64,000 bases of DNA, from the NCBI GenBank assembly GCA_018901755.1, contig JAHIDZ010000020.1, positions 17,607-81,606 on the forward strand. The letters are read 5' to 3'. The notes under the pieces were generated by a model. That model did not search any database, had not been told where the DNA came from, and saw nothing but the letters and a program-made list of their open reading frames with translations. A program made the translations under genes and the position numbers. Of this stretch, positions 1 to 64,000 are shown in pieces. How positions within the stretch are numbered: position 1 is the first letter of the stretch; every line of letters starts with the position of its first letter. This DNA is from Nanobdellota archaeon (GTDB lineage Archaea > Aenigmatarchaeota > Aenigmatarchaeia > Aenigmatarchaeales > Aenigmatarchaeaceae).

Positions 1-498
1 CTAAGAGATGAAATTCAAGCAAAATTAAAGGAAATAAATGTCAAATGCAGATGCATTCGTTGCAGGGAAATTGGATATTTCCTTAACAAAGGCGGAGAAG
101 TTGACATAAATAATATTAAATTAAATCGAATAAATTATGACGCATCTGGTGGCAAAGAGATATTTCTGAGCTATGAAGATGTTAAGAATGATACGATTGT
201 TAGTTTATTGAGATTGAGAATTCTGCACGAATCTTTCAGAAAAGAAATTACAAATAAAACTACTATAATAAGAGAAGTCCATACTTACGGCCGGCTGACT
301 CCGATAAACAATTTACCTGATAAAAACCAATTGCAACACCGAGGATTCGGAAAGATGTTAATTAAAGAAGCCGAACGAATCTCCAGAGAGGAATTCGGTT
401 GCAACAAAATGATTGTTATAAGCGGAGTTGGAGTTAGAGAATATTTCTATAAATTAGGATACAAATTAGACGGACCTTATGTTTCTAAGAAACTTTAA
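1..498 (+). CDS. C-terminal part of Elp3-like radical SAM/GNAT tRNA modification protein (truncated by window start)
   Basis: Open frame from base 1: LRDEIQAKLKEINVKCRCIRCREIG...LLRLRILHESFRKE...VHTYGRLTPI...QHRGFGKMLIKEAERISREEFGCNKMIVISGVGVREYFYKLGY, the Elp3 GNAT C-terminus. Confidence 0.9.
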   Translation, partial: LRDEIQAKLKEINVKCRCIRCREIGYFLNKGGEVDINNIKLNRINYDASGGKEIFLSYEDVKNDTIVSLLRLRILHESFRKEITNKTTIIREVHTYGRLTPINNLPDKNQLQHRGFGKMLIKEAERISREEFGCNKMIVISGVGVREYFYKLGYKLDGPYVSKKL

Positions 499-851
499 CC
501 AATATATGCATTCGGTCTCTGTACCTGAACAGGTGATGGATTTGACGTCTTGTCTGGTTTCATTTTTTTAAGATATTCTTTATATTTCTTCCACATTTCT
601 TTTCCTTTATTTCCTTTTAGAATTTTAACTATTTCATGTTTTGGAAGTGATAATTTGTCAGATTTCGGAGAATAATCTACTATAGCTATATCATTGTTCT
701 TAACGGTCTTTCCAAGCTTTGAAGAAATATCAAATGTAAGAATATTTTCGTCCCACATCTCCAATGTAATTTGTATAGATGTATTAACAGATTTAATAGA
801 TTTATCTCCCGATGAAAACACTTCAATAACTTTTCCTGGATGGAATATCAT
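495..851 (-). CDS. conserved hypothetical protein
   Basis: 118 aa ORF directly downstream of the L21e gene. Confidence 0.6.
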   Translation of the reverse strand: MIFHPGKVIEVFSSGDKSIKSVNTSIQITLEMWDENILTFDISSKLGKTVKNNDIAIVDYSPKSDKLSLPKHEIVKILKGNKGKEMWKKYKEYLKKMKPDKTSNPSPVQVQRPNAYIG

Positions 852-1141
852 TGTACCGCCTTAAGATGTTCTGAAGGTGTTATCACTGTTTTAAATTTAT
901 TACCGTCTCTTAATTTTATTATATATGCTCTTCCTCTTTTGCCAGTAATTTCACCTGTTAAACCCTTGAATCTTCTACATGGCATTGACTCAGCTGAAGC
1001 TGATTCTATAACTATAGCAACACGTTGGCCTGTTTCGAAGTTTTTAAAATATTGATTAACAGTAACTCTTGTTGATTTTCTCAACTTTTTTCTTGTGCTT
1101 CGATGTTTACCATGCGACTTTCCATGTGTCATATTAATCAA
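848..1141 (-). CDS. rpl21e: 50S ribosomal protein L21e
   Basis: HGKHRSTRKKLRKSTR...VNQYFKNFETGQRVAIVIESASAESMPCRRFKGLTGEITGKRGRAYIIKLRDGNK. Confidence 0.9.
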   Translation of the reverse strand: MINMTHGKSHGKHRSTRKKLRKSTRVTVNQYFKNFETGQRVAIVIESASAESMPCRRFKGLTGEITGKRGRAYIIKLRDGNKFKTVITPSEHLKAVQ

Positions 1142-1189
1142 ATCAAATTATATTTGAATGTTTATAAATGTATAAGTACTTATAAAATT

Positions 1190-1738
1190 ATGCTAATTTT
1201 TGGGCTGACCGGTCTTGCGAGTTCTGGTAAAGGTGAGGCTTCTAACTATCTTAAATCCAAAGGATTTGAAAAATTCGTTTTCTCAGACATACTTAAAATA
1301 GAAGCACAAAAACGCGGAATTTTAACTGGAAACTACGAAGAACAGAAAAACATACTTTCTAAACTAGGCGATGAACTTAGAAAAGAAACTGGTAAGATGG
1401 AAGTGTTGGCAATAATGCTTGTTGGTGAAATTAAAAAAAGAAATTTAGATAAAGTTATTGTTGATGGGTTTAGAGCGCTAGAAGAAGCTGAAACGTTTAG
1501 AAACAATTTTTCAAATTTTAAATTAATTTTTGTAGATACGCCTGAAAAAATAAGATTCGAACGAAGGAAATTAGAAGATCCAACAATTAAATTTGAAGAG
1601 TTTTTAGAACGAGATAAAAGAGATATAGAAAAGAAAGGTCTTGGAAAAGTTATAAAAACCTGTAATATAACTATAGAAAACACTGGAAGTAAAGAAGAAT
1701 TATATAAAAAATTAGATAAAATAATTAATCAAGTTTAA
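1190..1738 (+). CDS. P-loop nucleotide kinase / dephospho-CoA kinase-like protein
   Basis: MLIFGLTGLASSGKGEASNYLKSKGF P-loop; ATG at 1190 preferred over 1103 because the upstream residues are not protein-like. Confidence 0.7.
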   Translation: MLIFGLTGLASSGKGEASNYLKSKGFEKFVFSDILKIEAQKRGILTGNYEEQKNILSKLGDELRKETGKMEVLAIMLVGEIKKRNLDKVIVDGFRALEEAETFRNNFSNFKLIFVDTPEKIRFERRKLEDPTIKFEEFLERDKRDIEKKGLGKVIKTCNITIENTGSKEELYKKLDKIINQV

Positions 1739-2198
1739 ATATATTTAGATTTGGTTCTGATATCTTTTCAAAAACAACTCCTGCCTCTTTGAATAATTCT
1801 TGAGAATCTTTAGAAGGATAATTTCCTGAACAAACAACTCTTTTTATTTTAGCATTAACAATCATCTTAGCACATAAAATACATGTATCATGTGTACAGA
1901 ACAATGTACCACCGCTTATATTGACTCCGTGTAAACCGGCCTGTATTATTGTATTTTGTTCTGCATGTATTGCTCTACATATTTCGTGTTTCTCTCCAGA
2001 TTTAATATTATTTTGATCTCTCAAACATCCTAATTCTAAACAGTCTTTTATTCCAGAAGCTGCTCCATTATATCCAGTAGATAAGATTCTTTTATCTTTT
2101 ACAATTATAGAACTAACATGATGTCTTTTGCAAGTCGATCTTTCAGCTACCAAAAAAGCTATCTTAATAAAATATTCATCCCAATTAGGTCTTATCAT
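1725..2198 (-). CDS. dCMP/cytidine deaminase family protein
   Basis: HAEQNTIIQA and CTHDTCILCAKMIVNA zinc deaminase motifs. Confidence 0.9.
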   Translation of the reverse strand: MIRPNWDEYFIKIAFLVAERSTCKRHHVSSIIVKDKRILSTGYNGAASGIKDCLELGCLRDQNNIKSGEKHEICRAIHAEQNTIIQAGLHGVNISGGTLFCTHDTCILCAKMIVNAKIKRVVCSGNYPSKDSQELFKEAGVVFEKISEPNLNIFKLD

Positions 2199-2229
2199 AA
2201 AATTAAAATGAGCATTAAAGCATTTAAAA

Positions 2230-2730
2230 TTATGTATATTTCATTTTTTCCAAAGATCTTAGATTCATACATTGAAGTCCTCCATTTCCAGGAACAGCTT
2301 GTGTATATACCATAACACGACACATATCACCGTCTCTATATGTCGATATTCTCGTTTCTCCCTCTTCTATATGAAGGGTTCTAGTATCTTGATATTCCCA
2401 GCCTTCAGACGGTATTAAACTTGTATTAAATGCATATGTGTGAACATCAGACACTATTCGTCTAATTCTCTCATTACCTTCTTTACCCTTCTCTGTAATA
2501 CATACTCTTACATCTGATATCGTTCTCTCATCTTTAAGATTACCAAAACAATATGAATTTTCTTTAATGATTTTATCTGCTTTACAATTATCAGTTCCAC
2601 AATTTTTTTGATCACATTTAAAAGAAATATCTAACCTTGTTTTTCTTGGTTCTGGTTTTTCAAACCATGTTGCTTCTAACAATTCTTTTAAAAGATTGTC
2701 TACATCTTCTCGTTTTCTCTCAAAACTCAT
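2230..2730 (-). CDS. hypothetical protein
   Basis: 166 aa ORF. Confidence 0.5.
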   Translation of the reverse strand: MSFERKREDVDNLLKELLEATWFEKPEPRKTRLDISFKCDQKNCGTDNCKADKIIKENSYCFGNLKDERTISDVRVCITEKGKEGNERIRRIVSDVHTYAFNTSLIPSEGWEYQDTRTLHIEEGETRISTYRDGDMCRVMVYTQAVPGNGGLQCMNLRSLEKMKYT

Positions 2731-2812
2731 TCCAATTGACCCCCATTTGGCATAACAAAAGAATTGTATAAGGTACTATATAAAAGTGATGTGGCATTCG
2801 ACAAAAAACGTT

Positions 2813-4147
2813 CTACATACCTTTAAACTTTCTAGCAAAACGAGACATCATTCCTCGTTTCATGCTCCCACCAGAAAACATTTTCATCATTTTCTTAGAT
2901 TGACTATAATTCTTTAGAAGCTCTCGGACATCAGACTCTTGTGTTCCAGAACCTTTAGCTATTCTAGTTATTCTTGAAGAATCTATAATATCAGGATCTG
3001 CTCTCTCTTTCTTAGTCATTGATTCAATTATATATTTCCATTTTTTCATCTTGTCTTCTTGTTTTCCAAGATCAAGATTTTTAGGTAATTTCATACCACC
3101 CATACCAGGAATCATGTCCATAACTGATTTTAATGAACCCATTTTACCCATACTCTTTAATTGTTCATAAAAATCATCCATTGAGAATTTACCAGATGTA
3201 AACTTTTCAGCCATTTCTTGAGCTTTACCTGGTTCTATGGCTTCTTGAGCTTTCTCTATTAATGACTGTAAATCTCCAAATCCGATTAATCTTGATACGA
3301 ATCTTTCAGGATCAAAAACTTCTAATGCTTCCATTTTTTCTCCAACCCCAATAAATTTTATAGGAGCATCAGTTACTGCACATGCGGTTATTGCTCCACC
3401 ACCTCGCGCAGTTCCATCCATTTTAGTTAAAAATATTCCAGTGATTCCAACCAACTTATTAAATTCAGTTGCCTGTTCTCCAGTAGCTTGACCCAAATCA
3501 GCTGGTATAGCAAGTATCACTTCATCTGGTTTAATCACTTCGCCAAGCTTCCTTAATTCTCTAGCAAGTTCTTCGTCAAGAGCGTCTCTACCAGAAGAAT
3601 CAAATATTAATACATCATTATTTTTCAATTCCTTTAATCCGACCTCTGCTATCTTAACTGCATCTTTAATTTCTTTATCGATATAATATGGAACATTAAG
3701 CTGTTCTGCTATTTGTTTTAACTGATCCATAGCAGCTGGTCTGTGAACATCACATCCAATTAAAGCTGGTTTCAAACCTTTCTTCTGATAGAATTTAGCT
3801 AACTTACCAATAGATGTTGTTTTACCAGAACCAAATAATCCTACAAATAATATTCTACCTGGCTTAAGCATAATTTCAGGTTTCTTACCTACAAATTTAA
3901 CAAGTTCTTCGTAAACAATATTTACTATATGTTCTCTAGCAGTCATTCCGCTACTTGGCTTTTCATCTAAAGCTCTTTTCTTAATAGATTCAGTTAATTT
4001 GAATACTAATTTAACATCAACATCTGTAGCTAGAAGTGTTCGTTGTATATCTCTTACTAATTCATTAACAGTATTATTATCAATGTAGCCAGCCTTAGCT
4101 ATCTTTCTTAATGCGTCTTTAAGCCCAGAACTTAGTTTCTCAAGCAT
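2813..4147 (-). CDS. srp54: signal recognition particle 54 kDa protein
   Basis: LFVGLFGSGKTTSIGKLAKFYQKKG...DSSGRDALDEELA...TKMDGTARGGGAI, Met-rich M domain. Confidence 0.97.
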   Translation of the reverse strand: MLEKLSSGLKDALRKIAKAGYIDNNTVNELVRDIQRTLLATDVDVKLVFKLTESIKKRALDEKPSSGMTAREHIVNIVYEELVKFVGKKPEIMLKPGRILFVGLFGSGKTTSIGKLAKFYQKKGLKPALIGCDVHRPAAMDQLKQIAEQLNVPYYIDKEIKDAVKIAEVGLKELKNNDVLIFDSSGRDALDEELARELRKLGEVIKPDEVILAIPADLGQATGEQATEFNKLVGITGIFLTKMDGTARGGGAITACAVTDAPIKFIGVGEKMEALEVFDPERFVSRLIGFGDLQSLIEKAQEAIEPGKAQEMAEKFTSGKFSMDDFYEQLKSMGKMGSLKSVMDMIPGMGGMKLPKNLDLGKQEDKMKKWKYIIESMTKKERADPDIIDSSRITRIAKGSGTQESDVRELLKNYSQSKKMMKMFSGGSMKRGMMSRFARKFKGM

Positions 4148-4178
4148 AACTAACTTTTAGTTTGAGTCTTTAAATGTT

Positions 4179-4517
4179 TTATCTTTTAGCTATTGTGTGC
4201 CATGCATATCTTGGACATTTTGTCCCAATATCACAATCTTGACAATATTTAGGATCAAAAGAAACCTGTATAGCATGATGTTCAAATTCCACCGTTATTT
4301 TATTATCTTTATAGAAAACGAAAACATTTGGTGCTTCACAATTCATGCTATGAAGCTCGTTTTTTAGTTCTTCTGCAGTGTATATCGGTGATAATTCATA
4401 CTCGATGCCGTGTCCTTTTTTCTGACCAAGATTTTCACACATTATATTGGGATTTTTTAATATTTCTCTGATTATTGGATCTTTTGCTATTTTAGGCACC
4501 ACTATTCTCTCCTCCAA
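4179..4517 (-). CDS. hypothetical protein (Cys-containing)
   Basis: 112 aa ORF, CQDCDIGTKCPRYAWH. Confidence 0.55.
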   Translation of the reverse strand: MEERIVVPKIAKDPIIREILKNPNIMCENLGQKKGHGIEYELSPIYTAEELKNELHSMNCEAPNVFVFYKDNKITVEFEHHAIQVSFDPKYCQDCDIGTKCPRYAWHTIAKR

Positions 4518-4762
4518 GCAAAATCTTGTACTGCATCTGTTATATCATTTGCAATTTTTGGAGCGACATTTCTATAAACCTGTCTCTTAACAGTAGTTTC
4601 AATGGTGGTAAGTGTCTTTTCAACATCAATTTCTATTTTTTGATTTAAAAATTCAGATTCTTCATATTTTGAAACATAATCATCTCTAGGTGTCTGTATC
4701 CAATCTAAAGTAATTCTCTTTCCATTTATTCTATAAAATTTTCCAAAACTCATATTTATCAC
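4502..4762 (-). CDS. hypothetical protein
   Basis: 86 aa ORF overlapping the next gene. Confidence 0.5.
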   Translation of the reverse strand: MINMSFGKFYRINGKRITLDWIQTPRDDYVSKYEESEFLNQKIEIDVEKTLTTIETTVKRQVYRNVAPKIANDITDAVQDFAWRRE

Positions 4763-4795
4763 TGACTAATAATAGTAAATTAAACTATTTAAATC

Positions 4796-6085
4796 TTATT
4801 CTATTAGATTTTTAATAATTTCTTCAGGATCAAATTTCTTAAGATCCTTATAGTCCTGCCCAACTCCTAAATATAGAATAGATTTCTTTATGTTGTGAAC
4901 AGAAGAAAGAATAGCTCCGCCTTTTTCATAAACATCTGTCTTAGTCAGTATCAAAGCGTCAACCCCAACAGTATCATTAAAAGTAGATGTTTGTTCTACA
5001 ACATCATTTCCAGTCAATGCATCAATAACAAGTATTTTCATATCTGGCATATTTACTCTACATATTTTCTTAAGTTCTTCAATTAAATTCAAATTAGCAT
5101 GACTCCTTCCGGCGGTGTCTGCTAGAACAACATCAATATCATTTGCCTTAGCGTGTTTAACTGCATCAAATATTACAGCTGCTGGGTCAGAACCATATTT
5201 TTGTTTTATTACATTTATTCCAAGCTTCTTTCCATGTTCTTCTAACTGTTCTATAGACGCCGCACGCCATGTATCAGCTGCAGCCATTACAACACTAAAT
5301 CCTTTTTCTTTAAACAAATGCCCAACTCGAGCTATTGTAGTTGTTTTACCAGAACCATTAAATCCTAAAAATATAATCACATATGGTTTCTTTTTCTTTA
5401 CAATTTCCATCAAATCAATGTTTTCAACATTAAGTATATCTTTTACAGATTTTTTCAAACTTTCTTTAACAATATCATCAATTTTCTTCCTATCGATAGA
5501 TTGACCAATCAAACTACTTCGCAAATCATTAATTATTTTTTCAGCAACTTCAACCGCTACGTCAGATTGAACTAATGATATTTGTAAGTCCCACAAAATA
5601 TCTCTAATATCTTCTTCTTTCAATTCTTTTTCAGTAATTGCTTTCTTTATCTTTATTAAAAATCCTTCTTTCTTTTTCGTTTGAATCTTTTTTATTTCTT
5701 CTTGTTTCTTCTCAATTGATGGTTCCATTTTCACAGATTTACTTTCTTGTTTCATTTCAGGTTCTAGAGTAATTTGTTCTTCAACTTTGATATCTTCATC
5801 AACAAATTCTTCAACTTGTTTACTTACTGTTATTATTGGAGTTTCTTCAACTTCTTCTATTTCAACTTTTTCTACAATCGGTTCTTCTAATTTCTTCTGT
5901 AGTTCTGCAATTTCTGCATCCAATTCTGCTAATTTCTTTTCTCTTTCTTCTTTAATATCATCCTTAATAACGTCATCAATTTTTTCAGAAATATCTTCTA
6001 TTTGAGGTTCATCCTCTTTAGTCTTAACAATATTAGAAATTTTATCAACGCTTTCTTTCAGCTTTTTCTTTAAAAAACCGAACAT
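4796..6085 (-). CDS. ftsY: SRP receptor FtsY
   Basis: IIFLGFNGSGKTTTIARVGHLFKEKG...AADTWRAASIEQLEEHGKKLG...DTAGRSHANLNLIEELKK; acidic N-terminus. Confidence 0.97.
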   Translation of the reverse strand: MFGFLKKKLKESVDKISNIVKTKEDEPQIEDISEKIDDVIKDDIKEEREKKLAELDAEIAELQKKLEEPIVEKVEIEEVEETPIITVSKQVEEFVDEDIKVEEQITLEPEMKQESKSVKMEPSIEKKQEEIKKIQTKKKEGFLIKIKKAITEKELKEEDIRDILWDLQISLVQSDVAVEVAEKIINDLRSSLIGQSIDRKKIDDIVKESLKKSVKDILNVENIDLMEIVKKKKPYVIIFLGFNGSGKTTTIARVGHLFKEKGFSVVMAAADTWRAASIEQLEEHGKKLGINVIKQKYGSDPAAVIFDAVKHAKANDIDVVLADTAGRSHANLNLIEELKKICRVNMPDMKILVIDALTGNDVVEQTSTFNDTVGVDALILTKTDVYEKGGAILSSVHNIKKSILYLGVGQDYKDLKKFDPEEIIKNLIE

Positions 6086-6087
6086 AT

Positions 6088-6471
6088 TTATTCTAACTCA
6101 TTTTGAATTTTTAGCAACTGTGTTTCGATTTTATTCATTTCAGACATTACTTTTTTAGATGCTTTTTCAAATTCGGTCATTTTTTCTAAAACCATCTTAA
6201 TAGCTTCATTTCTTTTCTTTTTTACAGCCATTCCTGCACCAATTGAAACTAATATTTCCTCATTATTTTCCACTTTTCCAAGAACAAAATATGATGATCC
6301 TAATGGTATGTAAGCTTCGCCCTTATTATTACCGATTTCTTCCAATGCAAGCTTTGTTCTTTCAAACTCTTCCATTGAACTATTTATTAGTTTAAGTCTA
6401 TCATCAAGCATTTTAAAATTATTCTGTAATACTTGAAACTGCATCATTTTTTCTTGTTTTTCATCTGTCAT
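6088..6471 (-). CDS. pfdA: prefoldin subunit alpha
   Basis: Coiled coils flanking GEAYIPLGSSYFVLGKVENNEEILVSIGAGMAVKK. Confidence 0.85.
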   Translation of the reverse strand: MTDEKQEKMMQFQVLQNNFKMLDDRLKLINSSMEEFERTKLALEEIGNNKGEAYIPLGSSYFVLGKVENNEEILVSIGAGMAVKKKRNEAIKMVLEKMTEFEKASKKVMSEMNKIETQLLKIQNELE

Positions 6472-7793
6472 TCAAACACCTCAATATAATTTTCTACTAT
6501 TTTTTTTTTTGACGCATCTATTATAATTTTTCTAGCATTAGTTGTAGTCTTATAAATATAAGCTTTAGTATTTAAACTATTTTGATTTACTATTTTTAAC
6601 ATGCCCATGTCCTTAAATTGATTTAATCTTAAACATATTGTGGCATCTGAACGATTGAAATTCTCCTTAATAATTGGTGAAGACAAATAACCATATTTTT
6701 CTTCTATTTCACAAAATATTTTTAAAGTTTTTATTAGAGCTTCTGTTGGTAAAAATTTAGTTTTTTCGTATCTTGTATATTTTTCAATCAGTTTTCTAAG
6801 TCTTATTTTCTTATAATCTATGTCGAAATTTATCTTGCTAAAAAATATTTCTAGATTTTTCTTAGTGGTTATGCACAGTTTCCATCGATGTCTTAAATGT
6901 AATTTATTATCTTTAATAAAACTTGTCTGGTCTACTACTATATTATTAATGGAGATGCCAAAACTTTCTAATAATTTTTTATCGCCCTTAAATATTTCTG
7001 ATGAATACTTTAATAATTTGTTCTTAAGTATTTTTTTCCTAAACATTTTTGATATGCAAGTTACATTCGCAGATAAACTCAAATATATTTCATTTCGCGA
7101 TATACAACCCTCGTCGTCAAATGCCTGCTTTAAAAATGCACCTCTTATAATTTCATCGGCATCCATGATAAAATGTGGTATTTCAAGATTAGTAACTACT
7201 TTATTTCCCGATTTTAATCCGATGCAATTAACCAAAACTATACCGATTATTTTTGGAAAAAGCAGTCTCTCCTTTTTTGGATTAGCGGCTGAATATATAT
7301 CTCCAAAAACATTAGACATAGCATTATAAACTTTTCTTCTAATCTTTTTATCTGAATTAAAATAGTATGGATTTAGCGTAGTGGCTATGCCGCCATCATG
7401 TAATATGGAACTAATAATTATAGCGCCATCAACAGAATTAAGATTAAATGGTAACTTGGGGTTCACCAGACCTTTACCACCGCTCTTTACACCAATTTTA
7501 AATATATTTTGTTCGGTTTCTTTTAATAAATTTTTATCTAAAGTTAAAATAATTTTTCTGAGATCTCTTAGTGATATAGCTCGAATTCCGTAAATAAATT
7601 TTTTAACTATGGAATAAGATAAATTAGAAACTCTGCAAAACTCAGCTTTATTTTTTATCATACTAGAAATTTTCTTATGGAAATCTTTTCTGAGTTCAAC
7701 ATATACCTTATCTGATGGCAAATTCCAAAGATAAACAACTCCACTATCTTTAATAGAATTTTTATTCATATAAGATATTTTAGTACTATACAA
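6468..7793 (-). CDS. free-standing LAGLIDADG-type homing endonuclease-like protein (HEG1)
   Basis: Two degenerate LAGLIDADG motifs (DGAIIISSILHDGGIA; IIRGAFLKQAFDDEGCIS) with winged-helix-like ends; fits exactly between the IF6 and prefoldin genes. Confidence 0.75.
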   Translation of the reverse strand: MYSTKISYMNKNSIKDSGVVYLWNLPSDKVYVELRKDFHKKISSMIKNKAEFCRVSNLSYSIVKKFIYGIRAISLRDLRKIILTLDKNLLKETEQNIFKIGVKSGGKGLVNPKLPFNLNSVDGAIIISSILHDGGIATTLNPYYFNSDKKIRRKVYNAMSNVFGDIYSAANPKKERLLFPKIIGIVLVNCIGLKSGNKVVTNLEIPHFIMDADEIIRGAFLKQAFDDEGCISRNEIYLSLSANVTCISKMFRKKILKNKLLKYSSEIFKGDKKLLESFGISINNIVVDQTSFIKDNKLHLRHRWKLCITTKKNLEIFFSKINFDIDYKKIRLRKLIEKYTRYEKTKFLPTEALIKTLKIFCEIEEKYGYLSSPIIKENFNRSDATICLRLNQFKDMGMLKIVNQNSLNTKAYIYKTTTNARKIIIDASKKKIVENYIEVFE

Positions 7794-8447
7794 TTATATA
7801 AAGACTTCCATCGCTCTATCTAATTCAGGACCAGTTGATTTTTCAGATACAACCATGCCTTTACTATTTACTATGATTCCAGCTTTTATAAATGGTGTAC
7901 CGAAATTAATAGTTCCAACATCAGCTTTAACTTTTAATATATTTTCTATTTCTTTAATTTCGATCTCTTTACTATCTCTATGGCATAAACAACCATTATT
8001 TGTAGCGCGCCCGGCTGAGCCAACTATGGTTTCTTTTGCTAAATGTCCAACTTGAACATCTACACCCAAACAATCAGAAATTTCTTTCTTATATTTTCGA
8101 AGCAAATTTGATATAATACAACCATTATCATTACATAATACAAGATTGCCCAATGCTGTATGATCTGTTTCAATTACTTGAACATTTACACCGAGTAGTT
8201 CTTTCAATCGCTTAATTTCATAACCTTCCGTAGTCTTAGGAACAATAATACCATTACTATTACCAGCTGCAAATATGCCAGCAAATACTGTTTCAGATAT
8301 AGAAACCGGTACAACCTTAACACCGAGCACATCACTTATCTTTTTTACTGAATTTGGCTCAAATCCAAGCAAACAATAAGATTCAGTGGCAAAGCCATAT
8401 AGGCCTATATTCCGATCACCATTAAAACTAGTCTTAAGGAATTGCAT
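7794..8447 (-). CDS. eif6: translation initiation factor 6
   Basis: Repeats such as IGLYGFATESYCLLGF, FAAGNSNGIIVPKTT, LGNLVLCNDNGCIISNLL, GSAGRATNNGCLCH. Confidence 0.93.
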   Translation of the reverse strand: MQFLKTSFNGDRNIGLYGFATESYCLLGFEPNSVKKISDVLGVKVVPVSISETVFAGIFAAGNSNGIIVPKTTEGYEIKRLKELLGVNVQVIETDHTALGNLVLCNDNGCIISNLLRKYKKEISDCLGVDVQVGHLAKETIVGSAGRATNNGCLCHRDSKEIEIKEIENILKVKADVGTINFGTPFIKAGIIVNSKGMVVSEKSTGPELDRAMEVFI

Positions 8448-8523
8448 GAAGTGATTTACGAGATAGAAATATTTAAGCTTTCGCTAATGATACATTTAAC
8501 CGTAAATTAGAAAAAAATGTCAA

Positions 8524-8970
8524 TTATTCTTTTAGAGGTTCAGAAATTTCTGGTTTAGTCGGTGCTTCAGGTTTTCCAGATTCTTCTTTTATTTCTTCCT
8601 GTATTGTCTGTTTCTTTCTTTCTTTTCTCTCTTCTTTTATTTTTTCTTTCTTACCTTCCTTCTTTTTTGCTTTTTCTTTAGCCTCTTCAGCAGTAAGTGT
8701 TTTTATATCTACACCAACTAATTCTGCTAAAACAGCATTACTATCTAATTTGGCATGAATTCTTATTTTTCTCGGTGGTTTTTGTATTCCTCGTGCCCAA
8801 ACAGAATTATTTATTGAAAATCCTATTTTAACATTTTCACATTTCATATGTCTCTGTAAGTAAGCTCTAATTATATCTATTGCTTTTCTAGCTCGAGCAT
8901 TTCTTGCTACCGTTCTATATGCTTTCCTTAAAGGTATTGTGAAAATCTTTTCTTCTGCCATAAAAATCAT
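8524..8970 (-). CDS. rpl31e: 50S ribosomal protein L31e with charged C-terminal extension
   Basis: FTIPLRKAYRTVARNARARKAIDIIRAYLQRHM...VWARGIQKPPRKIRIHA; about 50 aa Lys/Glu-rich tail. Confidence 0.9.
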   Translation of the reverse strand: MIFMAEEKIFTIPLRKAYRTVARNARARKAIDIIRAYLQRHMKCENVKIGFSINNSVWARGIQKPPRKIRIHAKLDSNAVLAELVGVDIKTLTAEEAKEKAKKKEGKKEKIKEERKERKKQTIQEEIKEESGKPEAPTKPEISEPLKE

Positions 8971-9134
8971 ATCTTTAATCTACTTCTTCTCCAGTGTTTG
9001 TGTTTATGCACACGTATTTTTCTTGTTCTAGCACGTTTTCCATATTTCTTAAGATCGCACCATCTAGGCGCAGCTCCTCTTTTTCTTGCTGCTATTAATC
9101 TTAATTTTCTTCCCAAATTTTGTATTGCTCCCAT
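8967..9134 (-). CDS. rpl39e: 50S ribosomal protein L39e
   Basis: MGAIQNLGRKLRLIAARKRGAAPRWCDLKKYGKRARTRKIRVHKHKHWRRSRLKI; too short for the ORF track. Confidence 0.88.
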   Translation of the reverse strand: MGAIQNLGRKLRLIAARKRGAAPRWCDLKKYGKRARTRKIRVHKHKHWRRSRLKI

Positions 9135-9136
9135 TC

Positions 9137-9400
9137 TTATTTCCTCTTTTTCTTTATTTTGGTTTTCTTCTTTTCTCCTATTAATACTTCCAATATTTGC
9201 TTTAATTTATTATCATCAATTTTCTCGTTTAACTGTCCTGTTTGATAGACTTGAAGTAAATACGCTTCTAGTTGTGAAGCAACTGTCTGATTCCCAAGTC
9301 TGACTCGAGATAAACGCTCAAATGCTTCACGAGTCATCATTTTCTTTAAAATCTCACTTTTAACTTCTTCCATTCTTTGCATGCTTTCTTTATCTAACAT
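9137..9400 (-). CDS. PDCD5-family DNA-binding protein
   Basis: ILKKMMTREAFERLSRVRLGNQTVASQLEAYLLQVYQTGQL. Confidence 0.88.
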   Translation of the reverse strand: MLDKESMQRMEEVKSEILKKMMTREAFERLSRVRLGNQTVASQLEAYLLQVYQTGQLNEKIDDNKLKQILEVLIGEKKKTKIKKKRK

Positions 9401-9785
9401 GCCTATCTACCAAAGACTGTCCTTTACTTGTTACAATTCTTCCTTTCTTAGGTTTATCAACTTGTTTTATTAAATCAGATTGTTCAAGTTGTTGAAGCAT
9501 TAATCTTATAATTTTACCGCCAGCTTTCATTGCATGTGGTGGTTTGTGTCCTCTACGTTTTCTTGCGCCATATACTGTTCTTAATCGTGATACACCTACC
9601 GGTCCATGTAAATAAACTTGTCTTAAAACTGCTGCTGCTCTTATGTACCACCAATCTTCTTGCTGTGGTGGTCTGTATGCACATACTCCAGTCTTTATGT
9701 AAGCTGCCCATTCTGGAGGCTTTATTTTACTGTTTTTCTTAAGTGTTTCTTTAATTCCACTTATTGTTTGTGCTGGTGTTTTCAT
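9390..9785 (-). CDS. rps19e: 30S ribosomal protein S19e
   Basis: PPEWAAYIKTGVCAYRPPQQEDWWYIRAAAVLRQVYLHGPVGVSRLRTVYG. Confidence 0.95.
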   Translation of the reverse strand: MKTPAQTISGIKETLKKNSKIKPPEWAAYIKTGVCAYRPPQQEDWWYIRAAAVLRQVYLHGPVGVSRLRTVYGARKRRGHKPPHAMKAGGKIIRLMLQQLEQSDLIKQVDKPKKGRIVTSKGQSLVDRHVR

Positions 9786-9818
9786 TTAAATCACTTCTTT
9801 TATATCTGTTATCAAGGT

Positions 9819-9977
9819 TTAAAAGTCTTTTGGTACTTTATATTTCTTAGATAATTTGTTTATTAAATTATCATATCTGGTTGCAAAGTCTGGAAACTTC
9901 TTTTTCATCTCTCGCAATATCTGTATACGTTCTCTAGCTATTCCTTGATTTTCTTTGCGCTTATCATTATAGTTCAT
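9819..9977 (-). CDS. RNase P protein component 4 (Rpp21)-like, lacking the zinc ribbon
   Basis: MNYNDKRKENQGIARERIQILREMKKKFPDFATRYDNLINKLSKKYKVPKDF resembles the Rnp4 N-terminal helices; position upstream of S19e matches many archaea. Confidence 0.6.
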   Translation of the reverse strand: MNYNDKRKENQGIARERIQILREMKKKFPDFATRYDNLINKLSKKYKVPKDF

Positions 9978-10075
9978 ATTAAGAATTAGTCTATATATAG
10001 TTTAAAAATGGTACACTCGGGGAGCATGAGTGGTTCTCTTACGTTTAGTAAAAATAATACATTAATTTATTTTCT

Positions 10076-10780
10076 TCATTTAGAACTAACTTTTCTCTTA
10101 GTCGTTTTCATAGGAACATATCTAATAACTTCTTTTCCCATTCCATGAGTTCTAACCAAAACAAATAAAAGAATTATAACAATTAGTGCAATTCCGCCAA
10201 TCAAAACATTTCCATCAGAAACACATGTTGCATAGCCAGCTGTCACACTTCCTTGTAAACTAAGTAGATACATTCCAAACAGAGCTAGTATAGATATCGC
10301 CGTTATAATAGTTTTTTTATTTTTCTTCATATCAGAGCGCCCACCTTTTTCCCACAGTGTGTTTGCTTTTTCCTGATCACCAAGTGCTTCATACACACGT
10401 GCTGCAGAATAATAACTTTTATCATTTTCTAATACCCTCGCTAATCTAATAGCATCTTGATCTTTTCCGCCCATGTGATATAGTGCTGCAGCAGCTTCAA
10501 AGTTTCTATGCGTACCATTATTTTCTTGCTCAACTTTTTCAGCAACTGATAATATCCCCTTAGTATCACCAATTTCTTTAAAAATTGATGTAGCACGATT
10601 TATGTCTCCAGAATCTAAATATCCAGTTGCAACCCTTTTCAAACCACGTTTGTTATCAGTATCTCTATATATTGCTTCTGCTTCAGTACGAAACGCTGGA
10701 AAATTTTCATAGCTTTTTGCAGTACTAGTAGTTTTAATATTACTGATTTTTCTCTTTACTTTATCTAAATATTTTCCCAT
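10076..10780 (-). CDS. hypothetical membrane protein with TPR-like region
   Basis: Helical repeats then two hydrophobic segments near the C-terminus. Confidence 0.55.
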   Translation of the reverse strand: MGKYLDKVKRKISNIKTTSTAKSYENFPAFRTEAEAIYRDTDNKRGLKRVATGYLDSGDINRATSIFKEIGDTKGILSVAEKVEQENNGTHRNFEAAAALYHMGGKDQDAIRLARVLENDKSYYSAARVYEALGDQEKANTLWEKGGRSDMKKNKKTIITAISILALFGMYLLSLQGSVTAGYATCVSDGNVLIGGIALIVIILLFVLVRTHGMGKEVIRYVPMKTTKRKVSSK

Positions 10781-10894
10781 AAATAATATATAACTGAATA
10801 TCTATAAAAAGGTGTTTCTATTTGGCCGAAGAAACAATTTCTATAACATCAAAATTAAGAAAATATAACTCTATTCAAAACATAAAAGAATCAT

Positions 10895-11018
10895 TGGTGC
10901 ATCTGGGGGGATTTGAACCCCCGTCAACAGCTATCTTCGAAGTCTTGGAAGGCCTATCGACAACTATTTTAATTATTAAAACAGTCGCTTGCGATCCTAA
11001 CCACTAGACTACAGATGC
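10895..11018 (-). tRNA. tRNA-Gly(TCC) with two introns (10954-10989 at 29/30; 10933-10945 at 37/38)
   Basis: Exon sum GCATCTG-TA-GTCT-AGTGGTTA-GGAT-C-GCAGC-CTTCCAA-GCTGT-TGAC-GGGGG-TTCAAAT-CCCCC-CAGATGC-A-CCA. Intron 1 BHB: ATCG/CGAT, bulges CAA and AGG, long GCGACTGTTTT/AAAATAGTTGT stem. Confidence 0.9.
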
Positions 11019-11052
11019 ATGTATTCTGATTTCTTATTTATCTTCTAACCTT

Positions 11053-11925
11053 TTAAATATTACTAACCATTAAACTAACGGCACATCCATCGAATAGTTC
11101 TATTATTTTGTTTATTTGTTCTCTTTTGAATATATTTATACTCCACGAATTCATCGTTCTGTCTTGGTAAATTTTGGCTTTGATATTTAAAGAATCTAAC
11201 ATTATTGAAATATCTTCTAAAATTGCTCTTGTACTTTGTTTAATCGCAAATGTCATTCTTCCATCTTTTCTTACACTTAAAGAACCATCGCTGTTAAAAA
11301 ATCCATATATAAATGCAATTTTATTTTCGTTGTTGGATTTAAATATTAATTTTGGCACTCTTATTCTATCTTTCTTTTTTCCTAAGGGAATATCAAAAAC
11401 TCTATTAAGAAATTCTTTTAATGGAACAGAAGTAATTTCAAGCAAATAATAATTATCAATCGATTTGAATTTACAATTGATATTAAAAATATCCATTAAT
11501 ATCTTTTTAGCTCGTTTTACTTCTAAATGAGATGAAGATATAAGTAAAGTGCCTTTCTTGAAAGTTATGCATCCATCACCTAAAATTAGCCCCACCAAAT
11601 AACTTAAGGGTACTGTTAATTTTATTGGCAAATTGATTGGTTTACTGTTTCTTGAAGAAAAGCCATTATTATTGCCATATATCTTATCAAAATAAGAAAA
11701 GTCTCTAATTTGGTCACAAAGACGATATAGATTTTTTATAGAAATTGGAGTATCTTTTTTCCATTTGTATATTAATGATTTATGAACGTTTAATTTTTCA
11801 GCCAATTTACTAAAACTAATTCTTGGTTTTATCCTTAGAAGTATCTCATTAATAATATGCCCAATGCCATGAATATATATTTCTGAATTAGATTCTTTTA
11901 ATTGAACCAAATAATTTTCTATCAT
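11053..11925 (-). CDS. free-standing LAGLIDADG homing endonuclease-like protein with HTH (HEG2)
   Basis: LSYLVGLILGDGCITFKKG and AFIYGFFNSDGSLSV motifs; lies 5' of tRNA-Gly. Confidence 0.9.
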   Translation of the reverse strand: MIENYLVQLKESNSEIYIHGIGHIINEILLRIKPRISFSKLAEKLNVHKSLIYKWKKDTPISIKNLYRLCDQIRDFSYFDKIYGNNNGFSSRNSKPINLPIKLTVPLSYLVGLILGDGCITFKKGTLLISSSHLEVKRAKKILMDIFNINCKFKSIDNYYLLEITSVPLKEFLNRVFDIPLGKKKDRIRVPKLIFKSNNENKIAFIYGFFNSDGSLSVRKDGRMTFAIKQSTRAILEDISIMLDSLNIKAKIYQDRTMNSWSINIFKREQINKIIELFDGCAVSLMVSNI

Positions 11926-11949
11926 TTCTAACCACTAGATTACGAGTGC
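11926..11949 (-). other. tRNA 5'-half-like remnant, GCACTCGTAATCTAGTGGTTAGAA
   Basis: 19 of 24 nt match the 5' half of tRNA-Gly at 11018-10995; no matching 3' half found. Confidence 0.6.
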
Positions 11950-12357
11950 TTACAAACTTTTCTTTATTTCTTCTACTACTTTCTTCATATCTTCTTCTTT
12001 AAATTCTTTTGTTTTTGTATTAGGTATCGGTATTTCTCCGTGTCCATCATCATCATATCTAGGAAGAATATGGACATGCGTATGTTGTACTCCCATGCCA
12101 GCTACAACCATTTCAACCCAATCTATTTTAAGAGAATCTCTCATTGCATTTGCAATTTTCTTAGCAGTGTGCATTATTTTAGTATATTCCTCATCTTCAT
12201 GATGCCAAAGCCATCGCTTATGATTTTTTGGTATTACCATTGAATGTCCTAGTGTTAATTGTGATCTATCCAATATAACAATTACTTCATTATCTTCATA
12301 TATTTTATGACAAGGCACTTCTCCTTTCGCAATCTTACAAAATATACAATCTGTCAT
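11950..12357 (-). CDS. HIT family hydrolase
   Basis: MTDCIFCKIAKGEVPCHKIYEDN...HTHVHILPRY; start placed at 12357 because the longer ORF runs into tRNA-Trp. Confidence 0.92.
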   Translation of the reverse strand: MTDCIFCKIAKGEVPCHKIYEDNEVIVILDRSQLTLGHSMVIPKNHKRWLWHHEDEEYTKIMHTAKKIANAMRDSLKIDWVEMVVAGMGVQHTHVHILPRYDDDGHGEIPIPNTKTKEFKEEDMKKVVEEIKKSL

Positions 12358-12370
12358 AATATCATCATTA

Positions 12371-12536
12371 TGGTGGGGTTGGAGGGATGTGTTCGAAACA
12401 ATCCCTAAACTTTGGGAAAATTTCTTTGAACCCCCATCGACGGTTTTCTCAGTCATCGAAAAACTCATTTCTCCAAACAAATTTGGAGACCGTTATCTTA
12501 GCCAGGTTGGACCACAATTCTGGTCGTTAAATCCCC
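12371..12536 (-). tRNA. tRNA-Trp(CCA) with three introns: 12518-12532 (15 nt, 4/5), 12446-12482 (37 nt, 37/38), 12389-12425 (37 nt, 58/59)
   Basis: Exon sum GGGGTTG-TG-GTCC-AACCTGGCTA-AGAT-A-ACGGT-CTCCAAA-ACCGT-CGAT-GGGGG-TTCAAAT-CCCTC-CAACCCC-A-CCA. 4/5 BHB: CTGG/CCAG, bulges GGA and AAT. 58/59 BHB: GTTC/GAAC, bulges AAA and ACA. Confidence 0.88.
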
Positions 12537-12618
12537 AGTGCAGCCACCCTAATGACCCCAACTCTCTAATCTATTTATCTAATGAATAGTTTAAATATTT
12601 GCCTAATAACTATTATAC

Positions 12619-13245
12619 ATGTTAAAAGCAGACTTTCATATACATACCGAATATTCACGATGTTCTAATCTTAAACCAAAGGACATAATTTCACAAGCTA
12701 AAATTAAAGGTTTAGATGTCATTGGTGTAGTTGATCACGGTAACATAAAAGGTGGGTTACTTGTAAAAAAAATTGCTGGTAGAAAATTAACTGTAATACC
12801 GGGCGAAGAAATTAAAACAAATTGCGGTGATTTAATAATATTTAATTCTGATGGCAAATATTCACGAGATTTAATAGAGATATGCGAACGAGCTAAGCAA
12901 TTAAATCATTTTATCTATACACCACACCCTTTCGATATAACTAGACACTCTCTAGATAAAAATTTAAAAACAATAAAAAAATATATTAACGCAGTAGAAA
13001 TATTCAATTCCAGATGTTACGTGAACAAATTCAATGAAAAAGCTAAAATGTTTGCAGCAAAAAATAAATTAGTTGGTCTATGCGGATCTGATGCACATTT
13101 CAAAAATGAAATAGGAAAATCTATTAATTATATATATTCTACCAAATTCAATTTAAATAAAATAAAAATTTCTGGAACAAATTGTAAATATAGCCCAATT
13201 CATGTTCATTTGAAATCTTCCATAGAAAGATTCTTCAAGTCTTGA
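12619..13245 (+). CDS. PHP-domain metal-dependent phosphoesterase
   Basis: ADFHIHTEYSRCS...VDHGN...GEEIKT...CGSDAH. Confidence 0.85.
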   Translation: MLKADFHIHTEYSRCSNLKPKDIISQAKIKGLDVIGVVDHGNIKGGLLVKKIAGRKLTVIPGEEIKTNCGDLIIFNSDGKYSRDLIEICERAKQLNHFIYTPHPFDITRHSLDKNLKTIKKYINAVEIFNSRCYVNKFNEKAKMFAAKNKLVGLCGSDAHFKNEIGKSINYIYSTKFNLNKIKISGTNCKYSPIHVHLKSSIERFFKS

Positions 13246-14321
13246 ATAGCCGATGGTTCTGTAACTTCAGTGATGTCTTTAATCTTATAATCATTTAGAT
13301 TATCAAAAGCTTTTATCATTGGTTGTGGCATACAACTCGTTATATTTTCCCTAAGTTGTTCAAATGGTTTACATACCATATCATTTATTTCCTGAGTTGC
13401 TGGATTTAACATTAAAACTAACATAAGCATTAAAGACACTATAGCAAAAAATCCGATAATATTTCCTATTTTTGCTGTTTTTGCATCTTGCTTGGCATAT
13501 CGTTTCTTTACAAATTCAAACGCCCCTAGAGCGCATAGACTTATTGCTAAAAATACGATAATTGGAAGTGTAAATTTATACAATAAGAAAGAAGCTAAAA
13601 ATGAACCAAATATAGCTGTTAAAAAAAGTATATTTATTTTCTTAGAAAGAGATTCTTTCAATTTAACGATATTTGTCTTCTTAGAAATATTTAAAAACTG
13701 ATCTTGATTTTTCCAAAAATGGTAAGAGAACGTATAACCGAAAGATATTGCAAGTATAATAAAAAATGGATAATTTATCATAGTAGTAGTAAATGCAAAC
13801 CACCCGGTTGAAAATTTAATAATTTGAATAAATACCATATTTCCATAGGAAAAAAGAGTACCTATTTTCTTGAAAAATGTAGTATGTAAATAACAGAGCA
13901 ATATCAGAAACATTACTAGTATACCATATGAAAAACTGATATAAAATGATAATGAAATACCAATTATAAGACACAATACTAAATTCATTACAGCTGTCTC
14001 AAATGAAAATTTTCCTGTAATTAATGGTTTTATCTTTCTTCTAAATTTATCAGCTTTATCTTTATTATAATCTATCAAATCGTTAAAAAAATATATTGAA
14101 TTATAAGCCAATACAAACCCAAACATTCCAATGAAAAAATTGAAAAATGAGAAGTTTCTATATATTAAAAAATAAAATATAACACCAATTAAATAGAAGG
14201 CTATATTTCGTGTGAATGTTGTTTTATTATATAATATCTTCATAAAAATCTTTAATGGAGCCGCGAGAGTCTCCCGCAACTCAAGTACTGGTTCCGTAGT
14301 TTTGCCAAATTTTACTATCAC
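13206..14321 (-). CDS. UbiA family prenyltransferase-like membrane protein
   Basis: NDLIDYNKDKADKFRRKIKPLITGKFS (NDxxDxxxD) and multiple hydrophobic helices. Confidence 0.75.
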   Translation of the reverse strand: MIVKFGKTTEPVLELRETLAAPLKIFMKILYNKTTFTRNIAFYLIGVIFYFLIYRNFSFFNFFIGMFGFVLAYNSIYFFNDLIDYNKDKADKFRRKIKPLITGKFSFETAVMNLVLCLIIGISLSFYISFSYGILVMFLILLCYLHTTFFKKIGTLFSYGNMVFIQIIKFSTGWFAFTTTMINYPFFIILAISFGYTFSYHFWKNQDQFLNISKKTNIVKLKESLSKKINILFLTAIFGSFLASFLLYKFTLPIIVFLAISLCALGAFEFVKKRYAKQDAKTAKIGNIIGFFAIVSLMLMLVLMLNPATQEINDMVCKPFEQLRENITSCMPQPMIKAFDNLNDYKIKDITEVTEPSAIQDLKNLSMEDFK

Positions 14322-14448
14322 TAGTTATTACTACTTTTTTTACTAGTTACTACTAATTATCATCACTGATATTTATTGATATGTATTTTAAAGATATTCT
14401 ATTGATTCTTGAAAATAATATAAAATAAATATATGAATATATGCCAAA

Positions 14449-14604
14449 TCACTTATATTCTGTCTTCTTGTTTTTTCTGAACGATTCATCTTCTGCTGAA
14501 AAAACCGGTTGGCCCCCAGAAACACCAACACTCTTACAAACTATGTTTTCACTAACCATTACACTTTGGATTGGTTTCTCTTTTCTTTTTTGTTCATCAG
14601 TCAT
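14449..14604 (-). CDS. small hypothetical ORF
   Basis: MTDEQKRKEKPIQSVMVSENIVCKSVGVSGGQPVFSAEDESFRKNKKTEYK. Confidence 0.35.
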   Translation of the reverse strand: MTDEQKRKEKPIQSVMVSENIVCKSVGVSGGQPVFSAEDESFRKNKKTEYK

Positions 14605-15221
14605 ATAAATATCTCCTTCCTATACAATATGTCTATAATATTAATTAATAATAGGAATACTGTGAATATAAACAGATAGATGATATTTGATAATCCCATA
14701 CTGTTTAGAAATAATAAGATAAATGGTAATAACAAAAAGGTTATTCCAATAAGTAGGCATCTACAGGATATGGTTAAAAATTTATGTCTCATTTTTGTCA
14801 ATCTATCTAACATCTTTATACCTTTTGCGTAAACTTCAGAAATAGTAATTAATTCATTTTTTGAACTTTTGACATTTCTTATTTTATCTTTATCTATGTA
14901 AGGTAAATCTATACCAATTTTGTATAAATCTAAAGATAGTATTATTGAAATTATGATAAAAATAGTTCCTAAAAATAGAAAATCTGAAAAGTCAAAAACA
15001 TATTTACATAATGTAAAAACTTTGGTGGAAAGAATTACAGAAATACTTAAATAGCCTAAATTTGAACAAATTGTAAAGAAGACGCCTATAAACCCCAATA
15101 TAGCTATACACAGTGTTGTATTATTTGTTGCTTTTTTATATAATATTGTATCCATGTCCCAATATTTATCATAAAGTTCCTTCGTCATTTTATATATCTG
15201 TTTAGCATCTTCGTGTTTCAT
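14601..15221 (-). CDS. hypothetical membrane protein
   Basis: Several hydrophobic segments; abuts the cupin gene. Confidence 0.6.
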   Translation of the reverse strand: MKHEDAKQIYKMTKELYDKYWDMDTILYKKATNNTTLCIAILGFIGVFFTICSNLGYLSISVILSTKVFTLCKYVFDFSDFLFLGTIFIIISIILSLDLYKIGIDLPYIDKDKIRNVKSSKNELITISEVYAKGIKMLDRLTKMRHKFLTISCRCLLIGITFLLLPFILLFLNSMGLSNIIYLFIFTVFLLLINIIDILYRKEIFI

Positions 15222-15575
15222 TCATTCCACCAATATTTCATCTTCTTCTGTCCACGGAGGACAGCAAACAACTAATATTTCTGCGTTTTCTTTACTTGTT
15301 TTCCATGCTTTATGATTTGTATTTGGAAATATCATTATCATATCTCCCACTTCTAAATGTTTAATTTCATCATCAAGTTCTACTATTATTGTTCCTTTCA
15401 GAACAAAATAAACTTCTGTAAGTTTCTTATGATAATGTTTTTTAGTAGGGCCTGTAATTGTAACATGTATAAAATCAAAATCTTTTGAATCTTTTTCAGT
15501 TGTTAAGTTTCTCATGGTTCCGCATGTTATCTCTTTTGGATCTGCATCTTTTACTCTTCTTATTATATGTGTCAT
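15222..15575 (-). CDS. cupin-domain protein
   Basis: KKHYHKKLTEVYFVLKGTIIVELDDEIKHLEVGDMIMIFPNTNHKAWK. Confidence 0.88.
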   Translation of the reverse strand: MTHIIRRVKDADPKEITCGTMRNLTTEKDSKDFDFIHVTITGPTKKHYHKKLTEVYFVLKGTIIVELDDEIKHLEVGDMIMIFPNTNHKAWKTSKENAEILVVCCPPWTEEDEILVE

Positions 15576-15594
15576 TTATTTCACCTTATCCGTT

Positions 15595-16221
15595 TTAAAA
15601 CCTTATTGTATATTTATTTAATTCTTTATTTAATTTAACAAAGGTTTTTTTGATATATGCAGTTCTTTCCTTGCCAAGTTTCTTGCCACTTCTAGTAAAA
15701 AAGATTGAGTTGTCTTTTTCATTCTTCTTAAACCATTTGAGTGTAACATTTCCTATTTCTGTGAACCGTATCCCTTTGTTTATTCTATCAAGTGCGTGTC
15801 TAAACACGCCAACTGAACCAATTGCATCCATCTTATCTGCATCAAATAAAACATTACCTTCAAGCGTCCTTTCTCTGTTTATATCGTCTGTACTATGTAA
15901 TCTTACTATCTTACCCACCTTCTCTATTTCTCCTGGATTATAATCAGTCCTTCTTAAAAATGATTTGCAAAAAATCTCGCCTTTTCTTGCATGAAGTTCA
16001 TCTCCACACTTCGCCAATGCTATATCATGAACAATTGCAGCTGGTATCATTATAGAAAGATTGGCTTTCTCTTCTTTAGATATAATAATCGTCCAAAATA
16101 GAACTCTTTCTATATGATCGATTTGATGTATGGGGTCGAATTTATTTTTCTTATAATAATCCTTAACTAGTTTAAACAGTCTTTCTTGCCGCTTCTCTGT
16201 AAATAGTTTCATTTTTACCAC
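15595..16221 (-). CDS. HD-domain phosphohydrolase
   Basis: QIDHIERV...IPAAIVHDIAL. Confidence 0.85.
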   Translation of the reverse strand: MVKMKLFTEKRQERLFKLVKDYYKKNKFDPIHQIDHIERVLFWTIIISKEEKANLSIMIPAAIVHDIALAKCGDELHARKGEIFCKSFLRRTDYNPGEIEKVGKIVRLHSTDDINRERTLEGNVLFDADKMDAIGSVGVFRHALDRINKGIRFTEIGNVTLKWFKKNEKDNSIFFTRSGKKLGKERTAYIKKTFVKLNKELNKYTIRF

Positions 16222-16739
16222 TTTTCAAAATGCATTATTTCACTTAATTTTTTTCTGTTCGTTGGACTTGGATTTTCAGCAGGATAACCCATGACAATAA
16301 CATACGGAACAATGACTTCTTTAGGGATATTGAGCAGTTTCTTTATCTTCTCTTTATTGCACCACGCAACATAACAGGTTCCTAACCCAAGTTCTGTTGC
16401 TCTTAGAACAAGAAACGCACTTGCCAGAGACAAATTAATAAAATTCATAGCGATTTCAAGCTTTCTATTTGAGTGTTTTGAGTAGGGATTATCATCAACA
16501 CAGCATACGATAATAACAGGTGTCTTATACATCTCCTTCTGGATAAAAATATCATTTTCTTCGAATTCTAATATTTTCTTCTTATCTTTAACAACCACAA
16601 AGTTCCATGGCTGAAGATTGTGGCTGGACGGTGCTTTCCTCGCCGCATCAATGACTTCTTTTATTAAACTGTTTGAGATAGATTTTTCTTTGAATTTTCG
16701 GATTGATTTTCTCTCTTTGATCGCATTCTTAACATTCAT
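16215..16739 (-). CDS. nitroreductase family protein
   Basis: RKSIRKFKEKSIS...AARKAPSSHNLQPWNFVVV...LGLGTCYVAW. Confidence 0.92.
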   Translation of the reverse strand: MNVKNAIKERKSIRKFKEKSISNSLIKEVIDAARKAPSSHNLQPWNFVVVKDKKKILEFEENDIFIQKEMYKTPVIIVCCVDDNPYSKHSNRKLEIAMNFINLSLASAFLVLRATELGLGTCYVAWCNKEKIKKLLNIPKEVIVPYVIVMGYPAENPSPTNRKKLSEIMHFEKW

Positions 16740-16800
16740 TCAATCTACCTAACAATCATTTGGTGTCAATTCTTATAAATCTGCTATAATAATTAGTTAT

Positions 16801-17487
16801 ATGCCAAAGGTAAGATTTCATAACATGAATTTTAAAGATGATATAAAGGTACTGCAAAAATCATTGACACGAATCCAAAAGAACATGCCAAATTTCAAGA
16901 AAATGGCAAATATGTATTTTAAGAATCCGGATAATAAAAATCTTATTGAATTTATAGCAGAAAATAAGCAGCATTTCATTGGCATGAGAGACTCTAATTC
17001 TAAGAGAATTATTAAAAACTGGAGAAAAATAGAGAAAAGATATTTTTCAGAGGTTGAAAAGATTACATGTTATAAATGGAAATTTAAGACATATGAATGT
17101 TATTTATCTTCAACTTTCTTTATTGGTGGGAATTATACAGTTGATGAAAAACACCTGAAACCGCACAATACTATAATGGTCTGTCCTTACACTAAGCATG
17201 TAGATCCTATTTATGTTATAGCTCATGAACTTTTCCACGCCCACACTCAAGGCGTTATCTCATGTACAAATATTAAATTAGATAAGAACTATTTGAAAAT
17301 CTCAGGCCCTATGGCTGAAATTATTCTGAAGGTCGTTTTCTCCGAAATCCCAATAACAGGATTCAATAGGAATGTCTACCCACAATATGATAAAATATGT
17401 CAAACCCTAAAGAAAAGATGGATTAAAGACAAAGATTTCAAGAAGCTGATTTTAGATACGTATGATCTTTTGGAAAAAGGTGCGTAA
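16801..17487 (+). CDS. hypothetical protein with zinc-protease-like HELFHAH motif
   Basis: YVIAHELFHAHTQG. Confidence 0.6.
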   Translation: MPKVRFHNMNFKDDIKVLQKSLTRIQKNMPNFKKMANMYFKNPDNKNLIEFIAENKQHFIGMRDSNSKRIIKNWRKIEKRYFSEVEKITCYKWKFKTYECYLSSTFFIGGNYTVDEKHLKPHNTIMVCPYTKHVDPIYVIAHELFHAHTQGVISCTNIKLDKNYLKISGPMAEIILKVVFSEIPITGFNRNVYPQYDKICQTLKKRWIKDKDFKKLILDTYDLLEKGA

Positions 17488-17525
17488 ATTCCATTATTCT
17501 ATAATATGTAAAATTTGTATTGTCT

Positions 17526-18095
17526 TTATGCCAGTCTTTCCAAATCCTTTCTAACAGCTTCAATGAACTTGGTGTCAAGATTATCGACAAGTATTTTTGC
17601 ATTTTCAACAAATTCGATGCTGTTTTTTATCACATTCTCGACATTAACAGACACTCTTGTTTCAACATCATATTGGATATTTTCTCTCCTATCTCTGATA
17701 TCTTTCAACGCATCCAATAATTTCTGCTCTATCTTGACTTTTTCTATTTTTTCAAGAACATCTGACAAATTTTTATAATGATCCATTGATTTCTTATCAA
17801 GTTTTCCTGTCCTGACAAAATACTTTTCAATTATAGCGACTGTGCATGTGTGATCTTTGCTCTGCAAACCGATTCTAGTTAAGATAGACAAACAAGCCTG
17901 ATACATTGAATAATAAGCTGTTATCACAGTCCATTCTTCATAATTTCCTTTTTTCAGATAATTCATAACTTCTATATTTCTTAATGCTTTTTTGTAATGC
18001 ATCTCGCTAAGTTTTGCATTCTGATTGATTATGATTATTCCTCTGCCATCCCTGCCTCTTTCCAGACATTGCTTTATTGTTTCTTCTCTAACCAT
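17526..18095 (-). CDS. HEPN-domain protein (partner of the adjacent MNT)
   Basis: AYYSMYQACLSILTRIGLQSKDHTCTVAIIEKYFV...IRDRRENIQYD. Confidence 0.8.
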   Translation of the reverse strand: MVREETIKQCLERGRDGRGIIIINQNAKLSEMHYKKALRNIEVMNYLKKGNYEEWTVITAYYSMYQACLSILTRIGLQSKDHTCTVAIIEKYFVRTGKLDKKSMDHYKNLSDVLEKIEKVKIEQKLLDALKDIRDRRENIQYDVETRVSVNVENVIKNSIEFVENAKILVDNLDTKFIEAVRKDLERLA

Positions 18096-18787
18096 TTCAA
18101 CACCTCTCTGATATAGAACTCTGTTCCAAATAGAATAATATGATTATTGTATATCTCATAGATTAATGTTTGCTTTTTGCTTAAACCTTCTTTAAAGTCA
18201 GTTATTGTTAAAATAAAAGGAGATATTTTCTTGCTGTGTGTTTCGCTTATTCCTCTGCAGACGCTTCTTATAGTGTAATCCCATTTTTCATATTCGGCTT
18301 TTGTTCCGGATCTAATGATAAACAGAGTATCAATATCGCTTTTTTCTGTTTGGTTTCCTTTGACAAATGAACCAAATATTGTTATTGAAATCATAACATC
18401 GTTAAGCATGCCTGAAAATTCATTTAAAATATCTTCTGCAATGATTTTTAAGACCTGATTATTTTTCAATAGTTGCTCTTTTTTTTGATTTTCAATCAGC
18501 TCCCCGAATTTTTCAACAGATGAACTAGCATAATTTAGATGGTATAACCCAGTCTTTCCTCTTATTTTCTTGCCTAATATTTTTTCTTCAGTCAGTTTTT
18601 CAAGGACTTTGAATGCGGAAATATACGGCAATTCGCCTGATTTTGATATCTCAGTTGAGGTAAACTCCTTCTCAGGGCTTTTGAAAAATATGTTCAGTGC
18701 CTTTAACTGATTTTTTGGTATCATTAAATCATCTATATTTTTATATAGATATCTATATTTATATATATATAAAGTTAATGACGCCAA
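18074..18787 (-). CDS. HTH-nucleotidyltransferase (MNT) protein
   Basis: SITIFGSFVKGNQTEKSDIDTLFII (GSxxxGxxxxxSDID) with N-terminal winged HTH; overlaps the HEPN gene. Confidence 0.85.
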   Translation of the reverse strand: MASLTLYIYKYRYLYKNIDDLMIPKNQLKALNIFFKSPEKEFTSTEISKSGELPYISAFKVLEKLTEEKILGKKIRGKTGLYHLNYASSSVEKFGELIENQKKEQLLKNNQVLKIIAEDILNEFSGMLNDVMISITIFGSFVKGNQTEKSDIDTLFIIRSGTKAEYEKWDYTIRSVCRGISETHSKKISPFILTITDFKEGLSKKQTLIYEIYNNHIILFGTEFYIREVLKWLEKKQ

Positions 18788-19272
18788 TGACTTTGCATAA
18801 TAACTTAATTTTATTCCTAAAACTAAAGATTCGTATTATCTTGACTGTGATGATGAAAAGTTTAAATGAAAAAATCATTCTATTGACTCAAATTGAGTCA
18901 ATACAACCTTATCTAGCTCTTCTAAAGATAGTAACGAAGAAGAAGTTACTACTGAATATAGCAAGTGTGGCAAAATAAAAGTGTAGCAGTTGTAAATGAC
19001 GATTATAATAATAAATATAATTCCACAGGAAACACAGGTAAAAAATATAAAAATTTAAAAAACGGATTACTTTTGAGATTTTCTTAGTTCTTCCTGAACT
19101 TCCCCGATTATCTTATCCCACTCCTCTATCCAATCGGAATTTATCTTTTTCATGAAAGAACATGATTAATTTATAATTTAATTCTATTGCTCATCTTAAG
19201 AAGGGGTATATCCAATATTTGACACCTGTTTTTAGTGTCACAAAAAGTAGGGACTACATTAACATGAAAAAG

Positions 19273-19367
19273 AGCCGCGAGAGGGATTTGAACCCCCGAC
19301 TTGCTGCTTTCTGTAAGGCATACACCTTATACAAGGCAGCCGCTCTACCGACCTGAGCCATCGCGGC
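19273..19367 (-). tRNA. tRNA-Thr(TGT) with intron at 37/38 (about 21 nt)
   Basis: GCCGCGA-TG-GCTC-AGGTCGGTA-GAGC-G-GCTGC-CTTGTA[intron]A-GCAGC-AAGTC-GGGGG-TTCAAAT-CCCTC-TCGCGGC-T. Confidence 0.9.
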
Positions 19368-19447
19368 ATGAATTTACTATATTCTAATCTATTATTTAGA
19401 TATTTAAAATAATTGTATAGAGTATATTTTAAGCATTTTTACCAACA

Positions 19448-20536
19448 TTAATTATTCTCTATAAGTTTTTTATATAAATTTTCTATCTTATCTATAGTAT
19501 TTTCCATCGAATATTCTTTAACAGTCTCGTAGCCATTCTTTATAATCTTTTTTCTAAATTTACTATTCAAAACCATATCTATTTTTGATGGTATTTCTGC
19601 ATCTTTATTAAACAAAATACCATTTACATTATTTTTCACAATATCGTTAAATCCTCTAGCATTTCTAACAATAACAGGACATCCATAGGACATTGCTTCC
19701 AAGACAACTAAACCTTGCGTTTCAGACGACGATGCCGAAATAAACATATCTGCTTTCTTATACAAAATATCTCGATGTTTGTCAGAAATATAGCCAGTAA
19801 ACTTAACTCTTTTAGTCAATTCTAATTTTTTAACAATGGATTTCAAACGTTCTTCATCTGGTCCTTTAGAAGTTATTATTAGATTACCTTTCTCTATTTT
19901 CTTCAAAACTTTTATTATCACATCGACTTCTTTTTCCTTACATAATCGTCCAACATGAAGAATAATAGGTATTTTATTAATATTTTGCTTTCTATTCTTA
20001 ATTTTAAAATCAACTCCAGTGGATATGACACGAATAGGCTTCTTTACACCATATATTCTAAGTTCTTTTTCAATAGATTTAGACGGTGATATAACAATAT
20101 CTGCTCTATTATGAAACCATTTGACATATTTTGCAGCAATTTTCTTTGTTATATTCTTACCATATTTAGACAAATATTGAGTGTATTCGGTTATGTGCGT
20201 ATGATAAGTGATTACAGTAGGTATATTGAATATCTTACCAACTGTTAAACCGATCATAGCAGATGTAAATGGGCCGTGTAAATGTATTACATCAGGTCTT
20301 ATTTCTCTCATTCTTTTTACTATTCCTCTTCCTGGTAAAGATATCATATATTCGGGATATGGTTTAAATTTAGTAGATTTAAATCTAAAAACATCTTTTT
20401 CTTTTTTTCCAGGTTTTGGAGCAAAAATATAGACTTTATGCCCACGAGCTTCAAGCTCTTTCTTATATGCATCTATTACAGTAACCACACCATTTACTTG
20501 CGGGTGATATGTCTCTGTAAAGAAAGCTATCTTCAT
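19448..20536 (-). CDS. glycosyltransferase family 4
   Basis: MKIAFFTETYHPQVNGVVTVI...HLHGPFTSAMIG...SETQGLVVLEAMSYGCPVI. Confidence 0.9.
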   Translation of the reverse strand: MKIAFFTETYHPQVNGVVTVIDAYKKELEARGHKVYIFAPKPGKKEKDVFRFKSTKFKPYPEYMISLPGRGIVKRMREIRPDVIHLHGPFTSAMIGLTVGKIFNIPTVITYHTHITEYTQYLSKYGKNITKKIAAKYVKWFHNRADIVISPSKSIEKELRIYGVKKPIRVISTGVDFKIKNRKQNINKIPIILHVGRLCKEKEVDVIIKVLKKIEKGNLIITSKGPDEERLKSIVKKLELTKRVKFTGYISDKHRDILYKKADMFISASSSETQGLVVLEAMSYGCPVIVRNARGFNDIVKNNVNGILFNKDAEIPSKIDMVLNSKFRKKIIKNGYETVKEYSMENTIDKIENLYKKLIENN

Positions 20537-20589
20537 AAAAACAATTAGTCACATTTTACTTATAATGGTTACTGATGATATAATAAAAT

Positions 20590-21126
20590 TCATTTTCTAC
20601 TCGCTTCTTTAATATATCTTGCTAATCTTTTTTCCAATTTTACCCAAGATTTTTTCTCAAGAATATAGCCAACACAATTTGCCGAGCCGCACTTACACGC
20701 ATACTTTGAATAATTTCTTGAATCCCATCCAAATCCATAATTATAAGTGATTTCCTCGCCCCGAGCAATATCTCTTACAGAATATATCCATATTTGTTTT
20801 TTTATTATTTTATATTTACAATTTGGATTACAAGAATGGTTAATATATTTCGCAGGATTATTTCTAATACTTCCACCATCCAAATCATGTTTTTTATCGA
20901 TTTCAAAAATGTATGTTGCGCCTTTAGATGGGTTTCTTTTTGATAATTTAACAGTTGTATCTGCCCTTCGCGTTCCTTCTCTTTTAGTTATTATTTCCCC
21001 AGTATATTCTATTATTCTAGTTCCAACAGGTATTTTTTTTAGAGCAAATAATCCTTTACTGTGAATTTTTGATTTCTTAAGATAAACATATTTATTCACT
21101 TTAGAAATAGTTTTATGTGATATCAT
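20590..21126 (-). CDS. SET-domain protein methyltransferase with post-SET Cys cluster
   Basis: SKGLFALKKIPVGTRIIEYTGEII...YINHSCNPNCKY...RGEEITYNYGF...CKCGSANCVGYI. Confidence 0.9.
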   Translation of the reverse strand: MISHKTISKVNKYVYLKKSKIHSKGLFALKKIPVGTRIIEYTGEIITKREGTRRADTTVKLSKRNPSKGATYIFEIDKKHDLDGGSIRNNPAKYINHSCNPNCKYKIIKKQIWIYSVRDIARGEEITYNYGFGWDSRNYSKYACKCGSANCVGYILEKKSWVKLEKRLARYIKEASRK

Positions 21127-21137
21127 AAAATCATTTT

Positions 21138-21536
21138 TTATCCGTAAGTAACATAATCAACAGTTAGTTCTTCATTCTTCTTTATATCTCTTAATGCAAT
21201 GAAATTTCCATTCTCATCATTACGTTTCAAATTTGGTTTTTTAGAATGATTCAAATAAAATGAAAGTCCCATGGCATAAAATCCTCTTTCCGGAATCCAA
21301 CCATTTCCTTTCTTATCAAACCAGTAAAAATCATCTATTATCTTAAATATCTCTGGATCAGAACATTTAAACACATTTTTATTAACCTTAATCCATTTCT
21401 GTTTTGGTTCAGATTTAAATGGATTTTCTCCTTTAGGAATATTTCTTATTGCAAAAAGTCCTATTCCATGTATTTTCGAAGGTTTCAATCTACAGAAAAT
21501 CTCCTTTATTCGGCTTATTACTTTTTTATTATTCAT
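21138..21536 (-). CDS. second, shorter SET-domain protein
   Basis: KIHGIGLFAIRNIPKGENPF...GLSFYLNHSKKPNL...IKKNEELTVDY. Confidence 0.8.
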   Translation of the reverse strand: MNNKKVISRIKEIFCRLKPSKIHGIGLFAIRNIPKGENPFKSEPKQKWIKVNKNVFKCSDPEIFKIIDDFYWFDKKGNGWIPERGFYAMGLSFYLNHSKKPNLKRNDENGNFIALRDIKKNEELTVDYVTYG

Positions 21537-21553
21537 TTGATATGCACCAGCAT

Positions 21554-22936
21554 TTAGCCGCCGTATAAATAACCTTCAGTATGAAGTTTATCAGAATCAC
21601 TGTTCCATTTTAAACCAATATCAGTTCTATAAAACATATTCTGTATCATGATATTTCTTACTCTTGCATAAGTTTGTCTTCTCGCCTCTTCAACAGTATT
21701 TCCTGAACCAGTAACTACTAAAACATAACCAGAATCGCCAGCTATTGTCCATATGTCATTCAAGAATTTTATATCTCCAAGATGCACTCCTTCATAATTT
21801 GGTTTCTTAAATAAAATTGATAAATCTCTATAAATAAATGCTTCTTTCGGATCATCGAATGGAAACGGTGGAACAGCAACTACTACTCCTAACTGAAATC
21901 CTTTTTTTGTTTTAATTTCAAAATCTTCTCCTTTAGCCATTTTATATAATGTTTCTCCCAGATTACTCAATATTCCTTCCATTTGTATACTTATGATTGG
22001 ATAACCGAATCTACAGGTAAATTCTAATGGAAATATTCCTTTTGCATTTGCTATACAATTAATATCAACATAACCCACATAACCACTTTTTACCAAATCT
22101 TCCTTCATTTTTAATAAGGTATTATTGAATAATGTATTTGGTTTTGACCAGAATATTAGAGTTCCCATCTCTCCTGTATATGGTCCTAAATCTCCTGGAA
22201 ATAATTTTTTATGTTCAAAATTAATATTTATCGGTAAAATAAAATCTTTTCCATTGAAAAATGCCCCAACTGCAACTTCAACACCCACAGCCATTTTTTG
22301 CAATTGAAATCTTTTTATTTTCTTTGCCCAAATTTCTTTATTCTGTTCAAGTATCTGTATCAGATCTTTACCATCTTCATCTTGTCCTAAAAACAATATT
22401 CCTTTTTGTTCTGAAGCAATAGTTCCAGATGGTTTGAAAACATATCTTCCAGGATTTGTTTTAATAAATTCTAATGCCATATCAAAACTATTAAAATCCC
22501 AATGTGGTAGAACACTCATTCCAACCCTATTCATTTCATTTTGTCCATATTCTCTATCATCTTCTAATTTATCAGTATATTTACTTCCACCAACAACTAA
22601 TTTTCCTTTCGCTCTTAACTCATCTGCTTTTTCTCCAAATCCAGTATCATCAAATACTATAACATCTGCCCAATCGATAAAATTTTCCCATTTATCAATT
22701 TTTTCAAGTATACCATCATAAACATCTGCATCTTCTTTTCTTTCTATAAAAACTTTTACTTCATGACCTTCTTTTGTTAAATGCCAAGCAACATCTCCGC
22801 TAAGACTTTCCCAAGAAACAAATAAGAATTTTTTAACATTTCTATCAATTTCTATTTTCTGAACTTTCTGAGAACCATTTCCATTCGTATGGTTTTCATT
22901 TTTTTGTGAAACGTTTTTATTTAACATTAGTATCAT
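21554..22936 (-). CDS. PurD-like ATP-grasp ligase
   Basis: FVFKPSGTIASEQKG..., GYVGYVDINCIANAKGIFPLEFTCRFGYP, VVVTGSGNTVEEARRQTYARV. Confidence 0.7.
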   Translation of the reverse strand: MILMLNKNVSQKNENHTNGNGSQKVQKIEIDRNVKKFLFVSWESLSGDVAWHLTKEGHEVKVFIERKEDADVYDGILEKIDKWENFIDWADVIVFDDTGFGEKADELRAKGKLVVGGSKYTDKLEDDREYGQNEMNRVGMSVLPHWDFNSFDMALEFIKTNPGRYVFKPSGTIASEQKGILFLGQDEDGKDLIQILEQNKEIWAKKIKRFQLQKMAVGVEVAVGAFFNGKDFILPININFEHKKLFPGDLGPYTGEMGTLIFWSKPNTLFNNTLLKMKEDLVKSGYVGYVDINCIANAKGIFPLEFTCRFGYPIISIQMEGILSNLGETLYKMAKGEDFEIKTKKGFQLGVVVAVPPFPFDDPKEAFIYRDLSILFKKPNYEGVHLGDIKFLNDIWTIAGDSGYVLVVTGSGNTVEEARRQTYARVRNIMIQNMFYRTDIGLKWNSDSDKLHTEGYLYGG

Positions 22937-23032
22937 TAATTTATTTTTTATGATGAATTATTTACAATTAATAATTGTAGCAATTGATATTTAAAATAAA
23001 CTATTGTTAGAAACAAAATAATTTTTACAATA

Positions 23033-23626
23033 TTATTTACTTTCACACAGAATTCCTGTCATATGTATATCAGATATTGTTCCTATAGTCCTCAATCCAG
23101 ATTTTTCTACTTCTTTTTTTAGTTCATCTGAGGTAAATTTCTTCTCATATCCTCCTTTCATTGAAAGAAATGTTTTTACAAACCAACTATCTTTAGGTAC
23201 AAAAATCACACACAACCCATTATCTTTCATAAGTTTCTTATGCACAGAAATAGCTTTTTGTCTTTTTATTTTTTGAAAATGTTCTATAACGCCATCGCTC
23301 ATTACAATATCATATTTTTTCTTGTAATTGAATAAATCCTCTTTAACATATTTAACACCGAATTTTATACCACTTTTTTTATATGTTTGATATGCTTCTT
23401 CACTATTATCAACAACGAACGCCTTAGTATTCTTCTGCAATGAAATTAAACCGAGAAGATAGCCTGATCCACCACCAAGCTCTACCATTGTTTTATTATC
23501 TAAATTTATATTTTTCAATAATTTGATATAGGCTTTAGATCTATATCTTTCATAAAATTTCCACACAAACATTTTTAGTGAAGAATTTACAAACCAAAAA
23601 TTATTCCAATCTATTCCACTATTCAT
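23033..23626 (-). CDS. SAM-dependent methyltransferase
   Basis: MVELGGGSGYLLGLISL...FVVDNSEEAY. Confidence 0.8.
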   Translation of the reverse strand: MNSGIDWNNFWFVNSSLKMFVWKFYERYRSKAYIKLLKNINLDNKTMVELGGGSGYLLGLISLQKNTKAFVVDNSEEAYQTYKKSGIKFGVKYVKEDLFNYKKKYDIVMSDGVIEHFQKIKRQKAISVHKKLMKDNGLCVIFVPKDSWFVKTFLSMKGGYEKKFTSDELKKEVEKSGLRTIGTISDIHMTGILCESK

Positions 23627-23659
23627 AGTTATACACAGCCTATTCGATATATAAATACT

Positions 23660-23817
23660 TGGTGTCGGTGGTGAGATTTGAACTCACGGCCTCAAGATTT
23701 CTCTCATCCCTATGGTCGATACTCATAACAGAAGTTATGAGTCTTGCGTTCTACCAGGCTGAACCACACCTTAACGACTAACCACAGGCGTGATTAGTTG
23801 ACGTCGTAGTCACCGAC
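23660..23817 (-). tRNA. tRNA with CAT anticodon (Met or Ile2); intron at 37/38 and probable second intron in the acceptor stem; 5' end uncertain
   Basis: 3' strand CACCGAC-A-CCA needs GTCGGTG; D-arm GTTC...GAAC; anticodon arm CAAGA-CTCATA[37 nt]A-TCTTG; T-arm GTGAG-TTCAAAT-CTCAC. GTCGGTG occurs at 23817-23811, GTCG also at 23778-23775. Confidence 0.7.
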
Positions 23818-24335
23818 ATTGATTTCACTATATTAGTTTTCTCTTTGACCTTTTTAAATGACGTGCGATAGTAATAACAATTTCTATAAATAGCATTACG
23901 CCATGGTTTAATACCTTTTTGTTTTAGATATTTAAAAATATACGGCCCTATCCATTTAACTATTGTTTGTGAGAATCCTATCGTATTTCCACTGACATAA
24001 CCATCTCCATCTAAAAACCCAGCAATAAACGCATCAGCATTGCTAGGAAAATATTTTATCTGTTTCATTGGCATTAGAAGAAAGAAATTTTTACAGGTTG
24101 CTTTTATTTCCATCGCTCCTTTACTAATTCGAGTATGAAACCTAACATTCATTTTTGTGAGAATATTCTTAACTTTGTCAATTACTTCCATATCTTTCTT
24201 AGGATTCAAATAAAATACAGTTCTGTATGTTCTTTTGTCAATATATTTAGAACCATCGGCATAAAACAAACCTATCAACCAATCTAACTCGATCTTAGTT
24301 ATAGCATTCACATTAATTTTCTTTATATAAATCAT
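23778..24335 (-). CDS. free-standing LAGLIDADG homing endonuclease-like protein (HEG3)
   Basis: LDWLIGLFYADGSKY and DAFIAGFLDGDGYVS motifs; 3' end runs into the 5' region of the CAT tRNA. Confidence 0.9.
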   Translation of the reverse strand: MIYIKKINVNAITKIELDWLIGLFYADGSKYIDKRTYRTVFYLNPKKDMEVIDKVKNILTKMNVRFHTRISKGAMEIKATCKNFFLLMPMKQIKYFPSNADAFIAGFLDGDGYVSGNTIGFSQTIVKWIGPYIFKYLKQKGIKPWRNAIYRNCYYYRTSFKKVKEKTNIVKSMSVTTTSTNHACG

Positions 24336-24392
24336 GTTCGTTATTACGATAGTTTCTTTTATTTAAAGATTGTAGACACTTTGTAAAAATCA

Positions 24393-24505
24393 TGGTGGGC
24401 TCGACGGGATTTGAACCCGCGACTCTCAGCTATCATCGCATTTGCTCTATCCTTTTAAGCAAAAACTTAAAAGGCTGATACTCTGCCAGACTGAGTTACG
24501 AACCC
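24393..24505 (-). tRNA. tRNA-Lys(TTT) with intron at 37/38 (about 36 nt)
   Basis: GGGTTCG-TA-ACTC...GAGT-A-TCAGC-CTTTTA[intron]A-GCTGA-GAGTC-GCGGG-TTCAAAT-CCCGT-CGAGCCC-A-CCA. Confidence 0.9.
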
Positions 24506-24509
24506 TTGT

Positions 24510-24631
24510 TGGCGCCCCGGCGGGGATTTGAACCCCGGTCAATGACTTTCAGTGCGTTTTAATGCAATCTTATTATATGCATTAAAAATACTCGACAGGC
24601 CATTATACTGACCAGACTATACTACCGGGAC
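24510..24631 (-). tRNA. tRNA-Asp(GTC) with intron at 37/38 (about 45 nt)
   Basis: GTCCCGG-TA-GTAT...GTAT-A-ATGGC-CTGTCG[intron]A-GTCAT-TGAC-CGGGG-TTCAAAT-CCCCG-CCGGGGC-G-CCA; intron has TTTTAATGCA/TGCATTAAAA stem. Confidence 0.9.
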
Positions 24632-25288
24632 CTAATTTAGTTTCTGTTGTACACCTTTATTAATTAATTCCTTTTTATAGTTTATTGTCATAAATGGTAA
24701 AACATGCTTATTAATAAATATCGCATTTTTTCTAGAAATACATATATCATAATCGTACCATCTTCCATATGTTGTTCGGCCATCTCTAAAAACAGAAAAT
24801 CTACAATTTTTAGATGTGGTTACTTTGCACTTCATAAATTCATTTATTAGTTTTAACAAATCTTCATTAAATTTGCCATCGCTTATTCGTATCATATGTT
24901 GCGGGTATTTTGGCCTTTTAACACGAACATTTCCATCACCATCTATAACACCGGCTAAATGGGCACCGAAATTAGATTCGGATTGTTTTATCCAATCTGG
25001 GATTCCTATCTTTCCAATTCCCTGTTCTTTAAATGTTTCTAATAATTTATTTACTGATGTATGAATATCGAAAAATCCATCTTTTGATTCATGAATATTA
25101 ATATCTCTTCCATAAAGTTCTTTTAAACTTCTTTGAAACTGTTTTAACATTTGAAAAGATTTCTTACCTACTTTAAGACCAATGTCTGTTCTTCTATAAA
25201 CTTTATTTCTTTTAATTGTATTATACGTTGTAAGTTTTCCATCTGTTTGCAACACTCCTAAAAAATATGCTAATTTTTCTTGGTTCAT
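24632..25288 (-). CDS. free-standing LAGLIDADG homing endonuclease-like protein (HEG4)
   Basis: LAYFLGVLQTDGKLT and GAHLAGVIDGDGNVRV motifs; stop codon abuts the first base of tRNA-Asp. Confidence 0.9.
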   Translation of the reverse strand: MNQEKLAYFLGVLQTDGKLTTYNTIKRNKVYRRTDIGLKVGKKSFQMLKQFQRSLKELYGRDINIHESKDGFFDIHTSVNKLLETFKEQGIGKIGIPDWIKQSESNFGAHLAGVIDGDGNVRVKRPKYPQHMIRISDGKFNEDLLKLINEFMKCKVTTSKNCRFSVFRDGRTTYGRWYDYDICISRKNAIFINKHVLPFMTINYKKELINKGVQQKLN

Positions 25289-25331
25289 ATCCTTATTTTA
25301 TCGCTGTCAATATTTAAATAGATTTAGAAAT

Positions 25332-25448
25332 GGGTCGCCAGCGTCTTCAGGTTCCCGTCTTTTCGACAGTACAATTGAAATCGATGGAGCGATTCACTAC
25401 CGAGTTCGAAATGGGATCGGGTCTTGCCACTCCTCTTTGACCGGCAAC
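25332..25448 (-). rRNA. rrf: 5S ribosomal RNA
   Basis: Contains CCCGATCCCATTTCGAACTCGG core; terminal helix GTTGCCGG/CTGGCGAC. Confidence 0.9.
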
Positions 25449-25606
25449 AATTATTGTTAATGTATGAAAGTATTTAAAGGTTGCGGTGTGGTTCTGTTAA
25501 TTTTTTTAGGTACTTGAGTGATTGACCGGTGAGTGGTCGCTATATGTTTCATGGCGGAAGGATCTGCTTATGTTGTATATAAAGATTGCTCTTCTAATTA
25601 TTTATT

Positions 25607-26338
25607 ATGAAATATGTAAATGATTTATTTGGTGTTTTATGTAGAGAATACTTTGATACGGGCATATCGGCAGAATTAAAATTGGAACTTGATAATGGAA
25701 TAATAATGAATGATTTTCCTGTAAAATTCTATGTTGATACAAAGGAACTGCGTCCGCTTGAGAATAAATTTCTTAATAAAACAAGGGGAAGAATATTAGA
25801 TGTTGGTTGCGGACCTGGAAGAATTGGATTAATATTGAAAGATAGAGGATTTGATGTTACTGGTATAGATTGTTCAGAACATATGGCATATGTAGCGCAA
25901 AAACGCGGTTTGGATGTGTATGAAATGGATATTAACAAGAATCTTCCTCAAGACAAATTTGATTCGTTCATATTGTATGGCAATGGTTTCGGCATGCCAG
26001 GTTCTATCAGCAATATAAAAAGTCTTCTTCATAGATTGCATAAAATATCTAATTCAAATGCGATTATTATCGCTGAAAGCAATGATCCGAATCACATGAC
26101 AAATAAAATTGATTTAGACTATCAAGAAGCAAATCTAAAGAAAAATAGATATGTCGGATATCGTAAATGGAGAAGTATTAGCGGCGAAAAGGCTGGAGAA
26201 TGGTGCACATGGGTGCAAACAGAACCAGCATTACTTAAACAGATTTCAAAGGAAACGGGTTGGAGAATTTCAGATGGACCTGAATATGAAAAGGATTCGC
26301 AGTGGGGCGCATATTTCTTTGCATTAACAAGAAAATAA
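25607..26338 (+). CDS. SAM-dependent methyltransferase
   Basis: ILDVGCGPGRIGLILKDRGFDVTGIDCSEHM. Confidence 0.88.
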   Translation: MKYVNDLFGVLCREYFDTGISAELKLELDNGIIMNDFPVKFYVDTKELRPLENKFLNKTRGRILDVGCGPGRIGLILKDRGFDVTGIDCSEHMAYVAQKRGLDVYEMDINKNLPQDKFDSFILYGNGFGMPGSISNIKSLLHRLHKISNSNAIIIAESNDPNHMTNKIDLDYQEANLKKNRYVGYRKWRSISGEKAGEWCTWVQTEPALLKQISKETGWRISDGPEYEKDSQWGAYFFALTRK

Positions 26339-26579
26339 CAATTACTAATTATTAATCTCTTTGTCCATATCCCTATCATACTGTGTCCAATAAATCACTT
26401 AGTTTTTTTCTCAGTATAATGCTTAGATGTTATATAAAGGTAGCGCAGTTCTAAAATTGAGAAAAGGATTAGAGAAATGAAATCATGAATTAATATTTCA
26501 GTTCAAACTCAAAACATATTTTTTACTGTTTATTTCAAATATAATTTTTTCTTTTTCTGCATCATTTAAATTTTTATAT

Positions 26580-27251
26580 TTACCCGCAAACTGCGATGCC
26601 ATCTACTGTGTTGGATGGCCCGACGATTCTCAAGTTGTGACTACCGATTAGTCCACTGCCTATCTTGCATGTGACAGACGAATCTGCTGTAATGATTCCA
26701 GCACAACCAATAGGAGAAACCTCGTTTCCATCAACATAAAACTTCAAATCAGAAATATTGATAGAACCAGTTCCAAAGCTTTTTACAATGATATTGATTT
26801 CTCCATTAGGGCAAGTCACCTTAGTCATAGCAAACATAGCAATGGTTGACACGGAGTTTGCCCCAGCTGTCGGCAATGATGCACCAGATGCGAAAATAGC
26901 GACCATAACAAAACCAACAATGACATAAACTATTGCTATTATAACTCCTGTGATGAGAAGTTTTTTTGCAAAAGCTTTGTCCTTCTCTTGTAAAAGAAGA
27001 TATGCCACTATTCCTCCCATGAACGTAAAGAATATGGGGAGCAAGTACCATAACTTGCAAGTACCATAACTTGCTTGGTTTTCAGTGTATTTTACAACTG
27101 GAATAGGTTTTTCTGATATAGCAACATTTATAGCTTCGATTATGTCTCTTTCAGACCAGTTTGCTCGCAGGAGATCGTTTTTAATTCGATCTAATGGAAC
27201 TCCTTCATTTAGGTTTGTTTTTATGTAATCAACAAGCTTCTGATTCGCCAT
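26580..27251 (-). CDS. hypothetical membrane/surface protein
   Basis: N-terminal helical domain, WYLLPIFFTFMGGIVAYLLLQ helix, Gly/Ser-rich C-terminus. Confidence 0.6.
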   Translation of the reverse strand: MANQKLVDYIKTNLNEGVPLDRIKNDLLRANWSERDIIEAINVAISEKPIPVVKYTENQASYGTCKLWYLLPIFFTFMGGIVAYLLLQEKDKAFAKKLLITGVIIAIVYVIVGFVMVAIFASGASLPTAGANSVSTIAMFAMTKVTCPNGEINIIVKSFGTGSINISDLKFYVDGNEVSPIGCAGIITADSSVTCKIGSGLIGSHNLRIVGPSNTVDGIAVCG

Positions 27252-27581
27252 ATAAATAGTTTACTATTTTTTATATATAAAGATTTATTCTTGGTTAAGT
27301 TAACAATAATCTTATTATTCTCTCGATTACTATTTTCACGGTTATTTCATAATAATTTAAAAAAATAATTATTTGGTTAACTTTAATTAAAATCAACAGT
27401 TACTGTAAACAGATTTGTATCATTGAATTGTGATTTTGTAAAGCATATGCAGAAGTATGATTTGTATCCTCTATCAACGATAAGTTTATTAACTATGGTC
27501 GTCATATACTAATTGCCTGTTAGTTAAACAAGCATCTAAAAAATAACATTCTCAGACCGTATGAAACTCCTTAAAGGTTGC

Positions 27582-28127
27582 CTAATAGCTAATAAACTTT
27601 ATTTCGCATTTGGTCATTTTTTCATAAAATATTAAATCTGAATTTTTCTTTTTAGATTCAAAAACTATCTGACCCAAACCTTCCCAGAACAAAAACCATC
27701 CAGCTGGTTCAAATAATGTTAAAAGAAACCTATCAGCAAGATTATGGTCAGCTTTTTCAAAGAAAAAATATGCCGCGAGAAACATTACAATAACGCCGAA
27801 TATTGTAAAACCAATGCCCGTTTTAATAACTTTATTTTTTTCTTTATGCATTATAACATGATGTCTTCTGAAATGATCTAAAAGTCTTCTTTTAATCATA
27901 ATTTCGTCTTTTTTATTTCTTTTCGATTTTGGAACCATAAGTACTAATTCAAGACCACCAGAAGCTCTATCCACCGTAGCTCTTCTTACTTCTGTTAATA
28001 AATCATGGGATAGTGCTCTTTCTTTATATTCTCTTGGATCAAAGTCAGAAAAAAGATCATTATAATCATCTAGGGCCAAACTTATCCCAGACATTTTCAT
28101 AAATTTTCCTTTTTTCATATTGACCAC
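27582..28127 (-). CDS. hypothetical membrane protein
   Basis: Two hydrophobic segments. Confidence 0.6.
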   Translation of the reverse strand: MVNMKKGKFMKMSGISLALDDYNDLFSDFDPREYKERALSHDLLTEVRRATVDRASGGLELVLMVPKSKRNKKDEIMIKRRLLDHFRRHHVIMHKEKNKVIKTGIGFTIFGVIVMFLAAYFFFEKADHNLADRFLLTLFEPAGWFLFWEGLGQIVFESKKKNSDLIFYEKMTKCEIKFISY

Positions 28128-28162
28128 TGTATAGAATTACAAAAGGTGATTTATAATAATGA

Positions 28163-28278
28163 TGGTCCCCGCCGTGAGATTTGAACTCACAACCTCTCGA
28201 TATCTGAACGCGAACTAAACAAACACTGTTAGCCAGTATTCTACAGTCGAGCGCTCTACCAGGCTGAGCTAGGCAGGG
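28163..28278 (-). tRNA. tRNA-Tyr(GTA) with intron at 37/38 (about 39 nt)
   Basis: CCCTGCC-TA-GCTC-AGCCTGGTA-GAGC-G-CTCGA-CTGTAG[intron]A-TCGAG-AGGTT-GTGAG-TTCAAAT-CTCAC-GGCGGGG-A-CCA. Confidence 0.9.
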
Positions 28279-28317
28279 ATATTATAGAAGTTAATGTAGA
28301 AAGTATATAAATAATAA

Positions 28318-29712
28318 TTATTTATCAATTTCTACAGCTAAACTAGACGGTTCATGTCCTTCAGAATATATGCTCACAAGATTTGAATGTCTTACTAATG
28401 TTTTATCTCCAAACTTTGCAGCTAAACTTGCTTTCTGTAAATGTTTTCTTCCTCTAAATGGTTTTATTGATTTCATTTTATAATGTAATACTCTCTGCTC
28501 ATGTGATTTTAGATCGCCTATTTTCCACACAATCTCGGTACCACCGTCTACTTTTCTTAATGTTGGTTTCATTGTTTCAAATTTAGTAACTAATGTAAAT
28601 CCATTCGGAATTACATCTTTAACAACCAAATTTGTCATATTTCTTATTTTATTCAAAACTTGTATGGATACAGTCATTTCATGCCCATATTTAACTAAAT
28701 TCTTTCCAACCACTTCTTTAGTTATTACAAGTGCTGTATAACTTCTATATATCATTATTCCAAGTATAATTATGATTAAAATTATTATGTATGTTGGCCA
28801 ATAAATTTCAGAATAACCTAACTCATGTTGTTCGCCGGGAGAAAGATTTACCGTCCATATATACTGTTCGCCTTTCATTGGTTCTGGCCCGGTATAAACA
28901 ATGTACCATGCTTCTGCAACTTTAGATTTATATTCAATATCACGTTGATAATTACCATCATTAATTCCAACTATACTTACAAATCTTCCAAATGGTGTAA
29001 CAAATGATTTTTCTTCCATAGATATACTATCAACTTTAGCTATCTCAAACTCTTTTGTATCTTCATATAGAACTTTATTTTCACTAGTTAATTTTCCTTC
29101 AACATTATACATAGAAGGATTGAAATCACCAAGTTCAAATGTTTCTGAAAATGTTTCTTCAGTTAAAATTTTTAATTCAGATATATCCATTGTTCTAACA
29201 TCATTTTCAAAAGTAAGTGTTAGTGTAACTGGCACATCTCTAGTTCCAATATTGTAAATAGAACCTGAAACTATTACTTCGCTGGCACATTTTTCACAAC
29301 TTAATTTAAAATCACTTATTATAACATCTGTAACTTGTCTAACAGTAACTAAAACTCTTTTTTCAACAAGTTCGTTTGTTGTTGTACTTTTCATTGTTAT
29401 GAAATATTCATAAGTTAAAGGAATAGCATCTTTTCCAGGATTCACTGCTATATTTACTGTAGTTGATTTTCCTGATTCTACTCTAAATAATCCAGAACTA
29501 GTATCTAAATTTAACCAAGATGAAGGTAATCCAATGATAGAAACACTAAACCAGTCTGTTGGACCACTGTTTGTTAAAGTAAGTGTCATTGATCCTTCTC
29601 TACCAGCCATGTAAGTTGTATCTGATTTAACATCAGCTGTAAAGCTGGCTGCAAATACACATTGTGCTAATATTAGAAATACAAATAAACTAGACAACAT
29701 TATTTTTTTCAT
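28318..29712 (-). CDS. secreted/membrane protein with NEW3-like beta domains
   Basis: Signal peptide, repeated beta-rich segments, one C-terminal membrane helix. Confidence 0.6.
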   Translation of the reverse strand: MKKIMLSSLFVFLILAQCVFAASFTADVKSDTTYMAGREGSMTLTLTNSGPTDWFSVSIIGLPSSWLNLDTSSGLFRVESGKSTTVNIAVNPGKDAIPLTYEYFITMKSTTTNELVEKRVLVTVRQVTDVIISDFKLSCEKCASEVIVSGSIYNIGTRDVPVTLTLTFENDVRTMDISELKILTEETFSETFELGDFNPSMYNVEGKLTSENKVLYEDTKEFEIAKVDSISMEEKSFVTPFGRFVSIVGINDGNYQRDIEYKSKVAEAWYIVYTGPEPMKGEQYIWTVNLSPGEQHELGYSEIYWPTYIIILIIIILGIMIYRSYTALVITKEVVGKNLVKYGHEMTVSIQVLNKIRNMTNLVVKDVIPNGFTLVTKFETMKPTLRKVDGGTEIVWKIGDLKSHEQRVLHYKMKSIKPFRGRKHLQKASLAAKFGDKTLVRHSNLVSIYSEGHEPSSLAVEIDK

Positions 29713-29745
29713 AAAAAAGATTAGTCGTCCCTTGCTTATATAGTT

Positions 29746-29946
29746 TTAGGTTAAAGCAATATTGTACTTTTCACAAAGATTTTCAATCCAAGAAACATCA
29801 TGACCACTGGAACTTAATTTCGGTCTCATATCGTCTAGTTTTTTTGCCAAAATATGCATATAATGAAGATTTTCTCCAGTCTCTCCATTAGATTTTTTTG
29901 GCGCATTATCTCTTTTTACCCGTGCACGAGCTAAGTCATAATGCAT
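29746..29946 (-). CDS. hypothetical protein
   Basis: 66 aa ORF. Confidence 0.4.
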   Translation of the reverse strand: MHYDLARARVKRDNAPKKSNGETGENLHYMHILAKKLDDMRPKLSSSGHDVSWIENLCEKYNIALT

Positions 29947-29997
29947 AATAATAATTGTAAATATATGCTTATATCATTAAACCCATTCGTCAATTGA

Positions 29998-31222
29998 CTA
30001 TATGATTTTTGCCCAACCACTAAGTCTCCAACGATCTTCTATTTTTCTAGAAATAACAACTCTATCACTTTTATCAGTGCATATTGGTGTTTTTAGAACA
30101 ACTTCACATTTGTTTCCTTTACTCATTTTTGCAGTTCCTATTGTTCTACCTGTTCCAACATTTAATAATAATATTTCACCTGCTATTATTTTCTTTTTAT
30201 CAAAAAGATTATATTCCATTGTAAATGTGCTTAATGTATTTGGTAATTGTATGCCTGCCACAGACCCATTAAGCGAATCGGCTTTTGTCAGATATGGGTC
30301 CAATTCAGTTAACACACCGAGTAATCCACCAGCGCCAGCTGTTTTCAAATCTTTACCAGCTTTCTGAAGACCAGTTACTTTTGTTTTAATTGGTTGCCAT
30401 TTATCTTTTATTTTAATACCTGGCTTTATTTCAATTTCATCCCCAACATCCAATTTACCCTGTACTATTCCACCACCAAGTATACCACCTTTTAATTTAG
30501 CTGGCTCTGTACCTGGTTTGTTTATATCAAATGATCTAACAACATACATTTTTACTGGTTTAGTTAAATCTCGTTCAGGTGTTGGTATAAACTCTTGTAT
30601 TGCATTAAGAAGAACATCAAGATTTATTTTCTGTTTTGAAGAAACCGGGATAACTGGTGCATTTTCTGCAACTGTTCCTTTAACAAATTCTTTAATTTGT
30701 TTATAATTTTCTAAAGCTTCTTCCTTAGTTACTAAATCTATTTTAGTTTGTACAATTATAATATTTTTTATTCCTACAATACCTAAAACCATTAGATGCT
30801 CTTGAGTCTGTGGTTGTGGACAACGTTCGTTTGCGGCGATAGTAAATATTACACCATCCATAAGACTAGCACCAGCTAAAACGGTAGCCATAAGTGTTTC
30901 ATGACCAGGTGCATCTACAAACGATACCGTTCGCACAACATCACATACTTCAAAACATTTACCACATTTATCAGAAGATGAGAACACACCACATTTTTTA
31001 CATTGATATAATGTTGCGTCTGCATAACCTAATTTAATTGTAATTCCTCTCTTTAATTCTTCAGAATGTAAAGCTGGCCATTTGCCTGAAATAGATTCAA
31101 CAAGCGTGCTCTTGCCATGTAGCCGGTCTATAAAATATTTCTTATAAACAATCGACGTGACCGAGCGTTCCTATGTTGACCTCTGGTATCAGCCTACTAT
31201 CAATTTCCTTTTTATCTAACAT
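29998..31222 (-). CDS. translation initiation factor aIF2 subunit gamma, interrupted by a predicted 31-nt BHB intron
   Basis: Exon 1 31222-31151 MLDKKEIDSRLIPEVNIGTLGHVD; exon 2 31119-29998 HGKSTLVESISGKWPALHSEELKRGITIKLGYADA...; joined frame continuous. Confidence 0.9.
31120..31150 (-). other. predicted BHB (archaeal-type) intron in the aIF2-gamma mRNA
   Basis: TGTTTATAAGAAATATTTTATAGACCGGCTA; helix GTTTATAA/TTATAGAC, central helix GTCG/CGGC, bulges ATT and TAC. Confidence 0.8.
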
Positions 31223-31260
31223 GTTAATTAATAGTTATTAACTCTTTAAATAGTTTCTAG

Positions 31261-31386
31261 ATAACTATCGTTGATTCCGACAACTACGGAATATTTTTAG
31301 AGTTCGGAACAATCAAAATGGCTCCAAGACCACATTTCAGACCAGCTTTCTACAAGTATGCTCCTGAGATTGCGGAGAGGATATGA
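31261..31386 (+). pseudogene. fragment of an HK97-gp10-like phage tail protein (C-terminus)
   Basis: ITIVDSDNYGIFLEFGTIKMAPRPHFRPAFYKYAPEIAERI*; EFGT...RPxxRPA motif; no upstream gene body. Confidence 0.55.
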
Positions 31387-31415
31387 AAAATTTTGGAGAA
31401 ATGATTAAGCTAATC

Positions 31416-31730
31416 TCAATTGTGATTTATGCCATGTATTGTTCCTAAACACGATACAAATATACTATCTTGCCTGTGATATTCTGGTGTATCTGCCGGC
31501 AACATTCCACAAGCATATTCGATTTCAACAGAGTAACCGAACAATGTTCTACTTGATTCTGTTATACCACAACCATTGCAATTAAATCCGCATCCATCCA
31601 TAACGCCTTCCCATTCTGAAGTAAATACATTTTCTACCTTTGTTTCAGCATAAGATTTTGTTATCCAAGGCGACCATGCAAATAGCAATAAGATCATTAA
31701 AGCTATACCTATTAGATATATTTTTTTCAC
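31416..31730 (-). CDS. hypothetical secreted protein
   Basis: N-terminal hydrophobic segment; CGFNCNGCG. Confidence 0.5.
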   Translation of the reverse strand: MKKIYLIGIALMILLLFAWSPWITKSYAETKVENVFTSEWEGVMDGCGFNCNGCGITESSRTLFGYSVEIEYACGMLPADTPEYHRQDSIFVSCLGTIHGINHN

Positions 31731-33127
31731 TTTTTTCGCCTCTTAAATAATATTACTGAAATTATAATTAAAATAATGATACCAGCTGAAGCATATATCC
31801 AAGTATTTGAAACGCCAGTAGATGGTTTATATGTAAGTTCTCCAGCAGCTGTTACATAACAGGCAGCTTCCCTACATTCAAGTATTTCTCCAGTTTCCAT
31901 ATCAAGTGAGCCAAACTTACATTTATTTTCTTCAAGAGAAATTGTTTCCTGACCCTGCATTAAAATAGTTCCAAGACCATACATATTATTTGTGCTCAAT
32001 ATAATTCTAGTTTCCTCTAAATTAGGCAGACATTCTGTTTTGAGTTTATTAAAAGCCTGGTCTTCTGGCAAAAGAGTTTCAATTTCTTTTAATTGCTGAA
32101 CCTGAATTTCTGGGTTATCTACATCTATCCAAGTTCTCAATGGAAAATCATATTTGCCCACACTATAAGAAAAATCAATATAAACTTCTTCTCCGCCACC
32201 ATAATTGATACTCTCCATTTTTGGTCTGTTTACAGAGATCAATTTCATATGATTATTAAAGTAAGTTTCTGAAACATATGCTAAGAAAGCATCCTTAGAT
32301 AAATCAATATATTGCTCATCTCCCGGCTTTGCCAAAACCCACTTGTATTTGTTATTATTCCAGGTTCCTATACAATATCCACCGCCACCCTCTGCATCCC
32401 AAGTTCCAGGACCCCAAATAAATGGTTCGTCTTCTTCAAGGATATTATTATCAAGATATGCTTGATTAACTTTGTTAATGTATTCTTCTGTATTTGGTCC
32501 TGATGTTGGAAGAACTGCACCAGCACAATAACCGTAAGATGGTGCTGGATTTATTACAATAACAGAACCCCGATGATCTTCTCCAAATTCAGGAACAACA
32601 AAATCAATTTTATTAGCATTGCTTGGCAAGTCTGTATAGCTTATGAAACCGGCTAATAACATTTTCTTATCAGGACACAATAAACAAATTTTAGATTGGC
32701 ATTCAGTATCTTCTGCACATTTGCTACCAACATATTTACCAAGAATAATATGCTCCGCTTCTAAATTATAACCAATGTTGTAAGTAAATAAACCATTAAT
32801 GTTCATCCAACCAGAATTCATAACACAACTACCTACACCAGGCATATCGCATTGTGATCCGATTATAATTTTTAATCCAAATTCAGATGTTTCAGATTCT
32901 TTAAACAAATTGGTTTCTTTATCATAATAACCATTAAGAGTAATATATTTTCCATCCCATTCAGATGGACTTGTTTCTAATTGTGAAAAGGTTGTATATC
33001 CATAAGAACGTCCTGGGCTGATTTGTACAGCTTGTCCTTCTGTTTCTTGTGCAAAGGCAACTGTTGAACCAAATGAAATCAATATTGTTGCCACAATAAA
33101 GCAGATTATTAAATTCATCGCTTTCAT
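31727..33127 (-). CDS. hypothetical secreted, membrane-anchored protein
   Basis: Signal peptide, C-terminal helix followed by KRRKK. Confidence 0.6.
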   Translation of the reverse strand: MKAMNLIICFIVATILISFGSTVAFAQETEGQAVQISPGRSYGYTTFSQLETSPSEWDGKYITLNGYYDKETNLFKESETSEFGLKIIIGSQCDMPGVGSCVMNSGWMNINGLFTYNIGYNLEAEHIILGKYVGSKCAEDTECQSKICLLCPDKKMLLAGFISYTDLPSNANKIDFVVPEFGEDHRGSVIVINPAPSYGYCAGAVLPTSGPNTEEYINKVNQAYLDNNILEEDEPFIWGPGTWDAEGGGGYCIGTWNNNKYKWVLAKPGDEQYIDLSKDAFLAYVSETYFNNHMKLISVNRPKMESINYGGGEEVYIDFSYSVGKYDFPLRTWIDVDNPEIQVQQLKEIETLLPEDQAFNKLKTECLPNLEETRIILSTNNMYGLGTILMQGQETISLEENKCKFGSLDMETGEILECREAACYVTAAGELTYKPSTGVSNTWIYASAGIIILIIISVILFKRRKK

Positions 33128-33210
33128 AATTTAATTGTTATTTCTATGTTTATATAACTTGTTATTATGTTAGGCCAAAAACTAACTAAAATAACTCTCG
33201 CTCTAAATTT

Positions 33211-33426
33211 TTATTTTCTTAACAGTGCCTTAAAAGCCTCGCATAAAGCACCGTAAAAAGATAATACTGATAATAAAATTAAATACTTATTATTGGTTTC
33301 AATATAGCCCCATAATGCAAGCAATGATAAAAGCACTAAAAAGTGCAAAAACCAGAATTGTCTTTTTGAAAGTTTGTTTATCATGATAACATATCTCTTA
33401 AACATGGTGTTCAGTTTAAGGCCCAA
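33211..33426 (-). CDS. small membrane protein
   Basis: 71 aa with two hydrophobic helices. Confidence 0.45.
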   Translation of the reverse strand: MGLKLNTMFKRYVIMINKLSKRQFWFLHFLVLLSLLALWGYIETNNKYLILLSVLSFYGALCEAFKALLRK

Positions 33427-33669
33427 ACATCACCTTGCCGAAGCAAAGCTGAATTTCGATCCGAAGATCTACATCCCGACATCTGGATTATCCTCCTGAA
33501 CACTGATAATAATTATATTTTTCTACATTATAAAGCTTGCAAATAACTGCCACTTTAAATTTATATTAAGCAACCGAGTCGCACTTCTAATCAGTGTGAG
33601 TAAACACTGAAAAACGTTCAAGTGAGAACAATGATAAATCCAGATTCATTCATACACGATACAATAGAA

Positions 33670-34104
33670 TTACTCTTTAGTCTCTGCAGGCTTTTCCTTT
33701 GGCGGTATTCCTAATATCATTGCAACATCGCCTTCTCCTTCTACAATTTTGCAGTTGACTTGCATTATATCTTCAGAAACAGTATTTCCTCGTATATATT
33801 TTCTTTTTCTCATTCCACTAACTTTAAAGAATTTCATCTTCCCTTTAACTTTCTTCATTTTTCCTCCTCTAAAGCCAACGCCTTTGGTTAAAAGAGCTTT
33901 TATTCTAGCAGAACCATCTAAATCTTTTCTCATTGGAAATCCTTCTTTATCTGATCCACCAGTTACTTCTAAAGAAAATCCATTTAATCCAACCGTAGAA
34001 CCATCAAATTTATCTCCTATTTTCATTCCAACTAAAGAAGGTATATCTTTCTCTATCTGATATGATTTTTTAGTTTTCGGTTCGCTTATTACTATTTTAG
34101 TCAT
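33670..34104 (-). CDS. rps6e: 30S ribosomal protein S6e
   Basis: GMKIGDKFDGSTVGLNGFSLEVTGGSDKEGFPMRKDLDG...GVGFRGGKMKKVKGKMKFFKVSGMRKRKYIRGNTVSEDIMQVN. Confidence 0.95.
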   Translation of the reverse strand: MTKIVISEPKTKKSYQIEKDIPSLVGMKIGDKFDGSTVGLNGFSLEVTGGSDKEGFPMRKDLDGSARIKALLTKGVGFRGGKMKKVKGKMKFFKVSGMRKRKYIRGNTVSEDIMQVNCKIVEGEGDVAMILGIPPKEKPAETKE

Positions 34105-34204
34105 GTTCTACACCTCAGTTTTTTGTTGCTAGGCAACCACATTTCCGAGTTTATTATAATTAAAATATAAAGTATTTAAAGGTTAATCAAACCAATTCTA
34201 TTCT

Positions 34205-34921
34205 ATGAGATTCTGGGAAATTGACTTTATGCGTGGAATAGCGATAATCTTAATGGTTATTTTCAATTGGTCCTACACACTCAAATATTTTAATATATTT
34301 ATTCCGCAGGCAGGATGGATATTTTGGTTTCTATTTCCGAGATTCATTGCAGGTTTGTTTATTTTCATAGCTGGAATATCACTTGTTCTAAGCTACAACC
34401 ATATTGGAAATATTAAACTTTTCAATCAAAAAAACATTAAACGCGGATTGAAAATATTTGGTCTTGGATTACTAGTAACATTTGTCACATGGTTGCTGTT
34501 TCCAAACGAATTCATAATATTTGGTATATTACATCTTATCGGGCTATCAATAATTCTCGCTCTTCCATTTATGAAATTCAAAAAATTAAATTTAATACTT
34601 GGAAGTGTTATATTTACAATCGGTTTAATTCTCCAGAACTTCACATTTGATTTTCCATGGCTATTGTGGTTAGGATTCTATCCAACAAATATGGTTACAT
34701 TCGATTACTTCCCTCTACTGCCTTGGTTTGGTATCATTTTAATTGGAATATATTTTGGAAAACTTTTATACAAAAATAATAAAAGAACTTTCAAAATATC
34801 AGATCTATCAAATTACCTAAATATTAAATTCGTCAGTTTTCTAGGAAAGAATTCATTATTAATTTATCTAATGCATCAACCACTACTAATCTTAATTTTA
34901 TTTCTTCTTGGTTTCTTGTAA
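34205..34921 (+). CDS. DUF1624 / HGSNAT-like membrane protein
   Basis: RFWEIDFMRGIAIILMVIFNW...FIFIAGISLVLSY; multiple helices. Confidence 0.8.
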   Translation: MRFWEIDFMRGIAIILMVIFNWSYTLKYFNIFIPQAGWIFWFLFPRFIAGLFIFIAGISLVLSYNHIGNIKLFNQKNIKRGLKIFGLGLLVTFVTWLLFPNEFIIFGILHLIGLSIILALPFMKFKKLNLILGSVIFTIGLILQNFTFDFPWLLWLGFYPTNMVTFDYFPLLPWFGIILIGIYFGKLLYKNNKRTFKISDLSNYLNIKFVSFLGKNSLLIYLMHQPLLILILFLLGFL

Positions 34922-36634
34922 CGATTTAGCTAATTCCGCTTCTGCATACATACCAAGTTCTTCAAGAATTTTAATATTATCCTTTGTTACTACCGTTGAT
35001 AGTTCATCATTTTCTTTTATTTGTCGCCCCATTGTAGGACCATCAATAGATACAGCTACTCGTTCACCACGTTTAGCTTCTGTTACAGAAACATTCTCAG
35101 ACTGTAATGCTTTGACAAATCCTATTTCTTTACCGTTTTTCTGTAATTTCGCACCAGATCTTAGTAGTCCATCAATAATTTCAACTCCTACTACTACAGG
35201 GTCGGTTGCATGGAATACCATACCTCTTAACAATTTAATTTTAGCAGGCATTGTTATTTGAGATAATTTTTCTTCTTTTATTTTTTCATATTCTTTCTTC
35301 AAAAATACATCATAATCATCAAACAGTTTGTAAATAATGTCACTTTTTATTATTTTAACGTTTCTATCTTTTGATTCCTTATCTATATCTGAATCTAAAG
35401 AAACATTAAATGCAATAATTACTTTTCTTAAAGGATCTTTAACTGATTCCACTTCAAGAATATCTCTTCTCAATATGTTACCTACTTCAGCTCTCTTGAT
35501 TGGAATATTTTTTTGTTTTAAAATATGAATTAATGCTTCAAGACTACCAAGATTATCTGCTTTAATTATAACACCATCTCCGTCTGATTCAAATTCAATA
35601 TGTTCAACAGATTCCATTAAATCTTTCTTCACAAATTCTATATCTTTCTCATCAGAAACAGCTGCTATAGGACTACCTGCTACTGCTTTTTCTAAACCAG
35701 GTGCACTTATTTTTATTCCAGCTGCGGCAGAAACATGATCTATCGGTTCAAATTGCCTTTCAACGCGCATTTCTCTTAGAGCTGGTGGTTTTAACAATGC
35801 TTTAATCTTTGTAACTATCGGTTCCTTACCACCAATAATTAACCAGTCGCCTTTGTTTATTTCACCATCAAAAAGAATAACATCAATTGTCATTCCTAAT
35901 CCTTTAACTTCTTTAACTTCTAGTATAGATCCTCGTCCGGTTCCTTCGGTTATCTCTAATTCTTTTTTCAAAAACTGCTGTGATAAACCCGTAAGAATCA
36001 TAAGTAATTCAGGCACACCCTCACCAGTTATCCCAGAAACTGGAATCATAGCCACAGTCTTTTTAAAATCTTCAACCTTGTCATAGCGTTCTGCTTCAAA
36101 ACCACGCTCTGATAATTGCCCGACTAATTTATAATGCAATTCATCGAAACGCTGTCTTACCCATTCTGGTTGTTTATTATACGATTCAACAAATGTATCA
36201 TCCTCATGTTTTGTCCAACCTTCAATTCTATCTAATTTAGTTTCAGCTACAAGAAAAGGTGTTTTAAATTGTTTCAAAAATTCCAATGATTCGTCTGTTT
36301 GAGGTTTGAATCCTTCATTAATATCAACAATAAGAATTGCTATATCTGCGCAGCTTCCGCCACGTTTACGCAACGATGTAAAAGCCGCGTGTCCCGGCGT
36401 ATCAATAATCAACAGACCGGGTATTGTAATTTCAATATGCAACTTCTCTAACAAATTTCCAACGACTTTTTTAACAGTTTCTATCGGAATCTGCGTCGCG
36501 CCGATAGCTTGAGTTATTCCGCCTGCCTCTTTATCTACGACTAACGTCTCTCTAATCTTGTCTAGCAAAGTCGTCTTTCCATGGTCAACATGACCGAGCA
36601 CGCATACTACCGGCTGTCTTATCATACCAATCAA
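34898..36634 (-). CDS. infB: translation initiation factor IF5B (aIF2/5B)
   Basis: RQPVVCVLGHVDHGKTTLLDKIRETLVVDKEAGGITQAIGATQIP. Confidence 0.96.
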   Translation of the reverse strand: MIGMIRQPVVCVLGHVDHGKTTLLDKIRETLVVDKEAGGITQAIGATQIPIETVKKVVGNLLEKLHIEITIPGLLIIDTPGHAAFTSLRKRGGSCADIAILIVDINEGFKPQTDESLEFLKQFKTPFLVAETKLDRIEGWTKHEDDTFVESYNKQPEWVRQRFDELHYKLVGQLSERGFEAERYDKVEDFKKTVAMIPVSGITGEGVPELLMILTGLSQQFLKKELEITEGTGRGSILEVKEVKGLGMTIDVILFDGEINKGDWLIIGGKEPIVTKIKALLKPPALREMRVERQFEPIDHVSAAAGIKISAPGLEKAVAGSPIAAVSDEKDIEFVKKDLMESVEHIEFESDGDGVIIKADNLGSLEALIHILKQKNIPIKRAEVGNILRRDILEVESVKDPLRKVIIAFNVSLDSDIDKESKDRNVKIIKSDIIYKLFDDYDVFLKKEYEKIKEEKLSQITMPAKIKLLRGMVFHATDPVVVGVEIIDGLLRSGAKLQKNGKEIGFVKALQSENVSVTEAKRGERVAVSIDGPTMGRQIKENDELSTVVTKDNIKILEELGMYAEAELAKSLQETKKK

Positions 36635-36690
36635 TTAGTAATAGAAGTATTTAATAATTTACATATGAAATTTCTATAAATTTTTAACTA

Positions 36691-37839
36691 TTATTCAAGC
36701 TCTACTGAGTGTACTCCGGCCTTTGAGATTTTTATTTCCACTATTTCTAAACCATGTTTTTTCCATTCCTGTTCTATTTTTTTGTTTGTATTCTGATCAA
36801 AACTTACTGCGATTGCGCAATCTCCTCCTCCTGCGCCTGAAAATTTTCCAGCAGCTCCAAATATTTGAGCAATATCTGATATTAACGCAAGTTCCTTTGT
36901 TTCAAAATTATTTCGAGATTCCAAACTCAATTGTTGTAAAGCTTTTCTATTTGCATTTAATAGTGCAACTATTTTTTCTGTTTCATTTGCCTCCATTGCT
37001 CCAATCAGTTGCTGTGTTATTTCTTTTATATCATTAATTATTTTCCAATATTTTTCCATTTGAGTTTCTTTGAAAGAATTCAGTTTTAAAACCAATTCCT
37101 TCGTTGATGCGCTATATCCGGTATAACAAACACTTAAATTAAAATTATTAGGTAAAACCAATTCTTCTACAGAAAAGGCTGGCCATTCACAATCCATTAT
37201 TTCTGATAATTTTTTTCCAGAATTTATTTCTGATATTAACCAATTCGGATCAAATCTTTTATAAACAATTACACCTCCGAATGTTGCAGATGCTATATCA
37301 AAGGCGCTTCCAATTTTTCCCTGAGCGAGATAATGTGCAGTTGAAGCAATTTTATAAATCAGTTCTTTTTGTTTTTTTTCTTCAATGCCTATTCCATGAA
37401 ATTTAAGAAGTGCGGCAACTATTGCCGAACTCACTGCAGCGCTACTACCGAAACCAATTTTTTCTCCCTTACCAGTTTTAGCTATTGCTTGAGAAGAATC
37501 AGTTTCTATAATAAAATTTCTTATTTTCTTGCCTTTTTGAATAAGATATTGAAGCGTTATTTCTATTGCCTTTTCGCTTACGCAGATTTTAGTTTTCTCT
37601 TCTTGATTTAATGTTTTCTTCCAATTTAATTTTGTTCCGTCAAACTCTGCTTCGATATTAATCAATCCAATATCTGGTGCATTGAGTATTATTTTTTGAT
37701 TTTCTTCAATACTTGCAGAACAATATCTATCAACAGCCATTACTATGCATGGACACCCTACTTCCAAAACACTCCATTCTCCAGACAACATTAATTTCCC
37801 AGGCGCAGAAATTTTCAACAAATTATCACATATCCTCAA
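36691..37839 (-). CDS. phosphomevalonate kinase-like GHMP kinase
   Basis: ISAPGKLMLSGEWSVLEVGCPCIVMAVDRY...GEKIGFGSSAAVSSAIVAALL...KFSGAGGGDCAIAV. Confidence 0.82.
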   Translation of the reverse strand: MRICDNLLKISAPGKLMLSGEWSVLEVGCPCIVMAVDRYCSASIEENQKIILNAPDIGLINIEAEFDGTKLNWKKTLNQEEKTKICVSEKAIEITLQYLIQKGKKIRNFIIETDSSQAIAKTGKGEKIGFGSSAAVSSAIVAALLKFHGIGIEEKKQKELIYKIASTAHYLAQGKIGSAFDIASATFGGVIVYKRFDPNWLISEINSGKKLSEIMDCEWPAFSVEELVLPNNFNLSVCYTGYSASTKELVLKLNSFKETQMEKYWKIINDIKEITQQLIGAMEANETEKIVALLNANRKALQQLSLESRNNFETKELALISDIAQIFGAAGKFSGAGGGDCAIAVSFDQNTNKKIEQEWKKHGLEIVEIKISKAGVHSVELE

Positions 37840-37959
37840 CTTTTATTTTTTCGGTTTTCTCATCAAAAATAGCTTTTCTTGGTTTGCCTGTTCTGTAATC
37901 AATCAATGCTTCTTTTTCATCTGTTAAAATTTTTGGTCCATCTCCTACCCTACAAATCA

Positions 37960-38940
37960 TTATCTTTTGAACACCTTCAATACCTTGCAACATTTTCTGT
38001 ACTCTTGCAACATTTTCTGTACTCTTGCAACATTTTCTGCTGTAGTATAGATATGTACATTCGGTCCAGCATCAAAGGTATATGCTGCGATTATCTTTCC
38101 CTCTATACTATTCAATTCATGCACTGCATAAATTATTTCTCTAGAAATATTATTTAGATACATTATCGGTGGCCATGTATCAAGCATTACTGCATGCATA
38201 TCACTACTTTCTCTCATTGTTATCTCGCCGAATTTTTGAAAATCTTTCGCAATAACAGCTTTCTTCATTTCTTCAATTACTTTTTCAATATATTGCATTC
38301 TTGCTGGATATAAAAAACTTGTTGCAATTGTCTGTTTCATGCCTGCTCTACTGCTTATTTTCTTTTTTCCAGCATCGACAATTCCTATCACATTCCTTAA
38401 TTCTGGCCAGTGCGAAGCAGGCGCAATTTGAACTGCGATTGAATCTGAACCATCATCTTTCTCACCTTTTCTCCATTCTACAAAACCACCCAAAACACTT
38501 CTTGATGCACTACCTGAACCAATTCTTGCAAAAATAGATGTCTCGCTTCCTGAAAGATTCAAATCAGCTGCCTTTAGCGTAGCAATAGCCAATGCCGCTA
38601 AACCAGCAGCACTACTTGCAAAACCAGCTGCAGTTGGAAAACAATTAATTGAAACGATAAGAGCTTTTTCATTTATTTCTGCCCTTTTTCTTATAATATC
38701 CAATTGTTTCATTCTTTCAGCAATTTCTTTTTCTTTTAGATCCATTTTTTTCCCATTAAGCCAAAATTCATCTTCCTTTAAATCCTGAAGAAACATTACT
38801 GTTGTTCTTGTTTTCAGTTGTTCGTCCATTGTGAAACTCAAACTGCTGTTCTTTGGAAGTATCAATTCATCATCTCTTTTTCCCCAATATTTTATCACAG
38901 CAATATTTGCTGTTGCCTCACAGGTTGCAATTCCTTTCAT
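37960..38940 (-). CDS. mevalonate diphosphate decarboxylase-like, C-terminus frameshifted
   Basis: CEATANIAVIKYWGKRDDELILPKNSSLSFTMDEQLKTRTTV...AAGFASSAAGLAALA...RESSDMHAVMLDTWPP; normal tail lies in another frame down to 37826. Confidence 0.88.
   Translation of the reverse strand: MKGIATCEATANIAVIKYWGKRDDELILPKNSSLSFTMDEQLKTRTTVMFLQDLKEDEFWLNGKKMDLKEKEIAERMKQLDIIRKRAEINEKALIVSINCFPTAAGFASSAAGLAALAIATLKAADLNLSGSETSIFARIGSGSASRSVLGGFVEWRKGEKDDGSDSIAVQIAPASHWPELRNVIGIVDAGKKKISSRAGMKQTIATSFLYPARMQYIEKVIEEMKKAVIAKDFQKFGEITMRESSDMHAVMLDTWPPIMYLNNISREIIYAVHELNSIEGKIIAAYTFDAGPNVHIYTTAENVARVQKMLQEYRKCCKVLKVFKR
37985..38039. repeat. 20-bp tandem repeat (TTGCAACATTTTCTGTACTC), two full and one partial copies
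   Basis: Direct reading. Confidence 0.95.
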
Positions 38941-39936
38941 TTAATCGCCTCCAATTTTTGTTTTCTTGCAATTGAAACCGACATTTTCAAGTGAATTTGC
39001 AACATTCTGTTGTAGCTCTTCTCCCGGTGTAAGTATTAGCATTAGTCCCCCTCTACCAGTCCCTGTTAATTTAGCACCGAATGCATTTGCTTCTAATGCT
39101 ATCTTTTGCATTTTATCAAGTTCTTTACAGGAAACGGTTATTTCTTGTAATAATTCATGATTTTTATTCATCAGTTCTCCTAAGATTTTCCAGTTTCCAT
39201 TTTCTAAAGCAGGAAGCGCCGAATGAAAAACATTTTTATAATTTTCAAATACTTTTTCAACCATTTCTGGATTCTTATCCTTCAATATCTTTACATCCTT
39301 AACAACTATCTTTGTTTCTTGCGTTATTCCAGAATTTGCTAAAACAATTTCAACTGATTGTTTTATTTTCATACGCTCTATTTTATTTAATCCACCATGT
39401 AAATTTTTTTCAAAAGTTATAAGACCACCAAATACGGCACAGGTATTATCTATTCCAGATGGTGTACCCGAGCCTGCTTCTTCGGCAATATAAGCTGCTC
39501 CATTTATTTGTTCATCGGTCATATTCAAATCAAGTAGTTGATTCAAAGCTCTGGAAATACTTGCAGCAAGTGCAGCACTCGCCCCAATACCAGATGCACA
39601 AACGAGATTTCCAGAAAGTGTAATCTTTATCGGATTTATTTTAGTATCTATTTTGAAATGTTTTAACAATGCATTAAGTTGTCTTTGTATTTCATCTCTC
39701 TTTGTCTCTTTATAACCCGGAGTTTCGGGTCTATTATCAATAAATGTCAATCCTTCTGTTCCTATCTCAACAGTTGCTTTTGTATAATCTGTGAGCGCTG
39801 CTGCTATTGCTGGCAAACCATAAACAACAAAGTGTTCGCCGAATAAAATTGTTTTTCCATAACCAATTCCATTTCCATTTCCATTTCCATATGTATCTAT
39901 AGAATGTGCTTCAGACGAAACAGAACTTTCAATCAT
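38941..39936 (-). CDS. mvk: mevalonate kinase
   Basis: GKTILFGEHFVVYGLPAIAAAL...CASGIGASAALAASISRAL...KLTGTGRGGLMLIL. Confidence 0.9.
   Translation of the reverse strand: MIESSVSSEAHSIDTYGNGNGNGIGYGKTILFGEHFVVYGLPAIAAALTDYTKATVEIGTEGLTFIDNRPETPGYKETKRDEIQRQLNALLKHFKIDTKINPIKITLSGNLVCASGIGASAALAASISRALNQLLDLNMTDEQINGAAYIAEEAGSGTPSGIDNTCAVFGGLITFEKNLHGGLNKIERMKIKQSVEIVLANSGITQETKIVVKDVKILKDKNPEMVEKVFENYKNVFHSALPALENGNWKILGELMNKNHELLQEITVSCKELDKMQKIALEANAFGAKLTGTGRGGLMLILTPGEELQQNVANSLENVGFNCKKTKIGGD
39866..39890. repeat. TTTCCA hexanucleotide repeat in the mevalonate kinase 5' end (Gly-Asn repeat)
   Basis: ATTCCATTTCCATTTCCATTTCCAT; encodes YGNGNGNGIGYG. Confidence 0.85.
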
Positions 39937-40043
39937 AATTATTAATGGGCAATAGAACCTTAAATATATATCAGATTATTCTCCTTAAAATGACTATTTT
40001 TAATAATTAACAAAGGCTCTGCAAATCTACTTCACCGAAGAAC

Positions 40044-40271
40044 TTAGCTTTTACGACTCATTTTCTGGAAAGAAGCATTGATTATATTTCTTACTAATTC
40101 ATTTATTTCTCTACCAGCATAATCTTCTGGAAATGCTGTAAAATGATATATTACCCCAGGAGATGCTATTCCCATATTTATAGAAACAAATATTTTTTTG
40201 TTCGTCTTTAGTAATAAAATTAATTGATAACCTACCATTTCCATATTCAGTAATTTTAAATAAATTACCAA
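40044..40271 (-). CDS. hypothetical protein
   Basis: 75 aa ORF; followed by a Pop5-tail-like sequence. Confidence 0.4.
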   Translation of the reverse strand: MVIYLKLLNMEMVGYQLILLLKTNKKIFVSINMGIASPGVIYHFTAFPEDYAGREINELVRNIINASFQKMSRKS

Positions 40272-40292
40272 GAAAATCTTTCTAAATGCATT

Positions 40293-40679
40293 CTAAACAA
40301 AATTAGTTAAATCTACTTCGCCAAAGAACTTTTGCTTAGCTGCTTTTATTGTTCCAGATACGCCAAGAACTGTTATCATTGCTCTACTGTCTCCAATTCT
40401 TTGAACTAAAGCTAAAGACATTCTTATCTGCTCAACAGACGTGTGAGAACATTTAATTATTCCTATTTGTTTTTCGTCATCATAATTTTTTTTACCCAAC
40501 CAAACACTTGCTTCAGCTACACCCAGCTCGCCTAAGAAGTTTAATAGAGAATGCCATATACTGTTGAATACATCTATAGCAAATATTTTCTTTTCTGAAA
40601 CTACCTGAAATGCTATGTAACGTTTTCTACTTCTCAATGTTGGTGATAGTGGTCTTGGTCGATCATCCAATTTCAACAC
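40293..40679 (-). CDS. rnp2: RNase P protein component 2 (Pop5)
   Basis: RSRKRYIAFQVVSEKKI...AEASVWLGKKNYDDEKQIGIIKCSHTSVEQIRMSLALVQRIGDSRAMITVLGVSGTIKAAKQKFFG. Confidence 0.87.
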   Translation of the reverse strand: MLKLDDRPRPLSPTLRSRKRYIAFQVVSEKKIFAIDVFNSIWHSLLNFLGELGVAEASVWLGKKNYDDEKQIGIIKCSHTSVEQIRMSLALVQRIGDSRAMITVLGVSGTIKAAKQKFFGEVDLTNFV

Positions 40680-41379
40680 CCTCTGTTATTTTTGTTCCTG
40701 TTAACTTTTTTTTATTATTTTCAATTAACTGTTGTGGGACTAATGATACACATGTAAAAGAATTTTCTAACTCTAATCCAATAACATTTGCTGTTGCCAC
40801 AAGTTTACGTGGATCTCTCATATCCCATATGCTTCTTGCTCCAGAACAAACTATTATAGGAACTTTAAGCTCCTTACATATTCTTGCATTCTTAATCATA
40901 TTTCCAATTGTAACTGATCTTGATCTTCTATATTTGTATAAAATTTCAGAAAAATTAATCTGTATTGCAACATTGTTTTTCCTTGCTTCGTTAAGGCATA
41001 CTTCATCTAAACCATTATCAAATCTGTCTGCTTCAGGATGAGCAAGGATATCTACCTTTGGATTTTCACAAGCAGCCCTATTTATGGCGTATTTTCCACC
41101 AGCAACTATGATTATCTCAACTTCCTCTCTTATCTTATCAATTATTTTCCTTAACTCGGCTGGATCTTCTACATAGATTTTTACGCCCGTATATATCTCT
41201 ACAGCTGTTTCTATCTTAGATATCTGCTCCTTTAAGTGCCGTAGCTTCTCTAATGACTCAAATTTATCACATATAGCTATTCCAGAATAACCCAAGTGTT
41301 CTGCGAACTTAGCTATTTCTGCTATAGTATTCTCTCCATCTGAAAGATTACTATGTATCTCCAGGTCATAAAATCTCAT
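40663..41379 (-). CDS. rnp3: RNase P protein component 3 (Rpp30)
   Basis: MRFYDLEIHSNLSDGENTIAEIAKFAEHLGYSGIAICD...DILAHPE...NARICKELKVPIIVCSGA. Confidence 0.87.
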   Translation of the reverse strand: MRFYDLEIHSNLSDGENTIAEIAKFAEHLGYSGIAICDKFESLEKLRHLKEQISKIETAVEIYTGVKIYVEDPAELRKIIDKIREEVEIIIVAGGKYAINRAACENPKVDILAHPEADRFDNGLDEVCLNEARKNNVAIQINFSEILYKYRRSRSVTIGNMIKNARICKELKVPIIVCSGARSIWDMRDPRKLVATANVIGLELENSFTCVSLVPQQLIENNKKKLTGTKITEGVEIG

Positions 41380-41403
41380 AAATAGAATTTGATTTCAAAG
41401 GTT

Positions 41404-41787
41404 TTAAAGTTTAAGTTTTCTCGGGGCTTCCTTATCAATCTCAGTACTAAGTTTATTGATATCAGATTCCCAGTATACCTCAGATGCTTCTGTTGATTTG
41501 ATTTTTCCTTCAAATTTGTTAACAATAAAATAATGTAATTTTGCTTTCTCCCCATTACTTGTAGTCCAAATATCAGAATGGATGAATTTAGGATTCTTTA
41601 TAATTATTCCTAGTTCTTCTCTCATTTCTCTTATTATACATTCTTCAAGTGTCTCATTAGAATCAAGATGCCCTCCTGGGAAACACACAATTCCTGGGCC
41701 AACCTCATCATCTGATCTTCGTTTCTCAACTAAGAATTTATCTCCCTTTAAAATTATTGCTGTTGTGATATGTACACAGTCGTTCAT
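41404..41787 (-). CDS. NUDIX hydrolase
   Basis: GGHLDSNETLEECIIREMREELGI. Confidence 0.92.
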   Translation of the reverse strand: MNDCVHITTAIILKGDKFLVEKRRSDDEVGPGIVCFPGGHLDSNETLEECIIREMREELGIIIKNPKFIHSDIWTTSNGEKAKLHYFIVNKFEGKIKSTEASEVYWESDINKLSTEIDKEAPRKLKL

Positions 41788-42536
41788 GGAATCATCTTCT
41801 CAAATTCTTCATATTTTTTTCCATCGATATAATCAAGCGTCTCTTTTAACCATAACTCTTGCATATTATTTTTAGGTTTAAAAGAACGAATAGCTCTCTC
41901 AGGATTATCTCCATTCTTAATAACATCAAACATGTTCTTTATGATATCATCTGACCATTCTTCTCTTTTTGTTAAAGATGAAACAAAATCATTATTCCAT
42001 TTAAGTTGATAATCGACCAATTTCTGTGTATACTCTGGGTAATAGTTTTCTAAAAGTTTTTTTGATTTGGCCCTTTCGTAGTATGATAAGAATCTTTCAA
42101 TTCTAGTTAAACCAGGATATCGGTCTCCAGTTTCGCATATCCATAACGGAGCTCTAAAAGCTACATATGCTCCCATATGTTCAAAAATTTTATCCGAAAG
42201 AAATAAACCTTCGCTTACTTTACTTTTCCAATCAACAGGACCGCTGTGATCATATATTGCTTGATATATTTCATCTATCTCATTTTTATCAAACGAATTA
42301 TATCCATTCAATATCTCTCGAGATTTTTCAGCGCCACCAGTCATTGCAGTTATCATAAGCGGAATAGATAATTTTTTACCAAAGAATGTAATAGTTGTAT
42401 CAACATCATTTATACACAATTCGGAAAGAGTTTGATGAATCAGAGTAACGTCTTTGAAAAGCGGATTTGCTGTTTCGACATCTTTTTCCAAACAAACTTT
42501 TATATGTTCTGCTTTTCTTTTTTGAATATTAGTCAT
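41784..42536 (-). CDS. chimeric ORF: N-terminal about 76 aa of type-2 IPP isomerase (IDI-2) joined to an unrelated HD-like helical region
   Basis: RKAEHIKVCLEKDVE...LIHQTLSELCINDVDTTITFFGKKLSIPLMITAMTGGAEKSREI is IDI-2-like; then NGYNSFDKNEIDEIYQAIYDHSGPVDWKSKVSEGLFLSDKI... Confidence 0.72.
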   Translation of the reverse strand: MTNIQKRKAEHIKVCLEKDVETANPLFKDVTLIHQTLSELCINDVDTTITFFGKKLSIPLMITAMTGGAEKSREILNGYNSFDKNEIDEIYQAIYDHSGPVDWKSKVSEGLFLSDKIFEHMGAYVAFRAPLWICETGDRYPGLTRIERFLSYYERAKSKKLLENYYPEYTQKLVDYQLKWNNDFVSSLTKREEWSDDIIKNMFDVIKNGDNPERAIRSFKPKNNMQELWLKETLDYIDGKKYEEFEKMIP

Positions 42537-42540
42537 AAAA

Positions 42541-43341
42541 TCACCCCGTAATTATTGTACCAACATTATTTCCTTTCATCGCATTAACAATATTTTCAGA
42601 TATCAGACCGCTAATAATTTGTGATTTTACTCCAATATTCATCAATTCTGAAACTTTTGTCAACATGCCACCAGATACATCTGTGTCTAAAGATCCTGTC
42701 AGCGCTTTTTTAACCTCTTCAAAGTTTTGTGAGTTTATTTCTGTAATATGTTTAGCATCATTAAATTTATTTGGATCTTTATCATATATTCCATTTACAT
42801 TTGTAATATGAATTATCTTTTCAGCGTTTAATTTTTTTGCAAGATATGGAGCTATTTGATCACCTGACAAAACAGCACATTTCTGTTTTTCATCATAAGC
42901 CGGAACACCGTATAAGACGGGTATCATTCCTATGTTTACTAAATTTTCTATTGCCGTTATATCTCCTTTCACTATTCTGCCCGCATTCAATATAATGAAA
43001 GAAGATGCCTGGCATGGAATAGCTGGTAAACCATGTTTGATTAGATGCTGTGTAGCAATACAATTTAATTCGTTCTGTAAACGTTGTACTTCTGCAAAAT
43101 CAACAAGCTGTTCATCTTTAACAATTCCAAGATGTAATCCTGTTCTCTTTGCAATCGAATGACCATAAGAACCTGCGCCATGAACGAGAATCAAACGCAT
43201 TTCTTTAGGATTATATCCTTTTGCTATTTCTGCAGAAAATTTCTCAAGATTCGCATAATCAACTTTAGGTATTTCACTTTTCTTATCAGTTATAATACTC
43301 CCGCCTAATTTTATTATTATAAGTGACTTCATAATAATCAT
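42541..43341 (-). CDS. ipk: isopentenyl phosphate kinase
   Basis: IIKLGGSIITDKKSEIPK...LVHGAGSYGHSIAKRTGLHLG...LSGDQIAPYLAKKLNAEKIIHITNVNGIYDKDP. Confidence 0.9.
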   Translation of the reverse strand: MIIMKSLIIIKLGGSIITDKKSEIPKVDYANLEKFSAEIAKGYNPKEMRLILVHGAGSYGHSIAKRTGLHLGIVKDEQLVDFAEVQRLQNELNCIATQHLIKHGLPAIPCQASSFIILNAGRIVKGDITAIENLVNIGMIPVLYGVPAYDEKQKCAVLSGDQIAPYLAKKLNAEKIIHITNVNGIYDKDPNKFNDAKHITEINSQNFEEVKKALTGSLDTDVSGGMLTKVSELMNIGVKSQIISGLISENIVNAMKGNNVGTIITG

Positions 43342-44463
43342 CTATACATTTATTTTTTCTAATTTTTTACTTGTATCCTGATTTAGTTTAAAACACGTTG
43401 GATCCATACCGTTGGTCTTATGTGTATATCCATAAGCAAGTATTCTGCATCCACCCATGCACGAATTATATTTTTTACACTGTTCACATCCACGAGGTGG
43501 TTCTCTAAATAGTTTGAAACCGTTTTCCCAAATATCTTTCAAACTTCTTTCTCGTATGTTTCCTTCATAAAAAACAGGTAAATCCATACAAGGACATGGT
43601 ATTAAATTTCCATCTGCACTTATTGCACATATCCTTCTTCCGGCTTTACACCCTGCAAAATTAACTCTAATATATTTCGAATATCTCTTTAACCAATCGT
43701 ATGATTCAAATGTAGGACCCTCAATATCTATTAACCATTTTTTATCATAAGAAATAAACTCATCAATAATTTCTTTCATTTTAACTAAATATTCTGGGAT
43801 TGAAAATAATTTTTCTAAACTGCAACAACCAGTTGGTATAGGTTGAAATATACTTAATGTATCAATATTTTTATCATGACAAAATTTCATTAATTGAGAC
43901 GGCCCATCGGCATTAACTTTAGTCAATACACAACTTACAATATTATGGATATTCGTTTGATTAATAAGATTAATATTTTTAATAACTTTGTCAAATTGTT
44001 TAGGATTTGTATTTTTTATTTTAGCATAAAGATTTCTATCAAGCGTATCTAAAGGTGTTTGTATAGACATTACACCCATTTTATCAAGTTTATTTATTTT
44101 TTCCTTATTCAAAAGGGTACAGTTCGACGCTATCTTAATTTGCAAATTATAGTTTCTCATTTCCTTCAGTAGTGTCCAAATATCTTTCCTTATGAATGGT
44201 TCTCCGCCAGATATAACAAATCTTGGCACACCATAGTCTGCTGCTTCTTTTATGAAATTTAATGCTTCCTTTGTACTAAGTTCTTTATTTTTCATATTTC
44301 CACTTGATGAAAAACAGTAAAAACATCTGTTATTACATTTGTTTGTTATATTCCAAAATATACAACCCTTAAGCGCCACATCTTTATTTTTTGCAGTTTC
44401 ATCAACATGACTCTCATTAAATTTTAATTTTAATCTAAGCATATCATTACCCACTTTTTCCAA
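43342..44463 (-). CDS. radical SAM/SPASM protein
   Basis: NITNKCNNRCFYCFSSSG (CxxxCxxC); C-terminal Cys cluster CEQCKKYNSCMGGCR. Confidence 0.88.
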   Translation of the reverse strand: MEKVGNDMLRLKLKFNESHVDETAKNKDVALKGCIFWNITNKCNNRCFYCFSSSGNMKNKELSTKEALNFIKEAADYGVPRFVISGGEPFIRKDIWTLLKEMRNYNLQIKIASNCTLLNKEKINKLDKMGVMSIQTPLDTLDRNLYAKIKNTNPKQFDKVIKNINLINQTNIHNIVSCVLTKVNADGPSQLMKFCHDKNIDTLSIFQPIPTGCCSLEKLFSIPEYLVKMKEIIDEFISYDKKWLIDIEGPTFESYDWLKRYSKYIRVNFAGCKAGRRICAISADGNLIPCPCMDLPVFYEGNIRERSLKDIWENGFKLFREPPRGCEQCKKYNSCMGGCRILAYGYTHKTNGMDPTCFKLNQDTSKKLEKINV

Positions 44464-45472
44464 TCCAACATTTTTGATCTACACCGTCTCTCTGTCTTAA
44501 ATAACAACCACCACGACACTGCGTAATTAATTTACAGTCTGGCTTCTTACAAGTTTTTAATAAAATATTCGATGTAAATTCTTCTGAATTTAATATGTTC
44601 TCGATTGGTTGTTTTCGCATATTACCAAAAATCTTTGAATCCATCGAGCAATAATGTATATCACCCAGTGCACTGGTATACATCATCTTCTCTCCAGCTG
44701 GGCATGCACCATGTTTTATGCTAGAATCCAAAAGACTAATTAGAGGATCAGCTGTCCTTATCATTATGTTGTCATCTTTGGAAAGTTTAATTAATTCTTC
44801 ATTTAAATTCTTATATTCATTGAATGAAAGAATCTCGTTCTGATTATTGATTGCCGTACCAGCGGGCAACATATCCCATATTCTATAAGAATCAGCATTT
44901 TTTCTTGCAAACTCAAATATCTCTGGTATCACTGTTCTATTACATTTCATTGCGATCGTAGCTATTATTATAGGAACGCCAACCTCTTTTAAATTTTCAA
45001 TTGCTTTGAGTAATAATGCGTATGACCCGTTGAAACCGCGAATTCTATCGTGTTCAGATGGTAAAATGTGATCTAAATTCATTTGTACTTGAGTAATTCC
45101 TGCTTCTTTTATTTTTCTAGCATTATCTTTTGTGATAAGTGATCCATTACTGCAAATATGAACAACAAATCCAATCTCGGCAGCATATCTCGCTATTTCA
45201 AAAAAATCTTCTCGGAGCAATGGTTCGCCACCCAATAATGAAATTTGTTTAAACCCCAACTGTTTTAATTTATTAAAATATGTCTTATATTCTTCTATTG
45301 TCAACTCATTTTTTCCTTCAGTTTTTTCGCCAGCGAAACAATAAATGCAATTGAAATTACACCTTTTTGTAAATTCTATGCAAGCCCAAATAGGAGTTTT
45401 TGAAACGATGCTATGCTTCTTTGAGAAATCTCTATCCCCTTTAAATTCAAAGGTAACTCTACACATCAACAA
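44447..45472 (-). CDS. radical SAM/SPASM protein, second
   Basis: EFTKRCNFNCIYCFAGEK (CxxxCxxC); C-terminal CKLITQCRGGCYLRQ. Confidence 0.88.
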   Translation of the reverse strand: MLMCRVTFEFKGDRDFSKKHSIVSKTPIWACIEFTKRCNFNCIYCFAGEKTEGKNELTIEEYKTYFNKLKQLGFKQISLLGGEPLLREDFFEIARYAAEIGFVVHICSNGSLITKDNARKIKEAGITQVQMNLDHILPSEHDRIRGFNGSYALLLKAIENLKEVGVPIIIATIAMKCNRTVIPEIFEFARKNADSYRIWDMLPAGTAINNQNEILSFNEYKNLNEELIKLSKDDNIMIRTADPLISLLDSSIKHGACPAGEKMMYTSALGDIHYCSMDSKIFGNMRKQPIENILNSEEFTSNILLKTCKKPDCKLITQCRGGCYLRQRDGVDQKCWIGKSG

Positions 45473-45479
45473 TCATCAT

Positions 45480-46562
45480 TTAATTTTCTCTTTCAACGAG
45501 ATAATCTGCAAATGCCTTTATCTTTTCTTTTGCTTCTGACGCTGGAAACAATTTATCTACGTCTTTCCAAGCACTCATAATCATGTTCTTTGCATAATTT
45601 TTTGCGTAGTTGACAGAATCATATTTTTTAATAATATCAATTGCTTCTTGCTTTAAATTGAAATCCGTTGGATGCATGTTCAAAATTTCTATTAATCTTT
45701 TTTTATCTTCTACAGAAGCATTCTGAAATGTATGAATAATCATCAGTGTTCTTTTTCCTTCTGTTATATCACTTCCAATATACTCTTTTACAAATTGCGC
45801 AGAATCACTTGTAGCAGTTAAATTCAATATATCATCTTTAATCTGGAAGGCTACTCCTATTGTTTCAGACAGTTTACCAATTGCCTCTACCTGTTCAGTT
45901 GTTGCTCCTGACAAAGCTGCTGCTATTTTAGCAGACATTCTAGCCAATGTACCGGTTTTATATGCGCACATCTGAAGATACTGCTTCTCACTCAAATTGT
46001 CTGCATTTGCTAATCCTTTGTGCCAGGTTATATCATATGCTTGTCCAAATGATAAATTAATCATTTCTTGAGCGTATATCTCATAAACATTCAAAAGTAA
46101 TTCGGGCTTGAATTTGTCTTTGTTTTTAATCAATGATAAAAGCGGCAAAAAATACATTGTATTCCCAGCATTTATAGCAATATCAACGCCAAACATCTTA
46201 TGTGTGCACGGCTTTCCTCTTCTTAGATCACTGGAATCCTCAACATCATCTACCATAAGTGTTCCGTTATGAACAACTTCTGGTATTACAACAAATTCTT
46301 TTACATCTTCTGGATTCTTTCCTAAAGCTTCTGCAATAAGTAAAAACAATACTGGTCTCCATCTCTTTCCTCCGCGATTTAATAAATCCCATATTGGATC
46401 TGCAACACCTTTGTTAATTGCATTAATATCATGTTCATACCTAGCGTTCCCGCATGTGAATAATAAACTTTCCAAATCATATTTTTTTGGTATATATTTT
46501 TCAATTATTCTATCTATTTCAGGACCCTTTTCTTTAAGAACTTCCTTAATATCAACCATCAT
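45480..46562 (-). CDS. polyprenyl (GGPP-type) synthase
   Basis: GGKRWRPVLFLLIAEALG, LMVDDVEDSSDLRRGKP, FQIKDDILN. Confidence 0.9.
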   Translation of the reverse strand: MMVDIKEVLKEKGPEIDRIIEKYIPKKYDLESLLFTCGNARYEHDINAINKGVADPIWDLLNRGGKRWRPVLFLLIAEALGKNPEDVKEFVVIPEVVHNGTLMVDDVEDSSDLRRGKPCTHKMFGVDIAINAGNTMYFLPLLSLIKNKDKFKPELLLNVYEIYAQEMINLSFGQAYDITWHKGLANADNLSEKQYLQMCAYKTGTLARMSAKIAAALSGATTEQVEAIGKLSETIGVAFQIKDDILNLTATSDSAQFVKEYIGSDITEGKRTLMIIHTFQNASVEDKKRLIEILNMHPTDFNLKQEAIDIIKKYDSVNYAKNYAKNMIMSAWKDVDKLFPASEAKEKIKAFADYLVEREN

Positions 46563-46692
46563 AAATCACCTCTATTTTTTATTAATGTTTTTTATTAATG
46601 CAAACATGATACAACGTATAGTAAGTTACTATAGAAAAAGGTATTTAAACCTTGGCACCCAACCGACAATAAACGTTAAACAACTACCTATA

Positions 46693-46702
46693 ACACCGGT
46701 GT
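46693..46702. promoter_or_regulatory. perfect palindrome ACACCGGTGT between the isoprenoid operon and the TrmB gene; candidate operator
   Basis: Just upstream of TATA-like CTTTAAATATT; related ACACCAGTGT at 47539-47548. Confidence 0.5.
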
Positions 46703-46741
46703 AGGTGTAACCTTTAAATATTTTCAAACATCATTTAGATT

Positions 46742-47527
46742 ATGCAAAATCAGATGCTAGAAAGAACATTTATGCAACTCGGTATGAGTCCTTATGAAAC
46801 AAGGGCATATGTAGCTCTAGTTACAGAAGGCAGATTGAAAGCATCTGAGATCGGCAAGGTAGCAAAAATACCACAGAGCAAAATATATTCTGTATTAGAA
46901 CTTTTGTCTATGAAGGAACTGATTGAAACTTCTCCGGGGTTCCCAAAAGAGTATCGAGCTATTTCTCCTATGAATGCTGCAGAAAAACTTATTCTTGCAA
47001 AAGAAAAGAAAATAAATGAACTAAAAAAAGATGTTAAAGATTCTCTTTCAAAAATAAGCACATCAGTTCAAAAACCAACTATGAAAGAAGGCGAAATATG
47101 GACAGTATATGGAAAAGAGGCATTCCCAATAAAAGGATTAGAATTGCTAGAAAAGGCTAAAAAAAGTTTTATTCTTTGTACAATGCACTTTACGACGAAT
47201 CCAGACTTGGAAGCTGGATTTAAAAAAGCTATCAAAAGAGGGATAGACTGCAGAGTAATAGGAACTGTTGAAAAAAACACTGTAAATAATGTACGTGGAT
47301 ATATTAAGATGGGTTTCCAAGCTAAACATTTAAAACATGAATTTCCTAGATTTGCAATCATAGACAATAGATTTGTCATTTTTAGAATATCACGCCCAGA
47401 ATACGGCGTGTATACTTCTATCTGGATTGAAAGTGTTTCTCTAGCAAAGATTTTCACAGAACTATTTGAGAGACTGTGGATTGAAAGCAAAGATGTTGAA
47501 ACTCTCGTTAAACGATACAAAAAATAG
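46742..47527 (+). CDS. TrmB-family transcriptional regulator
   Basis: LGMSPYETRAYVALVTEGRLKASEIGKVAKIPQSKIYSVLELLSMKELIE. Confidence 0.9.
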   Translation: MQNQMLERTFMQLGMSPYETRAYVALVTEGRLKASEIGKVAKIPQSKIYSVLELLSMKELIETSPGFPKEYRAISPMNAAEKLILAKEKKINELKKDVKDSLSKISTSVQKPTMKEGEIWTVYGKEAFPIKGLELLEKAKKSFILCTMHFTTNPDLEAGFKKAIKRGIDCRVIGTVEKNTVNNVRGYIKMGFQAKHLKHEFPRFAIIDNRFVIFRISRPEYGVYTSIWIESVSLAKIFTELFERLWIESKDVETLVKRYKK

Positions 47528-47594
47528 CCTATATACTTACACCAGTGTGTTGGTAGTATAATACTTAAATACTTATTAGTAGTAATAATATATT

Positions 47595-48326
47595 ATGAGT
47601 AAACTTACAATACCGATTGAAAAACATTTAGCGTATCCAGTATTTGCACAAACTGCATACAACAATAGACACTTCGGTGAAACAAGAGAATTTGCATCAG
47701 CTTTTGTGACTGTATTTAGTGCAACATATGAACCAAATAATCTTCTTTTACCGAATGGCGGAAAGAATTATACTTCTGAACTGAAAACTCTTGGGGTTTT
47801 GAAGAAATCTTGGAAAGGATACGAAGTCACAGATAAGGGCAGAAAAGTTCTTGAAAAGGTCATACACTGGGGGGATTTAAGCTCGTGGACAAAAACAAAA
47901 GACATACTAACCGAAACACCAAATCCGACGAATATTGATGTTTTAACATATCTTAATGATAACGGATCTACCCGATTTGACAAATTAAAAAAGAATCTTT
48001 CAGAAATCTATTCAAAAAATAAGATTGTTGTGAAGATACCATTCTATAAAATGTTCGATAGTAAACCTAAAGATAACATTGTGGAAGCAGTTGAATATGG
48101 ATTTCATCGTTGGTATGTATCTGGGGATGGCAAATCGTTAGAGGATTTTCCGGATAAATATAAAATGATACCAAAAATAGAAGGAGAAAACAGCGAAAAT
48201 TATCACAATCGGATGGCAAGAACAATTCTTGCTCTCGATGACAAAAAAGAACTTGATATAACAAATTATGGAGTAAGAAAACTTAAACTTTTGCAAGAAA
48301 TTTCTGATATGGTACTAGAGTACTAA
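47595..48326 (+). CDS. hypothetical protein, winged-helix-like
   Basis: 243 aa ORF; LKTLGVLKKSWKGYEVTDKGRKVLEKV. Confidence 0.6.
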   Translation: MSKLTIPIEKHLAYPVFAQTAYNNRHFGETREFASAFVTVFSATYEPNNLLLPNGGKNYTSELKTLGVLKKSWKGYEVTDKGRKVLEKVIHWGDLSSWTKTKDILTETPNPTNIDVLTYLNDNGSTRFDKLKKNLSEIYSKNKIVVKIPFYKMFDSKPKDNIVEAVEYGFHRWYVSGDGKSLEDFPDKYKMIPKIEGENSENYHNRMARTILALDDKKELDITNYGVRKLKLLQEISDMVLEY

Positions 48327-48336
48327 AAAACTAATT

Positions 48337-48867
48337 CTACCCAAATCCACGCCCTCTTCCAAGACCACGAGAACTTTTACCCGAAGAAGTTAAACCTCTA
48401 AATACACGTCCGCGCTGATCACGTATCCATTTAATTTGTTTATCTTTAACAATGCAAGGATGCTGTGGATCTACTAAAATAACTTCAAACCAGAAAAATT
48501 TACCAGTTTCTGCAATATAATAACTATTAAGAACTTCTAAATTAATGAATTTTTTTGCAACTCTTCCTTCGGCAATATGTTGCTTATTCATTTCAGGTGT
48601 ATATTTTCTCATACCAGCTTTCAGAGGTTTTCGTCCACCTGCTGGTTTTTCTCTTTTACTTCCACCTTTTCCAATTCTAACTCTTACCATAACAAAGCCT
48701 TGTTTTGCTTTGTAACCAAGAGTATGCGCTCTATCTAATTTAGTAGGACGATCAATTTTAACAAACACAGGCTCTTTAGCCCAAGAAATAACTCTTTCTT
48801 TCATTAAAGCTGTATACTCTTCTGTATCATAAACATTTTTCATGTATTTGTAGTATCCCATTCTCAC
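48337..48867 (-). CDS. rpl15e: 50S ribosomal protein L15e
   Basis: RPTKLDRAHTLGYKAKQGFVMVRVRIGKGGSKREKPAGGRKPLKAG. Confidence 0.95.
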   Translation of the reverse strand: MRMGYYKYMKNVYDTEEYTALMKERVISWAKEPVFVKIDRPTKLDRAHTLGYKAKQGFVMVRVRIGKGGSKREKPAGGRKPLKAGMRKYTPEMNKQHIAEGRVAKKFINLEVLNSYYIAETGKFFWFEVILVDPQHPCIVKDKQIKWIRDQRGRVFRGLTSSGKSSRGLGRGRGFG

Positions 48868-48923
48868 ATCGCCTCATGGCTTCAAGTTGTTAATTTATAT
48901 ACAAAGAACCTTTATAAATTAAT

Positions 48924-49118
48924 ATGGTTAACATCGGAAAAGTATTTCTGGGAATAATAGTAGTATTGGCTGGAGTTTGGATGTTAGTACCAACAAGCGT
49001 ATGTGGAAACATATATTGTCCTGGACTTTGGAAAGAGCTTTGGTTCATATTAAAAGGAATTTTACCAATAACTCTGGTAGGTTTAGGTATAATTTTAATC
49101 TGGGTTGAATCAGAGTAA
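48924..49118 (+). CDS. small membrane protein
   Basis: Two hydrophobic helices. Confidence 0.5.
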   Translation: MVNIGKVFLGIIVVLAGVWMLVPTSVCGNIYCPGLWKELWFILKGILPITLVGLGIILIWVESE

Positions 49119-49151
49119 AGCTTATTAACAAACTAACAGACAAATAATTAT

Positions 49152-50525
49152 ATGAAGAAGCCAACTAAAAAAGAAATTGAAAAATCTTTAAAAAATTCTA
49201 TAATGGATGGCGTGACTGATTCTGCTAAAAATGGTATAACTGATAATTATAAAATACCGTTCGCATTGGCAATGGGTGCGAGCAATCAAATGATTGGTCT
49301 TCTCAGTGCTTTACCTGATTTATTTGGAATTATATTTCAAGCTTTCAGTAAACAAATAATTCAAAAATTTGGAAGCAAGAAAAAAGCCTGTAATTATAAT
49401 ATATTCATAAGCAGATTGTTTTGGATTCCAATGATACTCATACCGTTTTTATTTGAAAACGGGATTTGGTGGTTTTTACTTTTCTTATGCATACAAGGCA
49501 TATTCACACAAATATCTGCAACAGCTTGGTTTTCTTGGATAGCTGATATTGTCCCAAAGAACATACGTGGAAGATATTTTGGAAAAAGAAATATGTTATC
49601 AAACTTGGCAGCATTTCTTGCATCTCTATGGGCTGGTTGGATGCTTGGAATAATGAATAGTTTTTATGGATTTGCATTAATATTTGGGGTATCAATGATA
49701 TTTGGATTTCTATCAAATTACTATCTTAGTAAAATGATAGATACGCCAATAAAAACTCACCCAAAAATATCTTTTAGTTTCAATCATTTTATCCATGGTA
49801 TAAATCACCATAGCAACTATTCGAATTTTGTATTATTCAAAACTCTAATGGCATTTGCTATACAAATCTCATCGCCGTTCTGGATAGTTTATGTTCTAAA
49901 AGATATGAACATCGGATATGAATGGTATGCTATATCTCTAGCTGTTTATGTTTTAGCAGATACACTATCTCAAAGATACTGGGGACGCATGACAGATCGT
50001 TTTGGTGATAGAAAAATAATGTTTGTCTGCGCAGTATTAATACCATTTGGAGCACTAGCAATGCTTTTCGTAAACAACATACCAATACTTATGGTTGAAA
50101 GAATATTTAGTGCATTTGTGTTTGCAGGTTTCAGTATTGCCTCATTTAATTATCTTCTTAATGTATCGCCTGAAGAAGATAGTCCTACATTCATAGCAAA
50201 TTATAGATTCTTTGCAGGCATTGGTTCTTGTATAGGACCGATAGTAGGTGGTATTCTAGCAACAATATTAGTAACAACCCCATTCCTTACTCTATCAGCA
50301 TTGCAAACATTATTCTTAATTGCTTTTGCGCTTAGAATGGTTGTAGCATTAGCCATGATAAACAGAGTGCATTCTATTGGAAAAGGAAAGCATCTAAAAT
50401 TCAGAAATGTATTCATTAAAACTGCAATATTCTATCCTATACTTGCACTAAGACATGATATAGAATTCCTATCTCATAGCATTCATAAGTGGGAAGTTAA
50501 ATTTAAAAGCCAATTGACACACTAA
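49152..50525 (+). CDS. MFS transporter
   Basis: Multiple helices; RYWGRMTDRFGDRKIMFV loop. Confidence 0.85.
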   Translation: MKKPTKKEIEKSLKNSIMDGVTDSAKNGITDNYKIPFALAMGASNQMIGLLSALPDLFGIIFQAFSKQIIQKFGSKKKACNYNIFISRLFWIPMILIPFLFENGIWWFLLFLCIQGIFTQISATAWFSWIADIVPKNIRGRYFGKRNMLSNLAAFLASLWAGWMLGIMNSFYGFALIFGVSMIFGFLSNYYLSKMIDTPIKTHPKISFSFNHFIHGINHHSNYSNFVLFKTLMAFAIQISSPFWIVYVLKDMNIGYEWYAISLAVYVLADTLSQRYWGRMTDRFGDRKIMFVCAVLIPFGALAMLFVNNIPILMVERIFSAFVFAGFSIASFNYLLNVSPEEDSPTFIANYRFFAGIGSCIGPIVGGILATILVTTPFLTLSALQTLFLIAFALRMVVALAMINRVHSIGKGKHLKFRNVFIKTAIFYPILALRHDIEFLSHSIHKWEVKFKSQLTH

Positions 50526-50531
50526 TTAGTT

Positions 50532-50936
50532 ATGAAATATGCTATAATTGCACTGTTGTTAATTGTATTAGTTAGTGGATGTATACAAACAACATTTAAT
50601 ACAAATGTAGAAACAAACATAAACACAAATTCTACGCAGATAACTGATAATACTACAACAGAACCTATTGTTGAAGAACCTGAAGAACTTATAGCAAATG
50701 TTGAATTATCTGATTATAATTACATACCAACCGAATTAACGGTTAAGGTCGGAACAACTGTTATATGGACAAATGTAGATACCACATTCCATACAGTAAG
50801 TTCTGCAAATTTGAAAAGAACTTCAGGAATACTACAACCTGGTGAATCGTGGAATTATACGTTTGACACACTTGGAAAATTAAATTACTATTGTGCAATA
50901 CACTTTGAAAAAGGAGCAATAATAGTAACAGAATAA
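50532..50936 (+). CDS. cupredoxin-domain lipoprotein
   Basis: VSGCIQ lipobox; NYIPTELTVKVGTTVIWTNVDTTFHTVSS...LNYYCAIHFEKGAIIV. Confidence 0.85.
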   Translation: MKYAIIALLLIVLVSGCIQTTFNTNVETNINTNSTQITDNTTTEPIVEEPEELIANVELSDYNYIPTELTVKVGTTVIWTNVDTTFHTVSSANLKRTSGILQPGESWNYTFDTLGKLNYYCAIHFEKGAIIVTE

Positions 50937-51200
50937 TTATCTTCTATGAACTTTTTTAACAACTATGGTATAGAATATTTCAAATAACACTATAGCCAAT
51001 AAACCAATTTGGAACCAGAAAAAAATAGCATCGTTTATCTGATATGAATATATTGCTAAACAAGAAGTTGCAACTAAATAAATTATAGCAAATTTAAGAT
51101 CAATTAAAGACTTATGTTTTCTTACAGATTCTTCAGCTTCAACGGCCCAGGCAACTAATATCAATAATACTCCTATTATACCTATTATCACGACTTTCAC
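50937..51200 (-). CDS. membrane protein
   Basis: Hydrophobic segments. Confidence 0.5.
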   Translation of the reverse strand: MKVVIIGIIGVLLILVAWAVEAEESVRKHKSLIDLKFAIIYLVATSCLAIYSYQINDAIFFWFQIGLLAIVLFEIFYTIVVKKVHRR

Positions 51201-51217
51201 CTAAACTTTATATTCGT

Positions 51218-51745
51218 TTGCTCCTAATATATCTTATGCAATCTTCAATCTGTGAAATGTGTTTGAATTCTGACGCACTATGCAGCATATGTAAAAGTAA
51301 ACTTGAAAGAGGAGAAACAAATCAAATTGAAATAAATATTTCTAGATTCATTAATGAATTAAGTCGAAAAGTAAGAAGTTTAGAAAATGTAAAAATAGAA
51401 AAAGCAATTGAATCTGGCACAATAGTTATAGTAACTGCTAAAGGAGATGCTGGAAAAATGGTAGGAAAAGGTGGAACAATAGTTAAAGCGCTGGCTAAAA
51501 AATTCGGAAAACCTATAAAAATAATTGAAAAAACCGAAGTTATGAGAGATTTCATGCAAAGCCTTATCTCACCAGCAATGATAACTGGTGTAAATATTAT
51601 CTATACTCCAGATGGAGAAATATACAAACTAAGAATATCATCAGAACATAAGAAAAACATGACAATAGAAAAAGAAGATATCATGAAGATAGGGTCTTCT
51701 GTATTCGATAAAAAGATAGAAATCATATTTGAAAACCAATTCTAA
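51218..51745 (+). CDS. NusA-like KH-domain protein
   Basis: CEMCLNSDALCSICKSKL zinc-like N-terminus; GKMVGKGGTIVKALAKKFGKPIKIIE KH motif. Confidence 0.75.
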   Translation: MLLIYLMQSSICEMCLNSDALCSICKSKLERGETNQIEINISRFINELSRKVRSLENVKIEKAIESGTIVIVTAKGDAGKMVGKGGTIVKALAKKFGKPIKIIEKTEVMRDFMQSLISPAMITGVNIIYTPDGEIYKLRISSEHKKNMTIEKEDIMKIGSSVFDKKIEIIFENQF

Positions 51746-51782
51746 TAATTAGCTTTTTATTGCTTGAATCCAATTCTAACTT

Positions 51783-53531
51783 ATGCGAATCGCAGGCGTT
51801 AATAAAAAAACTTGCAAATCAAATAAATGTACTCTTGAGTGTATTAATGTATGCCCAATAAATAGAACAGGTAAAAAATGTGTGCTTCTTGGCGATGATA
51901 AATTTGCTAAGATAGATGAAGAATTATGTATTGGATGTGGGATATGCCAGAAGAAATGTCCATATAAATCTATTCAAATTGTAAACACCCCAGAACAACT
52001 AAAAGAAATTCCAATGCACAGATTCGGTAAAAATGACTTTGTATTATTTAGATTACCTTTTCCAGTTAAAGGAGAAGTTATCGGTTTACTTGGACCAAAC
52101 GGTGTTGGTAAAACAACTGCTCTAAATATTTTATCTGGTAATTTAAAACCTAACCTTGGAAAAGATGAAGGTAATCTTAAAGAAGTTTTAAAATTATTCC
52201 GAGGCACAGAATTACAAAAACATTTAGAAATGTTAATGAAAGGAGAAATCAAATCCATAATAAAACCACAACAAATAGACGTAATGTCTAAAATTGATCT
52301 TACTGCTAATGAATTGCTTAACAAATATAATGAACGAGGAAATAAAGATGAACTTGTAAAAAAACTTACACTTAATGCTTGCCTAGATAGAAAACTTTCC
52401 CAGCTTTCCGGTGGTGAGCTACAACGAGTTGCCATTGCTGTTGCTGCTGAACAAAAAGCTGATATTTATTATATTGACGAACCAAGTTCTTTTCTGGATG
52501 TCTTTCAAAGACTGGAAGTAGCTAAATTAATAAGAGAACTTGCAAAAGATTCAGCTGTATTAGTTGTAGAACATGATCTTGCTACATTAGATTTCATTGC
52601 AGATAGAATTCATGTATTTTATGGTACTCCGGGTGTATATGGTATAGTTTCAAAACCATATTCAACTAAAAACGGAATCAATGCATTCTTAGATGGTTAT
52701 ATTAGAGAAGACAATGTGCGAATCAGAGAAGAGGCAATTGACTTTTCTGTTGCTAAAAGTGCAGCAGACCATGATAAAGAAATATATTTAGAATGGTCTG
52801 ACATTAAAAAGAAATTAGGTTCTTTCTCATTAACTGTAGACGCTGGATGTGTTCATAAATCTGAAATACTTGGTATCTTCGGTGCTAATGCTCTTGGTAA
52901 AACTACCTTTGCAAAAATACTAGCGGGTGAAATAAAACCAGATACTGGTGAAATGACTAAACAAGCTAAAATATCTTACAAACCACAATATATATCATCT
53001 GATTTCAAAGGAACTGTCTCAGACTTACTAAGCACGACAGCTGATGTTTATTCAGAAGAATACAAATATGATATAATCAAGCCACTTTCTCTGGAAAGAC
53101 TTATGGAAAATGATGTAAAAACACTTTCAGGCGGAGAATTGCAACGAATTGCTATTGCTTTATGTCTATCTAAAAAAGCTGATATCTATCTACTTGACGA
53201 GCCGTCAGCGTTCTTAGATTCAGAGCAAAGATTAGAAATAGGTAAAATGCTTAGAAAATTCTGTGAAAGACGCGAATGTGCTGCAATGGTAATAGATCAC
53301 GATTTATTGTTCTTAAGTTACCTATCAGATAGAGCATTGCTATATCTTGGAGAAACTGGAATAAGCGGCTATGCTACACAGAAAGAACTAAAAGAAGCAT
53401 TTAATGAATTTTTGAAAAAGGTAGATATAACGTTTAGAAAAGACCCTGAAAATGCAAGACCTAGAGCCAATAAACCAGGTTCACAGAAAGACCAAGAGCA
53501 GAAAACATCAAATATATACTTCCATGTCTGA
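51783..53531 (+). CDS. abce1: ABCE1/Rli1 ribosome recycling ATPase
   Basis: Fe-S N-terminus CIGCGICQKKCPYKSI; two ABC cassettes GPNGVGKTTALNIL / GANALGKTTFAKIL, LSGGELQRVAIAVA / LSGGELQRIAIALC. Confidence 0.97.
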   Translation: MRIAGVNKKTCKSNKCTLECINVCPINRTGKKCVLLGDDKFAKIDEELCIGCGICQKKCPYKSIQIVNTPEQLKEIPMHRFGKNDFVLFRLPFPVKGEVIGLLGPNGVGKTTALNILSGNLKPNLGKDEGNLKEVLKLFRGTELQKHLEMLMKGEIKSIIKPQQIDVMSKIDLTANELLNKYNERGNKDELVKKLTLNACLDRKLSQLSGGELQRVAIAVAAEQKADIYYIDEPSSFLDVFQRLEVAKLIRELAKDSAVLVVEHDLATLDFIADRIHVFYGTPGVYGIVSKPYSTKNGINAFLDGYIREDNVRIREEAIDFSVAKSAADHDKEIYLEWSDIKKKLGSFSLTVDAGCVHKSEILGIFGANALGKTTFAKILAGEIKPDTGEMTKQAKISYKPQYISSDFKGTVSDLLSTTADVYSEEYKYDIIKPLSLERLMENDVKTLSGGELQRIAIALCLSKKADIYLLDEPSAFLDSEQRLEIGKMLRKFCERRECAAMVIDHDLLFLSYLSDRALLYLGETGISGYATQKELKEAFNEFLKKVDITFRKDPENARPRANKPGSQKDQEQKTSNIYFHV

Positions 53532-53581
53532 TAAATTATTATTTAAATATTACCACAACCAATTAGTTATCTAGTGATTGT

Positions 53582-54733
53582 ATGAACGTAAACGACATAA
53601 TGTCAAAAAATGTCATTTCTTTGTCTTCAAACAATACTGTTCAGGATTTAATCTCTCTAGTTGAAAAAAATCATATACACGAAGTTTTCATTATAGATAA
53701 CGGTAAATTAACTGGTGTAATTAGCGCAAAAATATTAACGCAGAGTTCTATAGCTGATCCATCAAAAACAAAATTAAAATCACTTGTTGGTTCCCATTCG
53801 CCAAAATTAGATCCAACTCAAGAAATAGATGAAGCAGCTGCATATATTCTTAAAACTGGATTGCGTGCTCTGCCAGTAGTAGATAAAAATAAAGTAATTG
53901 GTGTATTATCTCTTCATGATATTGTAAATGAATTTTCTAAATCGAAGGCATTCAGACAAACTAAAGTTCCTGTCGTAATGTCTAAATCAATAACATTAAC
54001 TGATCAAGACGATTTGGGTAAAGCACGAGTTGTCATGAGAGAACATAATATTTCAAGAATTCCGATAACAGACAGTGGTGGTAAACTAATCGGTGACCTA
54101 TCTGTATTTGACATGCTTAAATCAATAAAAACAAAATATAAAATAAATCAATATTCAATGGTCGGGGAAATGGACAAAATGATGCAATTCCCTATAACAA
54201 CTATAATGAATACAAAACCTATAACATCTGACCCAACAGCAACGCTAACTGACATTGCAAATCTTATGGAAAAATACCAAACATCTGGAGTAATAATAAC
54301 AGAAGGAAAAATTCCTAAAGGTGTAATTGTACTTAAAGATCTTCTTGGATTCTATGTTAGTGGATTGAAAAAAGAAGGAGTATACTATCAGATTATTGGA
54401 ATAGATGATGAAGATGAATTTGTGTTAGACACAGTAGATAGAATGATTAAAGATACAATAGTTAAAATATCTACTGGAAATAAAATAACATTCCTATTTT
54501 TCCATGTTAAAAAACATGATACTGGAATTAAAAGTAGAGTAAAATATTCTGTACGAATTAAAATGAGAACAACAAAAGATATGTTTAGCAGCAACGCCTT
54601 CGCTTGGGATTTGAGAATGGCTACAAACCAGGCACTTGATAATTTAGAAAGAGCTGTGTTCAAAACAAAAGCAATAAACAGAGAGCAACGAAATGATTAT
54701 AGTAGAAAAGCCAAAAAAATGCTTAGAGGATAA
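53582..54733 (+). CDS. protein with four CBS domains and a C-terminal domain resembling ribosome hibernation (HPF-like) folds
   Basis: MSKNVISLSSNNTVQDLISL..., VMSKSITLTDQDDLGKARVVM..., IMNTKPITSDPTATLTDIANLM... Confidence 0.8.
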   Translation: MNVNDIMSKNVISLSSNNTVQDLISLVEKNHIHEVFIIDNGKLTGVISAKILTQSSIADPSKTKLKSLVGSHSPKLDPTQEIDEAAAYILKTGLRALPVVDKNKVIGVLSLHDIVNEFSKSKAFRQTKVPVVMSKSITLTDQDDLGKARVVMREHNISRIPITDSGGKLIGDLSVFDMLKSIKTKYKINQYSMVGEMDKMMQFPITTIMNTKPITSDPTATLTDIANLMEKYQTSGVIITEGKIPKGVIVLKDLLGFYVSGLKKEGVYYQIIGIDDEDEFVLDTVDRMIKDTIVKISTGNKITFLFFHVKKHDTGIKSRVKYSVRIKMRTTKDMFSSNAFAWDLRMATNQALDNLERAVFKTKAINREQRNDYSRKAKKMLRG

Positions 54734-54736
54734 AAT

Positions 54737-55762
54737 ATGCAAAGAAAATTAAGATGGAATGAAAAAGAAATAGATACAATCAAAAAATATTATGGAAAAA
54801 AGAAGGTTACTGAATTATCTAAGTTAATAAACAGAAGCAAAGAATCTATTGAAACCAAAGCTTTTAGATTAGACTTAAAATCAGATTTAACGCCTCTTAA
54901 AGAAATAAATTTAGAACTTAATGAAAACTTAGCATACATAATTGGAGTTGTTGCTGGAGATGGTTCTATAACATATTATAAAGATAAATTTGGAACAGAA
55001 CATTTTTGCGTAATTCTTTATGTTAAGGATAAAGATTTTAGGGATAATTTTGTTCGCAGTATAGAAAAGATTGGCGGTCATTGCACAGTATGTAAAAATA
55101 AAAGAAATATCTATCAAGCATCAATATCTTCAAGAAGCTTATACAAGTTTATAGAAAACTTTGAATTGGAAAATATTAAAAATTTAAATGATAAAATCAA
55201 ATGTGCATTCTTAAGAGGACTTTATGATGCAGAAGGGCATATAACAAAAAACAAGGGCACAATTAATTCTGTAGTGATCGGATTCACAAACAAAAATAAG
55301 AAAATCATACGTCTAGTAAAAGATATCTTAGTATCAATTGAAATTAGCTATAAAGAGTATGCAATAACAGGTTCGAGTTTCAATCCGATTGGCAAATATT
55401 GGTGTTTGAAAATTTTAAGAAAAACAGACGTTATGAAATATTATAAAATGATTGGATTCTCAATCCAAAGAAAACAAGAAAAACTTGAGAACTTTGTTGA
55501 AAAAGAAGAATTTTTAGATATTGTTAAATCTACGCAAGGTTTAATAAGATACAAATCAATTAACAATTGTTACTGGCATGGAGGAGAAGACCTTAACAAA
55601 GTTATTAAACTGAGAACCGAAGGAAAAACTTATAATGATATTCATAAATTAACAAATATCCCTGAAGGAACGCTTTCAAAATGGTTAAGAAACGAAAGAA
55701 GACCCTTCAGAGTTTTTGTTGAACAGAATAAAAATGGTGGTCAAAATTCAAACCCAATGTGA
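54737..55762 (+). CDS. free-standing LAGLIDADG homing endonuclease-like protein (HEG5)
   Basis: LAYIIGVVAGDGSITYYK and CAFLRGLYDAEGHIT motifs; N-terminal SANT-like HTH. Confidence 0.92.
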   Translation: MQRKLRWNEKEIDTIKKYYGKKKVTELSKLINRSKESIETKAFRLDLKSDLTPLKEINLELNENLAYIIGVVAGDGSITYYKDKFGTEHFCVILYVKDKDFRDNFVRSIEKIGGHCTVCKNKRNIYQASISSRSLYKFIENFELENIKNLNDKIKCAFLRGLYDAEGHITKNKGTINSVVIGFTNKNKKIIRLVKDILVSIEISYKEYAITGSSFNPIGKYWCLKILRKTDVMKYYKMIGFSIQRKQEKLENFVEKEEFLDIVKSTQGLIRYKSINNCYWHGGEDLNKVIKLRTEGKTYNDIHKLTNIPEGTLSKWLRNERRPFRVFVEQNKNGGQNSNPM

Positions 55763-55877
55763 TTCCTGTAAGAAAAAAGTAAAAGATGTAGGCAGATTAA
55801 GTAACATAAAATATAAAGGTATTTCTCAGAAACTTTGTAAAAAATGTAAAGACAAATTAAAGAAAAGATTCAGGTAA
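55734..55877 (+). CDS. small zinc-ribbon protein
   Basis: MVVKIQTQCDSCKKKVKDVGRLSNIKYKGISQKLCKKCKDKLKKRFR: two CxxC pairs; overlaps the 3' end of HEG5. Confidence 0.6.
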   Translation: MVVKIQTQCDSCKKKVKDVGRLSNIKYKGISQKLCKKCKDKLKKRFR

Positions 55878-55944
55878 CGGTTGCGGAACGGTTTCTTAAG
55901 CTCCTTTATACCACTTCTTAGACTAGTATATCTTAGGTGATTAA

Positions 55945-56592
55945 ATGAAAAAAATACTAGCAGTATTGATTAGTTTGCTTGTATTCGCTGCACCAGTAAT
56001 GGCCGCAGTCGAAATCGAAAATTCAATACCTGACCCAGGAATATTACCTGACAGCTCATTATATGGACTGAAAAGAGGTTTTGAAAATTTCGAAGGTATA
56101 TTCAAATTCAGTGAAGCAGCACGAGCAGAATTTCAAGTAAGACTTGCTGAAAAAAGAATGTCTGAAGCAAATGCAATGGTTGGAAAAGGAAATCAAGAAA
56201 AAGCTCAAGAGATGATGCAAGAATATAATACAAATATGGAAAGAGCAAACCAAGAAATAGAAAATGCTATTGCAAACGGAAAAAACGTAACTGATGTTGT
56301 TGCAAGAATGACTCAGAAAAGAGAAAGCCACATGGCTGTATTGCAAAGAGTTTATGACAATGCACCTGAAGCAGCAAAAGCTGGTCTTTCAAACGCAATT
56401 CAGAATGCAAAACAATCAACAGAAAGAATTATGGAACATATAGAAGAAAGAGTCGCAATTGCAAATCAGAGTCAGACTCAAACACAAAACCAAGTTGATG
56501 ATGGAACTGGCGAACAAGAAATGCACACAGAACAGAATGAAGGAAATGATACACAAAACCAGGGACAAAATCAAAATCAAGCAAATAAGTAA
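55945..56592 (+). CDS. secreted protein, DUF5667-like
   Basis: Signal peptide; DSSLYGLKRGFENFEGIFKFSEAARAEFQVRLAEKRMSEANAM; Gln/Asn-rich tail. Confidence 0.75.
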   Translation: MKKILAVLISLLVFAAPVMAAVEIENSIPDPGILPDSSLYGLKRGFENFEGIFKFSEAARAEFQVRLAEKRMSEANAMVGKGNQEKAQEMMQEYNTNMERANQEIENAIANGKNVTDVVARMTQKRESHMAVLQRVYDNAPEAAKAGLSNAIQNAKQSTERIMEHIEERVAIANQSQTQTQNQVDDGTGEQEMHTEQNEGNDTQNQGQNQNQANK

Positions 56593-56664
56593 ATCTAAAA
56601 TCATATATTTTAAGTTGGAGGCGTTATCCTCCATCTTTTTATTATTCAAAAATAGGTTATATTT

Positions 56665-57360
56665 ATGAAAATGTTATTACTATCAGCTTTGATATTTTTA
56701 ATCGTCATATCATCCGTATCGTATGCACAAGAAAACTTTCTATATATTATAATGGATCTTTCATCAGAAAATGTTATAACCGATTCAAACTATAATGTGA
56801 AAGAATTCAGTGTAACTAACTATATCAATAAAATCGGTGAAGAATATTTATTTACATTCTCGTATAATTCCGAATATGATTTTGATGATTTTAGAATAAA
56901 AATAATATTACCAGAAGAATCTATAATAAGCAAACAAGAAGAATCATTAGTACTATCAAGACCTGTAAAGTTATCAACAGATGGAACAAGAATTTACTTA
57001 GAATGGTCTGGTGTGCTTAAGAAGAATCAAGACTTTACTGCATTTGCGCAATATAGTGCAAAGAAAAATGTAATAAATTACTACATGATATTTTGTATTA
57101 TTGCTATAATTGTTGCATTTATTGGCGGATATGGCTTCAAAAAATTTAAAAAAGAAAAATTCATTAAAACAATACTCTCAGATGATGAAAAGAAAATTGT
57201 TTCTCTGATAAAGAAAGGTGTAGAAACAACGCAAGATGACATCAAAAGACAGCTTAACTGGTCTAAAACTAAGACTTCTAAAATCATAAGAAACCTGGAA
57301 ATAAAAAGAACGATAGTTAAGATTCCGTATAAAAAAACAAACAGAATAAAGTTGAAATAA
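56665..57360 (+). CDS. membrane-anchored winged-helix regulator-like protein
   Basis: Signal peptide, one membrane helix, C-terminal wHTH (GVETTQDDIKRQLNWSKTKTSKIIRNLE). Confidence 0.7.
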   Translation: MKMLLLSALIFLIVISSVSYAQENFLYIIMDLSSENVITDSNYNVKEFSVTNYINKIGEEYLFTFSYNSEYDFDDFRIKIILPEESIISKQEESLVLSRPVKLSTDGTRIYLEWSGVLKKNQDFTAFAQYSAKKNVINYYMIFCIIAIIVAFIGGYGFKKFKKEKFIKTILSDDEKKIVSLIKKGVETTQDDIKRQLNWSKTKTSKIIRNLEIKRTIVKIPYKKTNRIKLK

Positions 57361-57361
57361 A

Positions 57362-57955
57362 TTATCTATTTTCCCATAAGTTGAAATGCTTTCTGAAAAG
57401 GTTTTCTCCAAGTTGTTTTCTATAGTATAAACCGACAGCTATTCCAAAGAACATACCAAACAAATGAGCTGCATGTGCTACCCGATCTGGTGCAACCATT
57501 CCAATCAAATCTCCACCTATCCAAACAGCAGCTGCGATTATCATAGGTAATGGAATATAGCTAACATACACTGTCATCCTCGGTCTTAATACTGTTAAGC
57601 AACCAAGTATTCCAAATATTGCACCTGACGCACCGAGCGATGCTGAATAAAACATTATACTTCCCAACGCAGCTATTAATCCTGAAACAAAATAAAGAAT
57701 AATAAACTTTTTACTTCCAATTACTTTCTCAAGTATCAAACCAAACAGACCTAGTGCAAACATATTATAAAATAAATGTTCAAAACTTCCGTGTAAAAAC
57801 ATATGAGTTATCAAAGTCCACGGATGAATTAAAACTTCAGACGAAACTAAAACTAATGAATCTGTTATTGGAAAAATACTTTGTAAAATGAAAGCAATTA
57901 CACATGCAACCAATATGTATAGCGCAACATATCTCATAATGAATATTGTTCTCAA
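57362..57955 (-). CDS. rhomboid family intramembrane serine protease
   Basis: GASGAIFGILG catalytic Ser; HAAHLFGMFFGI His. Confidence 0.92.
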   Translation of the reverse strand: MRTIFIMRYVALYILVACVIAFILQSIFPITDSLVLVSSEVLIHPWTLITHMFLHGSFEHLFYNMFALGLFGLILEKVIGSKKFIILYFVSGLIAALGSIMFYSASLGASGAIFGILGCLTVLRPRMTVYVSYIPLPMIIAAAVWIGGDLIGMVAPDRVAHAAHLFGMFFGIAVGLYYRKQLGENLFRKHFNLWENR

Positions 57956-58024
57956 ACAAATAAAAAGCTTATAAAGTTTACAAAATAACTAAACCTATAG
58001 TTACGGTACAGTTAGCGGATTACA

Positions 58025-61000
58025 ATGACAGCACTTGCAAACGTATTTAATACGTTATATACTCCAGTCCATCAGCTAGCAGTATCTCGATTTAAAGAAT
58101 CAACACCTGTTCAAGAAAAAGTGATTCCGCGTATTCTGAAAGGTAAAAACATATTAGCTATCGCCGGAACTGGATTAGGCAAAACCGAGAGTGCAATGCT
58201 TCCAATATTTAGCAAAATGAAAGAGAAAGAACATCTACCAATTGCCTGTCTATACATTACCCCTATGAAAAGTTTGAATAGAGATTTACAAAATAGAATG
58301 ATATGGTGGTGTAATAAACTTGAATTAGATATTTCTATTCGTCACGGAGATACAACTCAGTATGAACGTAAAATACAATTAGAACATCCGCCACAAATTA
58401 TGGTTACTACTCCAGAACAGATTCAAGCAATGTTAATCGGTAGCAGATTTCGAGAACATCTTAGAAACATAAAATATATTGTTATTGATGAAATTCATGA
58501 AATCGTACAAAGCAAACGAGGCGTGCAACTAACAGTCGCGTTAGAACGTCTAAAAGAACTTTGCGGTGAACCTCAAGTTATTGCATTAAGCGCTACAGTT
58601 GGTTCTCCTGAATTAGTTGCTAAATTTATTTTCAATAAAAACGACTATGAGATTATACAGATACCAACAATTAAAGATTTATCTCTTGAAGTAAAGTGTC
58701 CAGTAGCTTGCGAAGAAGATAAGAAAATAGCAGAAACCGCGTTCATCGGTGAGAATGTTGCAGCTCGTCTTAGAACAATCCATGGTATAATAAAACAACA
58801 TCAATCATCTTTAACATTTACAAATACTAGAGAAGCTGCAGAAATTCTATCATCTCGTCTTAGAATATTTGATAAAGATTTAGCTCATGAAGTTCATCAC
58901 TCGTCGCTGTCGAAGGACGTCAGAATTAAAGCTGAGAAAGATTTCAAAAGCGAAAGTCTCAAATCAATGATTTGCGTAAGTGGTGATTCTAGAACTTTGA
59001 CTAAATGTGGTTCATGGAAGGAGATAAAAAATCTCGATATAAACGAAAATATAGTATCTATAGATGAAACAGATTTAAAAGGAAAAGAAAGTATCTCAAG
59101 ATTGATAACTAATAATGGCAATAGAAATATATTTGAATTAAAATCGAACCTAGGATATAAAATAAAAACTACAAATAACCACAAATTCTTAACGATAAAC
59201 GAATATTCAAAGATAGAATGGAAAGAACTGAAAAAACTAAAAGTTGGGGATCCTGTAGCTATTTTCAGAAATCCTATCAAAGGTAAACAAAAGGAATTTC
59301 TAGACATCCTTCCGGATAAAACATATGTAAAAATAAAGGAAAATAAAATCACTGCAATAAAAGATATTCTAAAATCAAAAAACATTACATATGAACAACT
59401 TGGTTCACGCATTTCATATAAAAAAAGTTTGATAAAAAGTTTTCTTGGAGAAAAGAAATACTCAAAATTGTCCATCGTAAAAGATGTTTTCAAGTTTTTA
59501 GAAATTAAACTTCGCTATGAAGATATAAAATATGTGGGTGTTCGTAATTATCATGAATTCAAAATACCAAAATATATAGACCCTACATTTTCAAGATTGT
59601 TAGGATTCCTATTATCAGATGGCACAATAACGGGAAAGGGCAGAATAAGATTTTTTAACAAAAATGTAAAGTTGTTGAAAGAATTCAAAATATATTTATT
59701 CAATAAATTCGGCATACATTCGCAATATAAATTATCTGAAGATGGCGTTACAACTTTAGAAGCGGAAGCAGTATGGTTAGGCGATACCTTAGCTGAGATA
59801 GGAATTATTAGAGGAAGAAAGGCCAGAATATTAAAAATTCCAACAGTTATATTTGAACTTCCAATAAAACATAGATATAATTTTCTTGCGGGATATTTCG
59901 ACGGAGACGGAAATCATGAAAGCAAAGAAAATAGACTAGTTTCTATAATATTCAATACATATAGTAAAAGGGCGGCAGAGGACATTCAATTAATGCTTTT
60001 AGGGCTTGGTATAATATCATCATTAAGAGACAACAGTGAAAAGGATAAAGGATATCATGTTGCAATTATAGGAGGATTGCATCTTAAAAAATTTATTAAA
60101 AACTGCAAATTCCTTAAAATCAATTATAAAGACTTCATAACAAAAGGTGGTTATTCAAACATTGATACAATATACAACTTGGGAAATTATCTTAAACATT
60201 TAAGATTAAAGAGTGGAATCAGCACCTATAAAATGCAAAAATTACACGGAATAAATCCTATTAGATATGAATACAGAGAAAGATCAATATCCAGAAAAAA
60301 TCTGGCAAAACTTTTAAATATATACTCAAAATATACAGATATCGGCGTCGAAATCACAAAACTGCACAATTCTGATATTTTCTGGGATAGGATTCACTCA
60401 ATAAAATCAAAGGGAAGTGAAGAAGTTTATGATATAGTAGATAATGAATATAATAATTTTATATCAAATGGATTTATTTTACATAATTGCACTTCGTCGT
60501 TAGAGTTAGGAATCGATATCGGTTCTATCGATGTCGTGATACAGTATATGTCACCTCGTCAAGTTACAAAGCTCATACAGCGAGTTGGAAGATCAGGTCA
60601 TGGTTTAGGACGTAAATCAATCGGATATATTATAACTGCTGAAGGAGACGATGTGTTTGAAGCGTCTGTAATTGCTAGAAAAGTTCTAAACAGTGAACTT
60701 GAGAAAGTTAAAACATTTACAAACTGTTATGATGTTTTAGCTCATCAGATAATAGGAATGCTTATGCTTGATTATGAAATCGATGTTAAGAAAGCTTACA
60801 ATATAATTAAACGCGCATATCCCTACGCGACATTAAAAAAAGAAGACTTTGAACGAGTGTTAAAACTTTTAGAAGACATAAGATTAATCTATCGAGATAA
60901 AAATCTAATTAAACGTAAGAGAAGAGTTTTCGAATATTACTTTCAAAACCTTTCAGTTATTCCAGATAGCCGATCGTATAAGATAATAGATTTGAATACG

Positions 61001-62356
61001 AATTCATTCATAGGAAGTCTTGATGAGGAATTTGTTGCTAATCATAATCAAACTGGTTCTACGTTTATTATGAAAGGAAGTTCTTGGAAAATACTTTCTA
61101 TTGAAAACGGTAAGATACTTGTCGAACCTGTTCAAAACATTGAATCAGCTATTCCTGCTTGGGAAGGAGAACTTATCCCCGTCCCGTATAGTATCGCCGA
61201 GGAGGTTGGCTCGCTTAGAGATATGATTAGAAAACTGTTAGACAAAGAACTTGACAAAAAAGATATCGTCGCTAAGATAAAAGAAAAATATCCTGTATCC
61301 AATCAGGCTGCAGAGAAGATGATAAATGTAATTAAAAAACACATTAAAGAATTTGAACTTCCTACGAACAATGAGATTCTTCTAGAGAGTTACAAGGAGT
61401 ACGTTGTAATCCATGCTATGTTTGGTACGTTAGTAAATGAAACGATATCACGATATATTTCAGCTATTCTGTCTGCTGATTACGGTGAAGCTATCTTTAG
61501 TAAATGTGATCCCTATAGAATTATAATTCGTGGTTGTAGATTAGATGACATTAAAAGAGTTCTACTCGGATATCAGTCAGGTGATGCTGAACTTATTGTA
61601 GAGAAAGCTTTACCACGATCTTCTTTGTTTAAATTTAGATTCATACGAGTAGCGAAACGTATGGGTATTATTGACCGAGGAGCTGAATTTGATAAGATAA
61701 ACTTAGAAAGATTAATTGACGTCTACTACGGTTCGCCGTTATTTGAAGAAGCAATGAAAGAAGTATTAACTGAAAAACTTGACATAGTTAAAGCAAACGA
61801 AGTAATGACTCGAATTAAAAATAAAGAAATTGGAATTCTTGAAACGCAAGGGTTGAGTCCGTTAGGTGAGACTGGATTTAAGTTTGAACTAAGCGATATC
61901 GTTAAACCTAACACACCAGAGAAAGAGATATTCAATTTATTCAAAGGACGACTCTTGAATACGAAAATGCGTCTCGTTTGTATAAACTGTGGTGAATATT
62001 CTATATCCTATCAGGTTAAAGATATTAAAAATTTGATTTGCCCTAAATGTGAATCACGGTTAATTGCTATGCTTAGAGATTATGATAAAGAATCTCAGGC
62101 TATAATTAAGAAATGGCTTGCTACTTCTGATATGACGCCGGAAGAGGAAAAGAAACTTGAATACGTTAAGAAATCAGCTGAGCTTGCTATTAGTTATGGC
62201 ACACAGGCTGCGTTTGTTCTAGCTGGTCGTGGCGTCGGACCGCAGACTGCGTTTAGAATACTTGCTAAAGCTAATCTTACTGAAGATGAATTGTTGAAAA
62301 ATATTTTAAAAGCGGAACGAGACTACGTGGCTAACAAGCGTTTCTGGACAGACTAA
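58025..62356 (+). CDS. lhr: Lhr-type DEAD/H-box helicase interrupted by an intein
   Basis: GTGLGKTESAMLP, IDEIHEI, LSATVG, QRVGRSGHGLG; extein join ...SLKSMI/CTSSLELGIDIGSIDVVIQ. Confidence 0.93.
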   Translation: MTALANVFNTLYTPVHQLAVSRFKESTPVQEKVIPRILKGKNILAIAGTGLGKTESAMLPIFSKMKEKEHLPIACLYITPMKSLNRDLQNRMIWWCNKLELDISIRHGDTTQYERKIQLEHPPQIMVTTPEQIQAMLIGSRFREHLRNIKYIVIDEIHEIVQSKRGVQLTVALERLKELCGEPQVIALSATVGSPELVAKFIFNKNDYEIIQIPTIKDLSLEVKCPVACEEDKKIAETAFIGENVAARLRTIHGIIKQHQSSLTFTNTREAAEILSSRLRIFDKDLAHEVHHSSLSKDVRIKAEKDFKSESLKSMICVSGDSRTLTKCGSWKEIKNLDINENIVSIDETDLKGKESISRLITNNGNRNIFELKSNLGYKIKTTNNHKFLTINEYSKIEWKELKKLKVGDPVAIFRNPIKGKQKEFLDILPDKTYVKIKENKITAIKDILKSKNITYEQLGSRISYKKSLIKSFLGEKKYSKLSIVKDVFKFLEIKLRYEDIKYVGVRNYHEFKIPKYIDPTFSRLLGFLLSDGTITGKGRIRFFNKNVKLLKEFKIYLFNKFGIHSQYKLSEDGVTTLEAEAVWLGDTLAEIGIIRGRKARILKIPTVIFELPIKHRYNFLAGYFDGDGNHESKENRLVSIIFNTYSKRAAEDIQLMLLGLGIISSLRDNSEKDKGYHVAIIGGLHLKKFIKNCKFLKINYKDFITKGGYSNIDTIYNLGNYLKHLRLKSGISTYKMQKLHGINPIRYEYRERSISRKNLAKLLNIYSKYTDIGVEITKLHNSDIFWDRIHSIKSKGSEEVYDIVDNEYNNFISNGFILHNCTSSLELGIDIGSIDVVIQYMSPRQVTKLIQRVGRSGHGLGRKSIGYIITAEGDDVFEASVIARKVLNSELEKVKTFTNCYDVLAHQIIGMLMLDYEIDVKKAYNIIKRAYPYATLKKEDFERVLKLLEDIRLIYRDKNLIKRKRRVFEYYFQNLSVIPDSRSYKIIDLNTNSFIGSLDEEFVANHNQTGSTFIMKGSSWKILSIENGKILVEPVQNIESAIPAWEGELIPVPYSIAEEVGSLRDMIRKLLDKELDKKDIVAKIKEKYPVSNQAAEKMINVIKKHIKEFELPTNNEILLESYKEYVVIHAMFGTLVNETISRYISAILSADYGEAIFSKCDPYRIIIRGCRLDDIKRVLLGYQSGDAELIVEKALPRSSLFKFRFIRVAKRMGIIDRGAEFDKINLERLIDVYYGSPLFEEAMKEVLTEKLDIVKANEVMTRIKNKEIGILETQGLSPLGETGFKFELSDIVKPNTPEKEIFNLFKGRLLNTKMRLVCINCGEYSISYQVKDIKNLICPKCESRLIAMLRDYDKESQAIIKKWLATSDMTPEEEKKLEYVKKSAELAISYGTQAAFVLAGRGVGPQTAFRILAKANLTEDELLKNILKAERDYVANKRFWTD
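58973..60487 (+). mobile_element. intein with LAGLIDADG endonuclease domain (about 505 aa)
   Basis: Starts CVSGDSRTLTKCGSWKEI, LAGLIDADG motifs LLGFLLSDGTIT and FLAGYFDGDGNHE, ends NGFILHN followed by +1 Cys. Confidence 0.95.
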
Positions 62357-62366
62357 CTATTAAAAA

Positions 62367-62810
62367 TTAATTTTTTATCAGTTTCTTGAAAATATTTATA
62401 CATTCTTCTGCGAATGCTAACATTTCATCTGCGTCTTTTTCAGTCGGCGTAAAATCTATATCATATTGATCATCATGCCTTATGTTTCTGAATCTATCCA
62501 GAAGATTAATTACTCGCATATCTAATTTATTTTCCTTTGCATAAAATTCTTCAATATATCTGACCAAACAGACGTGCGATTTTTCTCTGAAACCATCTCT
62601 GATTAAAACTGATCTCACCGCGTGAAACATTGACATATACGCAAGAATAACTGTTCCATCTAAAACATTCATGTCTTTATTTTTCTTAGCGTCAGATAAA
62701 AGTTTTTCAGATTTTAATATACTTCTTTTTGCCTTTTCTTCTGATGCGATTGTTCTTCTTAGAAGCCCTTTCTCTATACACTCATTATAATCAAGCTTCA
62801 AGATTTTCAC
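62367..62810 (-). CDS. HEPN-domain protein (second module)
   Basis: AYMSMFHAVRSVLIRDGFREKSHVCLVRYIEEFYA...RFRNIRHDDQYD. Confidence 0.85.
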   Translation of the reverse strand: MKILKLDYNECIEKGLLRRTIASEEKAKRSILKSEKLLSDAKKNKDMNVLDGTVILAYMSMFHAVRSVLIRDGFREKSHVCLVRYIEEFYAKENKLDMRVINLLDRFRNIRHDDQYDIDFTPTEKDADEMLAFAEECINIFKKLIKN

Positions 62811-63348
62811 CGAATAAAATTATTGAACCGAAAACCAATGAGTGATAGAATTCTTTGTCATGTTTTATCTTCTCAAGACGCTCTGAATCTAGAACAAGAA
62901 TCTTGGTTTCACGATTTAATTTTTCGCTTATCATTCTTTCTACAGAAGCTATCTTTTCCTGAGGAACTGGTTTGTTTGTTTTTATCCATATGTCAATATC
63001 ACTATCTTTATTGTTCGTTCCGTTTGCATACGATCCGTATAATCCTATTGCTTCTGGTTTAAGATTAGACATGGATGTTATATCTATGCTGTTTATGTTT
63101 AATAGTATCTTTATTGCTTTAGTCATTGGAGAATACGCGATTTCAAAACCATTTTCTGTTTTTTTCATGATTCCTTCCTTTGTTAACAAGGAAAAATATC
63201 CGGAAACTAATCCTTTGCTTAAGGTTAACTCTTTAGCTGTCTGGCTGACTCTTATTTGATTTGCATTCATGATGTAATTTATCATCTTTATTCTCTCTTT
63301 GCTTGAAAATAGATTTTGTATGTTCATAATATATGAACTATTGTTCAT
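62791..63348 (-). CDS. HTH-nucleotidyltransferase (MNT) protein (second module)
   Basis: AIGLYGSYANGTNNKDSDIDIWIKT; N-terminal HTH. Confidence 0.88.
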   Translation of the reverse strand: MNNSSYIMNIQNLFSSKERIKMINYIMNANQIRVSQTAKELTLSKGLVSGYFSLLTKEGIMKKTENGFEIAYSPMTKAIKILLNINSIDITSMSNLKPEAIGLYGSYANGTNNKDSDIDIWIKTNKPVPQEKIASVERMISEKLNRETKILVLDSERLEKIKHDKEFYHSLVFGSIILFGENLEA

Positions 63349-63381
63349 GATATATAAACCTTTCGTTCATTATATATGAAC
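63322..63381. promoter_or_regulatory. array of GTTCAT/ATGAAC half-sites forming overlapping palindromes over the MNT start codon
   Basis: GTTCAT 63322-27, ATGAAC 63333-38, GTTCAT 63343-48, GTTCAT 63365-70, ATGAAC 63376-81. Confidence 0.65.
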
Positions 63382-63602
63382 TATATTTATATCTTTATTA
63401 TAGAAAACGTGTTAACGCAGTATAAAGTTTCTTTACCCACACAGGGAGTAATCTCCAAATTGTCTGAAATTTTTCAATATATTCAATTCATGTTGTCTCT
63501 CACTATGCCGAGTTTATTATTCAGAACAAGAGATTTTGGACGGACTGATTAAATTAAGATGTTTCTGTATGACTTTTAGAAACTAATAGAAATTTTAAGT
63601 TA

Positions 63603-63935
63603 CTACACTTTCGTATCTTTTACCAAAGATTTGAATATATTTAACTTCTTTTTCAAATCTTTAGGGTTATTTCCTAACAAAGAAATCTGTTCTAATCTTT
63701 TAACACAGTTTTTTGGTTTGTATTTGAAGACTGAAATCTGTTTAGATGCCCATTTTGGTTCTCCAGCATGAAAAAAACGACCATTTGTCGTATAAAGACA
63801 ATCTAAATAATCATTTAATTTACTATTAATCATACTATTTATCCAAATATACCCCCCTCTTTTTAATGTTATAGATACTTCGGTGCCTTTTGTAAATTTC
63901 TTCACTCCTGCCCATAAAATATTTTTAACATACAA
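63603..63935 (-). CDS. hypothetical protein, possibly LAGLIDADG-related fragment
   Basis: 110 aa ORF; GGYIWINSMINSKLNDYLDCLYTTNGRFF; near window end. Confidence 0.35.
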   Translation of the reverse strand: MYVKNILWAGVKKFTKGTEVSITLKRGGYIWINSMINSKLNDYLDCLYTTNGRFFHAGEPKWASKQISVFKYKPKNCVKRLEQISLLGNNPKDLKKKLNIFKSLVKDTKV

Positions 63936-64000
63936 TCTACTATCAGTATATTTCTTTAATCGTGTTTTGAATCGTTTAAATATTTTATTCGGGTCCCATA

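Follow-up and report, generated by a model that had tools for sequence, protein, structure and literature searches.

A 20-bp tandem array sets the conserved end of a mevalonate diphosphate decarboxylase gene out of frame in a draft archaeal genome

Introduction

Bacteria are known to undergo phase variation through changes in the copy number of tandem repeats; one case concerns promoter repeats in M. tuberculosis (PMC12817950). For archaeal phase variation by coding tandem repeats, the open-access titles and abstracts listed by a literature search contained no clear precedent. Archaeal reading frames can also be interrupted by bulge-helix-bulge (BHB) introns, which are known in pre-mRNAs, e.g., that of cbf5 (PMC2738675). 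The mevalonate pathway, in turn, is present in only part of the DPANN genomes according to published surveys (PMC8407392, PMC11052028).

Here we describe an archaeal locus that touches on all of these subjects. It lies in a stretch of 64 kb, below called the window, from the draft genome of an uncultured archaeon with a small genome (835 kb, 21 contigs, 90.8% complete). An earlier note had proposed that a 20-bp tandem repeat shifts the frame of a mevalonate diphosphate decarboxylase (MDD) gene, and had left open whether this is a reversible slippage switch, a loss-of-function allele or an assembly error. The features concerned are collected in Table 1.

Table 1. Features of the MDD locus and its surroundings in the window.
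Feature	Coordinates	Strand	Evidence
Exact tandem repeat of the 20-bp unit CAGAAAATGTTGCAAGAGTA (two complete copies plus 16 bp)	37984..38039	-	sequence, TRF
MDD ORF in its present frame (326 aa)	37960..38940	-	TIGR01240, 328.6 bits (curated cut-off 171.35)
Conserved C-terminal coding stretch of MDD, in a frame other than that of the ORF	37826..37983	-	no stop before 37828-37826
Phosphomevalonate kinase (PMK, Gram-positive type), intact	36691..37839	-	TIGR01220, 226 bits (cut-off 165.7)
Mevalonate kinase (MK), intact	38941..39936	-	TIGR00549, 225 bits (cut-off 163)
Fusion ORF: 5' part of IPP isomerase type 2 (IDI-2) and C-terminal part of an unrelated protein	41784..42536	-	
Probable isopentenyl phosphate kinase (IPK) gene of the amino-acid-kinase family	42541..43341	-	named from sequence
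Polyprenyl (GGPP-type) synthase	45480..46562	-	named from sequence
Apparent 31-nt BHB intron in the P-loop codons of the aIF2-gamma gene (31222..29998)	31150..31120	-	

Results

The Tandem Array and the Reading Frames

Read on the minus strand from 38039 to 37984, the array consists of the unit twice, followed by a 16-bp third copy, CAGAAAATGTTGCAAG, with the units starting at 38039, 38019, and 37999. TRF describes it as a repeat of period 20 with 2.8 copies and 100% match over 37984-38039. Exact tandems were scanned for in 349 kb, comprising the window and other stretches and making up 42% of the assembly. With a 36-base self-match at offset 20, the array surpasses every other exact tandem in these 349 kb, low complexity apart, and is thus far beyond chance; the runner-up was 30 bases at offset 12. 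The 349 kb showed no second frame-breaking exact tandem of this kind, and systematic tandem errors of the assembly were rejected on this ground. A reading shorter by one unit still carries a 16-bp direct repeat at a spacing of 20 bp, from which slippage could naturally start. Elsewhere in the window, an exact 16-bp tandem duplication (27041..27074) lies within ORF 26580..27251; it was rejected as a second frame-breaking case, as the ORF is open with two copies.

The score of the whole protein exceeds the curated cut-off of TIGR01240 and places it in the MDD family, as the earlier note had it, while the C-terminal domain profile PF18376 was matched only over positions 2-137 of 186. The ORF terminates with AENVARVQKMLQEYRKCCKVLKVFKR, and its final 14 or so residues (EYRKCCKVLKVFKR) are not homologous in the alignment to the ends of its relatives, of which the close ones run on for about 45-50 further residues. 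The conserved end, VQKMLQGIEGVQKIMICRVGDGPKILTDEKEALIDYRTGKPRKAIFDEKTEKIKVEDM, sits in another frame. Its stop lies about 10 bp before the likely PMK start, a TTG near 37817. The two frames overlap by 112 nt (38071..37960), and the active-site motifs, up to YTFDAGPN, are upstream of the shift and kept. The proposed frame shift was confirmed. The further proposals also held, namely that one unit fewer yields a typical C-terminus, to which the relatives are colinear, and that the extra unit exchanges about 45 residues (about 50 conserved ones by our count) for a short tail, here of 14. The ORF is disrupted in comparison to its homologues with the remainder still recognizable, which is the picture of a recent pseudogene or frameshift allele. 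No second MDD copy was found elsewhere in the genome.

Relatives and Predicted Structures

The MDD genes L029-L033 of Micrarchaeota are 65-77% identical to that of the window, L029 being the closest at 77%. In the alignment, L029, L030-L033 and more distant MDDs are all colinear with the shorter reading (..IEGVxKxMVCKVGxGPKxL..), and the extra unit was absent from every related MDD gene with a readable end; the array is therefore not kept as a contingency locus would be. The out-of-frame tail shares 21 of 47 residues with L029, and the tails of the other relatives share 21-27 of 46-47 with it. Because these figures are so close, the tail appears to have been coding until recently. Compared with L030-L033, it scores slightly below their scores among themselves. 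Its divergence hardly exceeds that of the other tails, so near-normal constraint acted on it until recently or acts on it even now. As this tail is also free of stops, the event is either recent or an artefact.

AlphaFold models were built on alignments of the window and locus proteins. The intact relative was modeled with confident C-terminal strands at 316-322, 327-329, 344-347, and 352-355 (block pLDDT about 88-94). These four predicted strands lie in the part that is lost from the window MDD, as does an invariant glycine, G323 of L029. In the model of the frameshifted protein, the end blocks have a pLDDT of 71 and 53 and only a short, low-confidence terminal strand is placed at 319-322, with the main fold still formed.

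Pathway and Genomic Context

The window holds the MK-MDD-PMK block (36691..39936, minus strand) in a slot between the genes for Pop5 (40293) and IF5B (36634). The same slot contains two other ORFs in the syntenic genome G004, and in the congeneric G001 it measures only about 30 bp, with a Pop5 remnant on one side and IF5B on the other. The window MDD is only 45% identical to the MDD of G005, a genome of the same family, in contrast to the 77% shared with the Micrarchaeota gene, while aIF2-gamma, which this contig also encodes, shares 79% identity with that of G001. As the MDD is nearest to Micrarchaeota and aIF2-gamma to the congener, the sequences suggest that the block was acquired by horizontal transfer. 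Mis-binning of the contig (C4) was rejected, since the aIF2-gamma identity and the G004-like gene order tie it to this genome. At about 40000..40330 on the minus strand, a Pop5-like 3' end is present twice (AGTTCTTTGGCGAAGTAGATTT and GTTCTTCGGTGAAGTAGATTT) around a 75-aa ORF, an arrangement like an insertion scar.

HMG-CoA reductase (HMGR) and HMG-CoA synthase were not detected in the genome, although they could be located in the missing 9% or so. The fusion ORF carries the first 72 or so codons of IDI-2 (at about 42521-42312; positions 1-72 of 338), and no other IDI-2 was found in the genome. Its partner, joined in frame, is a separate gene in G004, where the order is rSAM, rSAM, IPK, NUDIX-like ORF, fusion-partner protein, NUDIX, Rpp30, Pop5, ..., IF5B. 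As the gene order is the same, the simplest reading would be a deletion at the IDI position. The probable IPK gene is 68% conserved in G004. The genomes of the same family (G001-G008) are mostly without MDD, MK, HMGR, and IDI-2, with no match to the MDD gene in G001. Judged from gene content, the mevalonate pathway is incomplete here and patchy in the lineage.

Introns in aIF2-gamma and Other Observations

In the window, the aIF2-gamma gene carries an insertion at GHVD^HGK, and removal of 31 nt restores the frame to GHVDHGKST. A different 31-nt insertion is found in the aIF2-gamma of G008 (L126/L172) near GH^VDHGK, a few codons earlier, and its removal restores GHVDHGK. Each insertion forms 4/4 central pairs, 3-nt bulges, and a 10-bp inner helix; the BHB cores have energies of -9.9 and -13.6 kcal/mol, and both motifs are present in the minimum-energy folds. 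For most other aIF2-gamma genes of the order, the match runs through the P-loop without a break, and that in G007 starts later, perhaps owing to a contig end. The two insertions are likely archaeal mRNA introns at two positions. They are probably of wider use, since a gene with such an intron can readily be mistaken for a frameshifted one.

EF1A-like matches in G010:C3 and G001:C83 are split in two (query 10-31 or 10-35, then from 87), which could reflect divergence or an insertion. By eye, many ORFs resembling LAGLIDADG-type homing endonucleases were noted (6468-7793, 11053-11925, 23778-24335, 24632-25288, 54737-55762, and 58025-62356), including an intein-like insertion in a helicase; they are dense for 64 kb.

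Discussion

We give about an even chance to the reading that a recent slippage duplication has frameshifted the MDD gene, leaving a truncated and probably impaired enzyme in an accessory, incomplete pathway. A single replication-slippage event, seeded by the pre-existing 16-bp direct repeat inside the gene, would have duplicated 20 bp. The shift would exchange about 50 conserved C-terminal residues, among them the invariant glycine and the final core strand of the GHMP fold, for the 14-residue tail, whereby MDD would be lost or impaired. The loss may be tolerated since the MK-MDD-PMK block seems to be an accessory, probably transferred gene set. The context favours loss of function over regulation, and among the three readings of the earlier note, loss of function fits best because the pathway is incomplete, IDI-2 is truncated, and most genomes of the same family are without the genes; the switch is without positive evidence, and an assembly error is the main rival. 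Against this explanation stands that the extra unit, seen in the assembly, may be absent in cells, and that MK and PMK are intact, so that the block has not undergone a broad decay. In addition, some activity of the frameshifted MDD is possible, given that it retains the catalytic motifs and is still modeled with the main fold.

The main rival, that an assembly or consensus artefact has added one unit to an intact gene, is somewhat unlikely in our judgement. The genome is a draft, the good preservation of the tail is not marred by a further lesion, the adjoining MK and PMK are intact, and graph assembly at short k can be led astray by the flanking 16-bp repeat; however, the 56-bp array fits inside a single short read, there are no Ns, nothing similar was seen in the 349 kb of assembly, and the other erosion of the pathway makes a real lesion plausible. 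A reversible switch, in which gain and loss of the 20-bp unit would alternate MDD between full-length and truncated forms, we regard as improbable. The units are perfect (100% identical), their length is not a multiple of three, the other frame is kept open, and there is the bacterial precedent for copy-number phase variation. On the other hand, only 2.8 copies are present, the gene belongs to core metabolism and is not surface-exposed, no comparable arrays occur elsewhere in the sampled 349 kb, and the absence of the array in relatives speaks against a conserved switch. Slippage rates are expected to be low for arrays as short as this. That the array is a live switch of terminal isoprenoid-precursor synthesis in subpopulations of a probably host-dependent archaeon is less probable again; if true, phase variation would here act, unusually, on a core lipid gene.

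It is very unlikely that the truncated 326-aa MDD still works, with the new tail replacing the last strand. The catalytic motifs are kept, the length of the ORF agrees with that of structurally characterized prokaryotic MDDs (317-334 aa), and the model puts a short strand at 319-322, but the invariant glycine and four predicted strands are lost, the tail is modeled with low confidence, and it is merely what the shifted frame reads. Least probable, to the point that we hardly credit it, is a correction of the shift, either in the mRNA by removal of 20 nt as a BHB intron or on the ribosome by a -1 slip in the array. Apparent BHB introns do occur in aIF2-gamma mRNA of the same family, and the self-complementary TGCA makes a 4-bp central helix possible in the array. 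An archaeal BHB has a 4-bp helix between two 3-nt bulges and a stable flanking helix at the junctions, whereas the array forms 4/4 central pairs with only three weak inner pairs. With energies of +7.2 and +2.3 kcal/mol, its BHB register lacks stability, in contrast to the aIF2-gamma motifs, its minimum-energy fold is without a BHB, and the relatives have no insertion at the site; the geometry scan and the fold energies thus led us to reject a 20-nt intron. Programmed canonical -1 frameshifting was likewise rejected, as no XXXYYYZ slippery heptamer is present in the frame overlap (38071..37960).

If the slippage duplication is real, it would show an isoprenoid enzyme just as it is being inactivated, in a lineage of small-genome archaea that patchily hold and lose the mevalonate pathway, and bear on how they obtain their membrane lipids. 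Should the array be an artefact, MDD would have to be annotated as an intact gene. As a feature of the sequence, the array is real and of an ordinary kind; what makes it interesting is its setting of pathway loss, along with the aIF2-gamma introns.

Compared with known systems, the array resembles phase-variable contingency loci in its perfect repeats, the copy number of which would set the frame, but differs from them in having few units, in lying in a metabolic gene, and in not being conserved in relatives. From archaeal BHB introns such as that of cbf5 (PMC2738675) it differs in forming no stable BHB, although the same organism carries a BHB-type insertion in aIF2-gamma. With short-tandem-duplication frameshift alleles that arise by slipped-strand mispairing, it has in common the exact duplication of a unit next to a direct repeat, a unit that is not a multiple of three, and an intact out-of-frame remainder, with the difference that the putative MDD allele comes from a draft genome. 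The protein itself belongs to the same family as the MDDs of the eukaryote-type mevalonate pathway (TIGR01240; 3f0n and the S. solfataricus-type 5gmd) over residues 5-313, with their active-site motifs, and differs from them in that the C-terminal 50 or so residues are replaced by a shifted frame.
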